NCBI GenBank assembly: GCA_019750475.1
Contig: JAIEOO010000041.1
Location: 1-47,445 of the forward strand
Length of the DNA: 47,445 nucleotides
Reading direction: 5' to 3'
From: Acetobacteraceae bacterium
Lineage (GTDB): Bacteria; Pseudomonadota; Alphaproteobacteria; Acetobacterales; Acetobacteraceae
A program made the translations under genes and the position numbers. This document shows positions 1 through 47,445 of the stretch, one piece after another (position 1 is the stretch's first letter; each line of letters starts with the position of its first letter). The notes beneath the pieces were generated by a model. It was not told where the DNA came from, did not search any database, and saw only the letters and a program-made list of their open reading frames with translations.

Positions 1-1
1 C

Positions 2-643
2 GCGCGGCACGCCGCGACGGGCTGGGCGGAGGAGCTGCGCGCGGCCATCGCCCATCGCCCGCCGGCCTGGGCGGGCCTCGCGGGGAAGGGCGGCGCGCCC
101 ATCCATCCGGCGACGCTCGCCGCCGCGCTGCGGCCCTTCCTGGACGATGCGGTGCTGGTCGCCGATGGCGGCGAGATCGGGCAATGGATGCAGGCCTGCC
201 TCTCGGCGCCGGAGCGCATCGTGAACGGCGTCGCGGGCTCGATCGGGGCGGGGCTGCCCTTCGCGCTCGCCGCCAGCGCGGCCCGGCCCGGAAAGCGCGT
301 GCTGGCGGTGATGGGCGACGGCACCGCCGGCTTCCACATCGCCGAGCTCGACACGGCGCTGCGCCACGACCTCCCTTTCGTCGCGGTGGTCGGCAACGAC
401 GCGAAGTGGAACGCCGAGTATCAGATCCAGAAGCGCGACTACGGCGAGGCCCGCGCCCATGGCTGCGAGCTGGCGCCCGCCACGCGCTACGACCTGGTGG
501 CGGCGGGTTTCGGCGCCCATGGGGAGTTCGTGACCCGCGGCGAGGAGCTGGCACCCGCGCTGGAGCGGGCCTTCGCCAGCGGCAAGCCGGCCCTGGTGAA
601 CGTGTTGATCGAGGGCCTGCCGGCGCCCAACCTGAAGCGGTGA
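2..643 (+). CDS. thiamine-diphosphate-dependent enzyme, acetolactate synthase-like (C-terminal part)
   Basis: The reading frame is open from the window edge, so only the last ~213 residues are seen. It matches the C-terminal diphosphate-binding domain of the acetolactate synthase / benzoylformate decarboxylase superfamily: a GDG motif at nt 314-322, followed about 27 residues later by the acidic/amide pair ND (VVGND), which would bind Mg2+ and thiamine diphosphate. The stretch NGVAGSIGAGLPFALAA is the usual helix before the GDG. The substrate cannot be told from this half. The stop overlaps the GTG of the GntR regulator downstream, so the two are probably co-transcribed and the regulator may control this enzyme. 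Family assignment is firm; the exact reaction is unknown. Confidence 0.85.
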   Translation, partial: ARHAATGWAEELRAAIAHRPPAWAGLAGKGGAPIHPATLAAALRPFLDDAVLVADGGEIGQWMQACLSAPERIVNGVAGSIGAGLPFALAASAARPGKRVLAVMGDGTAGFHIAELDTALRHDLPFVAVVGNDAKWNAEYQIQKRDYGEARAHGCELAPATRYDLVAAGFGAHGEFVTRGEELAPALERAFASGKPALVNVLIEGLPAPNLKR

Positions 644-1332
644 CCGCGCCGCTCTACGCCCGGACCGAAGCCGCGCTCCGCGACCGCCTCGCGGCCGGCG
701 CCTGGAAGCCGGGCGCGGCCCTGCCGACGGAAACCACCCTCGCCGCGGAGCTCGGCGTCAGCCAGGGGACGCTGCGGCGCGCCCTCGCCGCGCTCGAGCG
801 CGCGCGGCTCATCGAGCGGCGGCAGGGTGTGGGCACCTTCGTCGCCGAGGCGACGAGCGAGCGCGCCCTGTTCCATTTCTTCCGCGTCGAGCGCCCGGAC
901 GGCACGCGCCCCGTGCCGACGAGCCGCGTGCTCGCCCTGCGGCGCCGCGCGGCGACGGGCGAGGAGCGCGCGGCGCTGGAAGGGACCGACCGCGTCATCG
1001 CCATCGAGCGCGAGCGCCTGGTGGATGGGCGCCCCGCCATCCTGGAGCGCGTGGCGCTGCCCGAGGCGCTGTTCCCGGGCTTCGCGCTCCCGGTCGGCGT
1101 CGAGCTGCGCGACGAGCTCTACGTGCTCTACCAGCGCGGCTTCGGCCTGACGGTCGCGCGGGCGGAGGAGGTGCTGACCGCCGCGCCGCCGCCACGCGGC
1201 GCCGGGTGGCTGAAGGGCGCGCCGGCGCTCGCGATCTCGCGCGTCGCGCGGGACGTGCAGGGCAGGGCGGTGGAGTGGCGCCGCTCCTGGCTCGACACGC
1301 GGCGGCTGCGCTACCGCGTCACGCTCGACTGA
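640..1332 (+). CDS. GntR-family transcriptional regulator, HutC/UTRA type
   Basis: A 230-residue regulator. The N-terminal ~70 residues are a GntR winged helix: LPTETTLAAELGVSQGTLRR is the recognition helix region, followed by the wing with RRQGVGTFVA. The remainder is a UTRA-like effector domain, with the usual VIAIERERLVDGRPAILE strand pair. The GTG start is chosen because GTGA overlaps the upstream stop (nt 640-643) and because the protein then begins at the usual distance before the HTH; longer in-frame extensions are antisense-like Arg-rich translation. Translational coupling to the thiamine-diphosphate enzyme suggests that enzyme's pathway is its target. The ligand is unknown. Confidence 0.9.
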   Translation: MTAPLYARTEAALRDRLAAGAWKPGAALPTETTLAAELGVSQGTLRRALAALERARLIERRQGVGTFVAEATSERALFHFFRVERPDGTRPVPTSRVLALRRRAATGEERAALEGTDRVIAIERERLVDGRPAILERVALPEALFPGFALPVGVELRDELYVLYQRGFGLTVARAEEVLTAAPPPRGAGWLKGAPALAISRVARDVQGRAVEWRRSWLDTRRLRYRVTLD

Positions 1333-1333
1333 A

Positions 1334-1363
1334 CCGATCGGCTTCATGGGACCGGCCGATTGG
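1334..1363 (+). terminator. possible hairpin terminator after the GntR gene
   Basis: CCGATCGGC (1334-1342) pairs with GCCGATTGG (1355-1363), 8 of 9 positions plus a G-U pair, across a 12-nt loop, beginning two bases after the stop codon. There is no T run, so it could equally be a small regulatory palindrome for the gene at 1416. Confidence 0.35.
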
Positions 1364-1415
1364 CCGGCGAGACATATGCGTGGGTATCGTTTCTCCATCA
1401 CAGGAGGACCACGCC

Positions 1416-1820
1416 ATGCGTCGCTTCGCCATGCGTCGCTTCGTCATCGCCGCGCTGCCCATCGCCGCGCTCGCGGCCGGGGATGCCGCCGCCCGCGGCG
1501 GCCCCGCCCAGCTGCGGGATTGCGTCGCGGCCGGCTTCTTCGAGATCGCGGCCGTGACCAGCAGCGCGAACGCGCGCTCGGCGGACGGGACGGGTGGCGG
1601 CTTCAGCTACGCCGCGACGATCCGCACGCGGGAGACGCAGCAGCGCGGCTTCCGGGTGGACTTCACCGCGCCGGGCGCGACGAGCGCCACCAACCCCCAG
1701 GGCTACAGCCTCGCGAACCGGCAGTCGCGCACCATCACGCTGGGCACCACGCCGGCCGGGACGGCGCGGCTGACCGACGCGCAGATCCGCGACCACACCC
1801 GCGTGATGTGCTGGGCGTGA
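1416..1820 (+). CDS. small secreted protein of unknown function
   Basis: A 134-residue protein with a clear signal peptide (basic MRRFAMRRF, hydrophobic core, cleavage probably after AAARG). The mature part is Thr/Ser/Ala-rich and has two cysteines (one near the start, one in the last residues, MCWA) that could form a disulphide linking the termini. The ATG at 1416 is supported by a strong Shine-Dalgarno AGGAGG at 1402-1407. I recognise no domain. It is monocistronic: a possible hairpin lies upstream and the next gene converges on it from the other strand. Probably periplasmic. Confidence 0.75.
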   Translation: MRRFAMRRFVIAALPIAALAAGDAAARGGPAQLRDCVAAGFFEIAAVTSSANARSADGTGGGFSYAATIRTRETQQRGFRVDFTAPGATSATNPQGYSLANRQSRTITLGTTPAGTARLTDAQIRDHTRVMCWA

Positions 1821-1821
1821 C

Positions 1822-2451
1822 CTACTCCCGGCGGAGCACCTTGTCGGTGAACCAGGCGGCCACCGGCCGGGGCCGGAAGGCGACGCGCAGCGCGTGCTCG
1901 TCATACTCGCGCGCCAGCCACTCCTCGAACGGGACGCCGCGCGCCTCGGCCTCGGCGTAGGCGGTGAAGAAGGCGTCGAGGATGCCGGTGCGCGCCGCGG
2001 CGACGTGGCCGTGGCGCAGCGAGAGCTGGCGCGCGGCCTCCGCCGCGCTCCGGCCGTGGATCAGGTGCCAGATGCCGGCGGCGAGGCCGGTCCGGTCGGC
2101 GCCCGACTTGCAGTGGATGAGGATGGGCTCGGGCAGGGTGCGGTAGAGGTGGATCAGCCGCTGCACGCGGTCCTTGTGGGGCGCGCCGCGGCTCTCGAGC
2201 GGCTGGTCGGCGTGGGTGAGGCCGAGATCCGCCGCGGCCTCCCGCCCCAGCGCGTCGCTGCCGCAATCCGCCCGATGGCCGCGCAGGTTGATGACGCTGC
2301 GGATGCCGTGCCGGCGCGCGGCCTGGCGCAGCTGCCAGGGCAGGGGATGGTTCGAGCGGTAGAGGCGCCCGCTCTCGACCGCGCCCCAGTTGCGCCAGGG
2401 CAGGCGGAGCAGGGCGTGGTCCACGAAGAGGCTGTTGATCCAGCGCGGCAT
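1822..2451 (-). CDS. tyrosine/dual-specificity protein phosphatase-like protein
   Basis: A 209-residue protein with the cysteine phosphatase signature HCKSGADRTG, giving the CX5R loop (Cys nucleophile, Arg phosphate binder), preceded by a typical fold with GLYRSNHPLP near the N-terminus and a VINLRG strand. This arrangement matches the bacterial atypical dual-specificity / Siw14-like group (DUF442 and relatives), which act on phosphotyrosine, inositol phosphates or polyphosphates. The region after the signature contains a helix common in this group. The substrate cannot be inferred. It lies downstream of, and on the same strand as, the lipoprotein gene at 2573, with a 121-bp gap. Confidence 0.85.
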   Translation of the reverse strand: MPRWINSLFVDHALLRLPWRNWGAVESGRLYRSNHPLPWQLRQAARRHGIRSVINLRGHRADCGSDALGREAAADLGLTHADQPLESRGAPHKDRVQRLIHLYRTLPEPILIHCKSGADRTGLAAGIWHLIHGRSAAEAARQLSLRHGHVAAARTGILDAFFTAYAEAEARGVPFEEWLAREYDEHALRVAFRPRPVAAWFTDKVLRRE

Positions 2452-2572
2452 GGCCCGCCTATGCCGGGGCCGCGCCGCGCTGGCGAGGGGGGCGTGGCTC
2501 AGGCCCGGTCCACGTCATCCCGGAAGCGGGCGATGGCGCGGACCGGCCGGGAGCCGCGCGGCCGGAGCCGCG

Positions 2573-2947
2573 TCAGCGGCCGCCGCCGAGGACCGGCGAG
2601 CCGCCGGTGGTGCCGACCGGTACGCCGCCCGTGCTGGTCACGCCGCTGCCGCCCGAGGTCGGGGCCATCCGCCCGGCGCTGCCGGTGCGGCTGCGGCCCA
2701 TCGCGCCGCCGCTGCCCATGGCGCCGGTGGACTGCGTCGCGGCCATGCCGCCGGAGGGCGCCTGGCCCTGGCCGGTCGCGCTGTCGCCCTGCGACATCAG
2801 CCCGGCCGGCGTGCCCGGACGGCCGGTGACGTCGGCGATGGGGTTGGTCGTCGCGGTGGTAGAGGTCGTGCTGGCGCGCATGGTGTTGTCGGCGCAGGCG
2901 ACGAGGCCGAGCGCGAGGACGCCCGGCACGAGGAGGCGAAGCTTCAT
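2573..2947 (-). CDS. small lipoprotein, Gly/Ser/Thr-rich
   Basis: A 124-residue protein. MKLRLLVPGVLALGLVAC is a lipoprotein signal peptide with lipobox LVAC, so the mature protein begins at Cys18 and is lipid-anchored. The rest is low-complexity: Thr/Ala, then Gly/Ser/Thr/Met runs (SGGMAATQSTGAMGSGGAMG), with no recognised domain. The start at 2947 is preceded by AAGGAGA at a good distance; a longer reading through the same frame runs antisense to other genes and is rejected. Composition suggests a disordered envelope protein. Confidence 0.7.
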   Translation of the reverse strand: MKLRLLVPGVLALGLVACADNTMRASTTSTTATTNPIADVTGRPGTPAGLMSQGDSATGQGQAPSGGMAATQSTGAMGSGGAMGRSRTGSAGRMAPTSGGSGVTSTGGVPVGTTGGSPVLGGGR

Positions 2948-3093
2948 GGTGGATCTCCTTCGGGCGCGCGGCGGCCCGAAGCCGCCGCCTGACCCGCGGA
3001 GGTGCAACGTGGCCGGAAAGGGCCGGTTTCCGGCCGGGGGCGGCTTCACCCGGGCCGTCTCCCGTCCGGACCGCCGCGGCGTCGGGCCGCGCC

Positions 3094-4080
3094 CTATTCG
3101 AGGCGCGCGCCCGAGATCCGCACCATCTCCTGCCAGAGCGGGCGCTCGCGCCGCGCGCGCTCCCACACCGCCTCCGGCGAGGACCAGACGGCAGACGCGC
3201 CGGTGCGCAGGAAGCGCTCCTGCATCGCGCGGTCCTCCTTGATCTCGCGGATGGCGCTGGCGGCGCGGTCCACGATGGGGCGCGGCACGCCGGCCGGGAA
3301 GGCCATGGCGCACCAGGAGGTCACGACGAAGTCGGGGATGCCGGCCTCGGCCATGGTCGGCACGTCGGGGAGTGCCGGGTGGCGCGTCGGGCCGGTGACG
3401 GCGAGCGCCCGGGCACGGCCCTCCTGGATGACGGGCACGTAGCTCGCGAGGTTGTCGATCGCGAAGTTGAGGTCGCCCGCCAGCATCGCCGGGATGATCT
3501 GCGCCGCGCCGCGGAAGGGCACGTGCGTGCCGTCCAGGCCCTGGCGGGAGGTGAAGAGCGCGCCGCAGAGATGCGCCGTCGTGCCGACCCCGGGCGAGCC
3601 GTAGGAGACGCCGCGCCGCTGGCCGCGGCCCCAGGCCACGAACTCCGCCATGGTGCGGCTGGGGTTGTGGGCGGCCGGCACGACGAGGACGTTCGGTAGC
3701 TCCCAGTGCATGGAGATGGGCTGGAAGTCGCGGTCCGGGTTGAAGGGCAGGCGCTCGTAGAGGAAGAGGTTGATGGTCCAGGCGCCGAGGGTGAGCGGCG
3801 ACATGGCGTAGCCGTCGGGGGCCGATTTCGCGAGGGCGTCGGCGCCGATGTTGCCGCCCGCGCCGGGGCGGTTCTCGATCAGGAAGGACTGGCCGAGGCG
3901 GGCCTGCAGCTGCTCGCAGAGCAGCCGGCACAGCACGTCGGTCGAGCCGCCGGGCGGCCAGGGAACGATCACGCGGACGGGGCGCTCGGGCCACTGGCCC
4001 TGGGCGAGGGCCGGGGCGGCGAGGCCGGAAGCCAGCGGGGCGAAGGCGCCCGCGGCCAGCAGGCGGCGGCGATGCAGCAT
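3094..4080 (-). CDS. Bug/TctC-family tricarboxylate-type solute-binding protein
   Basis: A 328-residue periplasmic binding protein. Residues 1-26 form a signal peptide with a twin-arginine-like RRR and cleavage after PALA. The mature protein starts with WPERPVRVIVPWPPGGSTD, the hallmark of the Bug family (TctC-like, extracytoplasmic receptors for carboxylates), then has ENRPGAGGNIGADALAKSAPDGY, which forms the carboxylate pocket. Length is typical. No TctA/TctB membrane genes lie beside it, as is common for the many orphan Bug genes of this group. AGGGAGGA precedes the ATG. It is divergent from the cytidylyltransferase fusion gene at 4582, with 501 bp between. Confidence 0.93.
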   Translation of the reverse strand: MLHRRRLLAAGAFAPLASGLAAPALAQGQWPERPVRVIVPWPPGGSTDVLCRLLCEQLQARLGQSFLIENRPGAGGNIGADALAKSAPDGYAMSPLTLGAWTINLFLYERLPFNPDRDFQPISMHWELPNVLVVPAAHNPSRTMAEFVAWGRGQRRGVSYGSPGVGTTAHLCGALFTSRQGLDGTHVPFRGAAQIIPAMLAGDLNFAIDNLASYVPVIQEGRARALAVTGPTRHPALPDVPTMAEAGIPDFVVTSWCAMAFPAGVPRPIVDRAASAIREIKEDRAMQERFLRTGASAVWSSPEAVWERARRERPLWQEMVRISGARLE

Positions 4081-4581
4081 GGGTTGGTTCCTCCCTGATG
4101 GGCGGAGGATGCCGCAAGCCAGGGCGGGTGACGAGGGGACCGTTAACTCGGAATTCACTTGTGCTTGCCACATTCGGGACGCGCAGCGGGCGTGACCGCG
4201 CCACGCTTTCCGCGTTCCGTCAAAGCATCCGCAACCGAAACAGGTCTGGAGTCGCCGGCATGCTCGGCCACTGGATCGCGATGTTCCGTCGCTGGTTCTC
4301 CTACCGCCCCGAGCGCCGCTACATGCGCGGCCGCGGGGCCCCGTAGACCTCGACCGGCGCGGCGGCTCCCCGCGCGCGCCGGCGCCAGGCCGCGCGTCGA
4401 GCCGTGGGGTCGGGCTCAGCGCGGACGGCCGCACGCGGCCCCGGCCCTTCCCGAAAAATATATCTTCGCGCATGAAACACCGGCGCGTCCCCGGCGTTCT
4501 GGAAGCTTGGCCCGGGCGGGAGCGGCTTGTGCATGACGGCCCCTTCCGGGCCCGGTCACCGGGAGAAGCGGAACAATCCAC
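4081..4581. other. intergenic region between divergent genes
   Basis: 501 bp hold the promoters of the leftward Bug gene and the rightward fusion gene. An AT-richer patch occurs at 4139-4185 (GTTAACTCGGAATTCACTTG and following), the most promoter-like stretch, and another at 4445-4475 (AAAAATATATC), rare in this GC-rich DNA. A 28-codon frame from the ATG at 4261 (MLGHWIAMFRRWFSYRPERR...) has a weak GGAG upstream; it could be a micro-protein, but I cannot support it. Confidence 0.5.
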
Positions 4582-5877
4582 GTGTCGAAGATCGTCGCCT
4601 TCCTGCCCGCCAAGGGCACCAGCGAGCGCACGCCCAACAAGAATGTCGCCCTGCTCGACGGCAAGCCGTTGGTGCTGCGCATGGCCGAGCGCCTGCTGCG
4701 CTGCCCCTCCATCACCGAAGTCTGGCTCGACACGGAGAGCGAGACGGTGTTCCGGCTCTGCCAGCACCTGCCGGTCCGCTGGCTGCGCCGCGACCCGGCG
4801 CTGGCGAGCAACGCGACCGATGGGCACGCCCTCTTCGCCAACGAGGTCGCGCAGGTCGAGGCCGACATCTACGTCCAGGCGCTCTGCACCAGCCCCTTTC
4901 TGAAGCCGGACACGATCGAGGCCGCGATCGCCGCCGTGCGCGACGGGCCGCATGACAGCTGCGTCGCCATCCGGCGCGAGAAGCTCTACCGCTGGGAGGA
5001 GGGCGCGCCGGCCTATGGCCGCGGCCGCATCCCGAACAGCGTGGACCTGCCGGCCAACGACATCGAGGCGATGAGCCTCTACGTGGTCGAGGGCCACGCG
5101 GCGCGGCGCGCCGGCCGGCGCTTCGGAGACCGGCCCTTCCTCATGCCCATCGCGCCGATCGAGGCGGTGGACGTGAACACGCCGGAGGAGCTCGAACTGG
5201 CGCACCTCATCGCCGCCGGGCAGCGGGAGAGGGAGCGCGTGGCGCTGCGCAGCCTGCCGGCGCTTCTGTCCTCCTCCATGCTGTCGGACACGCTCGACGA
5301 GATGAGCATTCCCGGCGTGGCCCGGGGGCTGAAGCCCAATCGCTCGCGGGCGCGGATCGCGGGCCGCGCCAACACCCTCGCCCTGCGGCCGCTCGAGCCG
5401 GGGGAGGACTTCCACGGCATCTACGACGCGCTCCGCTCCTACGACACGGTGGTGCCGGGCGACGTGATCCTGGTGCAGAACAAGCTGCCGGACTTCGCCT
5501 ATTTCGGCGACCTCAACGCCCGGATCGCCATGCGGCAGGGGGCGGTCGGCGCCGTGGTGGACGGCGCGACGCGGGATTTCAACAATGTCCGCGCCCTGGA
5601 TTTCCCGGTCTTCGCCCGCGGCCTCTCGGCGGCCGACGTGCGCGGCCGCGCCACGGTCGAGAGCATGGGGCGGCCGATCACCATCGGCGGCGTGCCCGCC
5701 GCGCCGGGGGACTTCGTGTTCGCCGATGCCGATGGCGTCTGCATCGTCCCGCAGGCGCGGGAGGCCGAGGTGCTGCGGCGCTGCCTCGCCCGCAACGACA
5801 ACGAGGGCCGCATCGCCCACGACATCGCCCAGGGCGATGATCTGCGGCGCATCCTCGCCGCGCGCGGGGAGTTCTGA
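4582..5877 (+). CDS. cytidylyltransferase (CMP-sialate synthetase-like) fused to RraA/aldolase-like domain
   Basis: A 431-residue two-domain protein. Residues 1-~215 resemble acylneuraminate cytidylyltransferases: the nucleotide loop LPAKGTSERTPNKN (8-21) corresponds to the family's LxPARxGSKRxPxKN, with QALCTSPFLKPDTI in the CTP-site region and DVNTPEEL (197-204) at the end of the domain. Residues ~228-400 resemble the RraA / HMG-CHA class II pyruvate aldolase family: YFGDLNARIA, then VVDGATRD. D310 and R331-D332 fit the D-x20-R-D metal/pyruvate-binding signature of active aldolases. The GTG start gives the family's N-terminus directly; the GGGAGAAG upstream is rather distant. A convergent gene 12 bp downstream encodes a sialyltransferase-like protein. 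Both domains are confident; the combined reaction is not known. Confidence 0.87.
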   Translation: MSKIVAFLPAKGTSERTPNKNVALLDGKPLVLRMAERLLRCPSITEVWLDTESETVFRLCQHLPVRWLRRDPALASNATDGHALFANEVAQVEADIYVQALCTSPFLKPDTIEAAIAAVRDGPHDSCVAIRREKLYRWEEGAPAYGRGRIPNSVDLPANDIEAMSLYVVEGHAARRAGRRFGDRPFLMPIAPIEAVDVNTPEELELAHLIAAGQRERERVALRSLPALLSSSMLSDTLDEMSIPGVARGLKPNRSRARIAGRANTLALRPLEPGEDFHGIYDALRSYDTVVPGDVILVQNKLPDFAYFGDLNARIAMRQGAVGAVVDGATRDFNNVRALDFPVFARGLSAADVRGRATVESMGRPITIGGVPAAPGDFVFADADGVCIVPQAREAEVLRRCLARNDNEGRIAHDIAQGDDLRRILAARGEF

Positions 5878-5889
5878 CGGCGCCGCGCG

Positions 5890-7002
5890 TCAGGCGGAGG
5901 CGTCCGCCGGGAAGCCGCCGAGGCTCCAGCCCGGATGCACGGCCGCGAAGGCGGCCGCTTGGGGCAGGGGAAAGGCGGCCGTCGCCGGCGCGCCCTCCGG
6001 CAGGGCGCAGAGCGCGAGCCGCTCGGGGTCCCGGCCCGGCGGGAGATGCAGCGCGAACCCCGCCGCGCCGCTGCCGAGGCCGAGCTGCGCCGTGTCCCAG
6101 CGCGGCTGGTCCGCCGCCGCTTCCGCGACCAGCCTGTCCCCGGACAGCGCGAGGATGCGAAGCCGGGCATGGGGGTGGCGGGGATCGGCCGCCCAGCCGC
6201 GGATGACGTCGCCCGCCACGGTCTCGACGCAGCCGAGCGGCTGGAGCGAGGCGACGAGCGCCCGCTGGGCCGCGATCTCGGCCGCGGGCTTCGCCGGGCC
6301 GGGATCGAGGCCGGGCCCGGGCCGCATCACGCGCAGTTCCGTGTTCGGGTGGTGGCCCAGCAACGCGCCCAGCACCGCGCGCTCATAGGCGGTGGCGTGG
6401 GCGTCGCGATGAAACCCCGCCGCCCGGACCTCGGGCGGGAAGAACCGGGCGAGCCAGGGCGGGTAGCGCAGCGCCGTGGCGGCCGGCGTGTGGCCCAGGA
6501 AATCCATGCCGACGATGCGGATGCGCCGGAAGCCGAGCCGCAGCGCGAGATGGATGGCCCGCAGCCCGGTCCGCGGCCAGAACGCCTCCAACCCGGGCTG
6601 CCGGGGCTGCGGCAGCTCCCCGTGGGGTGGCCGCTGCGTGACCGCGAAGGGCAGCCGCGGCACGGGCGCGTCCTGGAAGAGCCGGCGGAGCCCGGAACCG
6701 ATGCCCAGCGCGCCGTCGAGGCCCGCCAGGTCGTCCGCGACGAGGCCGACCGCGTAGTCGCCGCGCCGGATCGCCTGGCGGAGCAGCAGGGCGAGCTTGG
6801 CGTCAATCGTGCCGGCGCAGGCGACGTCCACCCGCCGGCCGAAGGGCCGCGTCTCCTCCAGGAAGAAGTAGTTGATCCGGAAGATCACCGGGTCGTCGGC
6901 CAGCCAGGCCGGATCGGCGGCGGCGGCAGAGGGGCCGTTGCCGATGATCAGCGCCGGTCGCCGCGTATCGGGCGCGGGCGCGTCCCGCGGCCAGCCGATC
7001 AT
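5890..7002 (-). CDS. GT42-like (Cst-type) sialyltransferase-fold protein with C-terminal GWxxDP domain
   Basis: A 370-residue protein. LIIGNGPS (18-25) matches the nucleotide-binding start of Campylobacter Cst-I/Cst-II sialyltransferases. FRINYFFLEETRPFG (41-55) parallels their FRCNQFYFEDKYYLG. The block at 145-170 ending IRIVGMDFLG parallels the TIYLCGIDFY strand. H202-x3-Y206 aligns with the H-x3-Y that supplies the Cst-II catalytic His. These comparisons are from memory of the family. Residues ~262-345 contain VIRGWAADP and GAAGFALHLP, the beta-rich GWxxDP domain often appended to alphaproteobacterial glycosyltransferases. It starts 14 bp after hemF on the same strand. Likely role: transfer of a CMP-activated sugar acid to a surface glycan (inferred). 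Confidence 0.72.
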   Translation of the reverse strand: MIGWPRDAPAPDTRRPALIIGNGPSAAAADPAWLADDPVIFRINYFFLEETRPFGRRVDVACAGTIDAKLALLLRQAIRRGDYAVGLVADDLAGLDGALGIGSGLRRLFQDAPVPRLPFAVTQRPPHGELPQPRQPGLEAFWPRTGLRAIHLALRLGFRRIRIVGMDFLGHTPAATALRYPPWLARFFPPEVRAAGFHRDAHATAYERAVLGALLGHHPNTELRVMRPGPGLDPGPAKPAAEIAAQRALVASLQPLGCVETVAGDVIRGWAADPRHPHARLRILALSGDRLVAEAAADQPRWDTAQLGLGSGAAGFALHLPPGRDPERLALCALPEGAPATAAFPLPQAAAFAAVHPGWSLGGFPADASA

Positions 7003-7016
7003 CGGCCGCGGGCGGG

Positions 7017-7904
7017 CTACCAGCTCGCCATCGGGGGGAGGGACATCAGGATCGCCTCCACGTTGCCGCCGGTCTTGAGGCCGAACACCGTGCCGCGGTC
7101 ATGCAGCAGGTTGAACTCGACGTAGCGGCCGCGCCGGCGGAGCTGCAGCTCGCGCTCCTCCTCGGTCCAGGGCTCGTTCATGTGCTGCAGGAGGATGGGG
7201 GGATAGGCGTGCAGGAAGGCCTCGCCCACGTCCCGGGTGAAGGCGAAGTCGGCCTCGGCCCCCTTGCCGGGCGTGCGGTCGCCGAGCCAGTCGTAGAAGA
7301 TGCCGCCCAGCCCGCGGGTCTCGCCGCGGTGGGGCAGGTAGAAATACTCGTCGCACCACTGCTTGAAGCGCGGGTAGTAGTCCGGGTCGTGCCTGTCGCA
7401 GGCCGCCTTGTAGGCGGCGTGGAAATGGGCCGCGTCGGCCTTCGAGGCCTCCGAGTGGACATCCATCGGCGTGATGTCCCCGCCGCCCCCGAACCAGGCC
7501 CGCGTCGTCGCGATGAAGCGCGTGTTCATGTGGGCGGTCGGGCAGCGCGGCGAACGGGGATGGGCGACGAGGGAGATGCCGGTCGCGACGAAACGCGGGT
7601 CGTCCTCGGCGCCCGGGATGTTCTTCCGGAACTCCGGGCTGAACTCGCCCATGACGGTGGAGACGTTGACGCCCACCTTCTCGAGGACGCGGCCGCGCAT
7701 CACCGACATGACGCCGCCGCCGCCCTCGGGGCGCGTCCAGGCGCTGCGCTCGAAGCGGCCGGGGGGGAGCCGGGCGTGCGGCCCCGCGGCCAGGGCCTCC
7801 TCGCAGGCTTCGAAGGCGGCGCAGATGCGGTCCCGCAGCGACTCGAACCAGGCGCGGGCCGGGGCGAGGAGAGGGTGGTTTTCCGGGGCTGTGACGGCGT
7901 CCAT
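7017..7904 (-). CDS. hemF: oxygen-dependent coproporphyrinogen III oxidase
   Basis: A 295-residue enzyme that oxidatively decarboxylates coproporphyrinogen III to protoporphyrinogen IX with O2, in the cytoplasm. Highly conserved blocks are visible: [10 protein letters not shown], the HxxxKxxCD-type region [47 protein letters not shown] in two pieces, and [18 protein letters not shown] near the end. It terminates right after SLPPMASW, shorter than the E. coli protein by about 20 residues. I chose the ATG at 7904 ([10 protein letters not shown]); the in-frame extension to 8099 would read over the petA promoter and start. Divergent from petABC, a sensible pairing of haem synthesis with a cytochrome complex. 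Confidence 0.95.
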
Positions 7905-7955
7905 CCGGGCATTGCAGCCCGGTCCGGGGCGGGACGCAACAGAACGGCCGCCGGG

Positions 7956-7985
7956 TTGCCACACCCCGGAATGCACCCTTATAGG
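7956..7985 (+). promoter_or_regulatory. candidate sigma70-type promoter for petABC
   Basis: TTGCCA (7956-7961) and TATAGG (7980-7985) are separated by 18 bp, in the 151-bp gap between hemF and petA, about 70 bp upstream of the petA ATG. This is the only promoter-like pair I see in the gap. No experimental support. Confidence 0.45.
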
Positions 7986-8055
7986 GCGGCGACGCGTGTG
8001 CCTGGGCGCGGCTGAACCGCTGTCCTCACTCGCTCGTCCATCTCGAGGGTTATCC

Positions 8056-8643
8056 ATGGTCGAAGCGCTGGCGCCCGGCGGGGGCAAACATTCGGTCACG
8101 CATGAGGACGCCGCGGGCGGTCATCCGTCCGATCCCACCAAGCGCGATTTCCTGAAACTGACGACGGCCGCGTTCGCGGCGGTGGGCGCGGCCGGCCTCG
8201 CCTGGCCGTTCGTCGGCTCCCTCGCGCCGTCCAAGGACGTGCTGGCCCTCGCCTCGACCGAGGTGGACCTGTCGCCGATCCAGGAAGGCCAGGCGGTCAC
8301 GGTGATGTGGCGCGGCAAGCCGGTCTTCGTGCGCAACCGCTCGGCCGAGGAGGTGCGCGAGGCGCGCTCCGTCCCGATGAGCGAGCTGAAGGACCCCGCG
8401 ACCGACCAGTCCCGCGTGCAGCGCGACAACTGGCTCGTCGTCGTCGGCGTCTGCACCCATCTCGGCTGCGTGCCGCTCGGGCAGAAGCCGACGGACGCGA
8501 AGGGCGACTACAACGGCTGGTTCTGCCCCTGCCACGGCAGCCACTACGACACCTCGGCGCGCATCCGGAAGGGACCGGCGCCGACGAACCTTGTCGTTCC
8601 GGAATACACCTTCACATCCAACACCGCGATCCGCATCGGCTGA
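8056..8643 (+). CDS. petA: ubiquinol-cytochrome c reductase, Rieske iron-sulfur subunit
   Basis: A 195-residue Rieske protein of complex III. The [2Fe-2S] ligand boxes are CTHLGC and CPCHGSHYD, the cysteines outside the ligands giving the usual disulphide. The N-terminus has a Tat-type anchor: TKRDFLKL (KR in place of RR, common in Rieske proteins), then a hydrophobic segment at ~32-52 that stays as the membrane helix. Start at 8056; the longer in-frame reading runs antisense to hemF. First gene of petABC, 70 bp before cytochrome b. The protein carries electrons from ubiquinol at the Qo site to cytochrome c1 on the periplasmic side. Confidence 0.97.
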
Positions 8644-8713
8644 CGGCTGAAGGGGGGCGCGGGTATGGTCCCGGCCGCTCCCCGCCGCGCCAGAGGTTAG
8701 AGGACAGGCCGCC

Positions 8714-10003
8714 ATGGGCATGGGCTTGCACAATTCCGAGGTGAAGAACCCGGTTCTCCGCTGGGTGGACCAGCGCCTGCCGGTCGTCACCATGATCCAG
8801 AAGGAATACGGGACGTTCCCCACGCCCCGGAATTTCAACTATTTCTGGAACTTCGGCGCGCTGGCGATGATCAACCTGGCCATCATGATCGCGACCGGCG
8901 TGTTCCTCGCCATGAACTACACGCCGCACACGGCGATGGCGTTCGACAGCGTCGAGCGCATCATGCGCGACGTGAACTACGGCTGGCTCATTCGCTACGT
9001 GCACATGAACGGCGCCTCGATGTTCTTCATCGTGGTGTACATCCACATCTACCGCGGCATGTATTACGGGTCCTACAAGACCCCGCGCGAGCTGCTGTGG
9101 ATGCTGGGCGTCGTCATCTTCCTGCTGATGATGGCCACCGCCTTCATGGGCTACGTCCTGCCCTGGGGCCAGATGTCCTTCTGGGGCGCCACGGTCATCA
9201 CCAACCTGTTCAGCGCCGTGCCGCTGATCGGGCCCGAGATCGTGACCTGGCTGTGGGGCGGCTTCTCGGTGGACAACCCGACGCTCAACCGCTTCTTCTC
9301 GCTCCACTACCTGCTGCCCTTCGTGATCACCGGCGTGGTGTTCCTCCACGTCGCGGCGCTGCACGTGACGGGCTCGAACAACCCCCTCGGCATCGAGCCG
9401 AAGGACAAGCAGGACACGCTGCCCTTCCATCCCTACTACACGATCAAGGACAGCGTCGGCATCGTCGCCTACCTCGCGGTGTTCGCCTTCCTCGTGTTCT
9501 TCATGCCGAACTACCTCGGCCATCCGGACAACTACATCCCGGCCAACCCGCTCTCCACGCCCGCGCACATCGTGCCGGAGTGGTACTTCCTGCCCTTCTA
9601 CGCGATCCTGCGCGCGGTGCCGGACAAGCTGGGCGGCGTGGTGCTGATGTTCGCCTCGATCCTGGTGTGGTTCGCGCTGCCCTGGCTCGACACCTCCAAG
9701 GTGCGGTCCATGCGCTTCCGCCCCATCGCGCGCATCTTCCTCTTCCTGTGGGTCATCAGCTTCTTCGTGCTGATGTATGTCGGCGCTCGCCCGGCCGAGC
9801 AGCCCTACGTGTTCATCGGCCAGCTCGCCACCGCCTACTACTTCCTGTGGTTCCTGGTGCTGCTGCCGCTGCTCGGCCGTCTCGAGAAGCCGTTGCCGCT
9901 GCCGGAGAGCATCAGCCGCGCCGTCCTCGGCGCGCGGGCGGCGCTGCCCGGCGGCGGGCCGGTCCCAGCCGGCGCGGCGGCGAAGCCCATGGACAAGGCA
10001 TGA
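8714..10003 (+). CDS. petB: ubiquinol-cytochrome c reductase, cytochrome b subunit
   Basis: A 429-residue membrane protein with eight or so transmembrane helices. The [14 protein letters not shown] block contains the Qo-site PEWY motif. The bis-histidine haem ligands are in VHMNGAS / YIHIYRG and in SLHYLLPF / [30 protein letters not shown] is the conserved cd-loop and second Qo segment. The last ~35 residues ([18 protein letters not shown]) are a cytoplasmic low-complexity tail. Its ATGA stop overlaps a possible start for the cytochrome c1 frame. Core of complex III: oxidises ubiquinol and pumps protons. Confidence 0.97.
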
Positions 10004-10023
10004 GATCGAAGGGTCTGACGACG

Positions 10024-10794
10024 ATGCGCATCCTCAAGGCCCTCGCGGTCGCCGCCACGGTCACCCTCGGCGGTCTCACCTCCCCGGCGCTCGCCGCCGG
10101 GGAAGCCCCGCCGCCGCCCGACACCCGCTTCTCCTTCGACGGGTTCTTCGGGACCTTCGACCGCGGCTCGCTGCAGCGCGGCTTCCAGGTGTACAAGGAG
10201 GTCTGCTCGGCCTGCCACGCGATGCGGCAGCTCTCCTACCGCAACCTGCTCGACATCGGCCTCACCGAGGAGCAGGTGCGGGCCCTCGCCGCGCAGTTCA
10301 CCGTCACCGACGGCCCGAACGACGAAGGCAACATGTTCGAGCGGCCGGCCCGCCTGTCCGACCGCTTCCGTCGCCCCTTCGCCAATGAGCAGGCGGCGCG
10401 CGCGGCCAACAACGGCGCCTATCCGCCCGATCTCTCGGTGATGGTGAAGGCCCGCCCGAACGGCGCCGACTACCTCTACGCGCTGCTCACCGGCTACAAG
10501 GATCCGCCGGCCGGCTTCCAGATGCAGGACGGCATGAACTACAACGAGTGGTTCCCGGGCCACCAGATCGCCATGCCCAACGTGCTGAACGACGGGCAGG
10601 TGGATTTCGCCGACGGCACGCAGGCGACCGTCTCGCAGATGGCACGGGACGTGACGACCTTCCTCGCCTGGGCCGCCGAGCCCGAGCTGGAGACGCGGCG
10701 GCAGATGGGCGTGAAGATCCTCATCTTCCTCGCGATCCTGGGCGGCCTCGTCTACGCGACTAAGCGCAAGGTCTGGGCGGACGTGAAGCACTGA
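10024..10794 (+). CDS. petC: ubiquinol-cytochrome c reductase, cytochrome c1
   Basis: A 256-residue cytochrome c1. The ATG at 10024 gives a classical signal peptide (MRILKALAVAATVTLGG, cleavage after ALA), with GAAGGG 10-15 bp upstream. An alternative ATG at 10000, overlapping the petB stop as ATGA, would add eight residues and would couple translation. The haem motif is VCSACH, the axial Met lies in GHQIAMPNVL, and a C-terminal helix ending ATKRKVWADVK anchors it in the membrane. NNGAYPPDLS is the family's P-loop-like conserved block. It passes electrons to soluble cytochrome c. A rho-independent terminator follows at 10835. Confidence 0.95.
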   Translation: MRILKALAVAATVTLGGLTSPALAAGEAPPPPDTRFSFDGFFGTFDRGSLQRGFQVYKEVCSACHAMRQLSYRNLLDIGLTEEQVRALAAQFTVTDGPNDEGNMFERPARLSDRFRRPFANEQAARAANNGAYPPDLSVMVKARPNGADYLYALLTGYKDPPAGFQMQDGMNYNEWFPGHQIAMPNVLNDGQVDFADGTQATVSQMARDVTTFLAWAAEPELETRRQMGVKILIFLAILGGLVYATKRKVWADVKH

Positions 10795-10834
10795 GCGGCG
10801 GGGGCCACGCCCCACCGGACCACGCCCAATGTGG

Positions 10835-10863
10835 GGCCGCTCCGGCGACGGGGCGGCCTTTTT
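10835..10863 (+). terminator. rho-independent terminator of petABC
   Basis: GGCCGC (10835-10840) pairs with GCGGCC (10853-10858) over a 12-nt loop and is followed directly by TTTTT (10859-10863). It sits 40 bp after petC and 31 bp before mtnP, so mtnP probably has its own promoter or relies on read-through. Confidence 0.75.
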
Positions 10864-10893
10864 CATGACATCACGCAGAGCGGGATACGCGAC

Positions 10894-11766
10894 ATGATCG
10901 AACCGGTCATCGGCCTCATCGGCGGCTCGGGCCTCTACGACATCGACGGGCTCGAGGATCGCGAGTGGCGGCGCGTCACCACGCCCTGGGGCGATCCCTC
11001 GGACGAGCTGCTGTTCGGCCGCCTGGCCGGCGTGCGCTGCGTCTTCCTGCCCCGGCACGGGCGCGGCCACCCGACGCCGCCCTCGGCGCTCAACTACCGC
11101 GCCAACATCGACGCGCTGAAGCGCGCCGGCGTGACGGAGATCCTCTCGCTCTCCGCGGTGGGTTCCCTGCGCGAGGACCTGCCGCCCGGCCACTTCGTCA
11201 TCGTGGACCAGTTCATCGACCGCACCTTCGCCCGCGAGAAGAGCTTCTTCGGCACGGGCTGCGTCGCCCATGTGAGCGTCGCCCACCCGGTCTGCCCGCG
11301 CCTCGGCGACGCGCTGGAGGGGGCGGCCCGGGGCCTCGGCCTGCCGGTGACGCGCGGCGGCACCTACCTCGTGATGGAAGGCCCGCAATTCTCCACCAAG
11401 GCCGAGAGCCTGCTCTACCGGCAATGGGGCTGCTCGGTGATCGGCATGACGAACATGCCCGAGGCGAAGCTCGCCCGGGAGGCGGAGCTCTGCTACGCGA
11501 CCGTCGCCATGGTCACGGATTTCGACTGCTGGCATCCCGATCACGACCACGTGACGGTGGATCAGGTGGTGAAGGTCCTGTTCTCCAACGCGGACAAGGC
11601 GCGCGCGCTGGTGAAGGCGGTGGTGCCCGCGCTCGGCAAGCCGCGCGGCCCTTGCCCCGCGGGCTGCGACCGCGCGCTCGACCACGCGCTGATCACGGCG
11701 CCCGAGAAGCGGGACCCGGCGATGCTCGCGAAGCTCGACGCGGTGGCGGGGCGGGTGCTCGGCTGA
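10894..11766 (+). CDS. mtnP: S-methyl-5'-thioadenosine phosphorylase
   Basis: A 290-residue enzyme of the methionine salvage pathway: phosphorolysis of methylthioadenosine to adenine and methylthioribose-1-phosphate. GLIGGSGLYD is the phosphate-binding N-terminus, LPRHGRGHPTPPSALNYRAN the second phosphate/ribose block, and MEGPQFSTKAES with GMTNMPEAKLAREAELCY the methylthioribose and purine pocket. VTDFDCWHPDHDHVT carries the Asp that selects adenine. Length and motifs are typical of MTAP rather than PNP. Start at 10894; the upstream in-frame extension reads through the terminator. No other methionine-salvage gene adjoins it. Confidence 0.95.
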   Translation: MIEPVIGLIGGSGLYDIDGLEDREWRRVTTPWGDPSDELLFGRLAGVRCVFLPRHGRGHPTPPSALNYRANIDALKRAGVTEILSLSAVGSLREDLPPGHFVIVDQFIDRTFAREKSFFGTGCVAHVSVAHPVCPRLGDALEGAARGLGLPVTRGGTYLVMEGPQFSTKAESLLYRQWGCSVIGMTNMPEAKLAREAELCYATVAMVTDFDCWHPDHDHVTVDQVVKVLFSNADKARALVKAVVPALGKPRGPCPAGCDRALDHALITAPEKRDPAMLAKLDAVAGRVLG

Positions 11767-11771
11767 CGCGG

Positions 11772-12002
11772 TCAGGCGCGTCCGACGGGGCCCATCGCGT
11801 CCTCATTGGTGGCGCGCACCACGGCCGCGAAGAGCCGCAGGGCATCCGGCCCACCGCGGTCGAGCAGGGTGCCCTCCTCCATCTCGAGCGCCAGCAACTC
11901 GGCATGCTCGGCCAGCGTCTCGGCCGCGCGGCGCATCGCTTCGCGCGCCAGGGCGAGCTGCAGCTCGTCCGGCATGGCGTGCCAGTCACCGGAAGGGGGC
12001 AT
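11772..12002 (-). CDS. small acidic helical protein of unknown function
   Basis: A 76-residue predicted cytoplasmic protein, largely alpha-helical (LALAREAMRRAAETLAEHAELLALEMEEGTLL), with no cysteine and no transmembrane stretch. It converges on mtnP with a 5-bp gap. Strong GC bias at third positions supports coding. I recognise no family. Upstream on its strand lies the C-terminal end of the... next gene is the hydratase at 12112, with a 109-bp gap. Confidence 0.6.
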   Translation of the reverse strand: MPPSGDWHAMPDELQLALAREAMRRAAETLAEHAELLALEMEEGTLLDRGGPDALRLFAAVVRATNEDAMGPVGRA

Positions 12003-12111
12003 CGGGTTCCTTTTCGTCCCTGTCGCCCACCATCCTGGCGGAAATCGTCGGCGCCTCTGTCGCCCGCCTCGCCTTAAGGCCCGGTGAAGCGGCGAGCCGG
12101 GCGCCGCGCGG

Positions 12112-12882
12112 TCACGTCAGGCGGAGGCTCACCGCGCCGAGGCCGCTGAACGAGACCTCGACGCCGCACGGCCCGTCCAGCCAGATCGGCGGGGTGACGG
12201 AGCCGAGCCAGATCACCTGGCCCGCCCGCAGCCCGCCGAACACCTTGGCCGCGCCCGAGCCCGCCAGCCAGGCGAGGGCCCGCATCGGATGGCCGAGCAG
12301 GTCGCGCCCGTGGCCCGCGCCGCGCGACGCGCCATCCACGAAGATCTCGCCGCGGACGGCGCCGAGGTCGAGCGCGCGCCAATGGCTCGGCGCGAGGCCC
12401 AGGACGCCGGCGGCATGGAACACCTGGTCGGCGATCAGCGTGGGCGTTCCGAGTTCCACGAGGTCGCCGTAGCGGCGCTCCACCACCTCGATAGCCGGAA
12501 ACACGTCGGCGACGGCGGCGAGGGCCTCGGCCTCCGTGCAGGGGCCGTAGGGCAGGTCGCGCGCGAGGCGGACGCCGATCTCGCACTCCACCCCCGGCGA
12601 CTGGAAGCCGGCGAAGCGCAGTTCGGTCCCCGGCGCGAGCAGGCTGGCCGAGGGGACGAAGCCGGCCGCCGGGCCGGAGAGCCCCAGATACTCCTGCATC
12701 CGGCGCGTGGTCGCGCCGATCTTGAAGCCGGCCGGCGGCACGGCGTTCAGGCGCCGCGCCACCTCGAACTGCAGGGCGTAGCCCGCGGCCTCGTCCGGCG
12801 GGGCGGCGGCGCCGAAGGGCGCGAGGGCGCGGCGCTCGCGCCGCGCCTCGAGGATGGCCGAGGCCAGGTCCATGGCATTCAC
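12112..12882 (-). CDS. 2-keto-4-pentenoate hydratase-like protein (FAH superfamily)
   Basis: A 256-residue protein of the MhpD/TesE group of the fumarylacetoacetate hydrolase fold. GFKIGATT (substrate loop), ECEIGVRLARDLP (the E-x-E metal ligands) and FPAIEVVERRY (the second acidic cluster) are clear. Members hydrate 2-hydroxypentadienoates or decarboxylate 4-oxalocrotonate in aromatic meta-cleavage routes, but no such pathway genes are near. The GTG at 12882 overlaps the rlmB stop as GTGA; an ATG three codons later (12873) is the alternative. Translational coupling to rlmB is likely. Specific substrate unknown. Confidence 0.87.
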   Translation of the reverse strand: MNAMDLASAILEARRERRALAPFGAAAPPDEAAGYALQFEVARRLNAVPPAGFKIGATTRRMQEYLGLSGPAAGFVPSASLLAPGTELRFAGFQSPGVECEIGVRLARDLPYGPCTEAEALAAVADVFPAIEVVERRYGDLVELGTPTLIADQVFHAAGVLGLAPSHWRALDLGAVRGEIFVDGASRGAGHGRDLLGHPMRALAWLAGSGAAKVFGGLRAGQVIWLGSVTPPIWLDGPCGVEVSFSGLGAVSLRLT

Positions 12883-13697
12883 TCCCGCACCAGTTCGTAG
12901 AGGGCGACCGCGGCGGCCGCCGAGACGTTGAGGCTTTCCATGCGCGGGCGGATCGGCAGCCGCACGAGCTCGTCGCAGGTTTCGCGCGTCAGGCGTCGCA
13001 GCCCTTCGCCTTCCGCCCCGAGGACGAGGGCCACCCGCCGTCCCGCCAGGCCCGACTGCGCGAGGGTCACCGGCCCCGCCGCCTCCAGGCCGACCACCCA
13101 GAAGCCGGCATCCTTCAAGGCCAGCAGCGCCCGGGACAGGTTGACCTCCCGCAGCATCGGCACCGCCTCCAGCGCGCCGGAGGCGGCCCGTGCCAGCGCC
13201 CCCGTCTCCCGCGGGGCGTGGCGCTCCTGCACCACGATCGCGGCGGCGCCGAAGGCGGCGGCCGAGCGCAGGATGGCGCCGACATTCCGCGGATCCGTCA
13301 CCTGGTCGAGCACGAGGACGGGGCCCTCGGTCGCGTCCACGAGCCGCGTCAGCGGCGGATGCTCGAGCGGGTCGGCCAGGAGGGCGATGCCCTGGTGGAC
13401 CGCCTCCGGCCCGAGGATGGCGGAGAGGTGCTCCCGCTGGACGCGTTCATGGGCGAGGCGCCAGGGCGGCGGCAGGCGTGCGGCGAGTTCCGCCTCGCCT
13501 TGCTGGGTCAGCAGGAGGCGGCGCAGGCGGCGGGCCGGGTTGGCCAGCGCCGCGGCCACGGGATGGAGGCCATGAAGCCAGACGGCGCCCTCCGGCTCGG
13601 GGCGGCGCGGCGACGGCGCTGGTTCGGGGCGGCCGGGAACCGGGCCGCGCCGGGTGCCGGTCGGGCGGGGGCGAGGCGGACGCGGCGCGGGGGGCAT
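12879..13697 (-). CDS. rlmB: 23S rRNA (guanosine-2'-O-)-methyltransferase RlmB (TrmH/SpoU family)
   Basis: A 272-residue SPOUT methyltransferase. An N-terminal basic, proline-rich tail (1-35) precedes the substrate-binding domain starting at LHGLHPVAAAL. The three SpoU motifs are visible: LDQVTDPRNVGAILRSAAAFG, LVLGAEGEGLRRLTR and LPIRPRMESLNVSAAAAVALYE, forming the trefoil knot that binds S-adenosylmethionine. RlmB methylates G2251 of 23S rRNA in E. coli. The tRNA-Thr gene lies about 100 bp away on the other strand. Related TrmH-like family members are the only serious alternative. Confidence 0.93.
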   Translation of the reverse strand: MPPAPRPPRPRPTGTRRGPVPGRPEPAPSPRRPEPEGAVWLHGLHPVAAALANPARRLRRLLLTQQGEAELAARLPPPWRLAHERVQREHLSAILGPEAVHQGIALLADPLEHPPLTRLVDATEGPVLVLDQVTDPRNVGAILRSAAAFGAAAIVVQERHAPRETGALARAASGALEAVPMLREVNLSRALLALKDAGFWVVGLEAAGPVTLAQSGLAGRRVALVLGAEGEGLRRLTRETCDELVRLPIRPRMESLNVSAAAAVALYELVRE

Positions 13698-13796
13698 GGG
13701 TGCATCAAGCGCCGTTGGGGGGCGCCTGACAAGCGGTCACGTCCGCGCTGCCGGCGATTCCGCTGCGGCCTCACTTCGGGTATGAAGGGCGCGTGC

Positions 13797-13871
13797 GCCG
13801 GGTTAGCTCAGCGGTAGAGCAACCGCCTTGTAAGCGGTAGGTCGTCGGTTCAATCCCGACACCCGGCACCA
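13797..13871 (+). tRNA. tRNA-Thr (anticodon TGT)
   Basis: The acceptor stem is GCCGGGT / ACCCGGC, the D arm GCTC-AGCGGTA-GAGC, the anticodon arm ACCGC-CTTGTAA-GCGGT (anticodon TGT), and the T arm GTCGG-TTCAATC-CCGAC, with discriminator A and an encoded CCA at 13869-13871. All stems pair. Its 3' part from the anticodon loop onwards is the integration site of the element to its right, and the gene remains intact at this junction. Confidence 0.96.
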
Positions 13872-13872
13872 C
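13827..13872. repeat. left attachment site (attL core, 46 bp)
   Basis: These 46 bp, covering the tRNA-Thr anticodon loop to one base past the CCA, are repeated exactly and in the same orientation at 32187-32232. The bases on either side differ between the copies (C/A before, G/C after), so the repeat ends are defined. This is the usual attachment site for a tyrosine integrase in a tRNA gene. Confidence 0.93.
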
Positions 13873-13930
13873 GTTTTCTGCGGCTTTCCGGGCGATTACA
13901 TGCGGCGCGCCCGTCTTCCGTTTGTTCCTC

Positions 13931-13949
13931 GCGGACTCTTTGCGGACTC
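13931..13949 (+). promoter_or_regulatory. left arm-type integrase site candidate
   Basis: GCGGAC, 5 bp, then GCGGACTC. The same arrangement and orientation recurs at 32048-32066, near the other end. Placement 58 bp inside the left core fits an arm-type binding site for the integrase N-terminal domain. Confidence 0.5.
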
Positions 13950-13990
13950 TGCCGCGCCACCTCGGCGGCGGGTATCGCCACCAAGCAGGC

Positions 13991-14425
13991 CTAGCTGGCG
14001 CCGAGCAACGCGGCCCGCCCGCTCTTCCACGCCTCGACCAGCAGGCGCCGCACGTCCTCCACCGCATGCGCCTCGAGGCCATGGCGGGCGCCTATGACGG
14101 CGGGCAGCTCGAGTAGCTGCCGCTCGACCTCCGCCAGCGCCTGGGCGAGCTGCTGCGCCGATACCGCGCCAGGCGTCGCCGTGCTGCCCAGCGGCAGGGC
14201 CATCTGCGCCAGCTTCTCGTGCCGCGCTGCCTCTGCCGCGGCCTCCTCCGCCTTCATCGCGGCGAGGAAGGCCTTCACGCGATCGGGATCGAACTTCCAC
14301 TCGACACCGCGATCGCCGCGGCTCTCGACGGGAAAGCCGGCATGCCGTCGCACCATGTCGCGGAGCGTGGGGAGGCTCACGCCCAGCACCTGTGCCAGCT
14401 CTCGTTGATTGACCAGCGTCGTCAT
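13991..14425 (-). CDS. Nu1-like phage terminase small subunit
   Basis: A 144-residue protein. The N-terminal ~55 residues are a winged-helix DNA-binding domain: VNQRELAQVLGVSLPTLRDM, then FPVESRGDRGVEWKF, which resembles the lambda Nu1 / DUF1441 small-terminase domain that recognises the packaging site. An Ala/Glu-rich helix follows (FLAAMKAEEAAAEAARHEKL) that could mediate oligomerisation. The start has AGGGAAG upstream. No large terminase lies nearby, which is the pattern in satellites that redirect a helper's packaging. A generic HTH regulator is the alternative. Confidence 0.65.
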   Translation of the reverse strand: MTTLVNQRELAQVLGVSLPTLRDMVRRHAGFPVESRGDRGVEWKFDPDRVKAFLAAMKAEEAAAEAARHEKLAQMALPLGSTATPGAVSAQQLAQALAEVERQLLELPAVIGARHGLEAHAVEDVRRLLVEAWKSGRAALLGAS

Positions 14426-14901
14426 CGTCCCGCTTCCCTCACGACAGCAACAACTGCAACAGAAGCCCTTGATCTATTTGAGAAATTCGGGCGAGGCCCG
14501 GGGTGCGAAATCCCCGTGGGTCAGGGGGTGCCTGGGAAGGACCCGCGATGCCTTGGGGCCCCGGGCCCGCCCCAATGCCCTACGGGCGCCGCCTTCCCGA
14601 TCGCGCCCGATGCCCTCCGGCCTCGACGATGCGGACATGGCGGGGGAGGGCGTGCGGCCCGCCTGTCGTTGCCCCTCATCCCCTCTACCCCTACCCAAAA
14701 CCGTTCTCCCGTTCTCACGTTCTCACCTAGGTCGTAAGTCACTGATACTGCTTGGGAGTTTCTGTTTTCGCGGTTCTCACCTTGGTTCTTCCCGTTCTCT
14801 CCCCGCGGTCTCACCAGCTGCACCTGGCGCCGAAAGCTTCCCCTGTCCCCGCCCCGCCATCGCCGCGCGGCATCCGGGGCGCGGCCCGCGCCTGGCATCT
14901 C
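14426..14901. other. gene-free region with GTTCTC repeats
   Basis: 476 bp between the DUF927 gene and the Nu1-like gene. It carries a dense run of GTTCTC motifs: three at 8-bp spacing (14703, 14711, 14719), then GGTTCTCACCTTGGTT (14772-14787) and CCGTTCTCTCC (14792-14802). GTTCTCCCGTTCTCAC (14703-14718) is the exact inverse of 31975-31990 at the other end. Possible roles are iterons of a replication origin, integrase/excisionase arm sites or operators. No gene seen. Confidence 0.6.
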
Positions 14902-16836
14902 TCACCCGTCGGCTTCCGACGTCGCGTCAGGGTCGGCCATGATGGCGGGGCTTACCTCGTAGCAGCCGATACCGTTCGGAAAGCCGGGCGGCTTCGCCGT
15001 GCGGGACCAAATCAGCTTGCCACCCGCCGTCTTCCGAGGCGGCGCCATGTAGCCGAGCCGATGCAGCGTCGCCGCCGCTAGGCCCACGGGCAGGCCTGCC
15101 AGCGCCTCCCGGAAGCCTTCGGCCGTGAAGAAGTACGCCCACCGGCCGCCGCCGGGCAGGCCCGCCTCCGGCATCCACTTGCGCCATCCCATGCGCTTCA
15201 TCACGGCTCGCGGTTCGTGCGGCGCGCCAGCAGCGTCGGGGACCGCGTCGTCATCGCTGTGGCGGTCGCGCCAGACTTCGAAGCGTGCTTGCCCGTCTGC
15301 GGCCAGAACCGCCGCGACGCGCCGCACGGCCTCCAACTCCTCCCGGCTGGCCGTGCTGCCGCGGGCGTCGAGCCAAGCCGTCAGGCACGCGCCCACGGAC
15401 GCCCACGCCGCACCCGACGCCCAGCCGGTAACGCCGGCCTCTGCCGCCAGCTCACCAGCCAGTGCGACCAGGGCGAAGCGCATGCACACGCTGCGCACCT
15501 GAGCATCGGCACCCGGCGGGACGAACTCGGCGAGGAAGTCCTTCAACCGCGGGCGCAGCTCGCGCTGCGGCCAGTCTGGATCCTCGGCGATGCGCGGCAC
15601 CAGCCATGACAGGAAGGCGGGCCCGGCGACGCCGTGATGCCCACGCATCCCATCAAGCAGCGCCTCCGCGAAGGCGCCAGGGTTGGCCCGTCCGTGAAGG
15701 CTTTCGAACAGCCCGTAGCCGGCGCCGGCGTCGGCCGGCACGTCGACCAACCGAATCTCTTGCCCCGCCGCGAGCTGCATCTTCGCTTCCGCGATCAGGT
15801 CCACCATGCGGCGCTCACCGGCGGAGAGCAGCAGCAGCGACCACGTCGCCACCTGGCGCGCCCGGCCGTCGCGTGACGCGCGACCCTTGCCGCTGCCGTT
15901 CGCCAACATGTACGCGGCCGAGCCGACTTCGCGCGGCTCCGCCTCGCCGATTTCATCGAGCACCAGGCACCCGTCATTGCACTCGGCCGCCACACCCTCG
16001 AGGGCGTTCGCCGTGGTGCGCCAGCTCCTCAGAAACGCGGAAGCTCCCTCCGGCGCCCCCCACACGCTCGCGGCCGTGCGCAGCGCCGTCGACTTCCCGC
16101 GCTGCGATTGTCCGACCAGGTGGAACCCCCCGCCTGGCAGCCCCAGTGGCTGTAGCAGCACGCCGGCGAAGGCGGCGCTGATCGCGAAGATCAGCAGCCG
16201 ATTGCCGGTCGCGAGCTGCGCCACGCCCGCGCGCCACGCGTCGAGCTGCCCGCGCGACCGATACGGGTTGCCCGCCGCCGGCGGCGCATCGAGGCGCACG
16301 CGTTCCTTCGGCAGGTTCCCCACCACGACATGCGGCAAGACGAAGCACGTGCCGCCCTGCAGGCCGGAGAACCAGCCGCAGCGCGCGGCCAGCCGGAAGC
16401 GCCCGGCCGGCTGCTGCCGCCACAGGAACTCGAGGAGAGCCTGCCGCGCCGCCGGGTTCGGCGACAGCACGAGGCCCCCGGCAGCGAGCCGCGACCGCAG
16501 CTCGGCCGCGTCACCGGCCATCATCGCGCGGGGGCAAATCCACTCGTGCGGCTGCCCGTCGCGATCATGCCAGCGCAGCAGCAGCGACCACGATTCGCTC
16601 TCGTTGTCGCGCCCCTCCGCCAGCACTTCGAAGGCGCCGCACAAGAACTGCGGCGCCTCAGCCTTTCCGTCACGCGCGGGATGAATCTTGAACAGGCCCC
16701 CCGCCGACATGCTGAAGCCCGGGACCTCGGTATGCGCGAAGGGGCCCGCGCCAGGCCGCGCCGGCGTCGGGTTGTGCAGCGCGGCCGCCGCCGCGCTCTT
16801 GCGGCGATCGGGCCGCCCGCCGTTCGGGGGCGTCAT
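14902..16836 (-). CDS. DUF927-domain helicase/ATPase-like replication protein
   Basis: A 644-residue protein. The central part (about 60-380) is the DUF927 region, related to superfamily 3-type replicative ATPases of mobile elements: Walker A GQSQRGKST at 242-250 and Walker B CLVLDEIGE at 290-298, then a STWxLLLLSAGE-like sensor block. The C-terminal ~250 residues are helical and end in a winged-helix-like segment (MKRMGWRKWMP, GGRWAYFF). It follows the TOPRIM primase-like gene with an ATGA overlap, and the two probably act together to replicate the element. AGY-type start codon evidence is limited to that overlap. Confidence 0.83.
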   Translation of the reverse strand: MTPPNGGRPDRRKSAAAAALHNPTPARPGAGPFAHTEVPGFSMSAGGLFKIHPARDGKAEAPQFLCGAFEVLAEGRDNESESWSLLLRWHDRDGQPHEWICPRAMMAGDAAELRSRLAAGGLVLSPNPAARQALLEFLWRQQPAGRFRLAARCGWFSGLQGGTCFVLPHVVVGNLPKERVRLDAPPAAGNPYRSRGQLDAWRAGVAQLATGNRLLIFAISAAFAGVLLQPLGLPGGGFHLVGQSQRGKSTALRTAASVWGAPEGASAFLRSWRTTANALEGVAAECNDGCLVLDEIGEAEPREVGSAAYMLANGSGKGRASRDGRARQVATWSLLLLSAGERRMVDLIAEAKMQLAAGQEIRLVDVPADAGAGYGLFESLHGRANPGAFAEALLDGMRGHHGVAGPAFLSWLVPRIAEDPDWPQRELRPRLKDFLAEFVPPGADAQVRSVCMRFALVALAGELAAEAGVTGWASGAAWASVGACLTAWLDARGSTASREELEAVRRVAAVLAADGQARFEVWRDRHSDDDAVPDAAGAPHEPRAVMKRMGWRKWMPEAGLPGGGRWAYFFTAEGFREALAGLPVGLAAATLHRLGYMAPPRKTAGGKLIWSRTAKPPGFPNGIGCYEVSPAIMADPDATSEADG

Positions 16837-17891
16837 GCCGCGACCTCCGCGATCGCGTCATTGAAGTCCTTCCCAGCCGGCGAGCGCGCGACGAAGACGG
16901 CGCGCCCCTCAGCGACGAAGCGGTCGATCGCCGCCTCGAGGCCGCGGTGAGCGGGAGAGCCCGGCTTGTCGTTGTCGGCCGCGATAGTGATGGTGGTGAT
17001 CGCTGGCGGCAGCACGAGGTTCCGCAGGTTCCACCCGCTGACGCTCGCGATCGTGCGGTACTCCGGGGCGAGGAGGGCGCAGCTCAGCGCCGTCTCGATC
17101 CCTTCGGCGATGACGACGCGTTCGCCCTGGGGCGCCTCTGCCATCGTCGCGCCGGAGCTGCCGCGCCACAGGGGGATGAAGCCGCCTCTCAGCGCGCCTA
17201 TGGACAGCTTCGCGTCGCTGAGCTGTGCCTTCCGCCACACGCCTCCAATCTCGGCGAGGTAGGTGCGATGGGTGGCCAGGTGCTGCCCTTCCGCCGTGAC
17301 GATCGCCGCCACCATCGCCGGCAGCTTCGTCTTCGTCTCGCTGCAATGGCAGGCAGGATGGAAGCGCAGCGCGCGCGGCTGACGGCCGAGAGCCGCAAGC
17401 TCGATGCCCCGTGCACGAAGGTAGGCTTCGGCGGGCGTGCCCTTCAGCAGCGGCTGCGCTTCGTCGAAGATCTCGATCGCCTGCCGCCGCAGCCACGCGG
17501 CGCGACGCCGGTCCTTCTCCTCGGCCGCCGCCTGTTGCTGCGGCGTTGGCGGCGGCGCGCGCTTCAAGGTGGGCGCGGGCCCGCTGGGCGACAGGCCCAA
17601 CCAGCTCTCGGCCCAGCGCATCGCTGCCACCACGTCGCCATTGCAGAGGGCGACGCGCACGAGATCGAGGGCGTCACCGTGCTCGCCGCCAGCGTACTCG
17701 GTCCATCGCCCGGCGCCGGCGCCGGAGATCCGCATCTGGAAAGAGCGCCCCGGCCCGCCGGCGATGCTGCCCGCGACCCAGCGGGAGCCTTCACGCCGGC
17801 CGCCGGGCACCAGGCCGGCCGCGAGCGTCATCGCGTTGGCGCCGAGGCGCTCGGCCAGCTCACGCGCCGAGAGTCGTCGGGGTTCCGTCAT
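16833..17891 (-). CDS. TOPRIM-domain primase-like protein
   Basis: A 352-residue protein. Residues 1-~105 resemble the zinc-finger-less N-terminal domain of phage primases (SFQMRISGAGAGRWTEYAGG, then HGDALDLVRVA). The C-terminal part (about 258-350) is a TOPRIM domain: VVIAEGIETALS with E263, then TIAADNDKPG with D306/D308, and PAGKDFNDA at the end. The central region 130-250 has the YLRARGI motif typical of this family. Start at 17891 from the ATGA overlap with the preceding gene. Likely primes element replication in partnership with the DUF927 protein. The true catalytic type (priming versus another TOPRIM reaction) is inferred. Confidence 0.85.
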   Translation of the reverse strand: MTEPRRLSARELAERLGANAMTLAAGLVPGGRREGSRWVAGSIAGGPGRSFQMRISGAGAGRWTEYAGGEHGDALDLVRVALCNGDVVAAMRWAESWLGLSPSGPAPTLKRAPPPTPQQQAAAEEKDRRRAAWLRRQAIEIFDEAQPLLKGTPAEAYLRARGIELAALGRQPRALRFHPACHCSETKTKLPAMVAAIVTAEGQHLATHRTYLAEIGGVWRKAQLSDAKLSIGALRGGFIPLWRGSSGATMAEAPQGERVVIAEGIETALSCALLAPEYRTIASVSGWNLRNLVLPPAITTITIAADNDKPGSPAHRGLEAAIDRFVAEGRAVFVARSPAGKDFNDAIAEVAA

Positions 17892-18265
17892 CGCCGCCGC
17901 CTCCGGCCCGGGAAGGCGATGACGCGCGCGCCCTGGCCGCGCGCCAGCTCCGCCAGCAGCGCATCCGTCGCCTCGCTTCGATCGTTCGCGCTTTCGATCA
18001 GCGGCGCGGCGTGATGCGCCAGGTCGTGCACGCCGCCGAGGAGGCCGGCGATCGCCTCGGTGACGGGTTGCTCGCCGCGGCGCCATTGGTCCAGCAGCTC
18101 CGGCGGCGCGCCGGCGCCGGCGCCGGTGCGGGCCGCTTGCAGCACATGGGCCAGCCGCCCGCACGCATCCGACATGATGCCGAGGGTGAAGCTCATCTCC
18201 CGGAGGAGGCCTTCGATCTCGGCCGGCGAGAGCGGCGCACCCGCTTCGCGTTCGCGGGGCGTCAT
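17888..18265 (-). CDS. small helical protein of unknown function
   Basis: A 125-residue protein, helical, with a central Gly/Ala-rich linker and a strongly basic tail (FPGRRRRR). No recognised domain, no cysteine-rich motif other than a single C. The ATG at 18265 overlaps the stop of the upstream HTH gene and its own stop overlaps the primase ATG, so it is embedded in a translationally coupled chain. A structural or accessory role in replication is possible but not shown. Confidence 0.6.
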   Translation of the reverse strand: MTPREREAGAPLSPAEIEGLLREMSFTLGIMSDACGRLAHVLQAARTGAGAGAPPELLDQWRRGEQPVTEAIAGLLGGVHDLAHHAAPLIESANDRSEATDALLAELARGQGARVIAFPGRRRRR

Positions 18266-19182
18266 GCGCGGCGCTCCGCCGAGGCCGTCTCCTCGCTCGT
18301 GCTCGAGGCCCGGCGGCTGTGCAGCCACGCCACCAGGTCCGCGCGCAAGTAGCTCACGCGCGTCTGGCCGAGACGGACGAAGACGGGCCCGCCGCCCTCG
18401 ATGCGGAAGCGCTGCAGGCTGCGTTCGGAGATCCCCAGGAACGCCGCGGCCTCGCGCGATGACATGACCTCACGCGGCGCGCCGTCGCTCGCGGCGTCTT
18501 TCCGAGCCGATTGCGGCGTGCCCGGCATGATCGCCAGCTCGCGCCAGATGCGCGGGCGTGACCCCACCAGGTGCAGCACGTCCTGGGCGCGCCAGTTGGC
18601 GAGCCGCGCCGTCGAGCGCTTGCGCCCGCTGCCGAGCACCTGCTGCCACCAGGGCGACGCGAAGTCGGTGCGGGTGCCTGGCGGTTCGTCAGCCGCGCGC
18701 CCGGTGAGCGTGAGGCTGCCGTCACAGAGCCGATCGAGGAGCGCGGCGAACTGCCCTTCCACGACGGAGAGGCGGCGGAGGGCATCGGTGACCAGCGCGT
18801 CGAGCGCGTCCTGATCGCCGGCGCGCCGGCCGCCGCCGCTGAGCCGCCGGCGCAGCTCGACGGCCTGGCCGTGCATCGCGGCCGCCCAGGCCAGGTGCTT
18901 CCATTGCTGCAGGCGCGCCAGCGCCTCCAACTCGTTTTCGGAACGGCCGAGGCGATGCGGGAAGACGTCCCGCTCACCCGGCAGGCAACCCGACCCGACG
19001 CCTGGCGACAGAATGTTGGCCGGGAATCGGGACTGCACCTGTGCATCGGCCGGATGGATGACGATCGGGGCCGGCGACGCGTCGCCGCAGAAGGTGGCCA
19101 GCGCCTCGGCCGGAGAGCAGCCGAGGCCCGCCCGGCGCGGCGCGGGCGGCGCGATGAAGGGGATGACGGCGCCCTTACCCAT
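18262..19182 (-). CDS. protein with C-terminal excisionase/MerR-type HTH domain
   Basis: A 306-residue protein. The last ~70 residues are an excisionase-type winged helix: VMSSREAAAFLGISERSLQR, then GPVFVRLGQTRVSYLRADL. The N-terminal ~230 residues are helical and unrecognised, with a possible Arg-rich turn (ELRRRLSGGGRR). HTH domains of this kind usually sit alone in small proteins (AlpA, Xis), so the long N-terminal extension is unusual. The ATG at 19182 overlaps the upstream stop by 8 bp. Function probably DNA binding at the element's control or origin region. Confidence 0.65.
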   Translation of the reverse strand: MGKGAVIPFIAPPAPRRAGLGCSPAEALATFCGDASPAPIVIHPADAQVQSRFPANILSPGVGSGCLPGERDVFPHRLGRSENELEALARLQQWKHLAWAAAMHGQAVELRRRLSGGGRRAGDQDALDALVTDALRRLSVVEGQFAALLDRLCDGSLTLTGRAADEPPGTRTDFASPWWQQVLGSGRKRSTARLANWRAQDVLHLVGSRPRIWRELAIMPGTPQSARKDAASDGAPREVMSSREAAAFLGISERSLQRFRIEGGGPVFVRLGQTRVSYLRADLVAWLHSRRASSTSEETASAERRA

Positions 19183-19915
19183 GGCGCACCTCCCGCACGT
19201 CCAGGACGGACGGGATGGGCGCCCGCGCGGCGACCGACAGGGCGGCCAACATGGGCGGCAGGTCGCAGTGCAGGACCGACAGCGCCACCGGCTCCCGCGC
19301 GCCGGCCAGGCACTCCGCCAGCGTCGCGGCAAGGGCCGTGGCGAGGGCCAGGTGGTCGGCTGGGTCGGTCCCGGCGATCACGTCCCAATCGGCGGAGCCA
19401 GAAATGGCATCCGGGCTCACCCCGTGATGGACGGCCCGGGGCGAGGCTTCGTGCAGGGCACGCTGCATGGCTGCCAACCGCCTGCGGCGAAGGAAGCCGG
19501 CGCGCTTCTGCGCCAAGCCCAGCATCACATCGAGGGCGCCGAGGCCTTCGAAGACGGTTTCAAGGGTGGCCAGCGCCGTGACGTGCACATGCGCGTCGGG
19601 GAGCTGCACGCGGAAGACGCGGCCGAAGGGTGCGCGCTCACCTTGATCGCCGGCCCATGGATTGAGGCGGGTGAAGCGCAGCGCCTTTCCGGTCGGCTGG
19701 CAGTTGCTGGCACCGGCTGGCCGGGCGAAATCGGATGCGGGCGCCGCGGTGGGCGCGGTAAAGGAATTGCCGTTCACGGCTTTGGTTCCTTCAGGGTTGT
19801 GGACGTCTGGACAGCGTTGATCGAGTACCGGGTGGGGGGCGCTGGCGGCGGAGCCGGCGCCCCCTTTTCGCGTCGTCGTCGCGCGCGGTGCGGCGGGGCG
19901 GGCCGGGGGCTTCAT
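19175..19915 (-). CDS. element protein of unknown function
   Basis: A 246-residue protein. The first ~95 residues are Pro/Ala/Thr-rich and look disordered; the remainder is compact and Ala/Leu-rich with a helical pattern (LATLETVFEGLGALDVMLGL; RAGFLRRRRLAAMQRALHEA). No domain recognised. It starts within an ATGA overlap with the AlpA-like gene and ends overlapping the next gene by 8 bp, so it is part of the coupled chain. No membrane segment or signal peptide. Confidence 0.6.
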   Translation of the reverse strand: MKPPARPAAPRATTTRKGGAGSAASAPHPVLDQRCPDVHNPEGTKAVNGNSFTAPTAAPASDFARPAGASNCQPTGKALRFTRLNPWAGDQGERAPFGRVFRVQLPDAHVHVTALATLETVFEGLGALDVMLGLAQKRAGFLRRRRLAAMQRALHEASPRAVHHGVSPDAISGSADWDVIAGTDPADHLALATALAATLAECLAGAREPVALSVLHCDLPPMLAALSVAARAPIPSVLDVREVRHG

Positions 19916-20145
19916 GCCCTCACCCGCGAGGCCAACCAGGTGGCCAGGTCCTCGGCCCGGTAGCCGACGCGCCCGGGGCCGAGCTGGACCATCGGCGGCC
20001 CGATGCCGAGCTGCGCATACCTCTCGAGCGTCCGCACCCCCATGTTGAGGCGCCGCGCGGTTTGCGGCCGCGTCAGGACCTCGGTGCAGGTCAGGTTCGG
20101 AGCGTCACCCGGTTGTGCGCGGCCGCCGTGACAGTGACGGATCAT
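19912..20145 (-). CDS. AlpA/excisionase-like HTH protein
   Basis: A 77-residue protein with a MerR-type helix-turn-helix: LTRPQTARRLNMGVRTLERY, then the wing GPPMVQLGPGRVGYRAEDLA. Proteins of this size and kind act as excisionases or as transcription activators of satellite islands (AlpA in Gram-negative PICIs). I chose the ATG at 20145 because GGAGG lies about 10 bp upstream; the in-frame extension to 20262 lacks support. It begins the second sub-block of the leftward operon after a 121-bp gap. Confidence 0.75.
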   Translation of the reverse strand: MIRHCHGGRAQPGDAPNLTCTEVLTRPQTARRLNMGVRTLERYAQLGIGPPMVQLGPGRVGYRAEDLATWLASRVRA

Positions 20146-20266
20146 GCGCGTGGAACCTCCGCGAGCTGCCCGCCGGGCCGGCCAGCGGCTGCTGGCGGCG
20201 ATCGGCGGAGCCCAAGGGATGCAGCGCAGCGCCGAGCGCGCGCCACGGACGAAAAGGGACACGTCC

Positions 20267-21226
20267 CTATCTGTCCGTTTTTACCCCTATCTCCGCGCGC
20301 CTCTCCCACCAGCGGCCGTACAGCTCGAGGTCAGCTTCGCCGGCGCGTACGCTTCGCAGCCTGAGGTTCTTCGCCCTGTCCTTATCGCTCGCCAGATCCT
20401 CGTGAGCCTTCTTGAAGGCTGTCTCCAGATGCCAACCGGCAGCGATCAGGGGAGCTGCCGCCTCGAGCACCGCGCGCACCAGCGTCGGGTTCTGCGGCCC
20501 CTTTGGCCGACCGCCTTTGCTCGCAGGCACTACATCACCGGCCGTCTCTGAGTATTCACGGGAAGGTGCCGCCGCGGGCTCCGCTAGTAGCAGCCGAAGA
20601 TCTTGCCAGACAGCGCTGCCCAACCTGGCCGACGAACCGTGGCCCCAACTCACCTTCCGGTGCCACTCGGCGGGTGCCAGGGGTCCAATCGGCGAGCGCG
20701 GCGACAGGCGTCCGACCGCCACCACCGATCCGCTGGCGAGAAGGTCCGTCACGCGCGTTCGCGCCGTTGCCTCCAAATCATTGAGGCGCCGGAGATCGGC
20801 CGACGGTGCAGCCTCACGCTCGGGACCTGTGTTCCCAAACATGCTGGCCATGCGGCTGCCGTAACTTCGGGCGTTGGCGAGGCGCTTCTCGCCTGGTGGC
20901 CAGGCCTGCTGCAGCGCTCGCAGCTCGACGGCTTCCGTGGGCAACAGGATCGCGTCGAACGCCTCGGCCGGCGTGACGCCGGCCGCGCCGCGCTCTCGCA
21001 GCAGCTCGCGCAAGCGCGGCGGAATGTCGCCGTCAGGCCCGTCCGGTCCTGCCATCGCCGCCCCATGCCGGCTGCCCCCATGACGTCGAAGAGGCGCGGC
21101 GGGCCGGGCATGGGATCCCGGCGTTCGGCGGCCAGACCTAGCCGCGCCCGTCCGGGATGTGGTCGCGCTCAGGGTCGTGGTGAAGGGGTGGCGGGCCGCA
21201 GCCGCGGAGGATGCGAGCGCGATCAT
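20267..21226 (-). CDS. element protein of unknown function
   Basis: A 319-residue protein of unknown family. Two starts are possible. The ATG at 21226 overlaps the upstream stop as ATGA, and its first ~27 codons show the GC-rich third positions of coding sequence. The ATG at 21055 would remove 57 low-complexity residues. The body contains a Pro/Leu-rich segment (IPPRLRELLRERGAAGVTPA), a region with several Trp residues, and a basic, helical C-terminus (WWERRAEIGVKTDR). GGRPKGPQNP could be an AT-hook-like DNA contact. No homologous family comes to mind. Confidence 0.65.
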   Translation of the reverse strand: MIALASSAAAARHPFTTTLSATTSRTGAARSGRRTPGSHARPAAPLRRHGGSRHGAAMAGPDGPDGDIPPRLRELLRERGAAGVTPAEAFDAILLPTEAVELRALQQAWPPGEKRLANARSYGSRMASMFGNTGPEREAAPSADLRRLNDLEATARTRVTDLLASGSVVAVGRLSPRSPIGPLAPAEWHRKVSWGHGSSARLGSAVWQDLRLLLAEPAAAPSREYSETAGDVVPASKGGRPKGPQNPTLVRAVLEAAAPLIAAGWHLETAFKKAHEDLASDKDRAKNLRLRSVRAGEADLELYGRWWERRAEIGVKTDR

Positions 21227-21441
21227 GGGGCGCCCTTTCGCAGCAGCAGCGCCAGGCACGCGGCGGCGATCGACAGGGCGTTGCGGTTCGGGATGGCGGC
21301 GCCGGGCTCGCCCTCGCGACGGAGGGCCGTCGCGAGGGCGGAAGCGGCGCGGCGCAGCAGCGCGGGGCGGGGAAGGCCGGCGACGCGCGCCGCGGCCTCC
21401 TCCGCCGTCAGGGCGCGGGAGGGCGAGGCCGGAGCGCTCAC
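21223..21441 (-). CDS. small protein, paralogue of the next gene's N-terminus
   Basis: A 72-residue helical protein. It shares a pattern with the first ~60 residues of the protein from 22265: L-T-x-E-x-AAA, a GL-x-x-P-x-L turn, a pair of arginines, and NRNA followed by an AA-rich helix. This suggests a duplicated domain split into a separate gene. The GTG start at 21441 overlaps the upstream stop as GTGA and its stop overlaps the next ATG. Function unknown. Confidence 0.6.
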   Translation of the reverse strand: MSAPASPSRALTAEEAAARVAGLPRPALLRRAASALATALRREGEPGAAIPNRNALSIAAACLALLLRKGAP

Positions 21442-22265
21442 GCTGCACCCCCGATCGGCTGCGCCAGGAAGTCCCGGAAGGCGCTCGCGACGAAGCGCCC
21501 CATGATGCCGGCGGAGGGCCCGAAGGCGGCCGCCAGCTCTCCCTTTGCGCGGCGGCCGGCATCGGTGAGGGCGGGCAGCTCGGCTATCTCGGCCATCAGC
21601 CGGTTCATCTCGCCGGCATGCTCGGCCAGGAAGGCCCTCAGTGCCTTCGCGGCGCCCCGATACGTGCGATGGCGCATCGCGCCTTGGCGGTCCCTCAGCT
21701 CGCCCAGGCGGTCACACAGGGCGAGGAGGCGCGCGTCAGGGTGCGGCGCCGCCGCCAGCCGGCCGAGGGCCGCCACGGCCTCCGGGAAGGGCGGCGCGGT
21801 CGGCTCAGGGGCGGGGAGGGGCGGCGCCTCACCCACCAGATCCTCGCCGGCGTCATCGGCCTGCAGCAGCCGCTGGCAGGCGAGGGCCACGACGCGCGCG
21901 GCGTTGAGGTTCTCCACCAGCAGCGCCGGGGAGCCCCAGCGTTCGGCCAGCAGCCGGGCGGAGGAGGCCACCAGGGCGGGGAGCTGCGGCAGGTGCAGCG
22001 CCTGCACCATGCGCGTGACTTCGCCCTCCGTCAGGGCGGCATCGGCCTCCGGCGCGGCCTCGATGATCTCGGCCAGGAAGACGCCGGCGGCGAGCATCGT
22101 CACCACCGCGTTGCGGTTCGCCGTCTTCTCCGCCGGGTTCCGCCAGCGGCGATGCATGGCGGGTGCCCACGCCGCAAGAAGGCCCGCGAGCTGCGGCCCG
22201 GTCAGGCCGCGGAGGGCGGCGGCGGCCGTCTCGATCGTGAGGGGGGCGGGATCCTGCTGCGGCAT
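21438..22265 (-). CDS. element protein of unknown function with NRNA motif
   Basis: A 275-residue, Ala/Leu-rich helical protein. The N-terminal ~65 residues (LTIETAAAALRGLTGPQLAG, then RRWRNPAEKTANRNAVVTML) resemble the adjacent 72-residue protein. A Pro-rich linker (PPLPAPEPTAPPFPEA) separates two helical halves. The ATG at 22265 shares a base with the upstream stop (TGATG); a GTG three bases earlier (22268) is an equal alternative. No domain recognised. Confidence 0.6.
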   Translation of the reverse strand: MPQQDPAPLTIETAAAALRGLTGPQLAGLLAAWAPAMHRRWRNPAEKTANRNAVVTMLAAGVFLAEIIEAAPEADAALTEGEVTRMVQALHLPQLPALVASSARLLAERWGSPALLVENLNAARVVALACQRLLQADDAGEDLVGEAPPLPAPEPTAPPFPEAVAALGRLAAAPHPDARLLALCDRLGELRDRQGAMRHRTYRGAAKALRAFLAEHAGEMNRLMAEIAELPALTDAGRRAKGELAAAFGPSAGIMGRFVASAFRDFLAQPIGGAA

Positions 22266-22774
22266 CACACGCCTCCCATCGCGGCCTCATCGCTGGGCGG
22301 CGACAGGGACGGCGCGAAGGCTGGCACCAGGCGCCGCACATCGGCGAGGATGGCATCCGCCAACGGACCCTCCCACGCGTCATTGAGGCCGCCGAACCGG
22401 GCCAGAACCCCGGCCTTTGCGACGATGCCGAGGATCGTGGACGCGGGGATCCGCGCGAAGCGCTCGAGCTGGGCGTCTTCCTCGGCCATCACGGCCCGCG
22501 TCTTCGCCTGCTGCGCCTGCAACCCAGCAACATCGGCGAGCGGAATCGCATCCTCCGCCATCGCGGCCGCGTCGCTGAGCGCCCGCGCCGCGCGGATGCG
22601 CGGCAGGAAGGCCAGCAGCTCCGCATCGGTCTCAGCCGACGCCGCGGCGGGCGCGGCCGCCAGGCCGGGCAGGGCCAGCAGCGCGGCGCGACGGCCGGCC
22701 ATGGGTACCGCGCCCTGGGGCGGGGTGGTGGGGTGCTGGGCAGGGCGCAACGCGCCCGGTTCGCCATGCGACAT
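22265..22774 (-). CDS. first gene of the leftward block, unknown function
   Basis: A 169-residue protein. MAGRRAALLALPGLAAAPAA in the N-terminal third resembles a hydrophobic or Tat-like segment, although it begins ~30 residues in; if real it could be an internal signal or simply an Ala/Leu helix. The rest is helical, with AGLQAQQAKTRAVMAEEDAQ as a likely coiled-coil stretch. The start at 22774 has AAGGA at 7 bp. It opens the leftward chain, just downstream of the operator-like repeats in the central control region. Confidence 0.62.
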   Translation of the reverse strand: MSHGEPGALRPAQHPTTPPQGAVPMAGRRAALLALPGLAAAPAAASAETDAELLAFLPRIRAARALSDAAAMAEDAIPLADVAGLQAQQAKTRAVMAEEDAQLERFARIPASTILGIVAKAGVLARFGGLNDAWEGPLADAILADVRRLVPAFAPSLSPPSDEAAMGGV

Positions 22775-23368
22775 GGCGGGGTCCTTACGGCTTGAGTTGC
22801 CGAGCACGCGTGCGGGTTCGAAGCCGCCTTGGCGCCCGGGGGTTCGAACACTCGCCGTAAGTCGAGCCGACGCGCCTTTAGGCTTGCGCCTTGGACATGC
22901 GCGCGCCGCCCCCGGACATAGAAGGGATCCCGCGGGGGTCGGTGCGGGGACCGCTTACGGTAGTGCGGAGTGTTCGAAGCTCCGTCGCGGACGATGCGCC
23001 GGCGGAGTCGTGTCGGTCAAGGGTGGTGTGGTGGCGGGCGCCTGGCGATCGCCGGCCCGTGGAAGCCTCCGTATCCCCGATATCCACAGCCCCCCGACAG
23101 GGTTTCGGCTATGGAAACCACAAGGGGTAGGGGTTATCTCAGCCATCGGAACGCAAGCCCTAGTGGTTCCCCCTCGCGGGGGAGGCGGTCCGAAGGCGAG
23201 ACGCGGGGAACCGAGGATCCGACCCCTCGGCCCCCGCGGAAGCTGCCGTCACAGACCGGACGGCGGCTCCTGGGCGTGCCCGACTCTCCCGTAGGGGAGT
23301 GCGCCAAGCCTCGTCAATGCGGTTCAACTTCGGTGTCGGCGAAAAGCGCCGGCTGAAAGAACACGACA
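22775..23368. other. central divergent control region of the element
   Basis: 594 bp between the leftward replication block and the rightward Cas2-like gene. It contains TTCGAA-centred repeats (22818, 22843, 22973), a DnaA-box-like ATATCCACA at 23080-23088, and two small hairpins (CCCCC/GGGGG at 23169-23182; CTCTCCC/GGGGAG at ~23282-23297). This is the natural place for a repressor-controlled divergent promoter pair and possibly a replication origin. No gene seen. Confidence 0.6.
22841..22980. promoter_or_regulatory. inverted TTCGAA operator-like repeats
   Basis: GGTTCGAACACTCGCCGTAAG is split here as TTCGAACACTC plus CGTAAG (22843-22861). Its inverse, CTTACGG ... GAGTGTTCGAA, occurs at 22954-22978, with seven extra bases between the two blocks. 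A third TTCGAA stands at 22818. Paired inverted sites flanking a divergent region suggest a dimeric repressor that controls both directions. Confidence 0.5.
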
Positions 23369-23662
23369 ATGGCGTTGTTTCTGGTGACTTACGATCTGCG
23401 CAAGGAGGGCCAGGATTATGGCCCGCTCATCAAGCGTCTGCATGAACTCGGCGCTCAGCGGGTCCTTCTGTCAACGTGGCTCTTGCCACAGCGGACCGGC
23501 GGAGGCGACGTTGCCGTCGCCATCCGCAACGACCTCGGCCGATACCTCGACAACAATGACCGCTTCCTTGCGATCGAGGTGAAGAACGCGGCGGCTTGGC
23601 ATCGGTGCGAGATGGGTGATCTCGATCTGAAGGCCCTGATCGAGCGCAACGCGGCGCCCTGA
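23369..23662 (+). CDS. stand-alone Cas2-like / VapD-like ferredoxin-fold protein
   Basis: A 97-residue protein. MALFLVTYDL forms the first beta strand with the conserved D of the Cas2 / VapD / SinR-annotated families, followed by a helix, LGAQRVLLSTWLLPQ as the second strand pair, RNDLGRYLDNNDR as the second helix, and FLAIEVKNAAAW as the last strand. No CRISPR array, Cas1 or other cas gene lies in the window, so it is a solitary member, probably a nuclease-fold or toxin-like protein. GGCTGAAAGAACACGACA precedes the ATG with weak SD. First gene of the rightward block, 80 bp before a membrane protein gene. Confidence 0.8.
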   Translation: MALFLVTYDLRKEGQDYGPLIKRLHELGAQRVLLSTWLLPQRTGGGDVAVAIRNDLGRYLDNNDRFLAIEVKNAAAWHRCEMGDLDLKALIERNAAP

Positions 23663-23742
23663 TTCGCGCCACCGAAACTCAGTCAGCAAAAGCTGGGCGC
23701 GGCGCGATCGCTGCGCCCAGCGCCACCGCGAGCTGCAAGCCC

Positions 23743-24462
23743 ATGTCCAACGACACGACCTCCACAAGCGCGGAGCTGCCGAACTCCGTCCGCATCGCAA
23801 TGAAGGGCGCTGGCGCCATCCTGCTCCTCCTCGCACCGCTGCTGCACGCCGCAGGCATCGCGCGTGACAGCACGCTCTTCCTCATGGGGGGTGGCATTGC
23901 CCTGCTGATCTTCGGCGCGATGGATCGCCTCGAGAGCTTCACCGCCTGGGGCGTGTCCGCAAAGCTCCGCGCGGCCGAGAAAGCCGCTGAAGAGGCGATG
24001 GCATCGGCGAGCGAGGTGCGCCAGCTCGCCCTCTCGATGATGCGCTTGGCCCTGGGGCTTGCGCACGCCGGCGGCCGAATGGATGGCAACCGCCGCGTGC
24101 GGCACCTTGTGAATCGAGACATCGATAAGCTCGTGGAAGACCTCAAGGTGTCCGTCGTGGAACAGAGACAGGTCTTCCGCGAGATTACGACCATCGCCCT
24201 CCACGACCTTGGAATCAGGGCGCGACACGCCGCTTTTGAGGCGGCCGACAACGATGCCAAGCCAGCTATGAGCGCGGAGGCTCAACGGTTCGAAGAGGCC
24301 TGGTCGAGAGGCGAGAGCGCACCGTCAGCCGCCGAGCTCCGCGACTGGGCGACGAAGCACAACGCAATGTCCGAAGCGGTAGAGGCGGCTCTGCGTCAGC
24401 TCGAGGAGGCTGAGCAAGCAGTTGCTGACGGCCAAGTCATTATGAGGCGGCAGGTCCTGTGA
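23743..24462 (+). CDS. membrane protein with two N-terminal helices and a coiled-coil domain
   Basis: A 239-residue protein. Two hydrophobic segments lie at about 22-40 (GAGAILLLLAPLLHAAGIA) and 44-60 (TLFLMGGGIALLIFGAM), joined by a short turn, so the long remainder is on one side of the membrane, probably the cytoplasm. The region 75-180 is strongly helical with Glu/Ala/Arg heptads, then a C-terminal helix EAVEAALRQLEEAEQAVADG. No domain recognised. It follows the Cas2-like gene with an 80-bp gap on the same strand. Two-helix anchors of this sort occur in membrane-disrupting effectors; that role is speculative here. Confidence 0.7.
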   Translation: MSNDTTSTSAELPNSVRIAMKGAGAILLLLAPLLHAAGIARDSTLFLMGGGIALLIFGAMDRLESFTAWGVSAKLRAAEKAAEEAMASASEVRQLALSMMRLALGLAHAGGRMDGNRRVRHLVNRDIDKLVEDLKVSVVEQRQVFREITTIALHDLGIRARHAAFEAADNDAKPAMSAEAQRFEEAWSRGESAPSAAELRDWATKHNAMSEAVEAALRQLEEAEQAVADGQVIMRRQVL

Positions 24463-24619
24463 AGAACGCGGCGACGCAAGCGGGAGAGGGCGCCCGATAG
24501 GCGCTGGCAGCTCTTGTCTGGGTTCTGCAGCAGGTTCGCGTTGAGGCGCATGCAACGGCAAACCTAGGGTCCGAGCGCGGCGTCGCATCCCGCGCCCGCT
24601 GATCCGAGGATCCTCCGCC

Positions 24620-25021
24620 ATGACGGACACCCCCGCACCGCCGCGCCAGACCGTGCTGCGCATCCCTGCCGGCGCGACAACCAGCAACCACCTTCCTCAA
24701 GCGCACGAGCGGCCAACCGCCATCACGGTCCCGGCGCACTTCACCGGGACCAGCCTCGCCTTCGAATTCGCCGCCATCGCGCCCTGGACGCGGGAGCCCG
24801 GCGAGTGGCGGCCGAGGCGCTTCCCGGACGGCACTGTCACCGCGCTGACAGTATCCGGCGGCTGCCGAATCAGCCTGAGCCCGAATGCGCTCAGTGACGC
24901 GCCGTTCTTCCGCATCGCGGCGGCCGAGCCGCAGGCGGAGGAGACCGACTTCATCCTGCACTTTGGCGACGAACCGGAGGCGTCGGTCGAACTGCCCGCC
25001 GAGGATCCGCAGCCCGCCTGA
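24620..25021 (+). CDS. small beta-rich element protein A (paralogue of 25093)
   Basis: A 133-residue protein. It shares QTVLRIxAGxTTSxH, then RPTAITVPAHFTGTSLAF, with the 124-residue protein from 25093, so the two are tandem paralogues. The pattern of a short beta-strand opening followed by FTGTSL is shared with small proteins found in many tailed-phage structural regions. Extra insertions (WTREPGEWRPRRFP) and an acidic tail set it apart. A phage surface or capsid-associated role is inferred. A 17-bp hairpin follows at 25028. Confidence 0.65.
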   Translation: MTDTPAPPRQTVLRIPAGATTSNHLPQAHERPTAITVPAHFTGTSLAFEFAAIAPWTREPGEWRPRRFPDGTVTALTVSGGCRISLSPNALSDAPFFRIAAAEPQAEETDFILHFGDEPEASVELPAEDPQPA

Positions 25022-25027
25022 CGTCTT

Positions 25028-25068
25028 CGCCGGCAGGGGTGTGACCTGAACTCACACCCCTGCCGGCG
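25028..25068 (+). terminator. 17-bp hairpin after the first paralogue
   Basis: A perfect 17-bp stem (25028-25044 with 25052-25068) and a 7-nt loop, starting 7 bp after the stop codon. No T run follows, so it may terminate, attenuate, or stabilise the upstream mRNA. It lies 24 bp before the second paralogue's ATG. Confidence 0.6.
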
Positions 25069-25092
25069 CCCATCCCCAGGGAGCCCATCGCA

Positions 25093-25467
25093 ATGACCCT
25101 ACGCCAGCATGAACAACGCCAGACGGTGCTGCGCATTGCCGCCGGCGGCACCACCAGCGCCCACTTCGAACTCATGAACCGCAAGCCCACGGCCGTCATG
25201 GTCCCCGCGAACTTCACGGGCACCAGCCTGACAATCACCGCCGCGCCCTACACCCTGGATCCGAGCCGCCCGGATGGCTGCGGCCCAGGGCCTTCCGCCT
25301 TCACGCCCGCGCTCAGCGCCGCCGGCCAGGCGATGACGCTGCAGGCCGGCCCCGGTCGCGCCATCGCGCTGCAGCCCGGCGCATCGCAGGGCCTGCCCTT
25401 CATCCGCTTCGTCGCGGATGCGGCTCAGCTCATCGATACCGACCTGATCCTGATCCACGGCGCCTGA
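25093..25467 (+). CDS. small beta-rich element protein B (paralogue of 24620)
   Basis: A 124-residue protein starting MTLRQHEQRQTVLRIAAGGT, then KPTAVMVPANFTGTSLTITA, which tracks the 24620 protein. The central part (MTLQAGPGRAIALQPGASQG) and the end (RFVADAAQLIDTDLILIHG) resemble the second half of phage small structural proteins that end in a hydrophobic beta strand. GGGAG precedes the ATG. No transmembrane segment. Likely arose by duplication; the product may be a virion decoration or assembly factor, which is inferred. Confidence 0.65.
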   Translation: MTLRQHEQRQTVLRIAAGGTTSAHFELMNRKPTAVMVPANFTGTSLTITAAPYTLDPSRPDGCGPGPSAFTPALSAAGQAMTLQAGPGRAIALQPGASQGLPFIRFVADAAQLIDTDLILIHGA

Positions 25468-25481
25468 GCGCGACGCGGCGG

Positions 25482-25730
25482 CTACCGGCCGCGCGTCGTC
25501 ACGCTGCCCACCTGGCGCCCCGCGCGGTCCCGCACGATGCCGTCGCCCCGCGCCGTGCCCGTGACGCTGCCCACCTGGCGGCCGGCCCTGTCCCGCACCA
25601 CCAGGTCCCCCCGCGCCGTCGGCGTCACCGTGCCCACCATGCGGTCCCCGCGGTCGCGGATCCCGACGTCGCGCGCCTGGGTGAGGCTGGGCAGGGCGAG
25701 GAGGGCGAGGGCGATGACAAAGCGGAGCAT
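25482..25730 (-). CDS. small secreted repeat protein
   Basis: An 82-residue protein. MLRFVIALALLALPSLTQA is a signal peptide. The rest is made of near-identical tandem units: RDRGDRMVGTVTPTARGDLV, then VRDRAGRQVGSVT twice, ending TTRGR. Each unit is about 20 residues (charged turn RDRxGR, short hydrophobic strand), compatible with a beta-repeat. The start at 25730 gives the signal peptide; the longer frame is Arg/Pro-rich noise. It converges on the paralogue at 25093 with a 14-bp gap. Function unknown; envelope-exposed. Confidence 0.7.
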   Translation of the reverse strand: MLRFVIALALLALPSLTQARDVGIRDRGDRMVGTVTPTARGDLVVRDRAGRQVGSVTGTARGDGIVRDRAGRQVGSVTTRGR

Positions 25731-25944
25731 GGCGGCACCCCAGGGGAGGGCAGCACTCTGACGCGGCCGGGCGGCGATTCCGTGGCAGAAAGCGAGGGGG
25801 CCGGTTGCGACGCCGCTCCGGCCGGACAGGGTCGTCTGTGGCGGGCGTCCGCTGGTTTCCTGCCGGGGCCCTCGCCGCCAGGATAGGGACGGCAGCACCC
25901 CGACACAACCAAAGGCGCACCGCTGGCGCGGCGATCGCGCCCGC

Positions 25945-26445
25945 CTAGCTGCGGGGCTTCACGCCGATCGCGGCGAAGGCGCCCGCCCAGCTCGCGGCCG
26001 TGGCCTCGCTGCCCGTCATCGGCGGGGCGTCGGGCGTCAGGCGCGGGTTGCGGTGAGCCGCCATCCTCGCCGAGAGGCCGGGCCTCTCAGGGCCAGCGCC
26101 GGCGGCCGCGGCCTCGAGCGCGGCGATCGCCGTCTTCCGGTCCATCTTCACGTTGGCGGCGAGGGTGGCCGCGAGCTGCGGCAGGCGCCGCCCGGCCTCA
26201 CAGGTGAAGATCGCGATGCACCGCGCGCGTTCCTTCGCGCGGGCGCGGGCGGCCGGCGTGTTGCCCTCCATATCGGCGTCGGGATCGGCCGAGACGGGCG
26301 CCGGCGGCTTCGGCGGAACGCTCGCCCGCAGCTCGGCCGCCAGCCGGGCGACGAAGGCAGGATGCCCACCGCGGAGGGCGGGCACAGGCACGGGGGCGCG
26401 CGAGGCCAGATGCGTCGGGCCGCCGGGGAGGAACTTGCGGATCAT
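25945..26445 (-). CDS. scaffold-like protein resembling the C-terminal tail of phage prohead proteases
   Basis: A 166-residue protein. The segment ARAKERARCIAIFTCEAGRR, then LAATLAANVKMDRKTAIAAL, matches the helical tail found after S49/ClpP-type prohead protease domains in tailed phages, a region that also serves as scaffold. No protease domain is present, so this is a stand-alone tail, or the remnant of a lost protease. The N-terminal ~60 residues are Pro-rich and disordered. ATG overlaps the stop of the baseplate-hub gene as ATGA. Role inferred. Confidence 0.6.
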   Translation of the reverse strand: MIRKFLPGGPTHLASRAPVPVPALRGGHPAFVARLAAELRASVPPKPPAPVSADPDADMEGNTPAARARAKERARCIAIFTCEAGRRLPQLAATLAANVKMDRKTAIAALEAAAAGAGPERPGLSARMAAHRNPRLTPDAPPMTGSEATAASWAGAFAAIGVKPRS

Positions 26446-27746
26446 CGAGGGGTGCTCCCGGTTGAAGAGGAGGCGCCGGGCCGGTTCAACGGCTGCGCAC
26501 CAGCCGGAAGCCCAGGGTCGCGCTCGACGGCGCGCCAGTTGCCACGGCCGCGTGAGGGCGTCGGATCGGGGGGCTCCGGCGTGTAGCCATCGACGGGCCC
26601 GAGCTCGAGCTCGACGCGGCGGCCTTCCTTACCCAGGGTCCAGGTGACGCGCGCAACCAGAAGCTCTTCCTCGAAATTCAGCCGCTCGGCCCGCAGCGTC
26701 ACCAGGCGGTTGGGCCACCAGGGTTCATCCCCGTGGTACCAGCCCTTCACCGTCACCGTCGCGCGGAGGCCCTTCGCCCGGTCGCGCGCCACCTGCCATT
26801 CGGCGCGGCGCAGCGCCTCCGCCGTCGTCACGCCCTGCTTCGGGTCGATGACGCGCGGGCGGTACCGCGGCACTTCGTCATCGCGGATGGCGCCGAGGAT
26901 GTTCGGCTGGGCGCGACCGGCCGGCGGGGGCGGCCCTTCGCGGTTTTCGGGGTCAACCAAACGCCATGCGCCTTCCCCGGCCGACTGGCCGAGGACGTGC
27001 GTCAGGCTGAAGCGCTCATTCTGCTTGCGGGTGATGGTGCAGGAGAGCGTGTCCGTCAGGTCCAGAACGTCGAGATACCGCTGCTCGCCGGCGCGGGTGA
27101 TGACCAGGTTGCCCTTCGCATCGTCCGTGAGGATCACGCCGCGGAGATCCGCGAGCGGCTTCAGCACGTCATGCACGCTCTTGCCCGGCTCGGCGGCCAC
27201 CAGCGGGAAGACCTCAGCCGAGATGTATTCCTCGATGACTTCGATCCCGAAGGGCTGGCACAGGGCGCGCGCCGCTGCGGCGAGGGTGACGCCGCGCATT
27301 TCCTGACCTGGCGGCATCGGCACGCAATCGAGAAGGTCCCCGACGCGGGAACGGCCGAGGGCGGCGAATTCCAGCCCGTCTTTCGCCACCTTGGCCTCGA
27401 CACCCTCGACGTAGCCGGTGACGGTCAGGATGCCATCGAGCCGCACCGCGGTCCGGGCAAAGGGCGGGATGACGCCTGGCGCCTCGCCCGCGATGCGGTC
27501 GCTGTACTTCACATCGAAATCGGCGGCCAAGCGCTCGATCCCGCGCGTCACGCGGATGGATTGCCAGCCTTGGTGCGGCTGCCCGTTCACGAGCACCGTG
27601 AAGGCCTCGGCCGTCTCGCCGGGCGGCGCCTCGATCAGGGCGTCATCGTCGCCCGACGTCCACTTGTTCGGGTTCTCTGGCCCCACCGTCCAGTCTTCGT
27701 CCGGCAGGGGCTCATCCCACTCGCCGTGGATGTAGGCGTCGCTCAT
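26442..27746 (-). CDS. Mu gp44-like baseplate hub / tail protein
   Basis: A 434-residue protein resembling the phage Mu gp44 / P2 gpD baseplate-hub family: an N-terminal VLVNGQPHQGWQSIRVTRGI domain, the middle DFDVKYSDR and VTGYVEGVE strands, GIEVIEEYISAE, and a C-terminal LRATVTVKGWYHGDEPWWPN block with LELGPVDGYTPEPP. Gp44-type proteins form the hub at the tip of a contractile tail. The N-terminal ~45 residues are acidic and Trp-rich and are not part of the core family. It overlaps the tape-measure gene as ATGA. No contractile-sheath gene is visible in the element, so the hub may serve a helper's tail or be a remnant. Confidence 0.82.
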   Translation of the reverse strand: MSDAYIHGEWDEPLPDEDWTVGPENPNKWTSGDDDALIEAPPGETAEAFTVLVNGQPHQGWQSIRVTRGIERLAADFDVKYSDRIAGEAPGVIPPFARTAVRLDGILTVTGYVEGVEAKVAKDGLEFAALGRSRVGDLLDCVPMPPGQEMRGVTLAAAARALCQPFGIEVIEEYISAEVFPLVAAEPGKSVHDVLKPLADLRGVILTDDAKGNLVITRAGEQRYLDVLDLTDTLSCTITRKQNERFSLTHVLGQSAGEGAWRLVDPENREGPPPPAGRAQPNILGAIRDDEVPRYRPRVIDPKQGVTTAEALRRAEWQVARDRAKGLRATVTVKGWYHGDEPWWPNRLVTLRAERLNFEEELLVARVTWTLGKEGRRVELELGPVDGYTPEPPDPTPSRGRGNWRAVERDPGLPAGAQPLNRPGASSSTGSTPR

Positions 27747-29530
27747 CCGAAGGCGTACCCCACATCGACGGAGAGGCCGGAGGACGCCCCCTCAGGGCTG
27801 ACCCGGGCGCCCTGCGGCACGTTGCGGAAGTCCACCACCACACGGCCAGCCGCACCGGCTGCCCCTGGCGCCGGCGTCGCCATGCTATCGCGCCAGCCGC
27901 CGGGCGGGGGAGGCTGCGCACCGGAGCGGTTGCGCCAGTTGTCGCGCTGCTGCTGCTGCACGGACGGGGCGCGCGGGCCGAGCTGTTGCTGTGGCGGCTG
28001 GCCGGGCTGACCCTGCTGCCCGCTGCCGAACTGCCGCCCGACCCAGGACGCGGCCTCACGGATGGCATCCACGATGGGCCGGATGCGCTGCCACGCGCTT
28101 TCGAAGATACCGACGACGCCATCCCACAGGCCCCGGAAGAAGTCCTGGATGCCGCCCCAATTGTCGATGAGCTGCTGTGCCGCAACGACGGCGCCGCCGA
28201 CCACCGCGCGGATGATCCGGCCGCCGAATTCAGCGGCTTCGCGAATGGCCTGCCACAGGGTGGTGAAGAGCGGCCCCACCGTCTCCCACGCGCCTTTCAG
28301 CCATTCGGAGATGCCTTCCCAGTTGTTGTAGATGACGTAGGCGGCGCCCGCGAAGGCCATGACGGCGAGGTTGAGCGGCGAGAAGGCCAGCGCACCCAGC
28401 GCGATCAGCCCCTTGCCAAGCGCGCCGATGATGCCGGCAGCCCCGAACGTGCCCAGGCCGATCAGCACATTGCCGAGGCCCCCGACGCGCTCGATCAGCG
28501 TGCCGAGCCCCGACACCAGCGACCGCGCGCCGTCGATGATGGGCTGCCAGTTGATGCTGCGCACGGCGTCGCTGATCTTGTTGAAGGCGTCCGAGAAGCC
28601 CGACGCGATGATCTCCCGGTTCTGCACCAGGAAGCCCTCCGCGGCGCGCGCGATGCTCGTGAGCGCGCCGAAGAGGTTGCGGCCGATCGCATGACCAACA
28701 TCGGTGACGGCCGTGTTGAGGGCCGAGAACGCCTCCCGCATGGCCTTGCCGCGCTCGATATCCTCCGGCGTGAATAGCGGGCGGCCGGCGATCTCGTCAT
28801 TCGCGCGGATGCTGGCCGTCGCCTCGCGGAGTTTCGTCAGCATCGGGATCAGGTTGAGCCCGGCGGAGCCGAAGGCCTCCTGGGCGATCTGCACCCGGTT
28901 GAAATGGCTGCGCGTGCCCTCGAGGGTTCGGCCGAGATCCTGGAACACGTCCGTCACCGGACGGATTCGGCCCTGAGCGTCGCGGAGCCGGATGCCGAGC
29001 CGGTCCAGCATCGAGGCGAATTCCTGATTTCCGCCCTGAGCGGCGGAGATCATGTTCTGCTGTAGGGCGAGAAGGCCGGAGGAGACGTTCGAACTCCCGA
29101 CGCCGGCGGCATCGGCCGCGACGCGGAAGCTGCGGAGCTGATCGTTCGACGCCCCGATCTGACGCGCCACCCCGTCCAACGCGTTCGCCGAATCGCCGAG
29201 GCCTGTCGCGGCATCGGCCGCCGACTGCGCCAGGCCAATCAGCCCCCGCGCCGACAGTGCGGCGCCGAGCCCGCCCAACGCTGGCAGCAGCAGGTTCACG
29301 CCGCCCCGCAGCGTCTGCAGCGCCTGGCCGGCCTGGGCCGCTTGGTTGCGGACCGCGGGCAGGCCCATGTTGTTGCCGAGGCGCGTCATCGCCTCGCCGA
29401 GTCCCCGGACCGACTGCGATACGTTGGCCAACGGATTCGTCAGGCCAGCGATGCGCCCGCTGATTTGCCGGAGAGGGCCCGTGGCCTTGTCGACCGCCGT
29501 GATGACGGCGCGGAAGGTGGCGTCAGCCAT
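27743..29530 (-). CDS. phage tail tape-measure-like protein
   Basis: A 595-residue protein. The N-terminal part opens MADATFRAVITAVDKATGPL, typical of tape-measure proteins, then a long helical region with repeated Ala/Gly/Leu. Hydrophobic segments lie at ~350-400 (IGLGTFGAAGIIGALGKGL; FSPLNLAVMAFAGAAYVIY) as in tail-tip/tape proteins that cross the host membrane. A YNNWEGISEWLKGAWE block and a Gln/Pro-rich stretch (GQPGQPPQQQLG) follow. It is shorter than most tape measures, fitting a short tail or a modified protein. Start at 29530 is the first Met; ATGA overlap with the downstream hub gene. Confidence 0.8.
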   Translation of the reverse strand: MADATFRAVITAVDKATGPLRQISGRIAGLTNPLANVSQSVRGLGEAMTRLGNNMGLPAVRNQAAQAGQALQTLRGGVNLLLPALGGLGAALSARGLIGLAQSAADAATGLGDSANALDGVARQIGASNDQLRSFRVAADAAGVGSSNVSSGLLALQQNMISAAQGGNQEFASMLDRLGIRLRDAQGRIRPVTDVFQDLGRTLEGTRSHFNRVQIAQEAFGSAGLNLIPMLTKLREATASIRANDEIAGRPLFTPEDIERGKAMREAFSALNTAVTDVGHAIGRNLFGALTSIARAAEGFLVQNREIIASGFSDAFNKISDAVRSINWQPIIDGARSLVSGLGTLIERVGGLGNVLIGLGTFGAAGIIGALGKGLIALGALAFSPLNLAVMAFAGAAYVIYNNWEGISEWLKGAWETVGPLFTTLWQAIREAAEFGGRIIRAVVGGAVVAAQQLIDNWGGIQDFFRGLWDGVVGIFESAWQRIRPIVDAIREAASWVGRQFGSGQQGQPGQPPQQQLGPRAPSVQQQQRDNWRNRSGAQPPPPGGWRDSMATPAPGAAGAAGRVVVDFRNVPQGARVSPEGASSGLSVDVGYAFG

Positions 29531-29566
29531 GATGCGCTCCTCGCGTGGGGTTCGGCTGCGTCACGG

Positions 29567-30394
29567 TCAGAGGCGAACCGGATAAGGTTCGCCGTTGAAG
29601 GGGCCTGCCCAAGTATTGGAACCGATCTTGCGAAACTTGCCCTCCGCCGTCTCGCGCCGCAGCTGCTCCTGCAGGCGCTCGTTGGCTTCGCGATACGCTC
29701 TGTCGGTTGCTTCGCGCTCGGCTGCCGACCGGGTCATGGCCTTGTGCCGCGACGCCGGTGTGTCGTCGTCAGGGCCGCCCAGCGGGCGCCAAGCATCCTC
29801 CGACATCACCTCCCCGTCGGGCGCGGGAAGCTGCGTCACCTTGCCCATCATCGCGAAGCCGCCGAACAGCTCCACCCAGGCGGGCATAAGGGCCGGCAGC
29901 TCCGCGCGTTCCCCTTCCGCCATCTGGCCGATCGCATTCACGGTAAGGTCGTGCTCGTGCGCGGCTTCCTCCTCGAGGCGCAGCAGCGCGACGATCGCCG
30001 CCGAGGCTGCCGGGTATTCTTCCCTCCAACGTCGTACGAACTCCGCGCTCTTGGCGTTGCTGGCCTCGATGCGCTCGACCATGGCGGCGACGCGCTCGCG
30101 CCGCTCGGCATCGGCCAGCATGTCCTGCAGCCGGGCGAGGAGGACGGCCAGGCGCTCAGCTTCATGCCGCTCGCGGCCAGCGGTGCGCTCGAGCTGCTCG
30201 ATCTCGTCATACGTCGCATCGAGGAGGCGTGCGTCACGCTGCGCCATCGCATCCGTCGCGGCCTTGTGGTGCTGCGCCACCGCCTCCTCGGTCCGGGCGA
30301 TGGCCTCGCGCGCGGCGGCGGAGCTGTCATCCTTCGGCAGGTACTTTTCGAAGGCGGCGGGAAACGGGAGCGGCTTCGGATCAGCGTCGGGCAT
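29567..30394 (-). CDS. coiled-coil element protein of unknown function
   Basis: A 275-residue protein. Residues ~20-120 form an almost uninterrupted charged helix (SSAAAREAIARTEEAVAQHH; ERRERVAAMVERIEASNAKS), then a Trp-containing block, then a second helix and a tail with FRKIGSNTWAGPFNGEPYPV. It is the first gene of the tail block, 36 bp upstream of the tape measure. Such proteins in this position are often tail-assembly chaperones or minor virion proteins, but I recognise no family. Confidence 0.65.
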   Translation of the reverse strand: MPDADPKPLPFPAAFEKYLPKDDSSAAAREAIARTEEAVAQHHKAATDAMAQRDARLLDATYDEIEQLERTAGRERHEAERLAVLLARLQDMLADAERRERVAAMVERIEASNAKSAEFVRRWREEYPAASAAIVALLRLEEEAAHEHDLTVNAIGQMAEGERAELPALMPAWVELFGGFAMMGKVTQLPAPDGEVMSEDAWRPLGGPDDDTPASRHKAMTRSAAEREATDRAYREANERLQEQLRRETAEGKFRKIGSNTWAGPFNGEPYPVRL

Positions 30395-30541
30395 GGTGGC
30401 TTTCCAGGGCTCGCGCCGTCACCGGCGCACGATGCGGAGGCCCCAAGGATACCGCCCCGCCGCATGTGCCCCGGCGAGGTTTCGTGCGGCCAAGTGCGGC
30501 CAACGACTGCCATCGCGCCTGAATTCGTCGCTCTCGGCCGC

Positions 30542-31876
30542 TCAGCTCGCGGCGACGCGCTTTCGCCGCAGCGCAACCACCGCCCCCACCTGGCGCGAGC
30601 TGCGGCGAAGCGGCCCGGCCTCCTCCCGTGCGCAGGCCAGAACGTGCTGCGCCCACAGGTCCAGCGCAGCGCGGCGCTCATCGAGGAACTGGAAGAGCTG
30701 ATACACGCCCTTCACGCCGCTATTCGTCGCCGGCGCCTGGTGGCTGAGGATGCGATCGGCCACGTCCGTCGAGACGCCGAGGCGCGCCATGGTGGTGACG
30801 CCGGCGCGCCGGAAGTCGTGGAAGCGCCAGGGCGGCAGCTCGGCCGGCTCGAGGCCGGCCTTGCGGCGCTCCGTCGCGATCTCGGCATCGAGGCGGAGCT
30901 TGAACTTCGCGAAGCCGCTCACCGGCGTCTCCCCCGTGGTGGTGAAGACAAGGGGGCTTCCCTCCGGCACCGGCTGCGCCTCGAGGAGGGCGAGCACCTG
31001 GGGCGAGAGCGGGACGATGTGCGTCGCCTTGTTCTTCATCCGCTCGCGCGGGATCCGCCACTCCCGCTGATCGGCGAGGATCTCCGCCCGACGCATCCCG
31101 GCGACTTCCCGCAGCCGCTGCAGCGTCAACAGCAGCACCTGCACATAGCTGCCGAGGGGCGGGCCGATGCGCTCCGCCGCCCGCCAGATGGCGCCGATCT
31201 CCTCATCCGTCAGTAGCCGTTCGCGGCCTTGCTCCCGGGGCAGGGCCAGGGCCCGATGCGCCGGGTTCGCCGGCAGCTCGGCATGGTCCATGCCCCAGTT
31301 GTAGCAGGCGTGCAGGTAGCGGCTGACGTGCCGCGCCATGCTTTCACCGCGCTCATCCCAAATGGCCTGCAGCGCCTCCCGCGCGTCGGCGCGGGTGATC
31401 TCGGCCGCCGGCCGGTCCACCCAGGCGGCGAGCTGGGCGAGGAGATCGCGCCGCGCGTCGTAGGCGTGGCGGCTGCCGCCGCCGAGGCCCTCATCATGCC
31501 AGCGCTGCACCAGGACGCCGAAGGTGAAGGCCTCCCGCGCCTGGCGCTCGCGTTCGGCCTCGCGGGCTGCCTCGGCCGCGCGGGCGGCGGCGCGCCGCTC
31601 CTCGAGGGGGTCCTGCCCCAGCTTCAGTGACAAGCGGGCTTTCTCGGCTAGGGAACGCGCCTGATCGGGCGTGATGACGCCGTACTCGCCCAGGGGGAGG
31701 CGCACCGTCCGGCCTTCCTGGCGGTACTGGAACAGGAACAGGCGTGAGCCGGCGGCCGTGGCCCGGACGCCGAAGCCCTTCAGCTCGGCATCGAACAGCA
31801 GTGCGTCTTTTCGGCCAGGCGGGCAGGTGAAGGCGTCAACGACGCGCTTCGTCAGGCGGGACCGGCCGCGGCTCAC
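30542..31876 (-). CDS. tyrosine site-specific integrase (DUF4102/Arm-DNA-bind type)
   Basis: A 444-residue integrase. Residues 1-~90 are the arm-binding domain (FDAELKGFGVRAT, LPLGEYGVITPDQARSLAEK). The core-binding domain spans ~115-215. The catalytic domain has R254 (TLQRLREV), K near 281-283, H353-x2-R356 (FHDFRRAG), H379 (LSHQ) and nucleophile Y392 (GVYQLF). All five catalytic positions are present, so the enzyme looks functional. It sits next to the right attachment site, on the minus strand, and would act on the tRNA-Thr core. No obvious excisionase lies beside it; the AlpA-like protein may serve. Confidence 0.95.
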   Translation of the reverse strand: MSRGRSRLTKRVVDAFTCPPGRKDALLFDAELKGFGVRATAAGSRLFLFQYRQEGRTVRLPLGEYGVITPDQARSLAEKARLSLKLGQDPLEERRAAARAAEAAREAERERQAREAFTFGVLVQRWHDEGLGGGSRHAYDARRDLLAQLAAWVDRPAAEITRADAREALQAIWDERGESMARHVSRYLHACYNWGMDHAELPANPAHRALALPREQGRERLLTDEEIGAIWRAAERIGPPLGSYVQVLLLTLQRLREVAGMRRAEILADQREWRIPRERMKNKATHIVPLSPQVLALLEAQPVPEGSPLVFTTTGETPVSGFAKFKLRLDAEIATERRKAGLEPAELPPWRFHDFRRAGVTTMARLGVSTDVADRILSHQAPATNSGVKGVYQLFQFLDERRAALDLWAQHVLACAREEAGPLRRSSRQVGAVVALRRKRVAAS

Positions 31877-32186
31877 GACGGCAGCCCCTGGGGAGAACGG
31901 GAGAATGGGGGAGAACCCCGGTTCTCACCGAGGTTCAGGGAAAAAGTGAGCCAAAAACAGGTAATTATCATTGAGTGAGAACGGGAGAACACATAGAGCC
32001 CCATTTTTCCAGTCCTCTCCATGTCCTGAGAGCCCTGCCAGAGGGCTTGCGGACCCGCTGCGGACTCCCGTGAGAGGGTAGTGTGGGCACTCCCTGGCAC
32101 TCAATGGCAACAACGACAGATAGGCGAGGCTAAGTATTTCCTCGCTTGTCTGCCCGTGGCACCGCTTGGCTGTGAATATTATGAGA
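31877..32186. other. integrase upstream region with GAGAAC repeats
   Basis: 310 bp between the integrase start and the right core. GGGAGAACGGGAGAA (31891-31905), the 16-bp palindrome GAGAACCCCGGTTCTC (31911-31926), GGTTCTCACCGAGGTT (31920-31935) and GTGAGAACGGGAGAAC (31975-31990) cover the integrase promoter area. The last is the exact inverse of 14703-14718. GGCACTC repeats at 32086-32102 and an AT-rich patch at 31956-31972 are also present. No gene seen. Confidence 0.6.
32048..32066 (+). promoter_or_regulatory. right arm-type integrase site candidate
   Basis: GCGGAC, 5 bp, then GCGGACTC, identical in arrangement and orientation to 13931-13949, and 120 bp inside the right core. Confidence 0.5.
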
Positions 32187-32232
32187 CTTGTAAGCGGTAG
32201 GTCGTCGGTTCAATCCCGACACCCGGCACCAC
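32187..32232. repeat. right attachment site (attR core, 46 bp)
   Basis: Exact direct copy of 13827-13872: the 3' part of tRNA-Thr(TGT) from the anticodon loop. The 5' half of a tRNA is absent upstream, so this is a partial copy, not a second tRNA gene. Confidence 0.93.
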
Positions 32233-32491
32233 CGTCCGCGTCCACGGCCCAGCCCTCCGGGAAGCGGCGCAGCACGCCCACCTGGTCGGCCACGCCCTCC
32301 TCGCGGTGCCGGCGCAGGTGGCTGATCACCCCGAATCGCCCCAGCTCGCGCCACAGCCGTTGCCGCGCGTCATCCTCGACCTCCCGCGCCTCGGCCGGCG
32401 AGGTCACCTCGTAGCAATACCGGGCCAGGGTGCGGCCCTCGCGCTCGAAGCGCAGGGCCACGCGCATGGGATAGACCGACGAATCCGCCAT
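32210..32491 (-). CDS. small protein of unknown function whose 3' end lies in the attachment core
   Basis: A 93-residue predicted cytoplasmic protein with an antiparallel strand-rich first half (MRVALRFEREGRTLARYCYE) and a charged helix (AEAREVEDDARQRLWRELGR). The stop codon is in the attR repeat, at the tRNA T loop. Because the core is identical at both ends, the protein would end the same way with or without the element. ATG at 32491 is used; a TTG at 32509 with GGGAG close upstream is an alternative. No domain recognised. Confidence 0.6.
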   Translation of the reverse strand: MADSSVYPMRVALRFEREGRTLARYCYEVTSPAEAREVEDDARQRLWRELGRFGVISHLRRHREEGVADQVGVLRRFPEGWAVDADGGAGCRD

Positions 32492-32635
32492 CGCGAGCAC
32501 TGACGACAAGGAGCCTCCCGCCGGAGCGCCGAAGGGGGCGCCCGTTGCATTTCCTTACGCAGGCCCGGACCGAAAGTTACACGCCGGCGTCATCCTGGGC
32601 GTGGCTGGCGCCACGGCTTCGAGAGGACCTTGCGC

Positions 32636-33121
32636 ATGCGTCACCCCGCCGTCGCGACCCTTGCCCTGGCCCTGCTCACCGCGGGCTGCGCCGCCGGCGG
32701 ACCGCACGGGGGCGGGCCGGAGCGGTCGGCTTGGATGTTCGAGCGCCTCGACGCCGACCGGGACGGCCGGGTGACATGGGCCGAAGCCTGGGGGGCGGCG
32801 GCGGCGCGCTTCGACGCGGCCGACACCGACCGCAGCGGCGGCCTGACCCTCGCCGAGTTCCAGGCGCAAACTGTCCCGCGGCCGGACGGCGCGCCCGAAC
32901 CATCGGCGCGCATGGTCGAGCGCCGGGCGGAGCGGCGCGCCCGGAGGTTCCGCGCCCTCGACGCGAACCAGGACGGGCAGGTCACGCTGGCGGAGATGCG
33001 GCCCTTCGCCCAGGCGCGGTTCCGCGCGATGGACGCGAATGGCGACGGCGCGGTGACGCTGGACGAACTGCCGCGCCGCGGCCCGCGCCCCGCCACGGCG
33101 GCGCCGGCCCAGCCGCGCTGA
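32636..33121 (+). CDS. EF-hand lipoprotein with four calcium-binding loops
   Basis: A 161-residue protein. LALALLTAGC is a lipoprotein signal, so the mature protein begins at that Cys. Four EF-hand loops follow: DADRDGRVTWAE, DTDRSGGLTLAE, DANQDGQVTLAE and DANGDGAVTLDE, in two pairs separated by a basic linker (RMVERRAERRARRFR). All have the acidic ligands at positions 1, 3, 5 and 12 (DTDRSG has Ser at 5, still a common ligand). Probably a calcium-binding envelope protein. The ATG at 32636 has AGAGGA upstream; a TTG two codons earlier is less likely. Confidence 0.9.
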   Translation: MRHPAVATLALALLTAGCAAGGPHGGGPERSAWMFERLDADRDGRVTWAEAWGAAAARFDAADTDRSGGLTLAEFQAQTVPRPDGAPEPSARMVERRAERRARRFRALDANQDGQVTLAEMRPFAQARFRAMDANGDGAVTLDELPRRGPRPATAAPAQPR

Positions 33122-33226
33122 GCGCGACAGCGGCGTCGGCCCGGCGGTCGTCCGGCCGAGGCCGGCGTGGGCCTTGTCGAGCGCCGGATTCACGCCCCGG
33201 CCGATGCTGGTGGGCGCGATCCCGCG

Positions 33227-33898
33227 CTACCCGCCGAGCGGCAGCCGCTCGGCGATCAGGAAGGGCGCGCCGGGCGCGGCCTGGGTGAACAGGCACACCG
33301 ATGTCACCCGGCGCGGCACGCGGGCGATGCCCTCGAAATGGCGCGTCGCGGCCGCGGTGACCGCCTCGCGCTCCTCCGGCCCGAGGCGCCGCGTCAGCGT
33401 CACGTGGAAGCGCCAATCCTCGAACACGTGCGGATAACCCCATTTCAGCAGGTGCGTGTCCTGGCGCGGGGTCAGCCCGCCTTTGCGGCGCCGCGCGAGG
33501 TCGGCCTCGTCCGGTGGGGTGCGCCAGGCGTCGAGCGCCGCGACCGCCGCGTCCGCCAGGGCGTGCAGCGGTGCGCAGGGCGCGTTCTCCCGGAGCGCCA
33601 GGAAGCCCTTGAGGTCCTGGACGGAGAGCGGCGGCAGCGCGAAGGGCGCGGTGCGCGCCGCGAAGGCGAGGGCGGCGTCGCGCACGGCCTCGTAGGCGCC
33701 GGTCGGGCGGAAGGGCGGCTTCAGCGTCGCGTGGAGCCCGTAGCCGCGCGGATCGGCCGTGAGTTCGGCGATGTCATGGCCGGGGATGGCGGGTTGGGTG
33801 AGCGTCGCGCCGGTCTCGGCGTCGCGGCCGAGCCAGGCGGAGCCCGCCTTGTGCAGCGGGTCGTCCGGCTCCGGCGCCCAGTAGAGCGCGATCCGCAT
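33227..33898 (-). CDS. DUF1045 protein of the phosphonate cluster (2H phosphoesterase-like)
   Basis: A 223-residue protein. Two H-x-T/S-L motifs, YGLHATLKPPF (near residue 55) and WRFHVTLTRRL (near 165), are the signature of the 2H phosphoesterase superfamily. DUF1045 proteins are encoded next to C-P lyase genes and are thought to process phosphonate-derived ribose phosphates. It overlaps phnM by one base, so it is the last gene of the phn operon. Specific reaction not established to my knowledge. Confidence 0.88.
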   Translation of the reverse strand: MRIALYWAPEPDDPLHKAGSAWLGRDAETGATLTQPAIPGHDIAELTADPRGYGLHATLKPPFRPTGAYEAVRDAALAFAARTAPFALPPLSVQDLKGFLALRENAPCAPLHALADAAVAALDAWRTPPDEADLARRRKGGLTPRQDTHLLKWGYPHVFEDWRFHVTLTRRLGPEEREAVTAAATRHFEGIARVPRRVTSVCLFTQAAPGAPFLIAERLPLGG

Positions 33899-35049
33899 CA
33901 GATCACGCGCTCGCCCGCGCGCCAGACCTGGCGGACGACGGGCAGGCCGTCATGCAGCTTCACGCGCACGACGTCGGCGCGCAGCCCCGCTTCCAGCGCG
34001 CCGCGGTCGGAGAGGTGGGACATGCGCGCGGCGGCAAGGGTGATGGTGCCGATGGCGGCGGGCAGGCCGACGATGTCGGCGATGCGGAAGGCGGCCTCGA
34101 TCATGGCGGGGGGCACGTAGTCGCTGGCGAGCACGTCCACCGCGCCCTCGCGCACCAGGGCCTCGGCCGCGACGTTCCCGGAGTGGCTGCCGCCGCGGAC
34201 GATGTTGGGCGCGCCCGCGATGACGCCGACGCCGAGGCCCCTGGCGGCCGCGGCCGCCTCCATCGTGACGGGGAACTCGCTGATCCGGATGCCGTCGCGG
34301 GCGTTCTCGGCCACCTGTTCGGCGCTCTCGTCGTCGTGGCTCGCGATGGCGAGGTGGCGGTGGCCGACGCGGTCGAGCACGTAGCGGCGCTGCGTCTCCC
34401 GCAGCCGGGCGCGCTGCGCCTGGAGGTGGTTGACCTTCGCCTCCACCTCGGAGGGCGAGAGGTTGGCCTGGCGCATCCGCATGGCGCGGTACCGCGCGAG
34501 GTCGCGGTACTGGCCGACGCCGGGCGAGTGGTCCATCAGCGACACCATGACCACCAGCGGGTGGTCCGCCACCATGTCGAGCAGCGGCGGCATGTCGGGC
34601 GCGGGCAGCTCGCAGCGCAGATGCAGCAGGTGCTCGCTCTTGAGCAGGCCGGTGGGCGCGAGCGCCGTCAGGTCCTCGACGCCGTCGCGGAAGGTCTGGT
34701 CCCGCCCCTGGTCGAAGCCGAGATCGCCGAGGCAGAGGGCGTCGAGCACCGTCGTCACGCCGGCGGCGGCGCATTGCGCGTCGTGGGCGAGGAAGGCGCT
34801 GCGGGACGGCCAGCGGGCGCTCGCCCGCGGCTGCACCTGGCGCTCGAGGTTGTCGGTGTGGACGTCCACCACGCCGGGGATCAGCGTCTCGCCCTCGCAG
34901 TCCAGGGCGCCGGGGGCGTGGCTGCGCGTGTCCGAGACCTCGGCGATGCGCCCGTCGCGCATCACCAGGGTGCCGTGGATCACGCTGTCGGGCAGGACGA
35001 GGCGGGCGTTGGTGAGGATGGTCTCGCCAGGGGGCGTCTGGTGGGTCAT
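33898..35049 (-). CDS. phnM: alpha-D-ribose 1-methylphosphonate 5-triphosphate diphosphatase
   Basis: A 383-residue amidohydrolase-fold enzyme. DVHTDNLERQ is the metal-binding H-x-D start, SHDDESAEQV the catalytic HDD, GAPNIVRGGSHSGN a substrate loop, and LASDYVPPAM the last conserved block. It removes pyrophosphate from the 5-triphosphate made by PhnGHIL, giving the PhnJ substrate. It overlaps phnL as ATGA and the DUF1045 gene by one base. A second PhnM-type protein is encoded at 40380 on the other strand. Confidence 0.95.
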   Translation of the reverse strand: MTHQTPPGETILTNARLVLPDSVIHGTLVMRDGRIAEVSDTRSHAPGALDCEGETLIPGVVDVHTDNLERQVQPRASARWPSRSAFLAHDAQCAAAGVTTVLDALCLGDLGFDQGRDQTFRDGVEDLTALAPTGLLKSEHLLHLRCELPAPDMPPLLDMVADHPLVVMVSLMDHSPGVGQYRDLARYRAMRMRQANLSPSEVEAKVNHLQAQRARLRETQRRYVLDRVGHRHLAIASHDDESAEQVAENARDGIRISEFPVTMEAAAAARGLGVGVIAGAPNIVRGGSHSGNVAAEALVREGAVDVLASDYVPPAMIEAAFRIADIVGLPAAIGTITLAAARMSHLSDRGALEAGLRADVVRVKLHDGLPVVRQVWRAGERVI

Positions 35050-35747
35050 GCGGCGTCCGGCAGGGGGCGGACCTCGTGGAGGCGATCGGCCACGCGGTCG
35101 CGCACCTCGATGTCGTGGAAGATGCCGATGATGGCGGCACCGGCTTGCTTGGCTTCGGCGATCAACGCCACCACCACCTCGCGGTTGGCGGCGTCGAGGC
35201 TCGCGGTCGGCTCGTCGAGGAGAAGCAGCGGGTAGCCGGGCGCGAAGCCCCGGGCAAGGTTCAGCCGCTGCTGCTCGCCGCCCGAGAAGGTGGCGGGCGG
35301 CAGGTCATGCAGGCGCCGCGGCAGGTTGAGCCGCGTGAGCAGCGCCTCGGCCCGTGCCAGCGCCTCCGCGCGCGGCGTGCCCCGCTCGGCGAGCGGCTCC
35401 GCCACCACCTCGCGGGCGGAGACGCGGGGGATGACGCGCAGGAACTGCGAGACGTAGCCCAGCGTCTCGCGCCGGACCTCGCGCACCAGGCGCGGATCGG
35501 CCGCCGCGAGGTCGAGCAGGGCACCCCGATGGCGCAGCCGGATCCGGCCGTCATCGCTGCCGTAATTGCCGTAGAGGCAGCGCATCAGGGTGGACTTGCC
35601 CGCGCCCGAGGGGCCGGCCAGCGCCACGCACTCGCCGGCGCGGACCTCCAGCGCCTCGTCGCGCAGCACGGGGAAGGAGGCGCCGCCCTGGAGATGCAGG
35701 GTGAAGCCCTTGGCGAGGCCTTCGACGCGGAGTGCGATGTCGTTCAC
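35046..35747 (-). CDS. phnL: C-P lyase complex ATP-binding protein PhnL
   Basis: A 233-residue ABC-type ATPase. Walker A is GPSGAGKST, the signature FSGGEQQRLNLARG, and Walker B LLLLDEPTASLD. PhnL is needed with PhnGHI for the first step, displacement of the ATP adenine by the phosphonate. The absence of membrane genes beside it is expected. 73 bp separate it from phnK, the largest gap in the operon; the other spacings are overlaps or a few bases. Confidence 0.95.
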   Translation of the reverse strand: MNDIALRVEGLAKGFTLHLQGGASFPVLRDEALEVRAGECVALAGPSGAGKSTLMRCLYGNYGSDDGRIRLRHRGALLDLAAADPRLVREVRRETLGYVSQFLRVIPRVSAREVVAEPLAERGTPRAEALARAEALLTRLNLPRRLHDLPPATFSGGEQQRLNLARGFAPGYPLLLLDEPTASLDAANREVVVALIAEAKQAGAAIIGIFHDIEVRDRVADRLHEVRPLPDAA

Positions 35748-35820
35748 CGGGGGCCTCGCGCCGATGGGTCGCGGAGCGGCGCCAGGCGGCGCGGCGCGGC
35801 CGGGCGGTGCGGGGAGGGAC

Positions 35821-36585
35821 TCATGCCGCCAGCACCGACGCGACGAGGAGCTGGGTGTATTCGTGCCGCGGATCGTCCAGCACGCGGTCGGTCAGCCCCT
35901 GTTCGACGACGCGGCCGTGGCGCATCACGACGATGCGGTGCGCGAGCAGCCGCGCGGCCGCGATGTCGTGGGTGACGAGCACGACCGCGAGGCCGAGATC
36001 GGCGACGAGGCCGCGGATGAGGTCGAGCAGCTTCGCCTGCACCGAGACGTCGAGGCCGCCCGTCGGCTCGTCCATGAAGACGAGGCGCGGGCGCGTGACG
36101 AGGGTGCGCGCGATCTGCAGCCGCTGCTGCATGCCGCCCGAGAAGGTGCGCGGGCTGTCGTCCATCCGAGCGGGGTCGAGCTCGACGCGGCGCATCCATT
36201 CGGCGGCCTCCTCCCGGATGGTGCCGTAGTGGCGGCAGCCGGCGGCCATCAGGCGCTCGCCGACATTGCCCCCGGCCGAGACGCCCATGCGCAGCCCGTC
36301 GCGCGGGTTCTGCTGCACGAAGCCCCATTCGCTGCGCCAGAGGCGGCGCAGCTCGGCTTCCGTGAGCGCGCCGATCTCGCGCTCCGCCCCCGTCGCGTCG
36401 GCGTAGAGCACGCGCCCGGCATCGGGCCGCATCTGCCCGGCCAGCACGCGCAGCAGGGTGGACTTGCCCGAGCCGCTCTCGCCCACGACGGCCAGCACCT
36501 CGCCGGGCCAGAGGTCGAGCGAGACGCCGTCGAGCGCGCGGACGGCACCGAAGGCGAGGGACAGGTTCCCGGCGCGCAGGATCAT
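35821..36585 (-). CDS. phnK: C-P lyase complex ATP-binding protein PhnK
   Basis: A 254-residue ABC-type ATPase. Walker A is GESGSGKST, the signature FSGGMQQRLQIARTL, and Walker B LVFMDEPTGGLD. PhnK binds the PhnGHIJ core as an ATPase in the E. coli complex. The start at 36585 (MILRAGNLSLAFG) overlaps the phnJ stop as ATGA; the longer in-frame reading is Arg-rich noise. Typical length and order for phnGHIJKL. Confidence 0.95.
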   Translation of the reverse strand: MILRAGNLSLAFGAVRALDGVSLDLWPGEVLAVVGESGSGKSTLLRVLAGQMRPDAGRVLYADATGAEREIGALTEAELRRLWRSEWGFVQQNPRDGLRMGVSAGGNVGERLMAAGCRHYGTIREEAAEWMRRVELDPARMDDSPRTFSGGMQQRLQIARTLVTRPRLVFMDEPTGGLDVSVQAKLLDLIRGLVADLGLAVVLVTHDIAAARLLAHRIVVMRHGRVVEQGLTDRVLDDPRHEYTQLLVASVLAA

Positions 36586-37439
36586 CGCCGGCGCTCGCAA
36601 TAGTCGGTGTCGGAGCAGACGAACATGCGCCCGCCGCGGTCGTCGGTGACGATCTCGTCGAGATAGCTCCCGGTGCTGCCGCAGAGGCTGCACGCATGGG
36701 GCGCGCGCACGGGCCGGAAGGGATGATCCTCGAAGTCGAGGGAGCGCACCTCGGTCCAGGGGGGCACGGCGTAGATCTTCTTCTCCCGCCCCGCGCCGAA
36801 GAGCTGGAGCGCCGGCATGCGGTGCATCTTCGGATTGTCGAAGCCCGGGATGGGCGAGGGGGACATGAGGTAGCGCCCGCCCACCATGACCGGATGGTTG
36901 TAGGAGGAGCCGACCTCGCCCTGGGCGGCGATGTCCTCGTAGAGCTTCACCTGCATCAGCCCGTAATCGGCCAGCGCGTGGATGCGCCGCGTCTCCGCCA
37001 GGCGGGGTTCCAGCCGGAACAGCGGCTCGGGCATCGGCACCTGGTAGACCAGCACCTGGCCCTCGCGCAGCGGCGTCTCGGGGATGCGGTGGCGCGTCTG
37101 GATGATGGTCGCGGCACGCGTGTCGGTCGTCGTCGCGACGCCGGCGACGCGGTTGAAGAAGCGGCGGATGGAGACGGCGTTGGTCGTGTCGTCGGCGCCC
37201 TGGTCGATGACCTTGAGCACGTCGCGCGGCCCGAGGATCGCGGCGGTCACCTGGATGCCGCCCGTGCCCCAGCCATAGGGCAGCGGCATCTCCCGCGCGC
37301 CGAACGGGATCTGGTGGCCGGGGATGGCGACGGCCTTGAGGATGGTCCGGCGCAGCGCCCGCTTCGTCGCCTCGTCGAGATAGGCGAAGTTGTAGGCGGC
37401 ATCCCGCGTGGCCGGACGCATGGGGAGCGCGTCGGTCAT
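36582..37439 (-). CDS. phnJ: C-P lyase, radical SAM subunit PhnJ
   Basis: A 285-residue protein. The unusual radical-SAM cysteines are at the C-terminus as C-x2-C-x21-C-x5-C (HACSLCGSTG ... FVCSDTDYC), the spacing of E. coli PhnJ, whose [4Fe-4S] cluster makes the S-adenosylmethionine radical that cleaves the C-P bond. EMPLPYGWGTGGIQVTAA is the conserved substrate loop. The start overlaps phnI. All four cysteines are intact, so it should be active. Confidence 0.97.
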   Translation of the reverse strand: MTDALPMRPATRDAAYNFAYLDEATKRALRRTILKAVAIPGHQIPFGAREMPLPYGWGTGGIQVTAAILGPRDVLKVIDQGADDTTNAVSIRRFFNRVAGVATTTDTRAATIIQTRHRIPETPLREGQVLVYQVPMPEPLFRLEPRLAETRRIHALADYGLMQVKLYEDIAAQGEVGSSYNHPVMVGGRYLMSPSPIPGFDNPKMHRMPALQLFGAGREKKIYAVPPWTEVRSLDFEDHPFRPVRAPHACSLCGSTGSYLDEIVTDDRGGRMFVCSDTDYCERRR

Positions 37440-38533
37440 TCCGCGGCCTCCCGCCGCGCCGGGTCTCCGGCCGCGCGCTCGGCCTCCCAGCGCGCGCGGA
37501 TGGAGCGCAGCTTCTCGAGCTCGCTTTGGAAGTCCACGTGGTGGGGCAGCTTGAGATGCTCGACGAAGCCCGTGGCTTCCACGTTGTCGGAATGGAGCAG
37601 CACGAACTCCTGGTCCTGCGCGGGGGCGGTCACCTCCTCGCCGAGGTCGCGCGCCATCAGCGCGCGGTCCACGAGGGACATGGCCATCGCCTTGCGCTCC
37701 GCCTGGCCCATGGCCAGGCCGTAGCCCCGCGTGAACTGCGGCGGCGTCGTCGCGCTGCCGGCGAACTGGTTCACCATCTGGCATTCCGTGACGAGGACGT
37801 CGCCGATCTCGATCTCGAAGCCGAGCTCGGGCGGCGTGACGGCGACGGCGCAGTCGCCGACGCGGATCTCGCCGACGAAGGGATGGGCGTTGCCGTAGCC
37901 GCGCTGCGTCGAGTAGCCGAGGCCGAGGAGGAAGCCTTCGTCGCCGCGCGCCAGCGCCTGCAGCCGCAGCGCGCGCGGGGCGGGGAAGGGCAGGGGCTCG
38001 CGCGTCAGGTCGGGCACGGGGCCGCCCGGATCCGGCGCCTCGCCGGCCATCAGCCCTTCCTGCGCCAGGATGGCGGAAACCCGCGGAACGGCGGCGCCGT
38101 CGGCCTCGCGCTCCGGCGGGGCGGGCGCCGGGCGCGGGGCCGTGTCGATCAGCCGGTGGGTGTAGTCGAAGGTGGGGCCGAGCACCTGGCCGCCGGGCAG
38201 GTCCTTGTAGGTGGCGCTGATGCGGCGCCGGATGCGCATGGCGCCCGTGTCCAGCGGCTCGGCCGCCAGGAAGCGGGGCAGGGTGTTGCGGTAGGCGCGC
38301 AGCAGGAAGGCGGCCTCGATCAGGTCGCCGCGGGCCTGCCGGATCGCGAGCGCGGCGAGCTCGCGGTCGTGGCAGGACCCCTCGCTCATCACCCGGTCCA
38401 CCGCGAGCGAGAGCTGCCCGGCGATCTGCTCCGGCGTCAGCTCGGGCAGGGCCGGGTCGCCGCGGCGCTCATGCGCGAGCCAGGCATGGGCCGCCTCGAT
38501 CGCCGCTTCGCCGCCCTTGACCGCGACATACAT
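37436..38533 (-). CDS. phnI: C-P lyase core subunit PhnI (nucleosidase subunit)
   Basis: A 365-residue protein with MYVAVKGGEAAIEAAHAWLA at the start and EVGDCAVAVTPPELGFEIEI-like block near the C-terminus (RVGDCAVAVTPPELGFEIEI). PhnI alone has nucleosidase activity on GTP/ATP and in the complex links the phosphonate to ribose. It starts 3 bp after phnH ends and overlaps phnJ as ATGA. Length and order fit. Confidence 0.95.
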   Translation of the reverse strand: MYVAVKGGEAAIEAAHAWLAHERRGDPALPELTPEQIAGQLSLAVDRVMSEGSCHDRELAALAIRQARGDLIEAAFLLRAYRNTLPRFLAAEPLDTGAMRIRRRISATYKDLPGGQVLGPTFDYTHRLIDTAPRPAPAPPEREADGAAVPRVSAILAQEGLMAGEAPDPGGPVPDLTREPLPFPAPRALRLQALARGDEGFLLGLGYSTQRGYGNAHPFVGEIRVGDCAVAVTPPELGFEIEIGDVLVTECQMVNQFAGSATTPPQFTRGYGLAMGQAERKAMAMSLVDRALMARDLGEEVTAPAQDQEFVLLHSDNVEATGFVEHLKLPHHVDFQSELEKLRSIRARWEAERAAGDPARREAAE

Positions 38534-38536
38534 GGC

Positions 38537-39103
38537 TCAGCCCTCCGCGAGGCGGGTGGTGCGCGGCAGCGCGGCGAGGCGCGGCCCGGCGCAGAGGATC
38601 ACGTCCACGCCGCGCGGGAAGCGCGCCGCGTTCGCCGCCCATTGCGCGGCGAAGCCCGGGGGCAGGCCCTCCGCCGCCAGGCGATGCTCGTGCTCGACGC
38701 CCGGTCCGGTCAGCCGCCAGCCACGGCCCTCCGCGAGCGCCGGAAGCTGCGCGATGAGCGTCGCGCCCTCCTGCGGGGCCTCGTCCGTGCCCGCGTCGAG
38801 CGCGTCGAGCGCGGGCGGGGCGCCGGTCGCGAGGAGGAAGGCGGCGTCGCGCGGATCGGCGACGAAGGGCGCGCCGGTGTGGAAGCGCAGCCAGTCGAGC
38901 GCCTCCCCTGCCGCGTCGGTCCAGACCGGCGTCTCGGCGTCGGCGAGCGTCAGCAGCGCGGCGGCCGCGGCCGGCATCAGCGGCGCCGGCGCGTCCGGCG
39001 CGGCGTCGAGCGCGACGACGCGGCCTGGATGGGACATGGCGTGCAGCAGCGCCCGGAAGGCGCCTTGCGCGTCGAGGACGGGGTCGGCGAAGGCGGCCCG
39101 CAT
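38537..39103 (-). CDS. phnH: C-P lyase core subunit PhnH
   Basis: A 188-residue core subunit. The N-terminus FRALLHAMSHPGRVVAL is characteristic of PhnH, and FPRGVDVILCAGPRLAALP near the end is also conserved. It forms the PhnG2H2I2J2 core with its neighbours. It starts on the last base of the phnG stop and ends 3 bp before phnI, so the four genes are tightly coupled. Confidence 0.95.
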   Translation of the reverse strand: MRAAFADPVLDAQGAFRALLHAMSHPGRVVALDAAPDAPAPLMPAAAAALLTLADAETPVWTDAAGEALDWLRFHTGAPFVADPRDAAFLLATGAPPALDALDAGTDEAPQEGATLIAQLPALAEGRGWRLTGPGVEHEHRLAAEGLPPGFAAQWAANAARFPRGVDVILCAGPRLAALPRTTRLAEG

Positions 39104-39570
39104 CAGCGCATCGCCGCCAGGGTGAAGAAGCGCACCTCGGTCGCCGCCGCGCGCCGCGCGGTCCGCGCGCGCGCGGCACGCTGGGCTTCCGCGAGGGGCG
39201 CGATCACGGCGGCTTCGAGCGCGGGGCGAAGCGTCTCGTCCTGAAGCGCCGCGTCGAGCGCGGCCGAGAGCTCCGCCGCGCGCAGGTCGCGCCCGAGGCG
39301 CCAGGCATGGCCGATGCGGCCCGCCATCGTCACCGCGCAGCGGGCCACCGTCGCCTCGCCGAGGTTGAAGGCGGCACCGTCGCCGCCGGCGCGGCCGCGC
39401 AGCATGACGAGCCCGGCTTCGGGCCCGCGCAGGCGCGTCCAGGCCGGCAGGGCGGGGGCGGCGGCGAGAAGGGCGGCGAGGGTCTCGCCCTCGGCCCGCG
39501 CGAGGGTGGCCATCCAGCCCTGGCGCGGCGTGCGCTGCGCACCGGGTTCGGTGTCGGTTCGGCTCGTCAT
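39103..39570 (-). CDS. phnG: C-P lyase core subunit PhnG
   Basis: A 155-residue protein with the PhnG pattern PxWTRLRGPEAGLVMLRGRA, the NLGEATVARCAVTM block and GHAWRLGRDLRAAELSA. First gene of the phnGHIJKLM operon. The start is unusual: the ATG at 39570 is separated from the TGTCTAGACA palindrome (39572-39581) by one base, so no Shine-Dalgarno exists in the normal place. A later GTG or ATG within the gene is possible, but the conserved N-terminus supports this one. Possibly a leaderless transcript. Confidence 0.93.
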   Translation of the reverse strand: MTSRTDTEPGAQRTPRQGWMATLARAEGETLAALLAAAPALPAWTRLRGPEAGLVMLRGRAGGDGAAFNLGEATVARCAVTMAGRIGHAWRLGRDLRAAELSAALDAALQDETLRPALEAAVIAPLAEAQRAARARTARRAAATEVRFFTLAAMR

Positions 39571-39571
39571 T

Positions 39572-39581
39572 TGTCTAGACA
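39572..39581. promoter_or_regulatory. PhnF operator candidate
   Basis: The perfect palindrome TGTCTAGACA stands one base upstream of the phnG ATG, in the 81-bp gap between the divergent phnG and phnF genes. GntR-family PhnF proteins bind TCTAGA-centred palindromes of this type. A repressor here could block phnG translation start or transcription and, given the short gap, also phnF. Confidence 0.65.
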
Positions 39582-39651
39582 GCTAAACATCCGGCCGGTA
39601 TGCGTCAACGCGGAATGCACCGGGAAGGGCTGGGTCTTGGGTGAAGTTTCG

Positions 39652-40383
39652 ATGACGCTTCATCGGGGGAGCGGGGTGGCCCTGTGGCGCCAGATCCAGG
39701 CCGCGATGGAAGGCGCCATCCGCTCGGGCCAGCACGCGCCCGGCGCGCGGCTGCCGACCGAGGGCGAGCTGGCCGCGAATTTCGGCGTGAACCGCCACAC
39801 CATCCGCCGCGCCATGGAGGAGCTGGAGCGCCACGGCCTCGTCCGCATCGAGCAGGGGCGCGGCTCCTTCGTGGCCGAGGATGTGGTGGACTATCCGCTC
39901 GGCCCCCGCACCCGCTTCTCGGAGATCATCCGCGCCCAGAACCGCGAGCCGGCGGGGCGGATCCTGCGGGTGGAGACGGTGCCGGCGGAGGCGCGCATCG
40001 CCGCGCTGCTCGGCCTGCGGGCCGGCGTGCGCGTGGTGCGGGTGGTGCGGCTCTCGCTGGCGAACGGGCGCCCCGTCTGCCTCGGCACGCACCACTTCCC
40101 GGCGGCGCGCTTCGCCGGGCTGGAGGCGCATCTCCGGACCGATCCGTCCATCACGCGGGCCATGGCGCTGTGCGGCGTGCCCGATTACCGCCGCCGCCTG
40201 ACGCGGATCACGGCCGCGATGCCGGACGCGGAGGAAGCGGAGGCGTTGAGCCAGCCGCGGGCGCGGCCCGTGATCGTGGCCGAGTCGGTGAACGAGGATC
40301 CGCAGGGCCTGGCGGTGGACGCGACGATCGGCCTCTACGCCGCCGCGCGGGCCCAGCTGGTCGTGGAGGGAAGCGGCTCGTGA
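39652..40383 (+). CDS. phnF: phosphonate regulator PhnF (GntR/UTRA)
   Basis: A 243-residue regulator. The winged helix is residues ~10-75 (LPTEGELAANFGVNRHTIRR), then the wing RIEQGRGSFVAEDVVDYPLG, and the UTRA ligand domain to the end. Divergent from phnG with the TGTCTAGACA palindrome between. The ATG at 39652 is preceded by weak SD only; the longer frame reads antisense to phnG. The gene overlaps the downstream phnM-type gene as GTGA. Confidence 0.92.
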   Translation: MTLHRGSGVALWRQIQAAMEGAIRSGQHAPGARLPTEGELAANFGVNRHTIRRAMEELERHGLVRIEQGRGSFVAEDVVDYPLGPRTRFSEIIRAQNREPAGRILRVETVPAEARIAALLGLRAGVRVVRVVRLSLANGRPVCLGTHHFPAARFAGLEAHLRTDPSITRAMALCGVPDYRRRLTRITAAMPDAEEAEALSQPRARPVIVAESVNEDPQGLAVDATIGLYAAARAQLVVEGSGS

Positions 40384-41528
40384 CGGCCTGGCACATCGCG
40401 GGCGGCCAGGTGCTGCGCGACGCGTCGCTGGCCGCGGGCGACGTCGCCCTGGGCGGCGGCCGGATCGCCGGCGCGCCGCCGGCCGGGGCCGCCCTCTTCG
40501 ACGCCTCGGGCCTGCTCGTCCTGCCGGGGATCGTGGACATCCACGGCGACGCGCATGAGCGCGCGCAGGAGCCGCGGCCGGGCGTCGCCTTTCCGGTGCC
40601 GATGGCGCTCGCCGATTCGGCGCGGCAGTGCCTCTCGGCCGGGATCACCACCGCCTATCTCGGCGTCACCCTCTCCTGGGAGCCGGGGCTGCGCTCGATC
40701 GAGGCGTTCCGCGCCTGGCTCGCGGCGCTCGACCGGCGCCCCGCGGGGACCGACCTGCGCGTGCATCTGCGCTTCGAGGCCGACAATCTCGACGCGATGG
40801 ACGAGGCCTGCGCCGCCATCGCCGGGGGGCGCGTGCATCTGCTCGGCTTCAACGACCACACGCCGGGCATCCTGCGCCGCCTCGACGACGCGAAGCAGAT
40901 GGCGAAATACGCGGGCCGGGCGGGGATGCCCGCCGATGCCTTCCGCGATCTGGCGTTGCGGGTGGCGGCGCGGCGGGGCGACGTGCCGGCGGGACGGTCG
41001 CGCATGGCCGAGGCCGCGCGCCGCGCCGGCATCCCGATGCTCAGCCACGACGACGCGACGGTCGAGGATCGGCACGGCTTCCGCGCGCTCGGCGCCACGA
41101 TCTGCGAATTCCCCATGGCCGAGTCCGTCGCCGAGGAGGCGCGCGCCGCCGGCGAGCACGTGGTGATGGGGGCGCCCAACGTGGTGCGGGGCGGCAGCCA
41201 TCTCGGCTGGGCGAGCGCCGCGCCGCTGGCGGAGCGCGGCCTCGTGACCGTGCTCGCCTCGGACTATCACTGGCCGGCGCTGTTCGAGGCGCCCTTCCGC
41301 CTGGCCGACCGCGGCGTGCTGTCGCTGGCGCAGGCCTGGGCGCTGGTGTCCGCCAACCCGGCGGCCGCGCTCGGCCTCTCCGACCGGGGCGCGATCGCGG
41401 AGGGACGCCGCGGCGATCTCGTCCTTGCGGACCCGGCGGCGCGCGCGCCGGTCGCCGTCTTCGTGGCTGGGGAACTGGCCTGGCTCGCGCCCGGCGCCGC
41501 GTCGAGGCTCGCGGCCCAGGCGGCGTAA
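40380..41528 (+). CDS. second PhnM-type diphosphatase (paralogue)
   Basis: A 382-residue amidohydrolase homologous to PhnM: VDIHGDAHERAQEPRPGV (metal-site start), SHDDATVEDR, CEFPMAES, GAPNVVRGGSHLGW and LASDYHWPALF line up with the operon's phnM at 33898. The GDAxER opening differs from HTDNLE in the first copy, so the two belong to different PhnM subgroups. It is co-transcribed with phnF in the opposite direction to the operon. It may act on a different triphosphate or be a house-cleaning hydrolase. GTG start overlaps the phnF stop. Confidence 0.9.
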   Translation: MTAWHIAGGQVLRDASLAAGDVALGGGRIAGAPPAGAALFDASGLLVLPGIVDIHGDAHERAQEPRPGVAFPVPMALADSARQCLSAGITTAYLGVTLSWEPGLRSIEAFRAWLAALDRRPAGTDLRVHLRFEADNLDAMDEACAAIAGGRVHLLGFNDHTPGILRRLDDAKQMAKYAGRAGMPADAFRDLALRVAARRGDVPAGRSRMAEAARRAGIPMLSHDDATVEDRHGFRALGATICEFPMAESVAEEARAAGEHVVMGAPNVVRGGSHLGWASAAPLAERGLVTVLASDYHWPALFEAPFRLADRGVLSLAQAWALVSANPAAALGLSDRGAIAEGRRGDLVLADPAARAPVAVFVAGELAWLAPGAASRLAAQAA

Positions 41529-41803
41529 GGCGTCGTCCGCGCGAGGTGCCGGGTCAGGTCAGGCGCGCCGTCCGTCCACCAGACCGGGCCGCGCTCGCCG
41601 AGGGCGCGCTTCGCGCCATCCACCTCCGCCCGCGCGGCGCGAAGGGCGGCGGGATCGCCGGCGAAGCGGACCGCGCGCCGCGCCGCCATCAGGCGCCGCG
41701 TGAGGGCGTCGCGCTCCGCCGCCGGAAGGTCCGGGTTCGCGCGCCGCCAGAGGCGGCCGCGGACCAGGATGTAGCGTCCGTCGGGGGAGACGGGCGCGGT
41801 CAG
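41267..41803 (-). CDS. conserved small protein, apparent CTG start, antisense-overlapping phnM-type gene
   Basis: A 178-residue frame whose first ~90 residues look like a conserved alphaproteobacterial family: TAPVSPDGRYILVRGRLWRR, then KRALGERGPVWWTDGAPDLT and RTTPYAAW. No ATG, GTG or TTG lies at the expected start. CTG (41803) overlaps the upstream stop as CTGA, as other starts in this window do with NTGA, so I read CTG as the start. The last ~80 residues lie antisense to the phnM paralogue and look like shadow translation (Ser/Arg/Ala-rich), so the true product probably functions through its first ~95 residues. No function recognised. Confidence 0.6.
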   Translation of the reverse strand: MTAPVSPDGRYILVRGRLWRRANPDLPAAERDALTRRLMAARRAVRFAGDPAALRAARAEVDGAKRALGERGPVWWTDGAPDLTRHLARTTPYAAWAASLDAAPGASQASSPATKTATGARAAGSARTRSPRRPSAIAPRSERPSAAAGLADTSAQACASDSTPRSARRKGASNSAGQ

Positions 41804-41967
41804 TACATCCGCTCGATGAAGGCCATGCCGATCGAGGCGATGGCGCCCACGAGGAGGATGGGGATCAGGACGCTGCGCTCGCCGCGCCAGGCGTCGTGGA
41901 TGCGGTAGCCCTCCGAACGATGGGTCTCGGTCCGGTAGGTCCCGTCGGTGTGGATGGTGCTGCTCAT
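41800..41967 (-). CDS. small single-helix membrane protein
   Basis: A 55-residue protein: polar, His/Thr-rich first half (MSSTIHTDGTYRTETHRSEG), then one hydrophobic helix (VLIPILLVGAIASIGMAFI) ending RMY. One-TM topology, probably with the N-terminus in the cytoplasm. Its stop overlaps the CTG of the next gene, so the two are coupled. Start at 41967; the upstream frame is shadow. Function unknown. Confidence 0.7.
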   Translation of the reverse strand: MSSTIHTDGTYRTETHRSEGYRIHDAWRGERSVLIPILLVGAIASIGMAFIERMY

Positions 41968-42257
41968 GGCGCCGAAACGAATGGCGCGGCGCGTGGTTTC
42001 CGCCCCCGGCGGGCACCGCATCGCGGGGTCTTGCTCACCCTCCGCTTGCCCGCCTGCGTCTCTTCGCGACGCGGCCACGGCGCATGGCCGAGGCGCGGGG
42101 CGCTGCGGCGCGGTGGCGGGCCACGAGGGCGGCCCGGGGATTCGAGGCTCTTCGGGCCGCCGCGGCGGAGCCGTCCGTGACGCTGCCCCGCCGTCGCCTC
42201 TTGCCTCGCTGAGGCTTCCGGGAAAGCTTGCGCGGGAGAAGAGGAAGCGGCCTTCCC

Positions 42258-43475
42258 ATGCCTTCGCACCGGTTTCCCCACCTGTCGCGCCGCCTGGCGC
42301 TCGCCCTGCCGCTGGCCGGTGCCGCCTGCGCCCTGCCGGTGCGGGAGCCGCCGGTGCCGCGGACGCAGACCGCCGCCGCGACGGTCCTCGGCCTGCCGAA
42401 CGAGCGCTTCCTGCCGACGCGCGACGGCATCGCGGCGCTCGACCACGAATTCGCCGCGGCGATCGAGCGGCGGCGCGCGGCGCGCGGCGGCCGCATGTCG
42501 GAGCTCAACCTGCTCGCCGTGTCGGGCGGCGGCGAGAACGGGGCGTTCGGCGCCGGGCTGCTGACGGCCTGGACGGCGCGGGGCGACCGGCCGGCCTTCG
42601 ACCTCGTCACCGGCGTCTCGACCGGCGCGCTCACCGCGCCCTTCGCCTTCCTCGGGCCGGAGTGGGATCCCGGGCTGCGCGACGTCTACACCAACATCAC
42701 GCTGGCCGACGTCGCGGCGTCGCGCGGGTTGCTGGCGGCGCTGCTCGACGACGCGCTGGCCGACACCGCGCCGCTGTTCCGCACCATCTCGCGCCACCTG
42801 GACGAGCGCATGATGGAGGCGCTGGCGCGGGCCTATCGCGAGGGGCGCCTGCTCCTCATCGGCTCGACCAACCTCGACGCGCAGATCCCGGTGATCTGGA
42901 ACGTCGGCGCCATCGCCGCGAGCGGGCATCCCCGTGCCCTCGACACGATCCGCCGCGTGCTCCTCGCCTCGGCGGCGATCCCCGGCGCCTTTCCGCCGGT
43001 GCTGTTCGACGTCACCGTGGGCGGCCAGAGCCACCAGGAGCTGCACGTGGACGGCGGCGCCGTGGCGCAGGCCTTCCTCTACCCCTCCGCCGTCTCGGCC
43101 GACCGGCGCGAGCGCATCCGCCGGGGTCAGCCCGTGATGCCGATGCGCGCCTGGATCATCCGCAACGCGCGGCTCGATCCCGAATGGGCGGCGGTGGAGC
43201 GGCGCACCATGGGCGTCGCGGGCCGCGCCATCTCCACCATGATCGCGTCCTCCGGCCAGAACGACGTGCTCCGCATGTGGGTCCTCGCCCAGGCGGACCG
43301 CATGGACTACAACCTCGCCTTCATCGGAACCGACTTCGAGGTGCCCTACGAGAGGCCCTTCGACCAGGGCTACATGCGGGCGCTGTTCGCCTACGGCGAG
43401 CAGCGGATGCGGGCCGGGGGCGCCTGGGTGGACCGGCCGCCGGCGCTGGCGACGCCGGCTCTGCCCATCCGCTGA
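42258..43475 (+). CDS. patatin-like phospholipase, lipid-anchored or exported
   Basis: A 405-residue protein. GGGENGAFGAG (90-100) is the oxyanion hole, GVSTG (119-123) the nucleophile elbow with Ser121, and HVDGG (263-267) carries Asp265 of the Ser-Asp dyad. The N-terminus is a signal with a possible lipobox ending AAC24, so it is exported and may be lipid-anchored. Length fits the bacterial patatin group. The start is the ATG at 42258 because the longer frame is Arg-rich. It is convergent with the SLC13 gene, 6 bp away. Substrate unknown. Confidence 0.88.
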   Translation: MPSHRFPHLSRRLALALPLAGAACALPVREPPVPRTQTAAATVLGLPNERFLPTRDGIAALDHEFAAAIERRRAARGGRMSELNLLAVSGGGENGAFGAGLLTAWTARGDRPAFDLVTGVSTGALTAPFAFLGPEWDPGLRDVYTNITLADVAASRGLLAALLDDALADTAPLFRTISRHLDERMMEALARAYREGRLLLIGSTNLDAQIPVIWNVGAIAASGHPRALDTIRRVLLASAAIPGAFPPVLFDVTVGGQSHQELHVDGGAVAQAFLYPSAVSADRRERIRRGQPVMPMRAWIIRNARLDPEWAAVERRTMGVAGRAISTMIASSGQNDVLRMWVLAQADRMDYNLAFIGTDFEVPYERPFDQGYMRALFAYGEQRMRAGGAWVDRPPALATPALPIR

Positions 43476-43481
43476 GCGGGA

Positions 43482-45251
43482 TCACCGGAGCGGCCAGACG
43501 AGCGGGATGACCAGCACGGCGGTGACCGCCACGATGACCGACAGCGGCAGGCCGAGCCGGGCGTAGTCCCCGAAGCGGTAGCCGCCCGGTCCCATCACCA
43601 GCGTGTTGCACTGGTGGCCGATCGGCGTGAGGAAGTCGCAGGCGCAGCCGACGGCGACGGCCATGAGCAGCGGATCTGGCTTGATGCCGAGCTGCGACGC
43701 GAGCTGCGCCGCGACCGGCGCCATGATGAGCGCCGTCGCCGCGTTGTTGAGGAAGGGCGTCAGCGCCATCGCCGCGAGCAGCACGACGGCGAGCGCCCCG
43801 ACCGCCGGCAGCCATCCCGCCACGACGGCGAGGCCCGACGCGATCAGGGCGGCGCCGCCCGTTGCGGAGACGGCGTCGCTGATCGGGATGAGGCAGGCGA
43901 GCAGGACGAGGATCGGCAGATCCACCGCCTCATAGGCCTCGCGCAGGGTCAGGACGCCGAGCAGCACGGTCAGCACCGCCGCGGCGAAGAAGGCGACCGC
44001 GACGGGGACGAGGCCGCTCGCCACCGCGGCCATGGCGATGGCGAGCAGCCCGACCGGCAGGTAGTCGAGCCGCCGCCGGCCGAGCTCGGTCCGGCGTTCG
44101 AGGAGCGGCAGGCAGCCCAGGTCGCGCAGCGTCTCCGGCAGCGATTCCGCCGCGCCTTCCAGCAGCAGCACGTCGCCCACGCGGAGCCGCAGGTCGCGCA
44201 GCCGCGCCTCCACCGCCTCGCCGCGGCGGGAGACGGCGAGCAGGTTGACCCCGTGCGCGTCCCGCAGGCGCAGGTTGCGCGGCGTCTGTCCGGCGAGGGG
44301 CGAGCCGGGCACGATGACCGCCTCGATCAGCCCGACCGCCTCCGCCGGAAGCGCCCCGACGGCGCCCTTGCCCGCGTGGCTCAGGGTCACGCGGGCCTCG
44401 GTCACGAGGGCGCGCATCGCCTCCGGGTCGCCGCGCAGCACCAGCACGTCGCCCGCGAACAGCGGCCAGTGGCCGGCCGGGATGTAGCGGCGGCCGCCCT
44501 CCCGGATGATGGCGGCGACGCCGACATCGCCTTCGCCCTCCGCCTCCAGCGCGGCGACGCTGCGCCCGACGAAGGGCGATCCAGCCGGCAGGCGGGCCTC
44601 GGCCAGGTAGGGGGCGGGGGCGGGGCTCGCGGCGGCCCGGCGCCCCACGCCGGCGAGGAGCCGCCAGCCGAAGGCGAGGAAGAACAGGCTCGCGGCCGCG
44701 ATGGCGAGGCCCACGGGCGCGAAGTCGAACATGCCGAAGGGCGTGCCCGTCATGTCCTCCCGCACGCGGGCGACGAGGATGTTGGGGGAGGTGCCGACCA
44801 TGGTGACGAGGCCGCCCACCAGCGAGCCGAAGGACATGGGCATCAGCAGCGCCGAGACCGGCGTTCCGGTGCGGCGGGAGACCTGGATCGCGATCGGCAG
44901 GAAGATGGCGAGCGCGCCGATGTTCTTCATCAGCGCCGAGAGCAGCGTGACGGCGCCGGTGAGGACGACCACTTGGGCCGCGGCGCCCTGCATCCGCGGC
45001 TCGAGCGCGCGGATCAGCCGCCGCAGCAGCGCCGAGCGGGCGATGCCCGCGCTGACCACGAGGACGGAGGCGACGATGATGACGACCGGATCGCCGAAGC
45101 CCGAGAAGGCCTGGCCGGCCGGCACGATGCCCGCGGCGAGAGCGGCGAGCAGCCCGAGCAGGGCGACGAGGTCGTAGCGCAGGCGATCCCAGACGAAGAG
45201 CGCCATCATGCCGGCCAGGATGGCGAAGGTCAGGGTTTGGGGAAGGGTCAT
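43482..45251 (-). CDS. SLC13/DASS-type transporter with two TrkA_C-like domains
   Basis: A 589-residue membrane protein. Transmembrane segments occupy ~1-195 and ~390-589, with SNT-type motifs GTSPNILVA and LTPIGHQCNTLVMGPGGY near the two halves of the transport core. Between them, ~205-390, lie two cytoplasmic TrkA_C (RCK_C)-like regulatory domains (PVPAGSPFVGRSVAALE; GSPLAGQTPRNLRLRDAHGV), as in the SLC13 proteins that move sulfate or dicarboxylates. ATG at 45251 starts the first helix; longer frames are noise. Substrate not decidable from sequence. Confidence 0.9.
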   Translation of the reverse strand: MTLPQTLTFAILAGMMALFVWDRLRYDLVALLGLLAALAAGIVPAGQAFSGFGDPVVIIVASVLVVSAGIARSALLRRLIRALEPRMQGAAAQVVVLTGAVTLLSALMKNIGALAIFLPIAIQVSRRTGTPVSALLMPMSFGSLVGGLVTMVGTSPNILVARVREDMTGTPFGMFDFAPVGLAIAAASLFFLAFGWRLLAGVGRRAAASPAPAPYLAEARLPAGSPFVGRSVAALEAEGEGDVGVAAIIREGGRRYIPAGHWPLFAGDVLVLRGDPEAMRALVTEARVTLSHAGKGAVGALPAEAVGLIEAVIVPGSPLAGQTPRNLRLRDAHGVNLLAVSRRGEAVEARLRDLRLRVGDVLLLEGAAESLPETLRDLGCLPLLERRTELGRRRLDYLPVGLLAIAMAAVASGLVPVAVAFFAAAVLTVLLGVLTLREAYEAVDLPILVLLACLIPISDAVSATGGAALIASGLAVVAGWLPAVGALAVVLLAAMALTPFLNNAATALIMAPVAAQLASQLGIKPDPLLMAVAVGCACDFLTPIGHQCNTLVMGPGGYRFGDYARLGLPLSVIVAVTAVLVIPLVWPLR

Positions 45252-45329
45252 GCGCCGTGGCCTCCGCGACGAGGCCACAACGCGGGGAGCGGGTGGCGAA
45301 ACCGGCGCGCGTGGCGCAGGTCGCTCCGC

Positions 45330-45473
45330 TCAGAACTTCAGGCCGGCGAGCCAGAAGAGGAAGAGCATGAAGGTGAGCCACCCCGCGCCGTGCAGGAGGT
45401 ACGTGGTGAGCGACATCGGCGGCTCGTCCCGGTTGCGGCGGCGGGCGGCGACGGTGGCGGTGGCGTTGGACAT
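45330..45473 (-). CDS. 47-residue membrane protein
   Basis: A small gene with a clear Shine-Dalgarno: GAGGAG 8 bp before the ATG at 45473. MSNATATVAARRRNRDEPPM is basic and polar; SLTTYLLHGAGWLTFMLFLF and following residues form one transmembrane helix. Length and pattern fit small membrane proteins of unknown role. It lies between the transporter and the secreted protein on the same strand. Confidence 0.7.
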   Translation of the reverse strand: MSNATATVAARRRNRDEPPMSLTTYLLHGAGWLTFMLFLFWLAGLKF

Positions 45474-45691
45474 GGGGAGGGCTCCTCGGCGGGGGTGATT
45501 CCCGGCCCGGCGGTCACCCGGGCGGTGGCGCCTTCATGCCGCCGGGCCGCCCGGCTGAATGTGCGAAAAAGCACCGAGGGCTCGCGGCGGGCGGCTGGCG
45601 CGCGCCAGCCCGCATCGGCGCGGCGGGAGCGCGGGCCGCGAAACGCCCTCGCAGGGGCGCGGTCCCGGGCGCGCTTCTCGCCTCGGCTCGT

Positions 45692-45733
45692 CGCGGCCTC
45701 GCCCTGACCGATCCCGGTCAGGGCGGGGCCGCG
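45692..45733 (-). terminator. 18-bp hairpin terminator immediately after the secreted-protein stop
   Basis: 45692-45709 pairs with 45716-45733 over an 18-bp stem (17 Watson-Crick pairs, one G-U) with a 6-nt loop. On the minus strand it begins directly after the TAG stop of the gene at 45734. No T run. Such stems act as terminators or 3' mRNA stabilisers in high-GC bacteria. Confidence 0.65.
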
Positions 45734-46153
45734 CTAGAATGTCCGGCAGTTCTGAAGGCGGACCGTCGGCCGTCCGGACGAGCCCGCGTCGTCGGGCACG
45801 TAGGCGATCGTGAGGGGGCTGAAGCTGGCATTCATCGTGCTCGCGACGAGGTAGCCCTGACTCTGGCCCGGGGTGAGCCGCTTCAAGCCCGGGGTCAACG
45901 GTGGATGGGTCTGCACGTCTGCCGGGAAGCCGGAGTGCACCATGTCGAAGACGAGGTTCGTGTTCCCCTGGTTCCGGAGCCAGACGTAGAAGTAGCGCGT
46001 TCCCGGCACGCCGCCCGGTGAACCCGCCGTCGCGACCTGGGTCCCGGTGGAGACGGGGACGAGGCGCCCCGCGCATGGAAACGTCTGCTGCGCGGCCGCC
46101 GGGACGGCCGGCAGGATCGTGGCGATCAGGAGAAGGGTGAGGCGGTCTGTCAT
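45734..46153 (-). CDS. secreted protein of unknown function
   Basis: A 139-residue protein. MTDRLTLLLIATILPAVPAA is a signal peptide, cleaved near AAAQQ. The mature part is beta-rich with two cysteines (FPCAGRLVPV near the start and LQNCRTF at the end) that could form a disulphide. The stretch RYFYVWLRNQGNTNLVFDMV is conserved-looking, but I know no family. Start at 46153; upstream frame is noise. Followed by a long hairpin. Confidence 0.75.
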   Translation of the reverse strand: MTDRLTLLLIATILPAVPAAAQQTFPCAGRLVPVSTGTQVATAGSPGGVPGTRYFYVWLRNQGNTNLVFDMVHSGFPADVQTHPPLTPGLKRLTPGQSQGYLVASTMNASFSPLTIAYVPDDAGSSGRPTVRLQNCRTF

Positions 46154-46603
46154 GGCGTCCCCGTCGGCTCGTCGCAGGATACGTGCGCAACGATCTGGCG
46201 CCGAGCGCGGCCGGCCGATGCCGGCGGTAGGCCGCATCGATGGCCGCGCCGCCGATGGCCCGGGACAGGGGCGGCGGCGGGCGGCGCGCGTCCTGGTGCG
46301 GATCGCCCGGCCGCCGCCTGGCGCTGTGGGTCACGGTGAAGACCAGCCAAGGCCGGGAGGGTGGTGGCCTGGCCTCGGAGCCCGGGCAGCCGCGGCGTCC
46401 GGCGCTGCCGGGCGGCCCCTGGCGCGTGGACATCCCCGCCGCCGAGGCCCGCCTTCCGGGCCGACGGGTTCGGAGCGGCATGACGCCCGGAGGGCGAAGG
46501 CCATGCCGGCACGCCCAGGGCGTGGCCACGACGGCGCTGTTTGTGAGCGGGTCCGCGGGTTGTCAGGCTAATCGCCCGGAAACCCGAACTGTTCCGAGGA
46601 TGA
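46154..46603. other. gene-free stretch
   Basis: 450 bp between the secreted protein and the tRNA-Asn gene. Extended frames here run through the tRNA and have Gly/Arg/Pro-rich, non-conserved translation. I see no convincing gene or regulatory motif, apart from presumed promoters. Confidence 0.5.
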
Positions 46604-46678
46604 TGGCTCCGGCGGTTGGATTCGAACCAACGACCAACGGATTAACAGTCCGCTGCGCTACCGCTGCGCCACGCCGGA
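46604..46678 (-). tRNA. tRNA-Asn (anticodon GTT)
   Basis: On the minus strand: acceptor TCCGGCG / CGCCGGA with discriminator G and encoded CCA (46604-46606), D arm GCGC-AGCGGTA-GCGC, anticodon arm GCGGA-CTGTTAA-TCCGT (anticodon GTT), T arm GTTGG-TTCGAAT-CCAAC. All stems pair. Confidence 0.95.
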
Positions 46679-47024
46679 TCACTGCGGAGCCGGGCTTATA
46701 GTCGCTTGCCTCGCAGCGCACAACCGCCCGCCCGAAACCCACGGGAAACCGCTCCTTTCCAACATTCGGCACCAGCGCAGCGGCGGCCCGAATCGGGCGC
46801 GGCGGGGGAAGGGCGCGCGGACGCCCGCGGTGCGAGGCGCGCCGCGCCGCCATCCACGCAGGTCAGTTTCCGTGGTCGTGCCGCAAGCGCCCCCCGATGG
46901 AGGGACATGTGGGGAACATGCCGCGGGGCGGGTCATCCCGCCGCTCCCCCGCCCGCGACGGGGCTGGCCGGTCGTGTCCCTGATGATGGTGTAGGAGCGT
47001 TGGCTCCTGCGGGTTGGCCGCTGG
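46679..47024. other. gene-free stretch between tRNA-Asn and transposase fragment
   Basis: 346 bp without a supported gene. The GTGTCCCTGATGATGGTGTA segment near 46975-46994 could be an IS256-type terminal repeat just downstream of the transposase stop, but the partner end is outside the window. Confidence 0.4.
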
Positions 47025-47445
47025 TCAGGCTGGCACGGCGGACAGCCTGGCGGGGCCAGTGTCGCTGACGGCGCTGATGCCTTCCAGTGTCATGTAGCGC
47101 GCCCGCTGGGTGGCCCATTCGTCCGACTGCTCCAGCAGCAGCGCGCCCACCAGCCGCACGACCGCGGTCTCGTTCGGGAATATGCCGACCGTGTTGGTGC
47201 GGCGCTTGATCTCGCCGTTCAGCCGCTCGATGGGGTTGGTGCTGTGCAGCTTCGCGCGGTGGACGGCCGGGAACGTCATGTAGGCCAGGACGTCCTCCTC
47301 GGCCGCGTCCATGAGGGTGGCGAGCTTCGGCACCTTGGGGCGGAGCTGGTCGGTGGAGTTGACCCGGTTTCGCGTTGGGGTGGACGGCCCCGCGGCATCT
47401 GATGTGCCAAGGTTCGGGTCGTTGCACTCGAACGATGGAGCCGTC
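47025..47445 (-). pseudogene. IS256-family transposase, C-terminal part (truncated or disrupted)
   Basis: The last ~110 residues are a clear IS256 (mutator-type) transposase C-terminus: DQLRPKVPKLATLMDAAEED, then AKLHSTNPIERLNGEIKRRT, and IFPNETAVVRLVGALLLEQSDEW. The frame stays open to the window edge, but the residues encoded upstream of 47350 (FECNDPNLGTSDAAGPSTPT) do not look like the rest of the transposase, suggesting truncation by another insertion near 47345-47350. Whether the remainder exists outside the window cannot be seen. Confidence 0.75.

Follow-up and report, generated by a model that had tools for sequence, protein, structure and literature searches.

Recurrent fusion of a CMP-ulosonate-synthetase-like domain to an RraA/aldolase-like domain in scattered bacteria and T4-like phages

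Introduction

What might be gained by joining, in a single polypeptide, a domain of the type that activates sugar acids with CMP and a domain of the type that handles pyruvate-like keto acids? The question is raised by a gene encoding 431 amino acids from a GTG start (4582..5877, forward strand) in a stretch of 47,445 nucleotides from an Acetobacteraceae bacterium, which in its entirety we call the window. A preliminary description of this DNA had read the gene as a CMP-sialate-synthetase-like domain fused to an RraA/aldolase-like domain, had suggested that the pair could make or break a keto-acid sugar and activate it, and had known of no described system of this architecture. The last point agrees with our search of the open-access literature (PMC), where none of the papers listed combined RraA with a CMP-sugar synthetase. 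Both domains are of known kinds; what is of interest is their conserved, unexplained coupling and its distribution in phages.

RraA-like proteins are, to our knowledge, numerous and mostly of unproven function, and a biosynthetic rather than catabolic role for the RraA fold would be the first that we know of. Fusion to a CMP-sugar-synthetase fold, together with occurrence in an operon with a KDO synthase (in genomes where WaaA was not detected), links one branch of RraA proteins with a class of substrates open to direct assay.

Results

Two domains in one open reading frame

Pfam places a CTP_transf_3 match at residues 6–127 (62.7 bits; cut-off 22.6) and an RraA-like match at residues 234–388 (5281..5745, forward strand; 98.3 bits; cut-off 24.5), the fold of the latter extending further towards the C terminus. 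Pfam and the fold match to 9t4z together delimit the N-terminal domain as residues 1–214 (4582..5223, forward strand). The AlphaFold2 model, built from an alignment of 11 sequences, has a mean pLDDT of 84.4 and a pTM of 0.81, pLDDT falling below 50 at residues 135–138, 142–144 and 146–154, which include the Arg165 loop discussed below; a helix at residues 201–227 separates the two domains in the model. Fold comparison matches residues 1–214 to the CMP-Kdn synthetase 9t4z (Z 27.1, 201 residues aligned, 2.0 Å) and the CMP-Neu5Ac synthetase 1eyr (Z 26.9), more weakly to KdsB 2y6p (Z 22.8), and residues ~218–426 to the RraA-fold protein 3k4i (Z 24.8, 195 aligned, 2.4 Å); the C-terminal domain also matches the HMG/CHA aldolase 3noj (Z 22.9). 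On sequence and model, the 431-residue frame is a predicted CMP-sialate/Kdn/Kdo-synthetase fold joined to a predicted RraA fold. That one polypeptide holds both domains, as had been claimed, is borne out by Pfam, by the AlphaFold2 folds and by 37 intact fusion proteins, and the fusion is no sequencing or annotation join, since full-length relatives recur in many genomes and viral contigs.

For the window protein no NCBIfam model reaches its own cut-off: TIGR00466 (KdsB) scores 18.2 bits against 155.2, TIGR02798 ligK_PcmE (the HMG/CHA aldolase equivalog) 84.6 against 304.5, and TIGR02998 (the RNase E regulator RraA) 20.7 against 241.25. At E 0.001 no PHROG family was matched by the window protein, by either of two viral fusions, by the split genes or NeuB, or by one MptE-like neighbour, and in a Foldseek search against viral models the matches listed included cytidylyltransferase and glycosyltransferase types, none of them naming the fusion architecture.

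The N-terminal domain keeps its nucleotide loop and replaces acceptor-side residues

In fold and in sequence the N-terminal domain agrees best with CMP-Kdn and CMP-Neu5Ac synthetases. It shares the fold of the CMP-Kdn/Neu5Ac/Pse synthetases as a group, namely PpNeuA (CMP-Kdn; 9t4z), the Neisseria enzyme (1eyr), the murine enzyme (1qwj, Z 25.2) and that of Aeromonas (9ftc, Z 24.4); the profile alignment with 9t4z is full-length (E 1.6e-29) and takes in the nucleotide-loop motif with K20-N21. This loop, P9-x-K11-G12-x-S14-x-R16...K20-N21, belongs to the segment LPAKGTSERTPNKN, whose assignment to residues 8–21 is confirmed, and P9, K11, G12, S14, R16, K20 and N21 are all present in 30/30 distinct fusions. 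KdsB and KpsU belong to the same superfamily (2y6p, as above, and 1gqc, Z 21.2) and KDO-pathway genes lie beside the fusion in some carriers; profile alignment with 1gq9, a CMP-Kdo synthetase, reaches no further than position 124.

According to a passage of PMC2901514, Arg165 and Gln166 of the Neisseria CMP-sialate synthetase bind the sugar carboxylate and are needed for activity. In the region of this catalytic Arg the aligned fusions have N152-S153 (5035..5040, forward strand; 30/30) followed by V, K, I or T at the place of Arg165-Gln166, and none of the 30 distinct fusions has an Arg at 150–156. Depending on the template, the register of the alignment here shifts by one residue, and the model of this loop is poor (pLDDT < 50), so the absence of the Arg rests on sequence. 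The position of Gln104, a metal or sugar ligand equivalent to KdsB Gln96, is L101 in 30/30, and that of KdsB Asp98 is T103; at the Asp209/Asp211 metal site D197 is kept in 30/30, the second position being Asn in 26/30 and Asp in 4/30. The fusion thus differs from CMP-Kdn/Neu5Ac/Pse synthetases in N152/S153 for Arg, L101 for Gln104, mostly Asn for Asp211 and the attached RraA domain. Because it lacks both the sialate-carboxylate Arg and the metal/sugar Gln, the N-terminal domain is, judged by these residues, a subfamily apart from the known CMP-ulosonate synthetases, and its acceptor may not be a free ulosonic acid held in the customary manner. The label CMP-sialate-synthetase-like accordingly describes the closest relatives well; it does not extend to the acceptor side, where Arg165 and Gln104 are replaced, and the neighbouring genes point to KDO-type acids.

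The RraA domain carries a complete predicted active-site core

By Pfam score and fold the C-terminal domain belongs with the RraA-fold class II pyruvate aldolases, and it has both the D/E-x20-R-D motif and the Glu metal ligand of these enzymes. The motif D310-x20-R331-D332 is exact in the window protein, as described previously; among distinct fusions D310 (5509..5511, forward strand) is D in 21/30 and E in 9/30, and R331-D332 (5572..5577) and E408 (5803..5805), on the same strand, are present in 30/30. In a profile alignment R331, D332 and E408 fall on R123, D124 and E199 of 3noj; in that aldolase, as set out in an excerpt of PMC5065237, R123 stabilises the enolate and D124 and E199 bind the metal. 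The metal ligands whose presence the preliminary description had wished to see checked are in place, and the domain carries a complete predicted Mg/pyruvyl-enolate core, kept also in one phage locus (L064) where RraA is a separate gene. In contrast to the shared fold and core, the positions of the aldolase's phosphate or acceptor side (N71, T145, K147, R195) vary among fusions, and N312, R318 and D352 are invariant within the fusion family and specific to it, so that the chemistry looks to have been retained and the partner changed.

Distribution and phylogeny

We found 37 intact fusion proteins including the window's (15 bacterial, 22 viral), which reduce to 30 distinct ones, 15 from bacteria and 15 from viruses. 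Bacterial carriers comprise Sphingomonas, Saezia, Bacteroidota, an Acidobacteria MAG and others. Full-length relatives occur in 2/20 genomes of the same genus (G008, G015) and at eight loci from a search of genome contigs: the Acidobacteria MAG (58% identity), Paludibacteraceae and Bacteroidales MAGs, an Alphaproteobacteria MAG, Saezia sanguinis and three Sphingomonas. A search of viral contigs gave 23 loci, 22 with intact fusions and one with a split version; across same-genus genomes, contig loci and viral contigs identity to the window protein is 42–58%. The distribution is sparse. At E 1e-60 the fusion is present in 4/395 sampled genomes of the order (the window counted, two being additional genomes of the same family), in 2/398 of the phylum (the window counted) and in 2/395 of the phylum of G820 (G820 counted). 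Among 72,556 plasmid records 721 match and none covers 80% of the query at a single site; 50,697 records of isolated phages gave no match at E 1e-5, all 22 viral fusions coming from IMG/VR. The fusions of L041 and L042 and the kdsA of L030 had been missed or mis-started by ORF calling and were placed from sequence searches.

The window copy is closest to that of the Acidobacteria MAG (57–58%, against 47–49% to the two same-genus copies), a pattern that would fit horizontal transfer of the window copy. A tree of the C-terminal domain, in which 20 of the 30 distinct fusions were included together with the split RraA, unites the fused domains in a single clade (support 95/97) to the exclusion of the split RraA and eight sound stand-alone RraA rows (L003, L011, L015, L017, L020–L023); ten of the 18 stand-alone rows (L002, L007–L010, L012–L014, L018, L019), which are in the wrong frame, two of them with stops, and group as an artificial deep branch, were disregarded. 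Two viral lineages lie inside this clade: a T4-like phage group beside the Sphingomonas and G008, G015, G108 and G353 copies, and L044 beside G451. The window pairs with the Acidobacteria locus (L024) in the C-domain trees but not in the N-domain tree, whose deepest forks are unsupported as to order, so that a single origin of the N-terminal domain is not shown by it.

Gene neighbourhoods in bacteria

In the window, a convergent gene for 370 amino acids (5890..7002, reverse strand) lies 13 nt from the end of the fusion and is a candidate user of a CMP-sugar, being weakly sialyltransferase-like and MptE-like in PDB and Pfam searches: all seven PDB matches are alpha-2,3/2,8-sialyltransferases, which we take to be CstII/GT42, only at E 0.03–0.08, and the MptE-like match (E 0.002) is below the Pfam cut-off. 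Other near genes, for a TctC receptor, coproporphyrinogen oxidase and cytochrome b, look unrelated; neither kdsA nor kdsD is near the fusion, and the genome's above-cut-off kdsA and kdsB lie on other contigs.

Elsewhere the gene context points to KDO (3-deoxy-octulosonate) chemistry. Among 15 bacterial loci kdsA adjoins the fusion in four (G008, L029–L031), kdsD in five (L025, L027, L029–L031) and one or the other in six. The three Sphingomonas loci (L029–L031) have the order kdsD-fusion-kdsA, kdsD overlapping the start of the fusion, and the kdsA there is the only TIGR01362 match in each genome; these genomes are the only ones among 19 without a match to WaaA (PF04413), and no KdsB in them passes the cut-off, sub-threshold matches reaching E of about 5e-6 to 9e-6. 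In G008 the sole kdsA is directly upstream of the fusion, about 150 nt away. IspD-like, KdsC-like and KdsD genes precede the fusion in L025, where the KdsC-like protein scores highest against a KDN-9-phosphatase model (below that model's cut-off) and is above the KdsC cut-off; in L027 KdsD is upstream. Neither L025 nor L027 has an adjacent kdsA. Across the 14 bacterial fusion genomes the PEP-dependent KDO-8-P synthase KdsA is encoded in 13, none being found in one MAG (G821), and KdsB passes its cut-off in nine; its lack in G819 and G820 may reflect MAG incompleteness.

Transferase-like genes also recur. A KrkA-like gene (E 1e-13, with the QxxxD motif as QTPHD at 188) adjoins the fusion of the Acidobacteria MAG (L024), which also has an MptE-like gene above the Pfam cut-off; KrkA is described in a passage of PMC12887879 as a GT140 retaining Kdo transferase. 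In L026, L027 and L028 an MptE/GT42-like gene lies within 20 nt of the fusion, its Pfam matches below cut-off or absent. By profile search such a gene lies ≤20 nt from the fusion in 14/38 loci, six of which built the profile and several of which have identical proteins; a strong-scoring MptE/GT42-like or GT29-like gene immediately adjoins the fusion or the split pair in 17/38, and in the other 21/38, for instance L057 and L061, none is adjacent. In L079 (G1078) a flagellin gene lies 2.3 kb from the fusion, and in L041 the fusion is followed by a gene for a TylF-like methyltransferase. A sequence search of PDB with the neighbours in L029, L025, L043 and L027 gave nothing useful.

Viral copies and the split form

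Viral gene content was counted on 16 of the 25 viral loci, mostly longer records. Phage hallmark genes share records with the viral copies, which are T4-like by this content: in the loci tested the fusion or the split pair has genes of gp32, UvsX, UvsY, gp45, clamp-loader and DnaB type nearby, and terminase (PF03237) is on 8/16 records, none being found on the other eight, including G827 and G828 (L044, L045), where PHROG matches are mostly to families with no assigned function. A KdsA/DAHP-family synthase (PF00793) is matched on 7/16 records, the match in G836 holding a stop codon and one other lying near a contig end, and NeuB is found on 2/16; many records are fragments, which limits how the absences (9/16 for PF00793) can be read. 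In G838 the KdsA model PRK05198 is over its cut-off and TIGR01362 just under, and the kdsA adjoins a KdsB-like gene that is below the KdsB cut-offs.

Directly upstream of the fusion in L044 is a GT29 sialyltransferase-family gene (E 4e-12, above the Pfam cut-off). In one phage family (L064, L068) the synthetase and RraA are separate genes: L064 has a GT29-like gene (a weak match, scored in this locus), synthetase, RraA and NeuB in this order, all overlapping, and L068 has the corresponding run of overlapping genes as far as RraA, with NeuB also on the record.

Discussion

We consider it the leading possibility, at a probability of roughly 45%, that the fusion is a bifunctional enzyme of surface-glycan synthesis: a CMP-ulosonate synthetase in which the RraA domain submits the keto acid to be activated to an additional step of enolate type. 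A PEP-dependent synthase (KdsA, or NeuB in one phage family) would make a 2-keto-3-deoxy sugar acid, which the RraA domain would hold in open-chain form through Mg2+ and R331, turn into the enolate and alter, most plausibly by reversible C3–C4 aldol chemistry that yields the C4-epimer or removes a wrong acid; the N-terminal domain would then join the acid to CMP, and a neighbouring transferase would move it onto a polysaccharide, flagellin or a phage-directed glycan. Gene content suggests the synthase and transferase steps, and activation is predicted from the nucleotide loop of the N-terminal domain and from its fold; what the RraA domain does we infer from its intact active site. A KDO-like substrate is chemically sensible for this domain, since the RraA-fold dehydratase/decarboxylase FlDet acts on a 2-keto-3-deoxy sugar acid, as portions of PMC8563752 relate.

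On the side of two activities stand the catalytic core, kept in 30/30 fusions and in the split RraA, the grouping of the fused RraA domains in one clade, and the recurrence nearby of KDO-precursor genes (kdsD, kdsA, kdsC-like) and of glycosyltransferase genes of CMP-ulosonate type. On the other side stand an N-terminal domain without the Arg and Gln, kdsA and kdsB of the window's genome on other contigs, G821 without KdsA, the 9/16 viral records without PF00793 and the 21/38 loci without an adjacent transferase-like gene. Two simpler substitutions were considered and rejected: that RraA replaces a missing KdsC, because KdsC is below cut-off also in all five tested same-genus genomes without the fusion, and that the fusion always replaces KdsB, which is over its cut-off in 9/14 fusion genomes. 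In those nine carriers, and on G838 with its KdsB-like gene, the fusion would be redundant if its product were plain CMP-KDO.

The preliminary description had allowed for synthesis of the sugar acid by the aldolase half. In this reading the RraA domain would join pyruvate, or oxaloacetate that it decarboxylates, to an aldehyde sugar, and the N-terminal domain would activate the resulting keto acid. RraA-fold class II aldolases do perform pyruvate aldol chemistry and decarboxylate oxaloacetate, according to the part of PMC5065237 drawn on here; L025 and L027 have an adjacent kdsD without an adjacent kdsA; and 9/16 viral records lack a PF00793 match and 14/16 one to NeuB, many being fragments. 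Against this, KdsA is encoded in 13/14 bacterial fusion genomes, in G008 and Sphingomonas right beside the fusion, the split genes of L064 are followed by NeuB, and a KdsA/DAHP-family synthase is on 7/16 viral records. With a synthase usually present the RraA domain is probably not the builder of the sugar acid; this suggestion does not hold up well and we think it quite improbable; to synthesis we prefer a C3–C4 enolate/aldol step that epimerises or edits the acid. About equally improbable is that the domain disposes of keto acid left unused or set free by hydrolysis, splitting it in a retro-aldol reaction into pyruvate and an aldose, as editing or overflow control. The predicted retro-aldol machinery is complete, and CMP-Kdo is called unstable in a passage of PMC12887879, so that free acid would accumulate; a degrading domain fused to an activating one would, however, compete with the pathway, and no sugar-acid catabolic genes were recognised directly beside the fusions inspected by eye.

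A non-catalytic part for the RraA domain, as a module for oligomerisation or for regulation (by sensing pyruvate, keto acid or phosphate) added to an otherwise ordinary CMP-ulosonate synthetase, is unlikely, if less so than either of these. Mammalian CMP-sialate synthetase has such a module in its phosphatase-like tail. RraA domains are fused to other enzymes too, as in PRK07028 (hexulose-6-phosphate synthase-RraA) and PRK12764 (FAH-RraA), where, by NCBIfam names and match ranges, RraA comes after an enzyme of sugars or keto acids that is another N-terminal partner than here; the aldolase phosphate/acceptor-side positions are unconserved; and E. coli RraA binds and modulates the RNA degradosome, as an excerpt of PMC5065237 states. 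A pure scaffold, on the other hand, would need neither metal ligands nor an enolate Arg, which persist in 30/30 fusions and in the split form. Most doubtful, in our judgement, is that the N-terminal acceptor is some other keto-acid-derived compound and that the nearby KDO genes serve other steps: replacement of the Arg165, Gln104 and mostly Asp211 equivalents speaks for it, as does a KdsB or KdsB-like gene in G838 and 9/14 bacterial carriers, whereas genes of GT29, GT42-like, MptE-like and GT140-like type adjoin fusions, CMP-ulosonates being the substrates of such enzymes or of enzymes that they resemble, and no KdsB reaches its cut-off in the three Sphingomonas.

The bifunctional enzyme may be taken a step further, to an undescribed CMP-sugar pathway, an idea we regard as having only a minor chance of being right. 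Here RraA would remodel a KDO- or NeuB-derived acid at C3/C4, for instance by C4-epimerisation through retro-aldol and aldol steps, and the altered pocket of the N-terminal domain would activate the new acid, giving a CMP-sugar that distantly related bacteria, in their envelope or flagellin glycans, would have in common with T4-like phages that bear the module. If the RraA domain does change the sugar, it would reveal an activated sugar acid new to science. T4-like phages with the fusion, some with a KdsA-family gene of their own, offer a defined set of enzymes through which to study the rewriting of surface or virion glycans by phages. An environmental T4-like virus genome encodes a NeuA-annotated protein and KdsA, as described in portions of PMC5332604 that make no mention of an RraA fusion; likened by this description to G838, it may be of the same kind as the fusion-bearing phages.

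KDO phosphatase and bacterial settings of the fusion

In the genus of the Acetobacteraceae contig, KdsC (TIGR01670) stayed under cut-off in all eight same-genus genomes tested (G000, G003, G004, G008, G011, G013, G015 and G016), even though KdsB and WaaA are present. A KDO-8-P phosphatase other than KdsC is therefore probably at work in this genus. In bacterial genome G1078, the region containing the synthetase–RraA fusion (L079, 6948–11286) also holds a flagellin gene close to the fusion and a 617-aa unclassified protein adjoining it, a setting that suggests flagellin glycosylation. The Sphingomonas operon (L029) encodes a 394-aa protein (7814–8998) that overlaps the start of kdsD; it is a candidate glycosyltransferase, with no match in Pfam, NCBIfam or by PDB sequence comparison.

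Viral records

Synthetase and RraA are encoded by separate genes with a 29-nt overlap in two viral contigs (L064, 5995–7342; L068, 5310–6657), and the pair in L064 is followed by a NeuB-family gene of 305 aa, whose Pfam match stops at residue 254. A T4-like phage record (G838, L077) carries an overlapping KdsA and KdsB-like gene pair (13664–15092), separated by approximately 12 kb from the fusion. On a 256-kb viral contig (L078), a carbamoyltransferase gene (3–1328, minus strand; PF02543/PF16861) lies in the vicinity of a KdsA-family gene. Contig IMGVR_UViG_3300031519_000139 (L046) combines the fusion with genes for a RuBisCO large-chain-like protein (10796–11983, plus strand; PF00016, E = 2.1e-36) and a DnaB-like phage helicase, and on a 160-kb viral contig (L044) the fusion is immediately followed by a SET-domain protein gene (7291–7713; PF00856, E = 6.7e-11).
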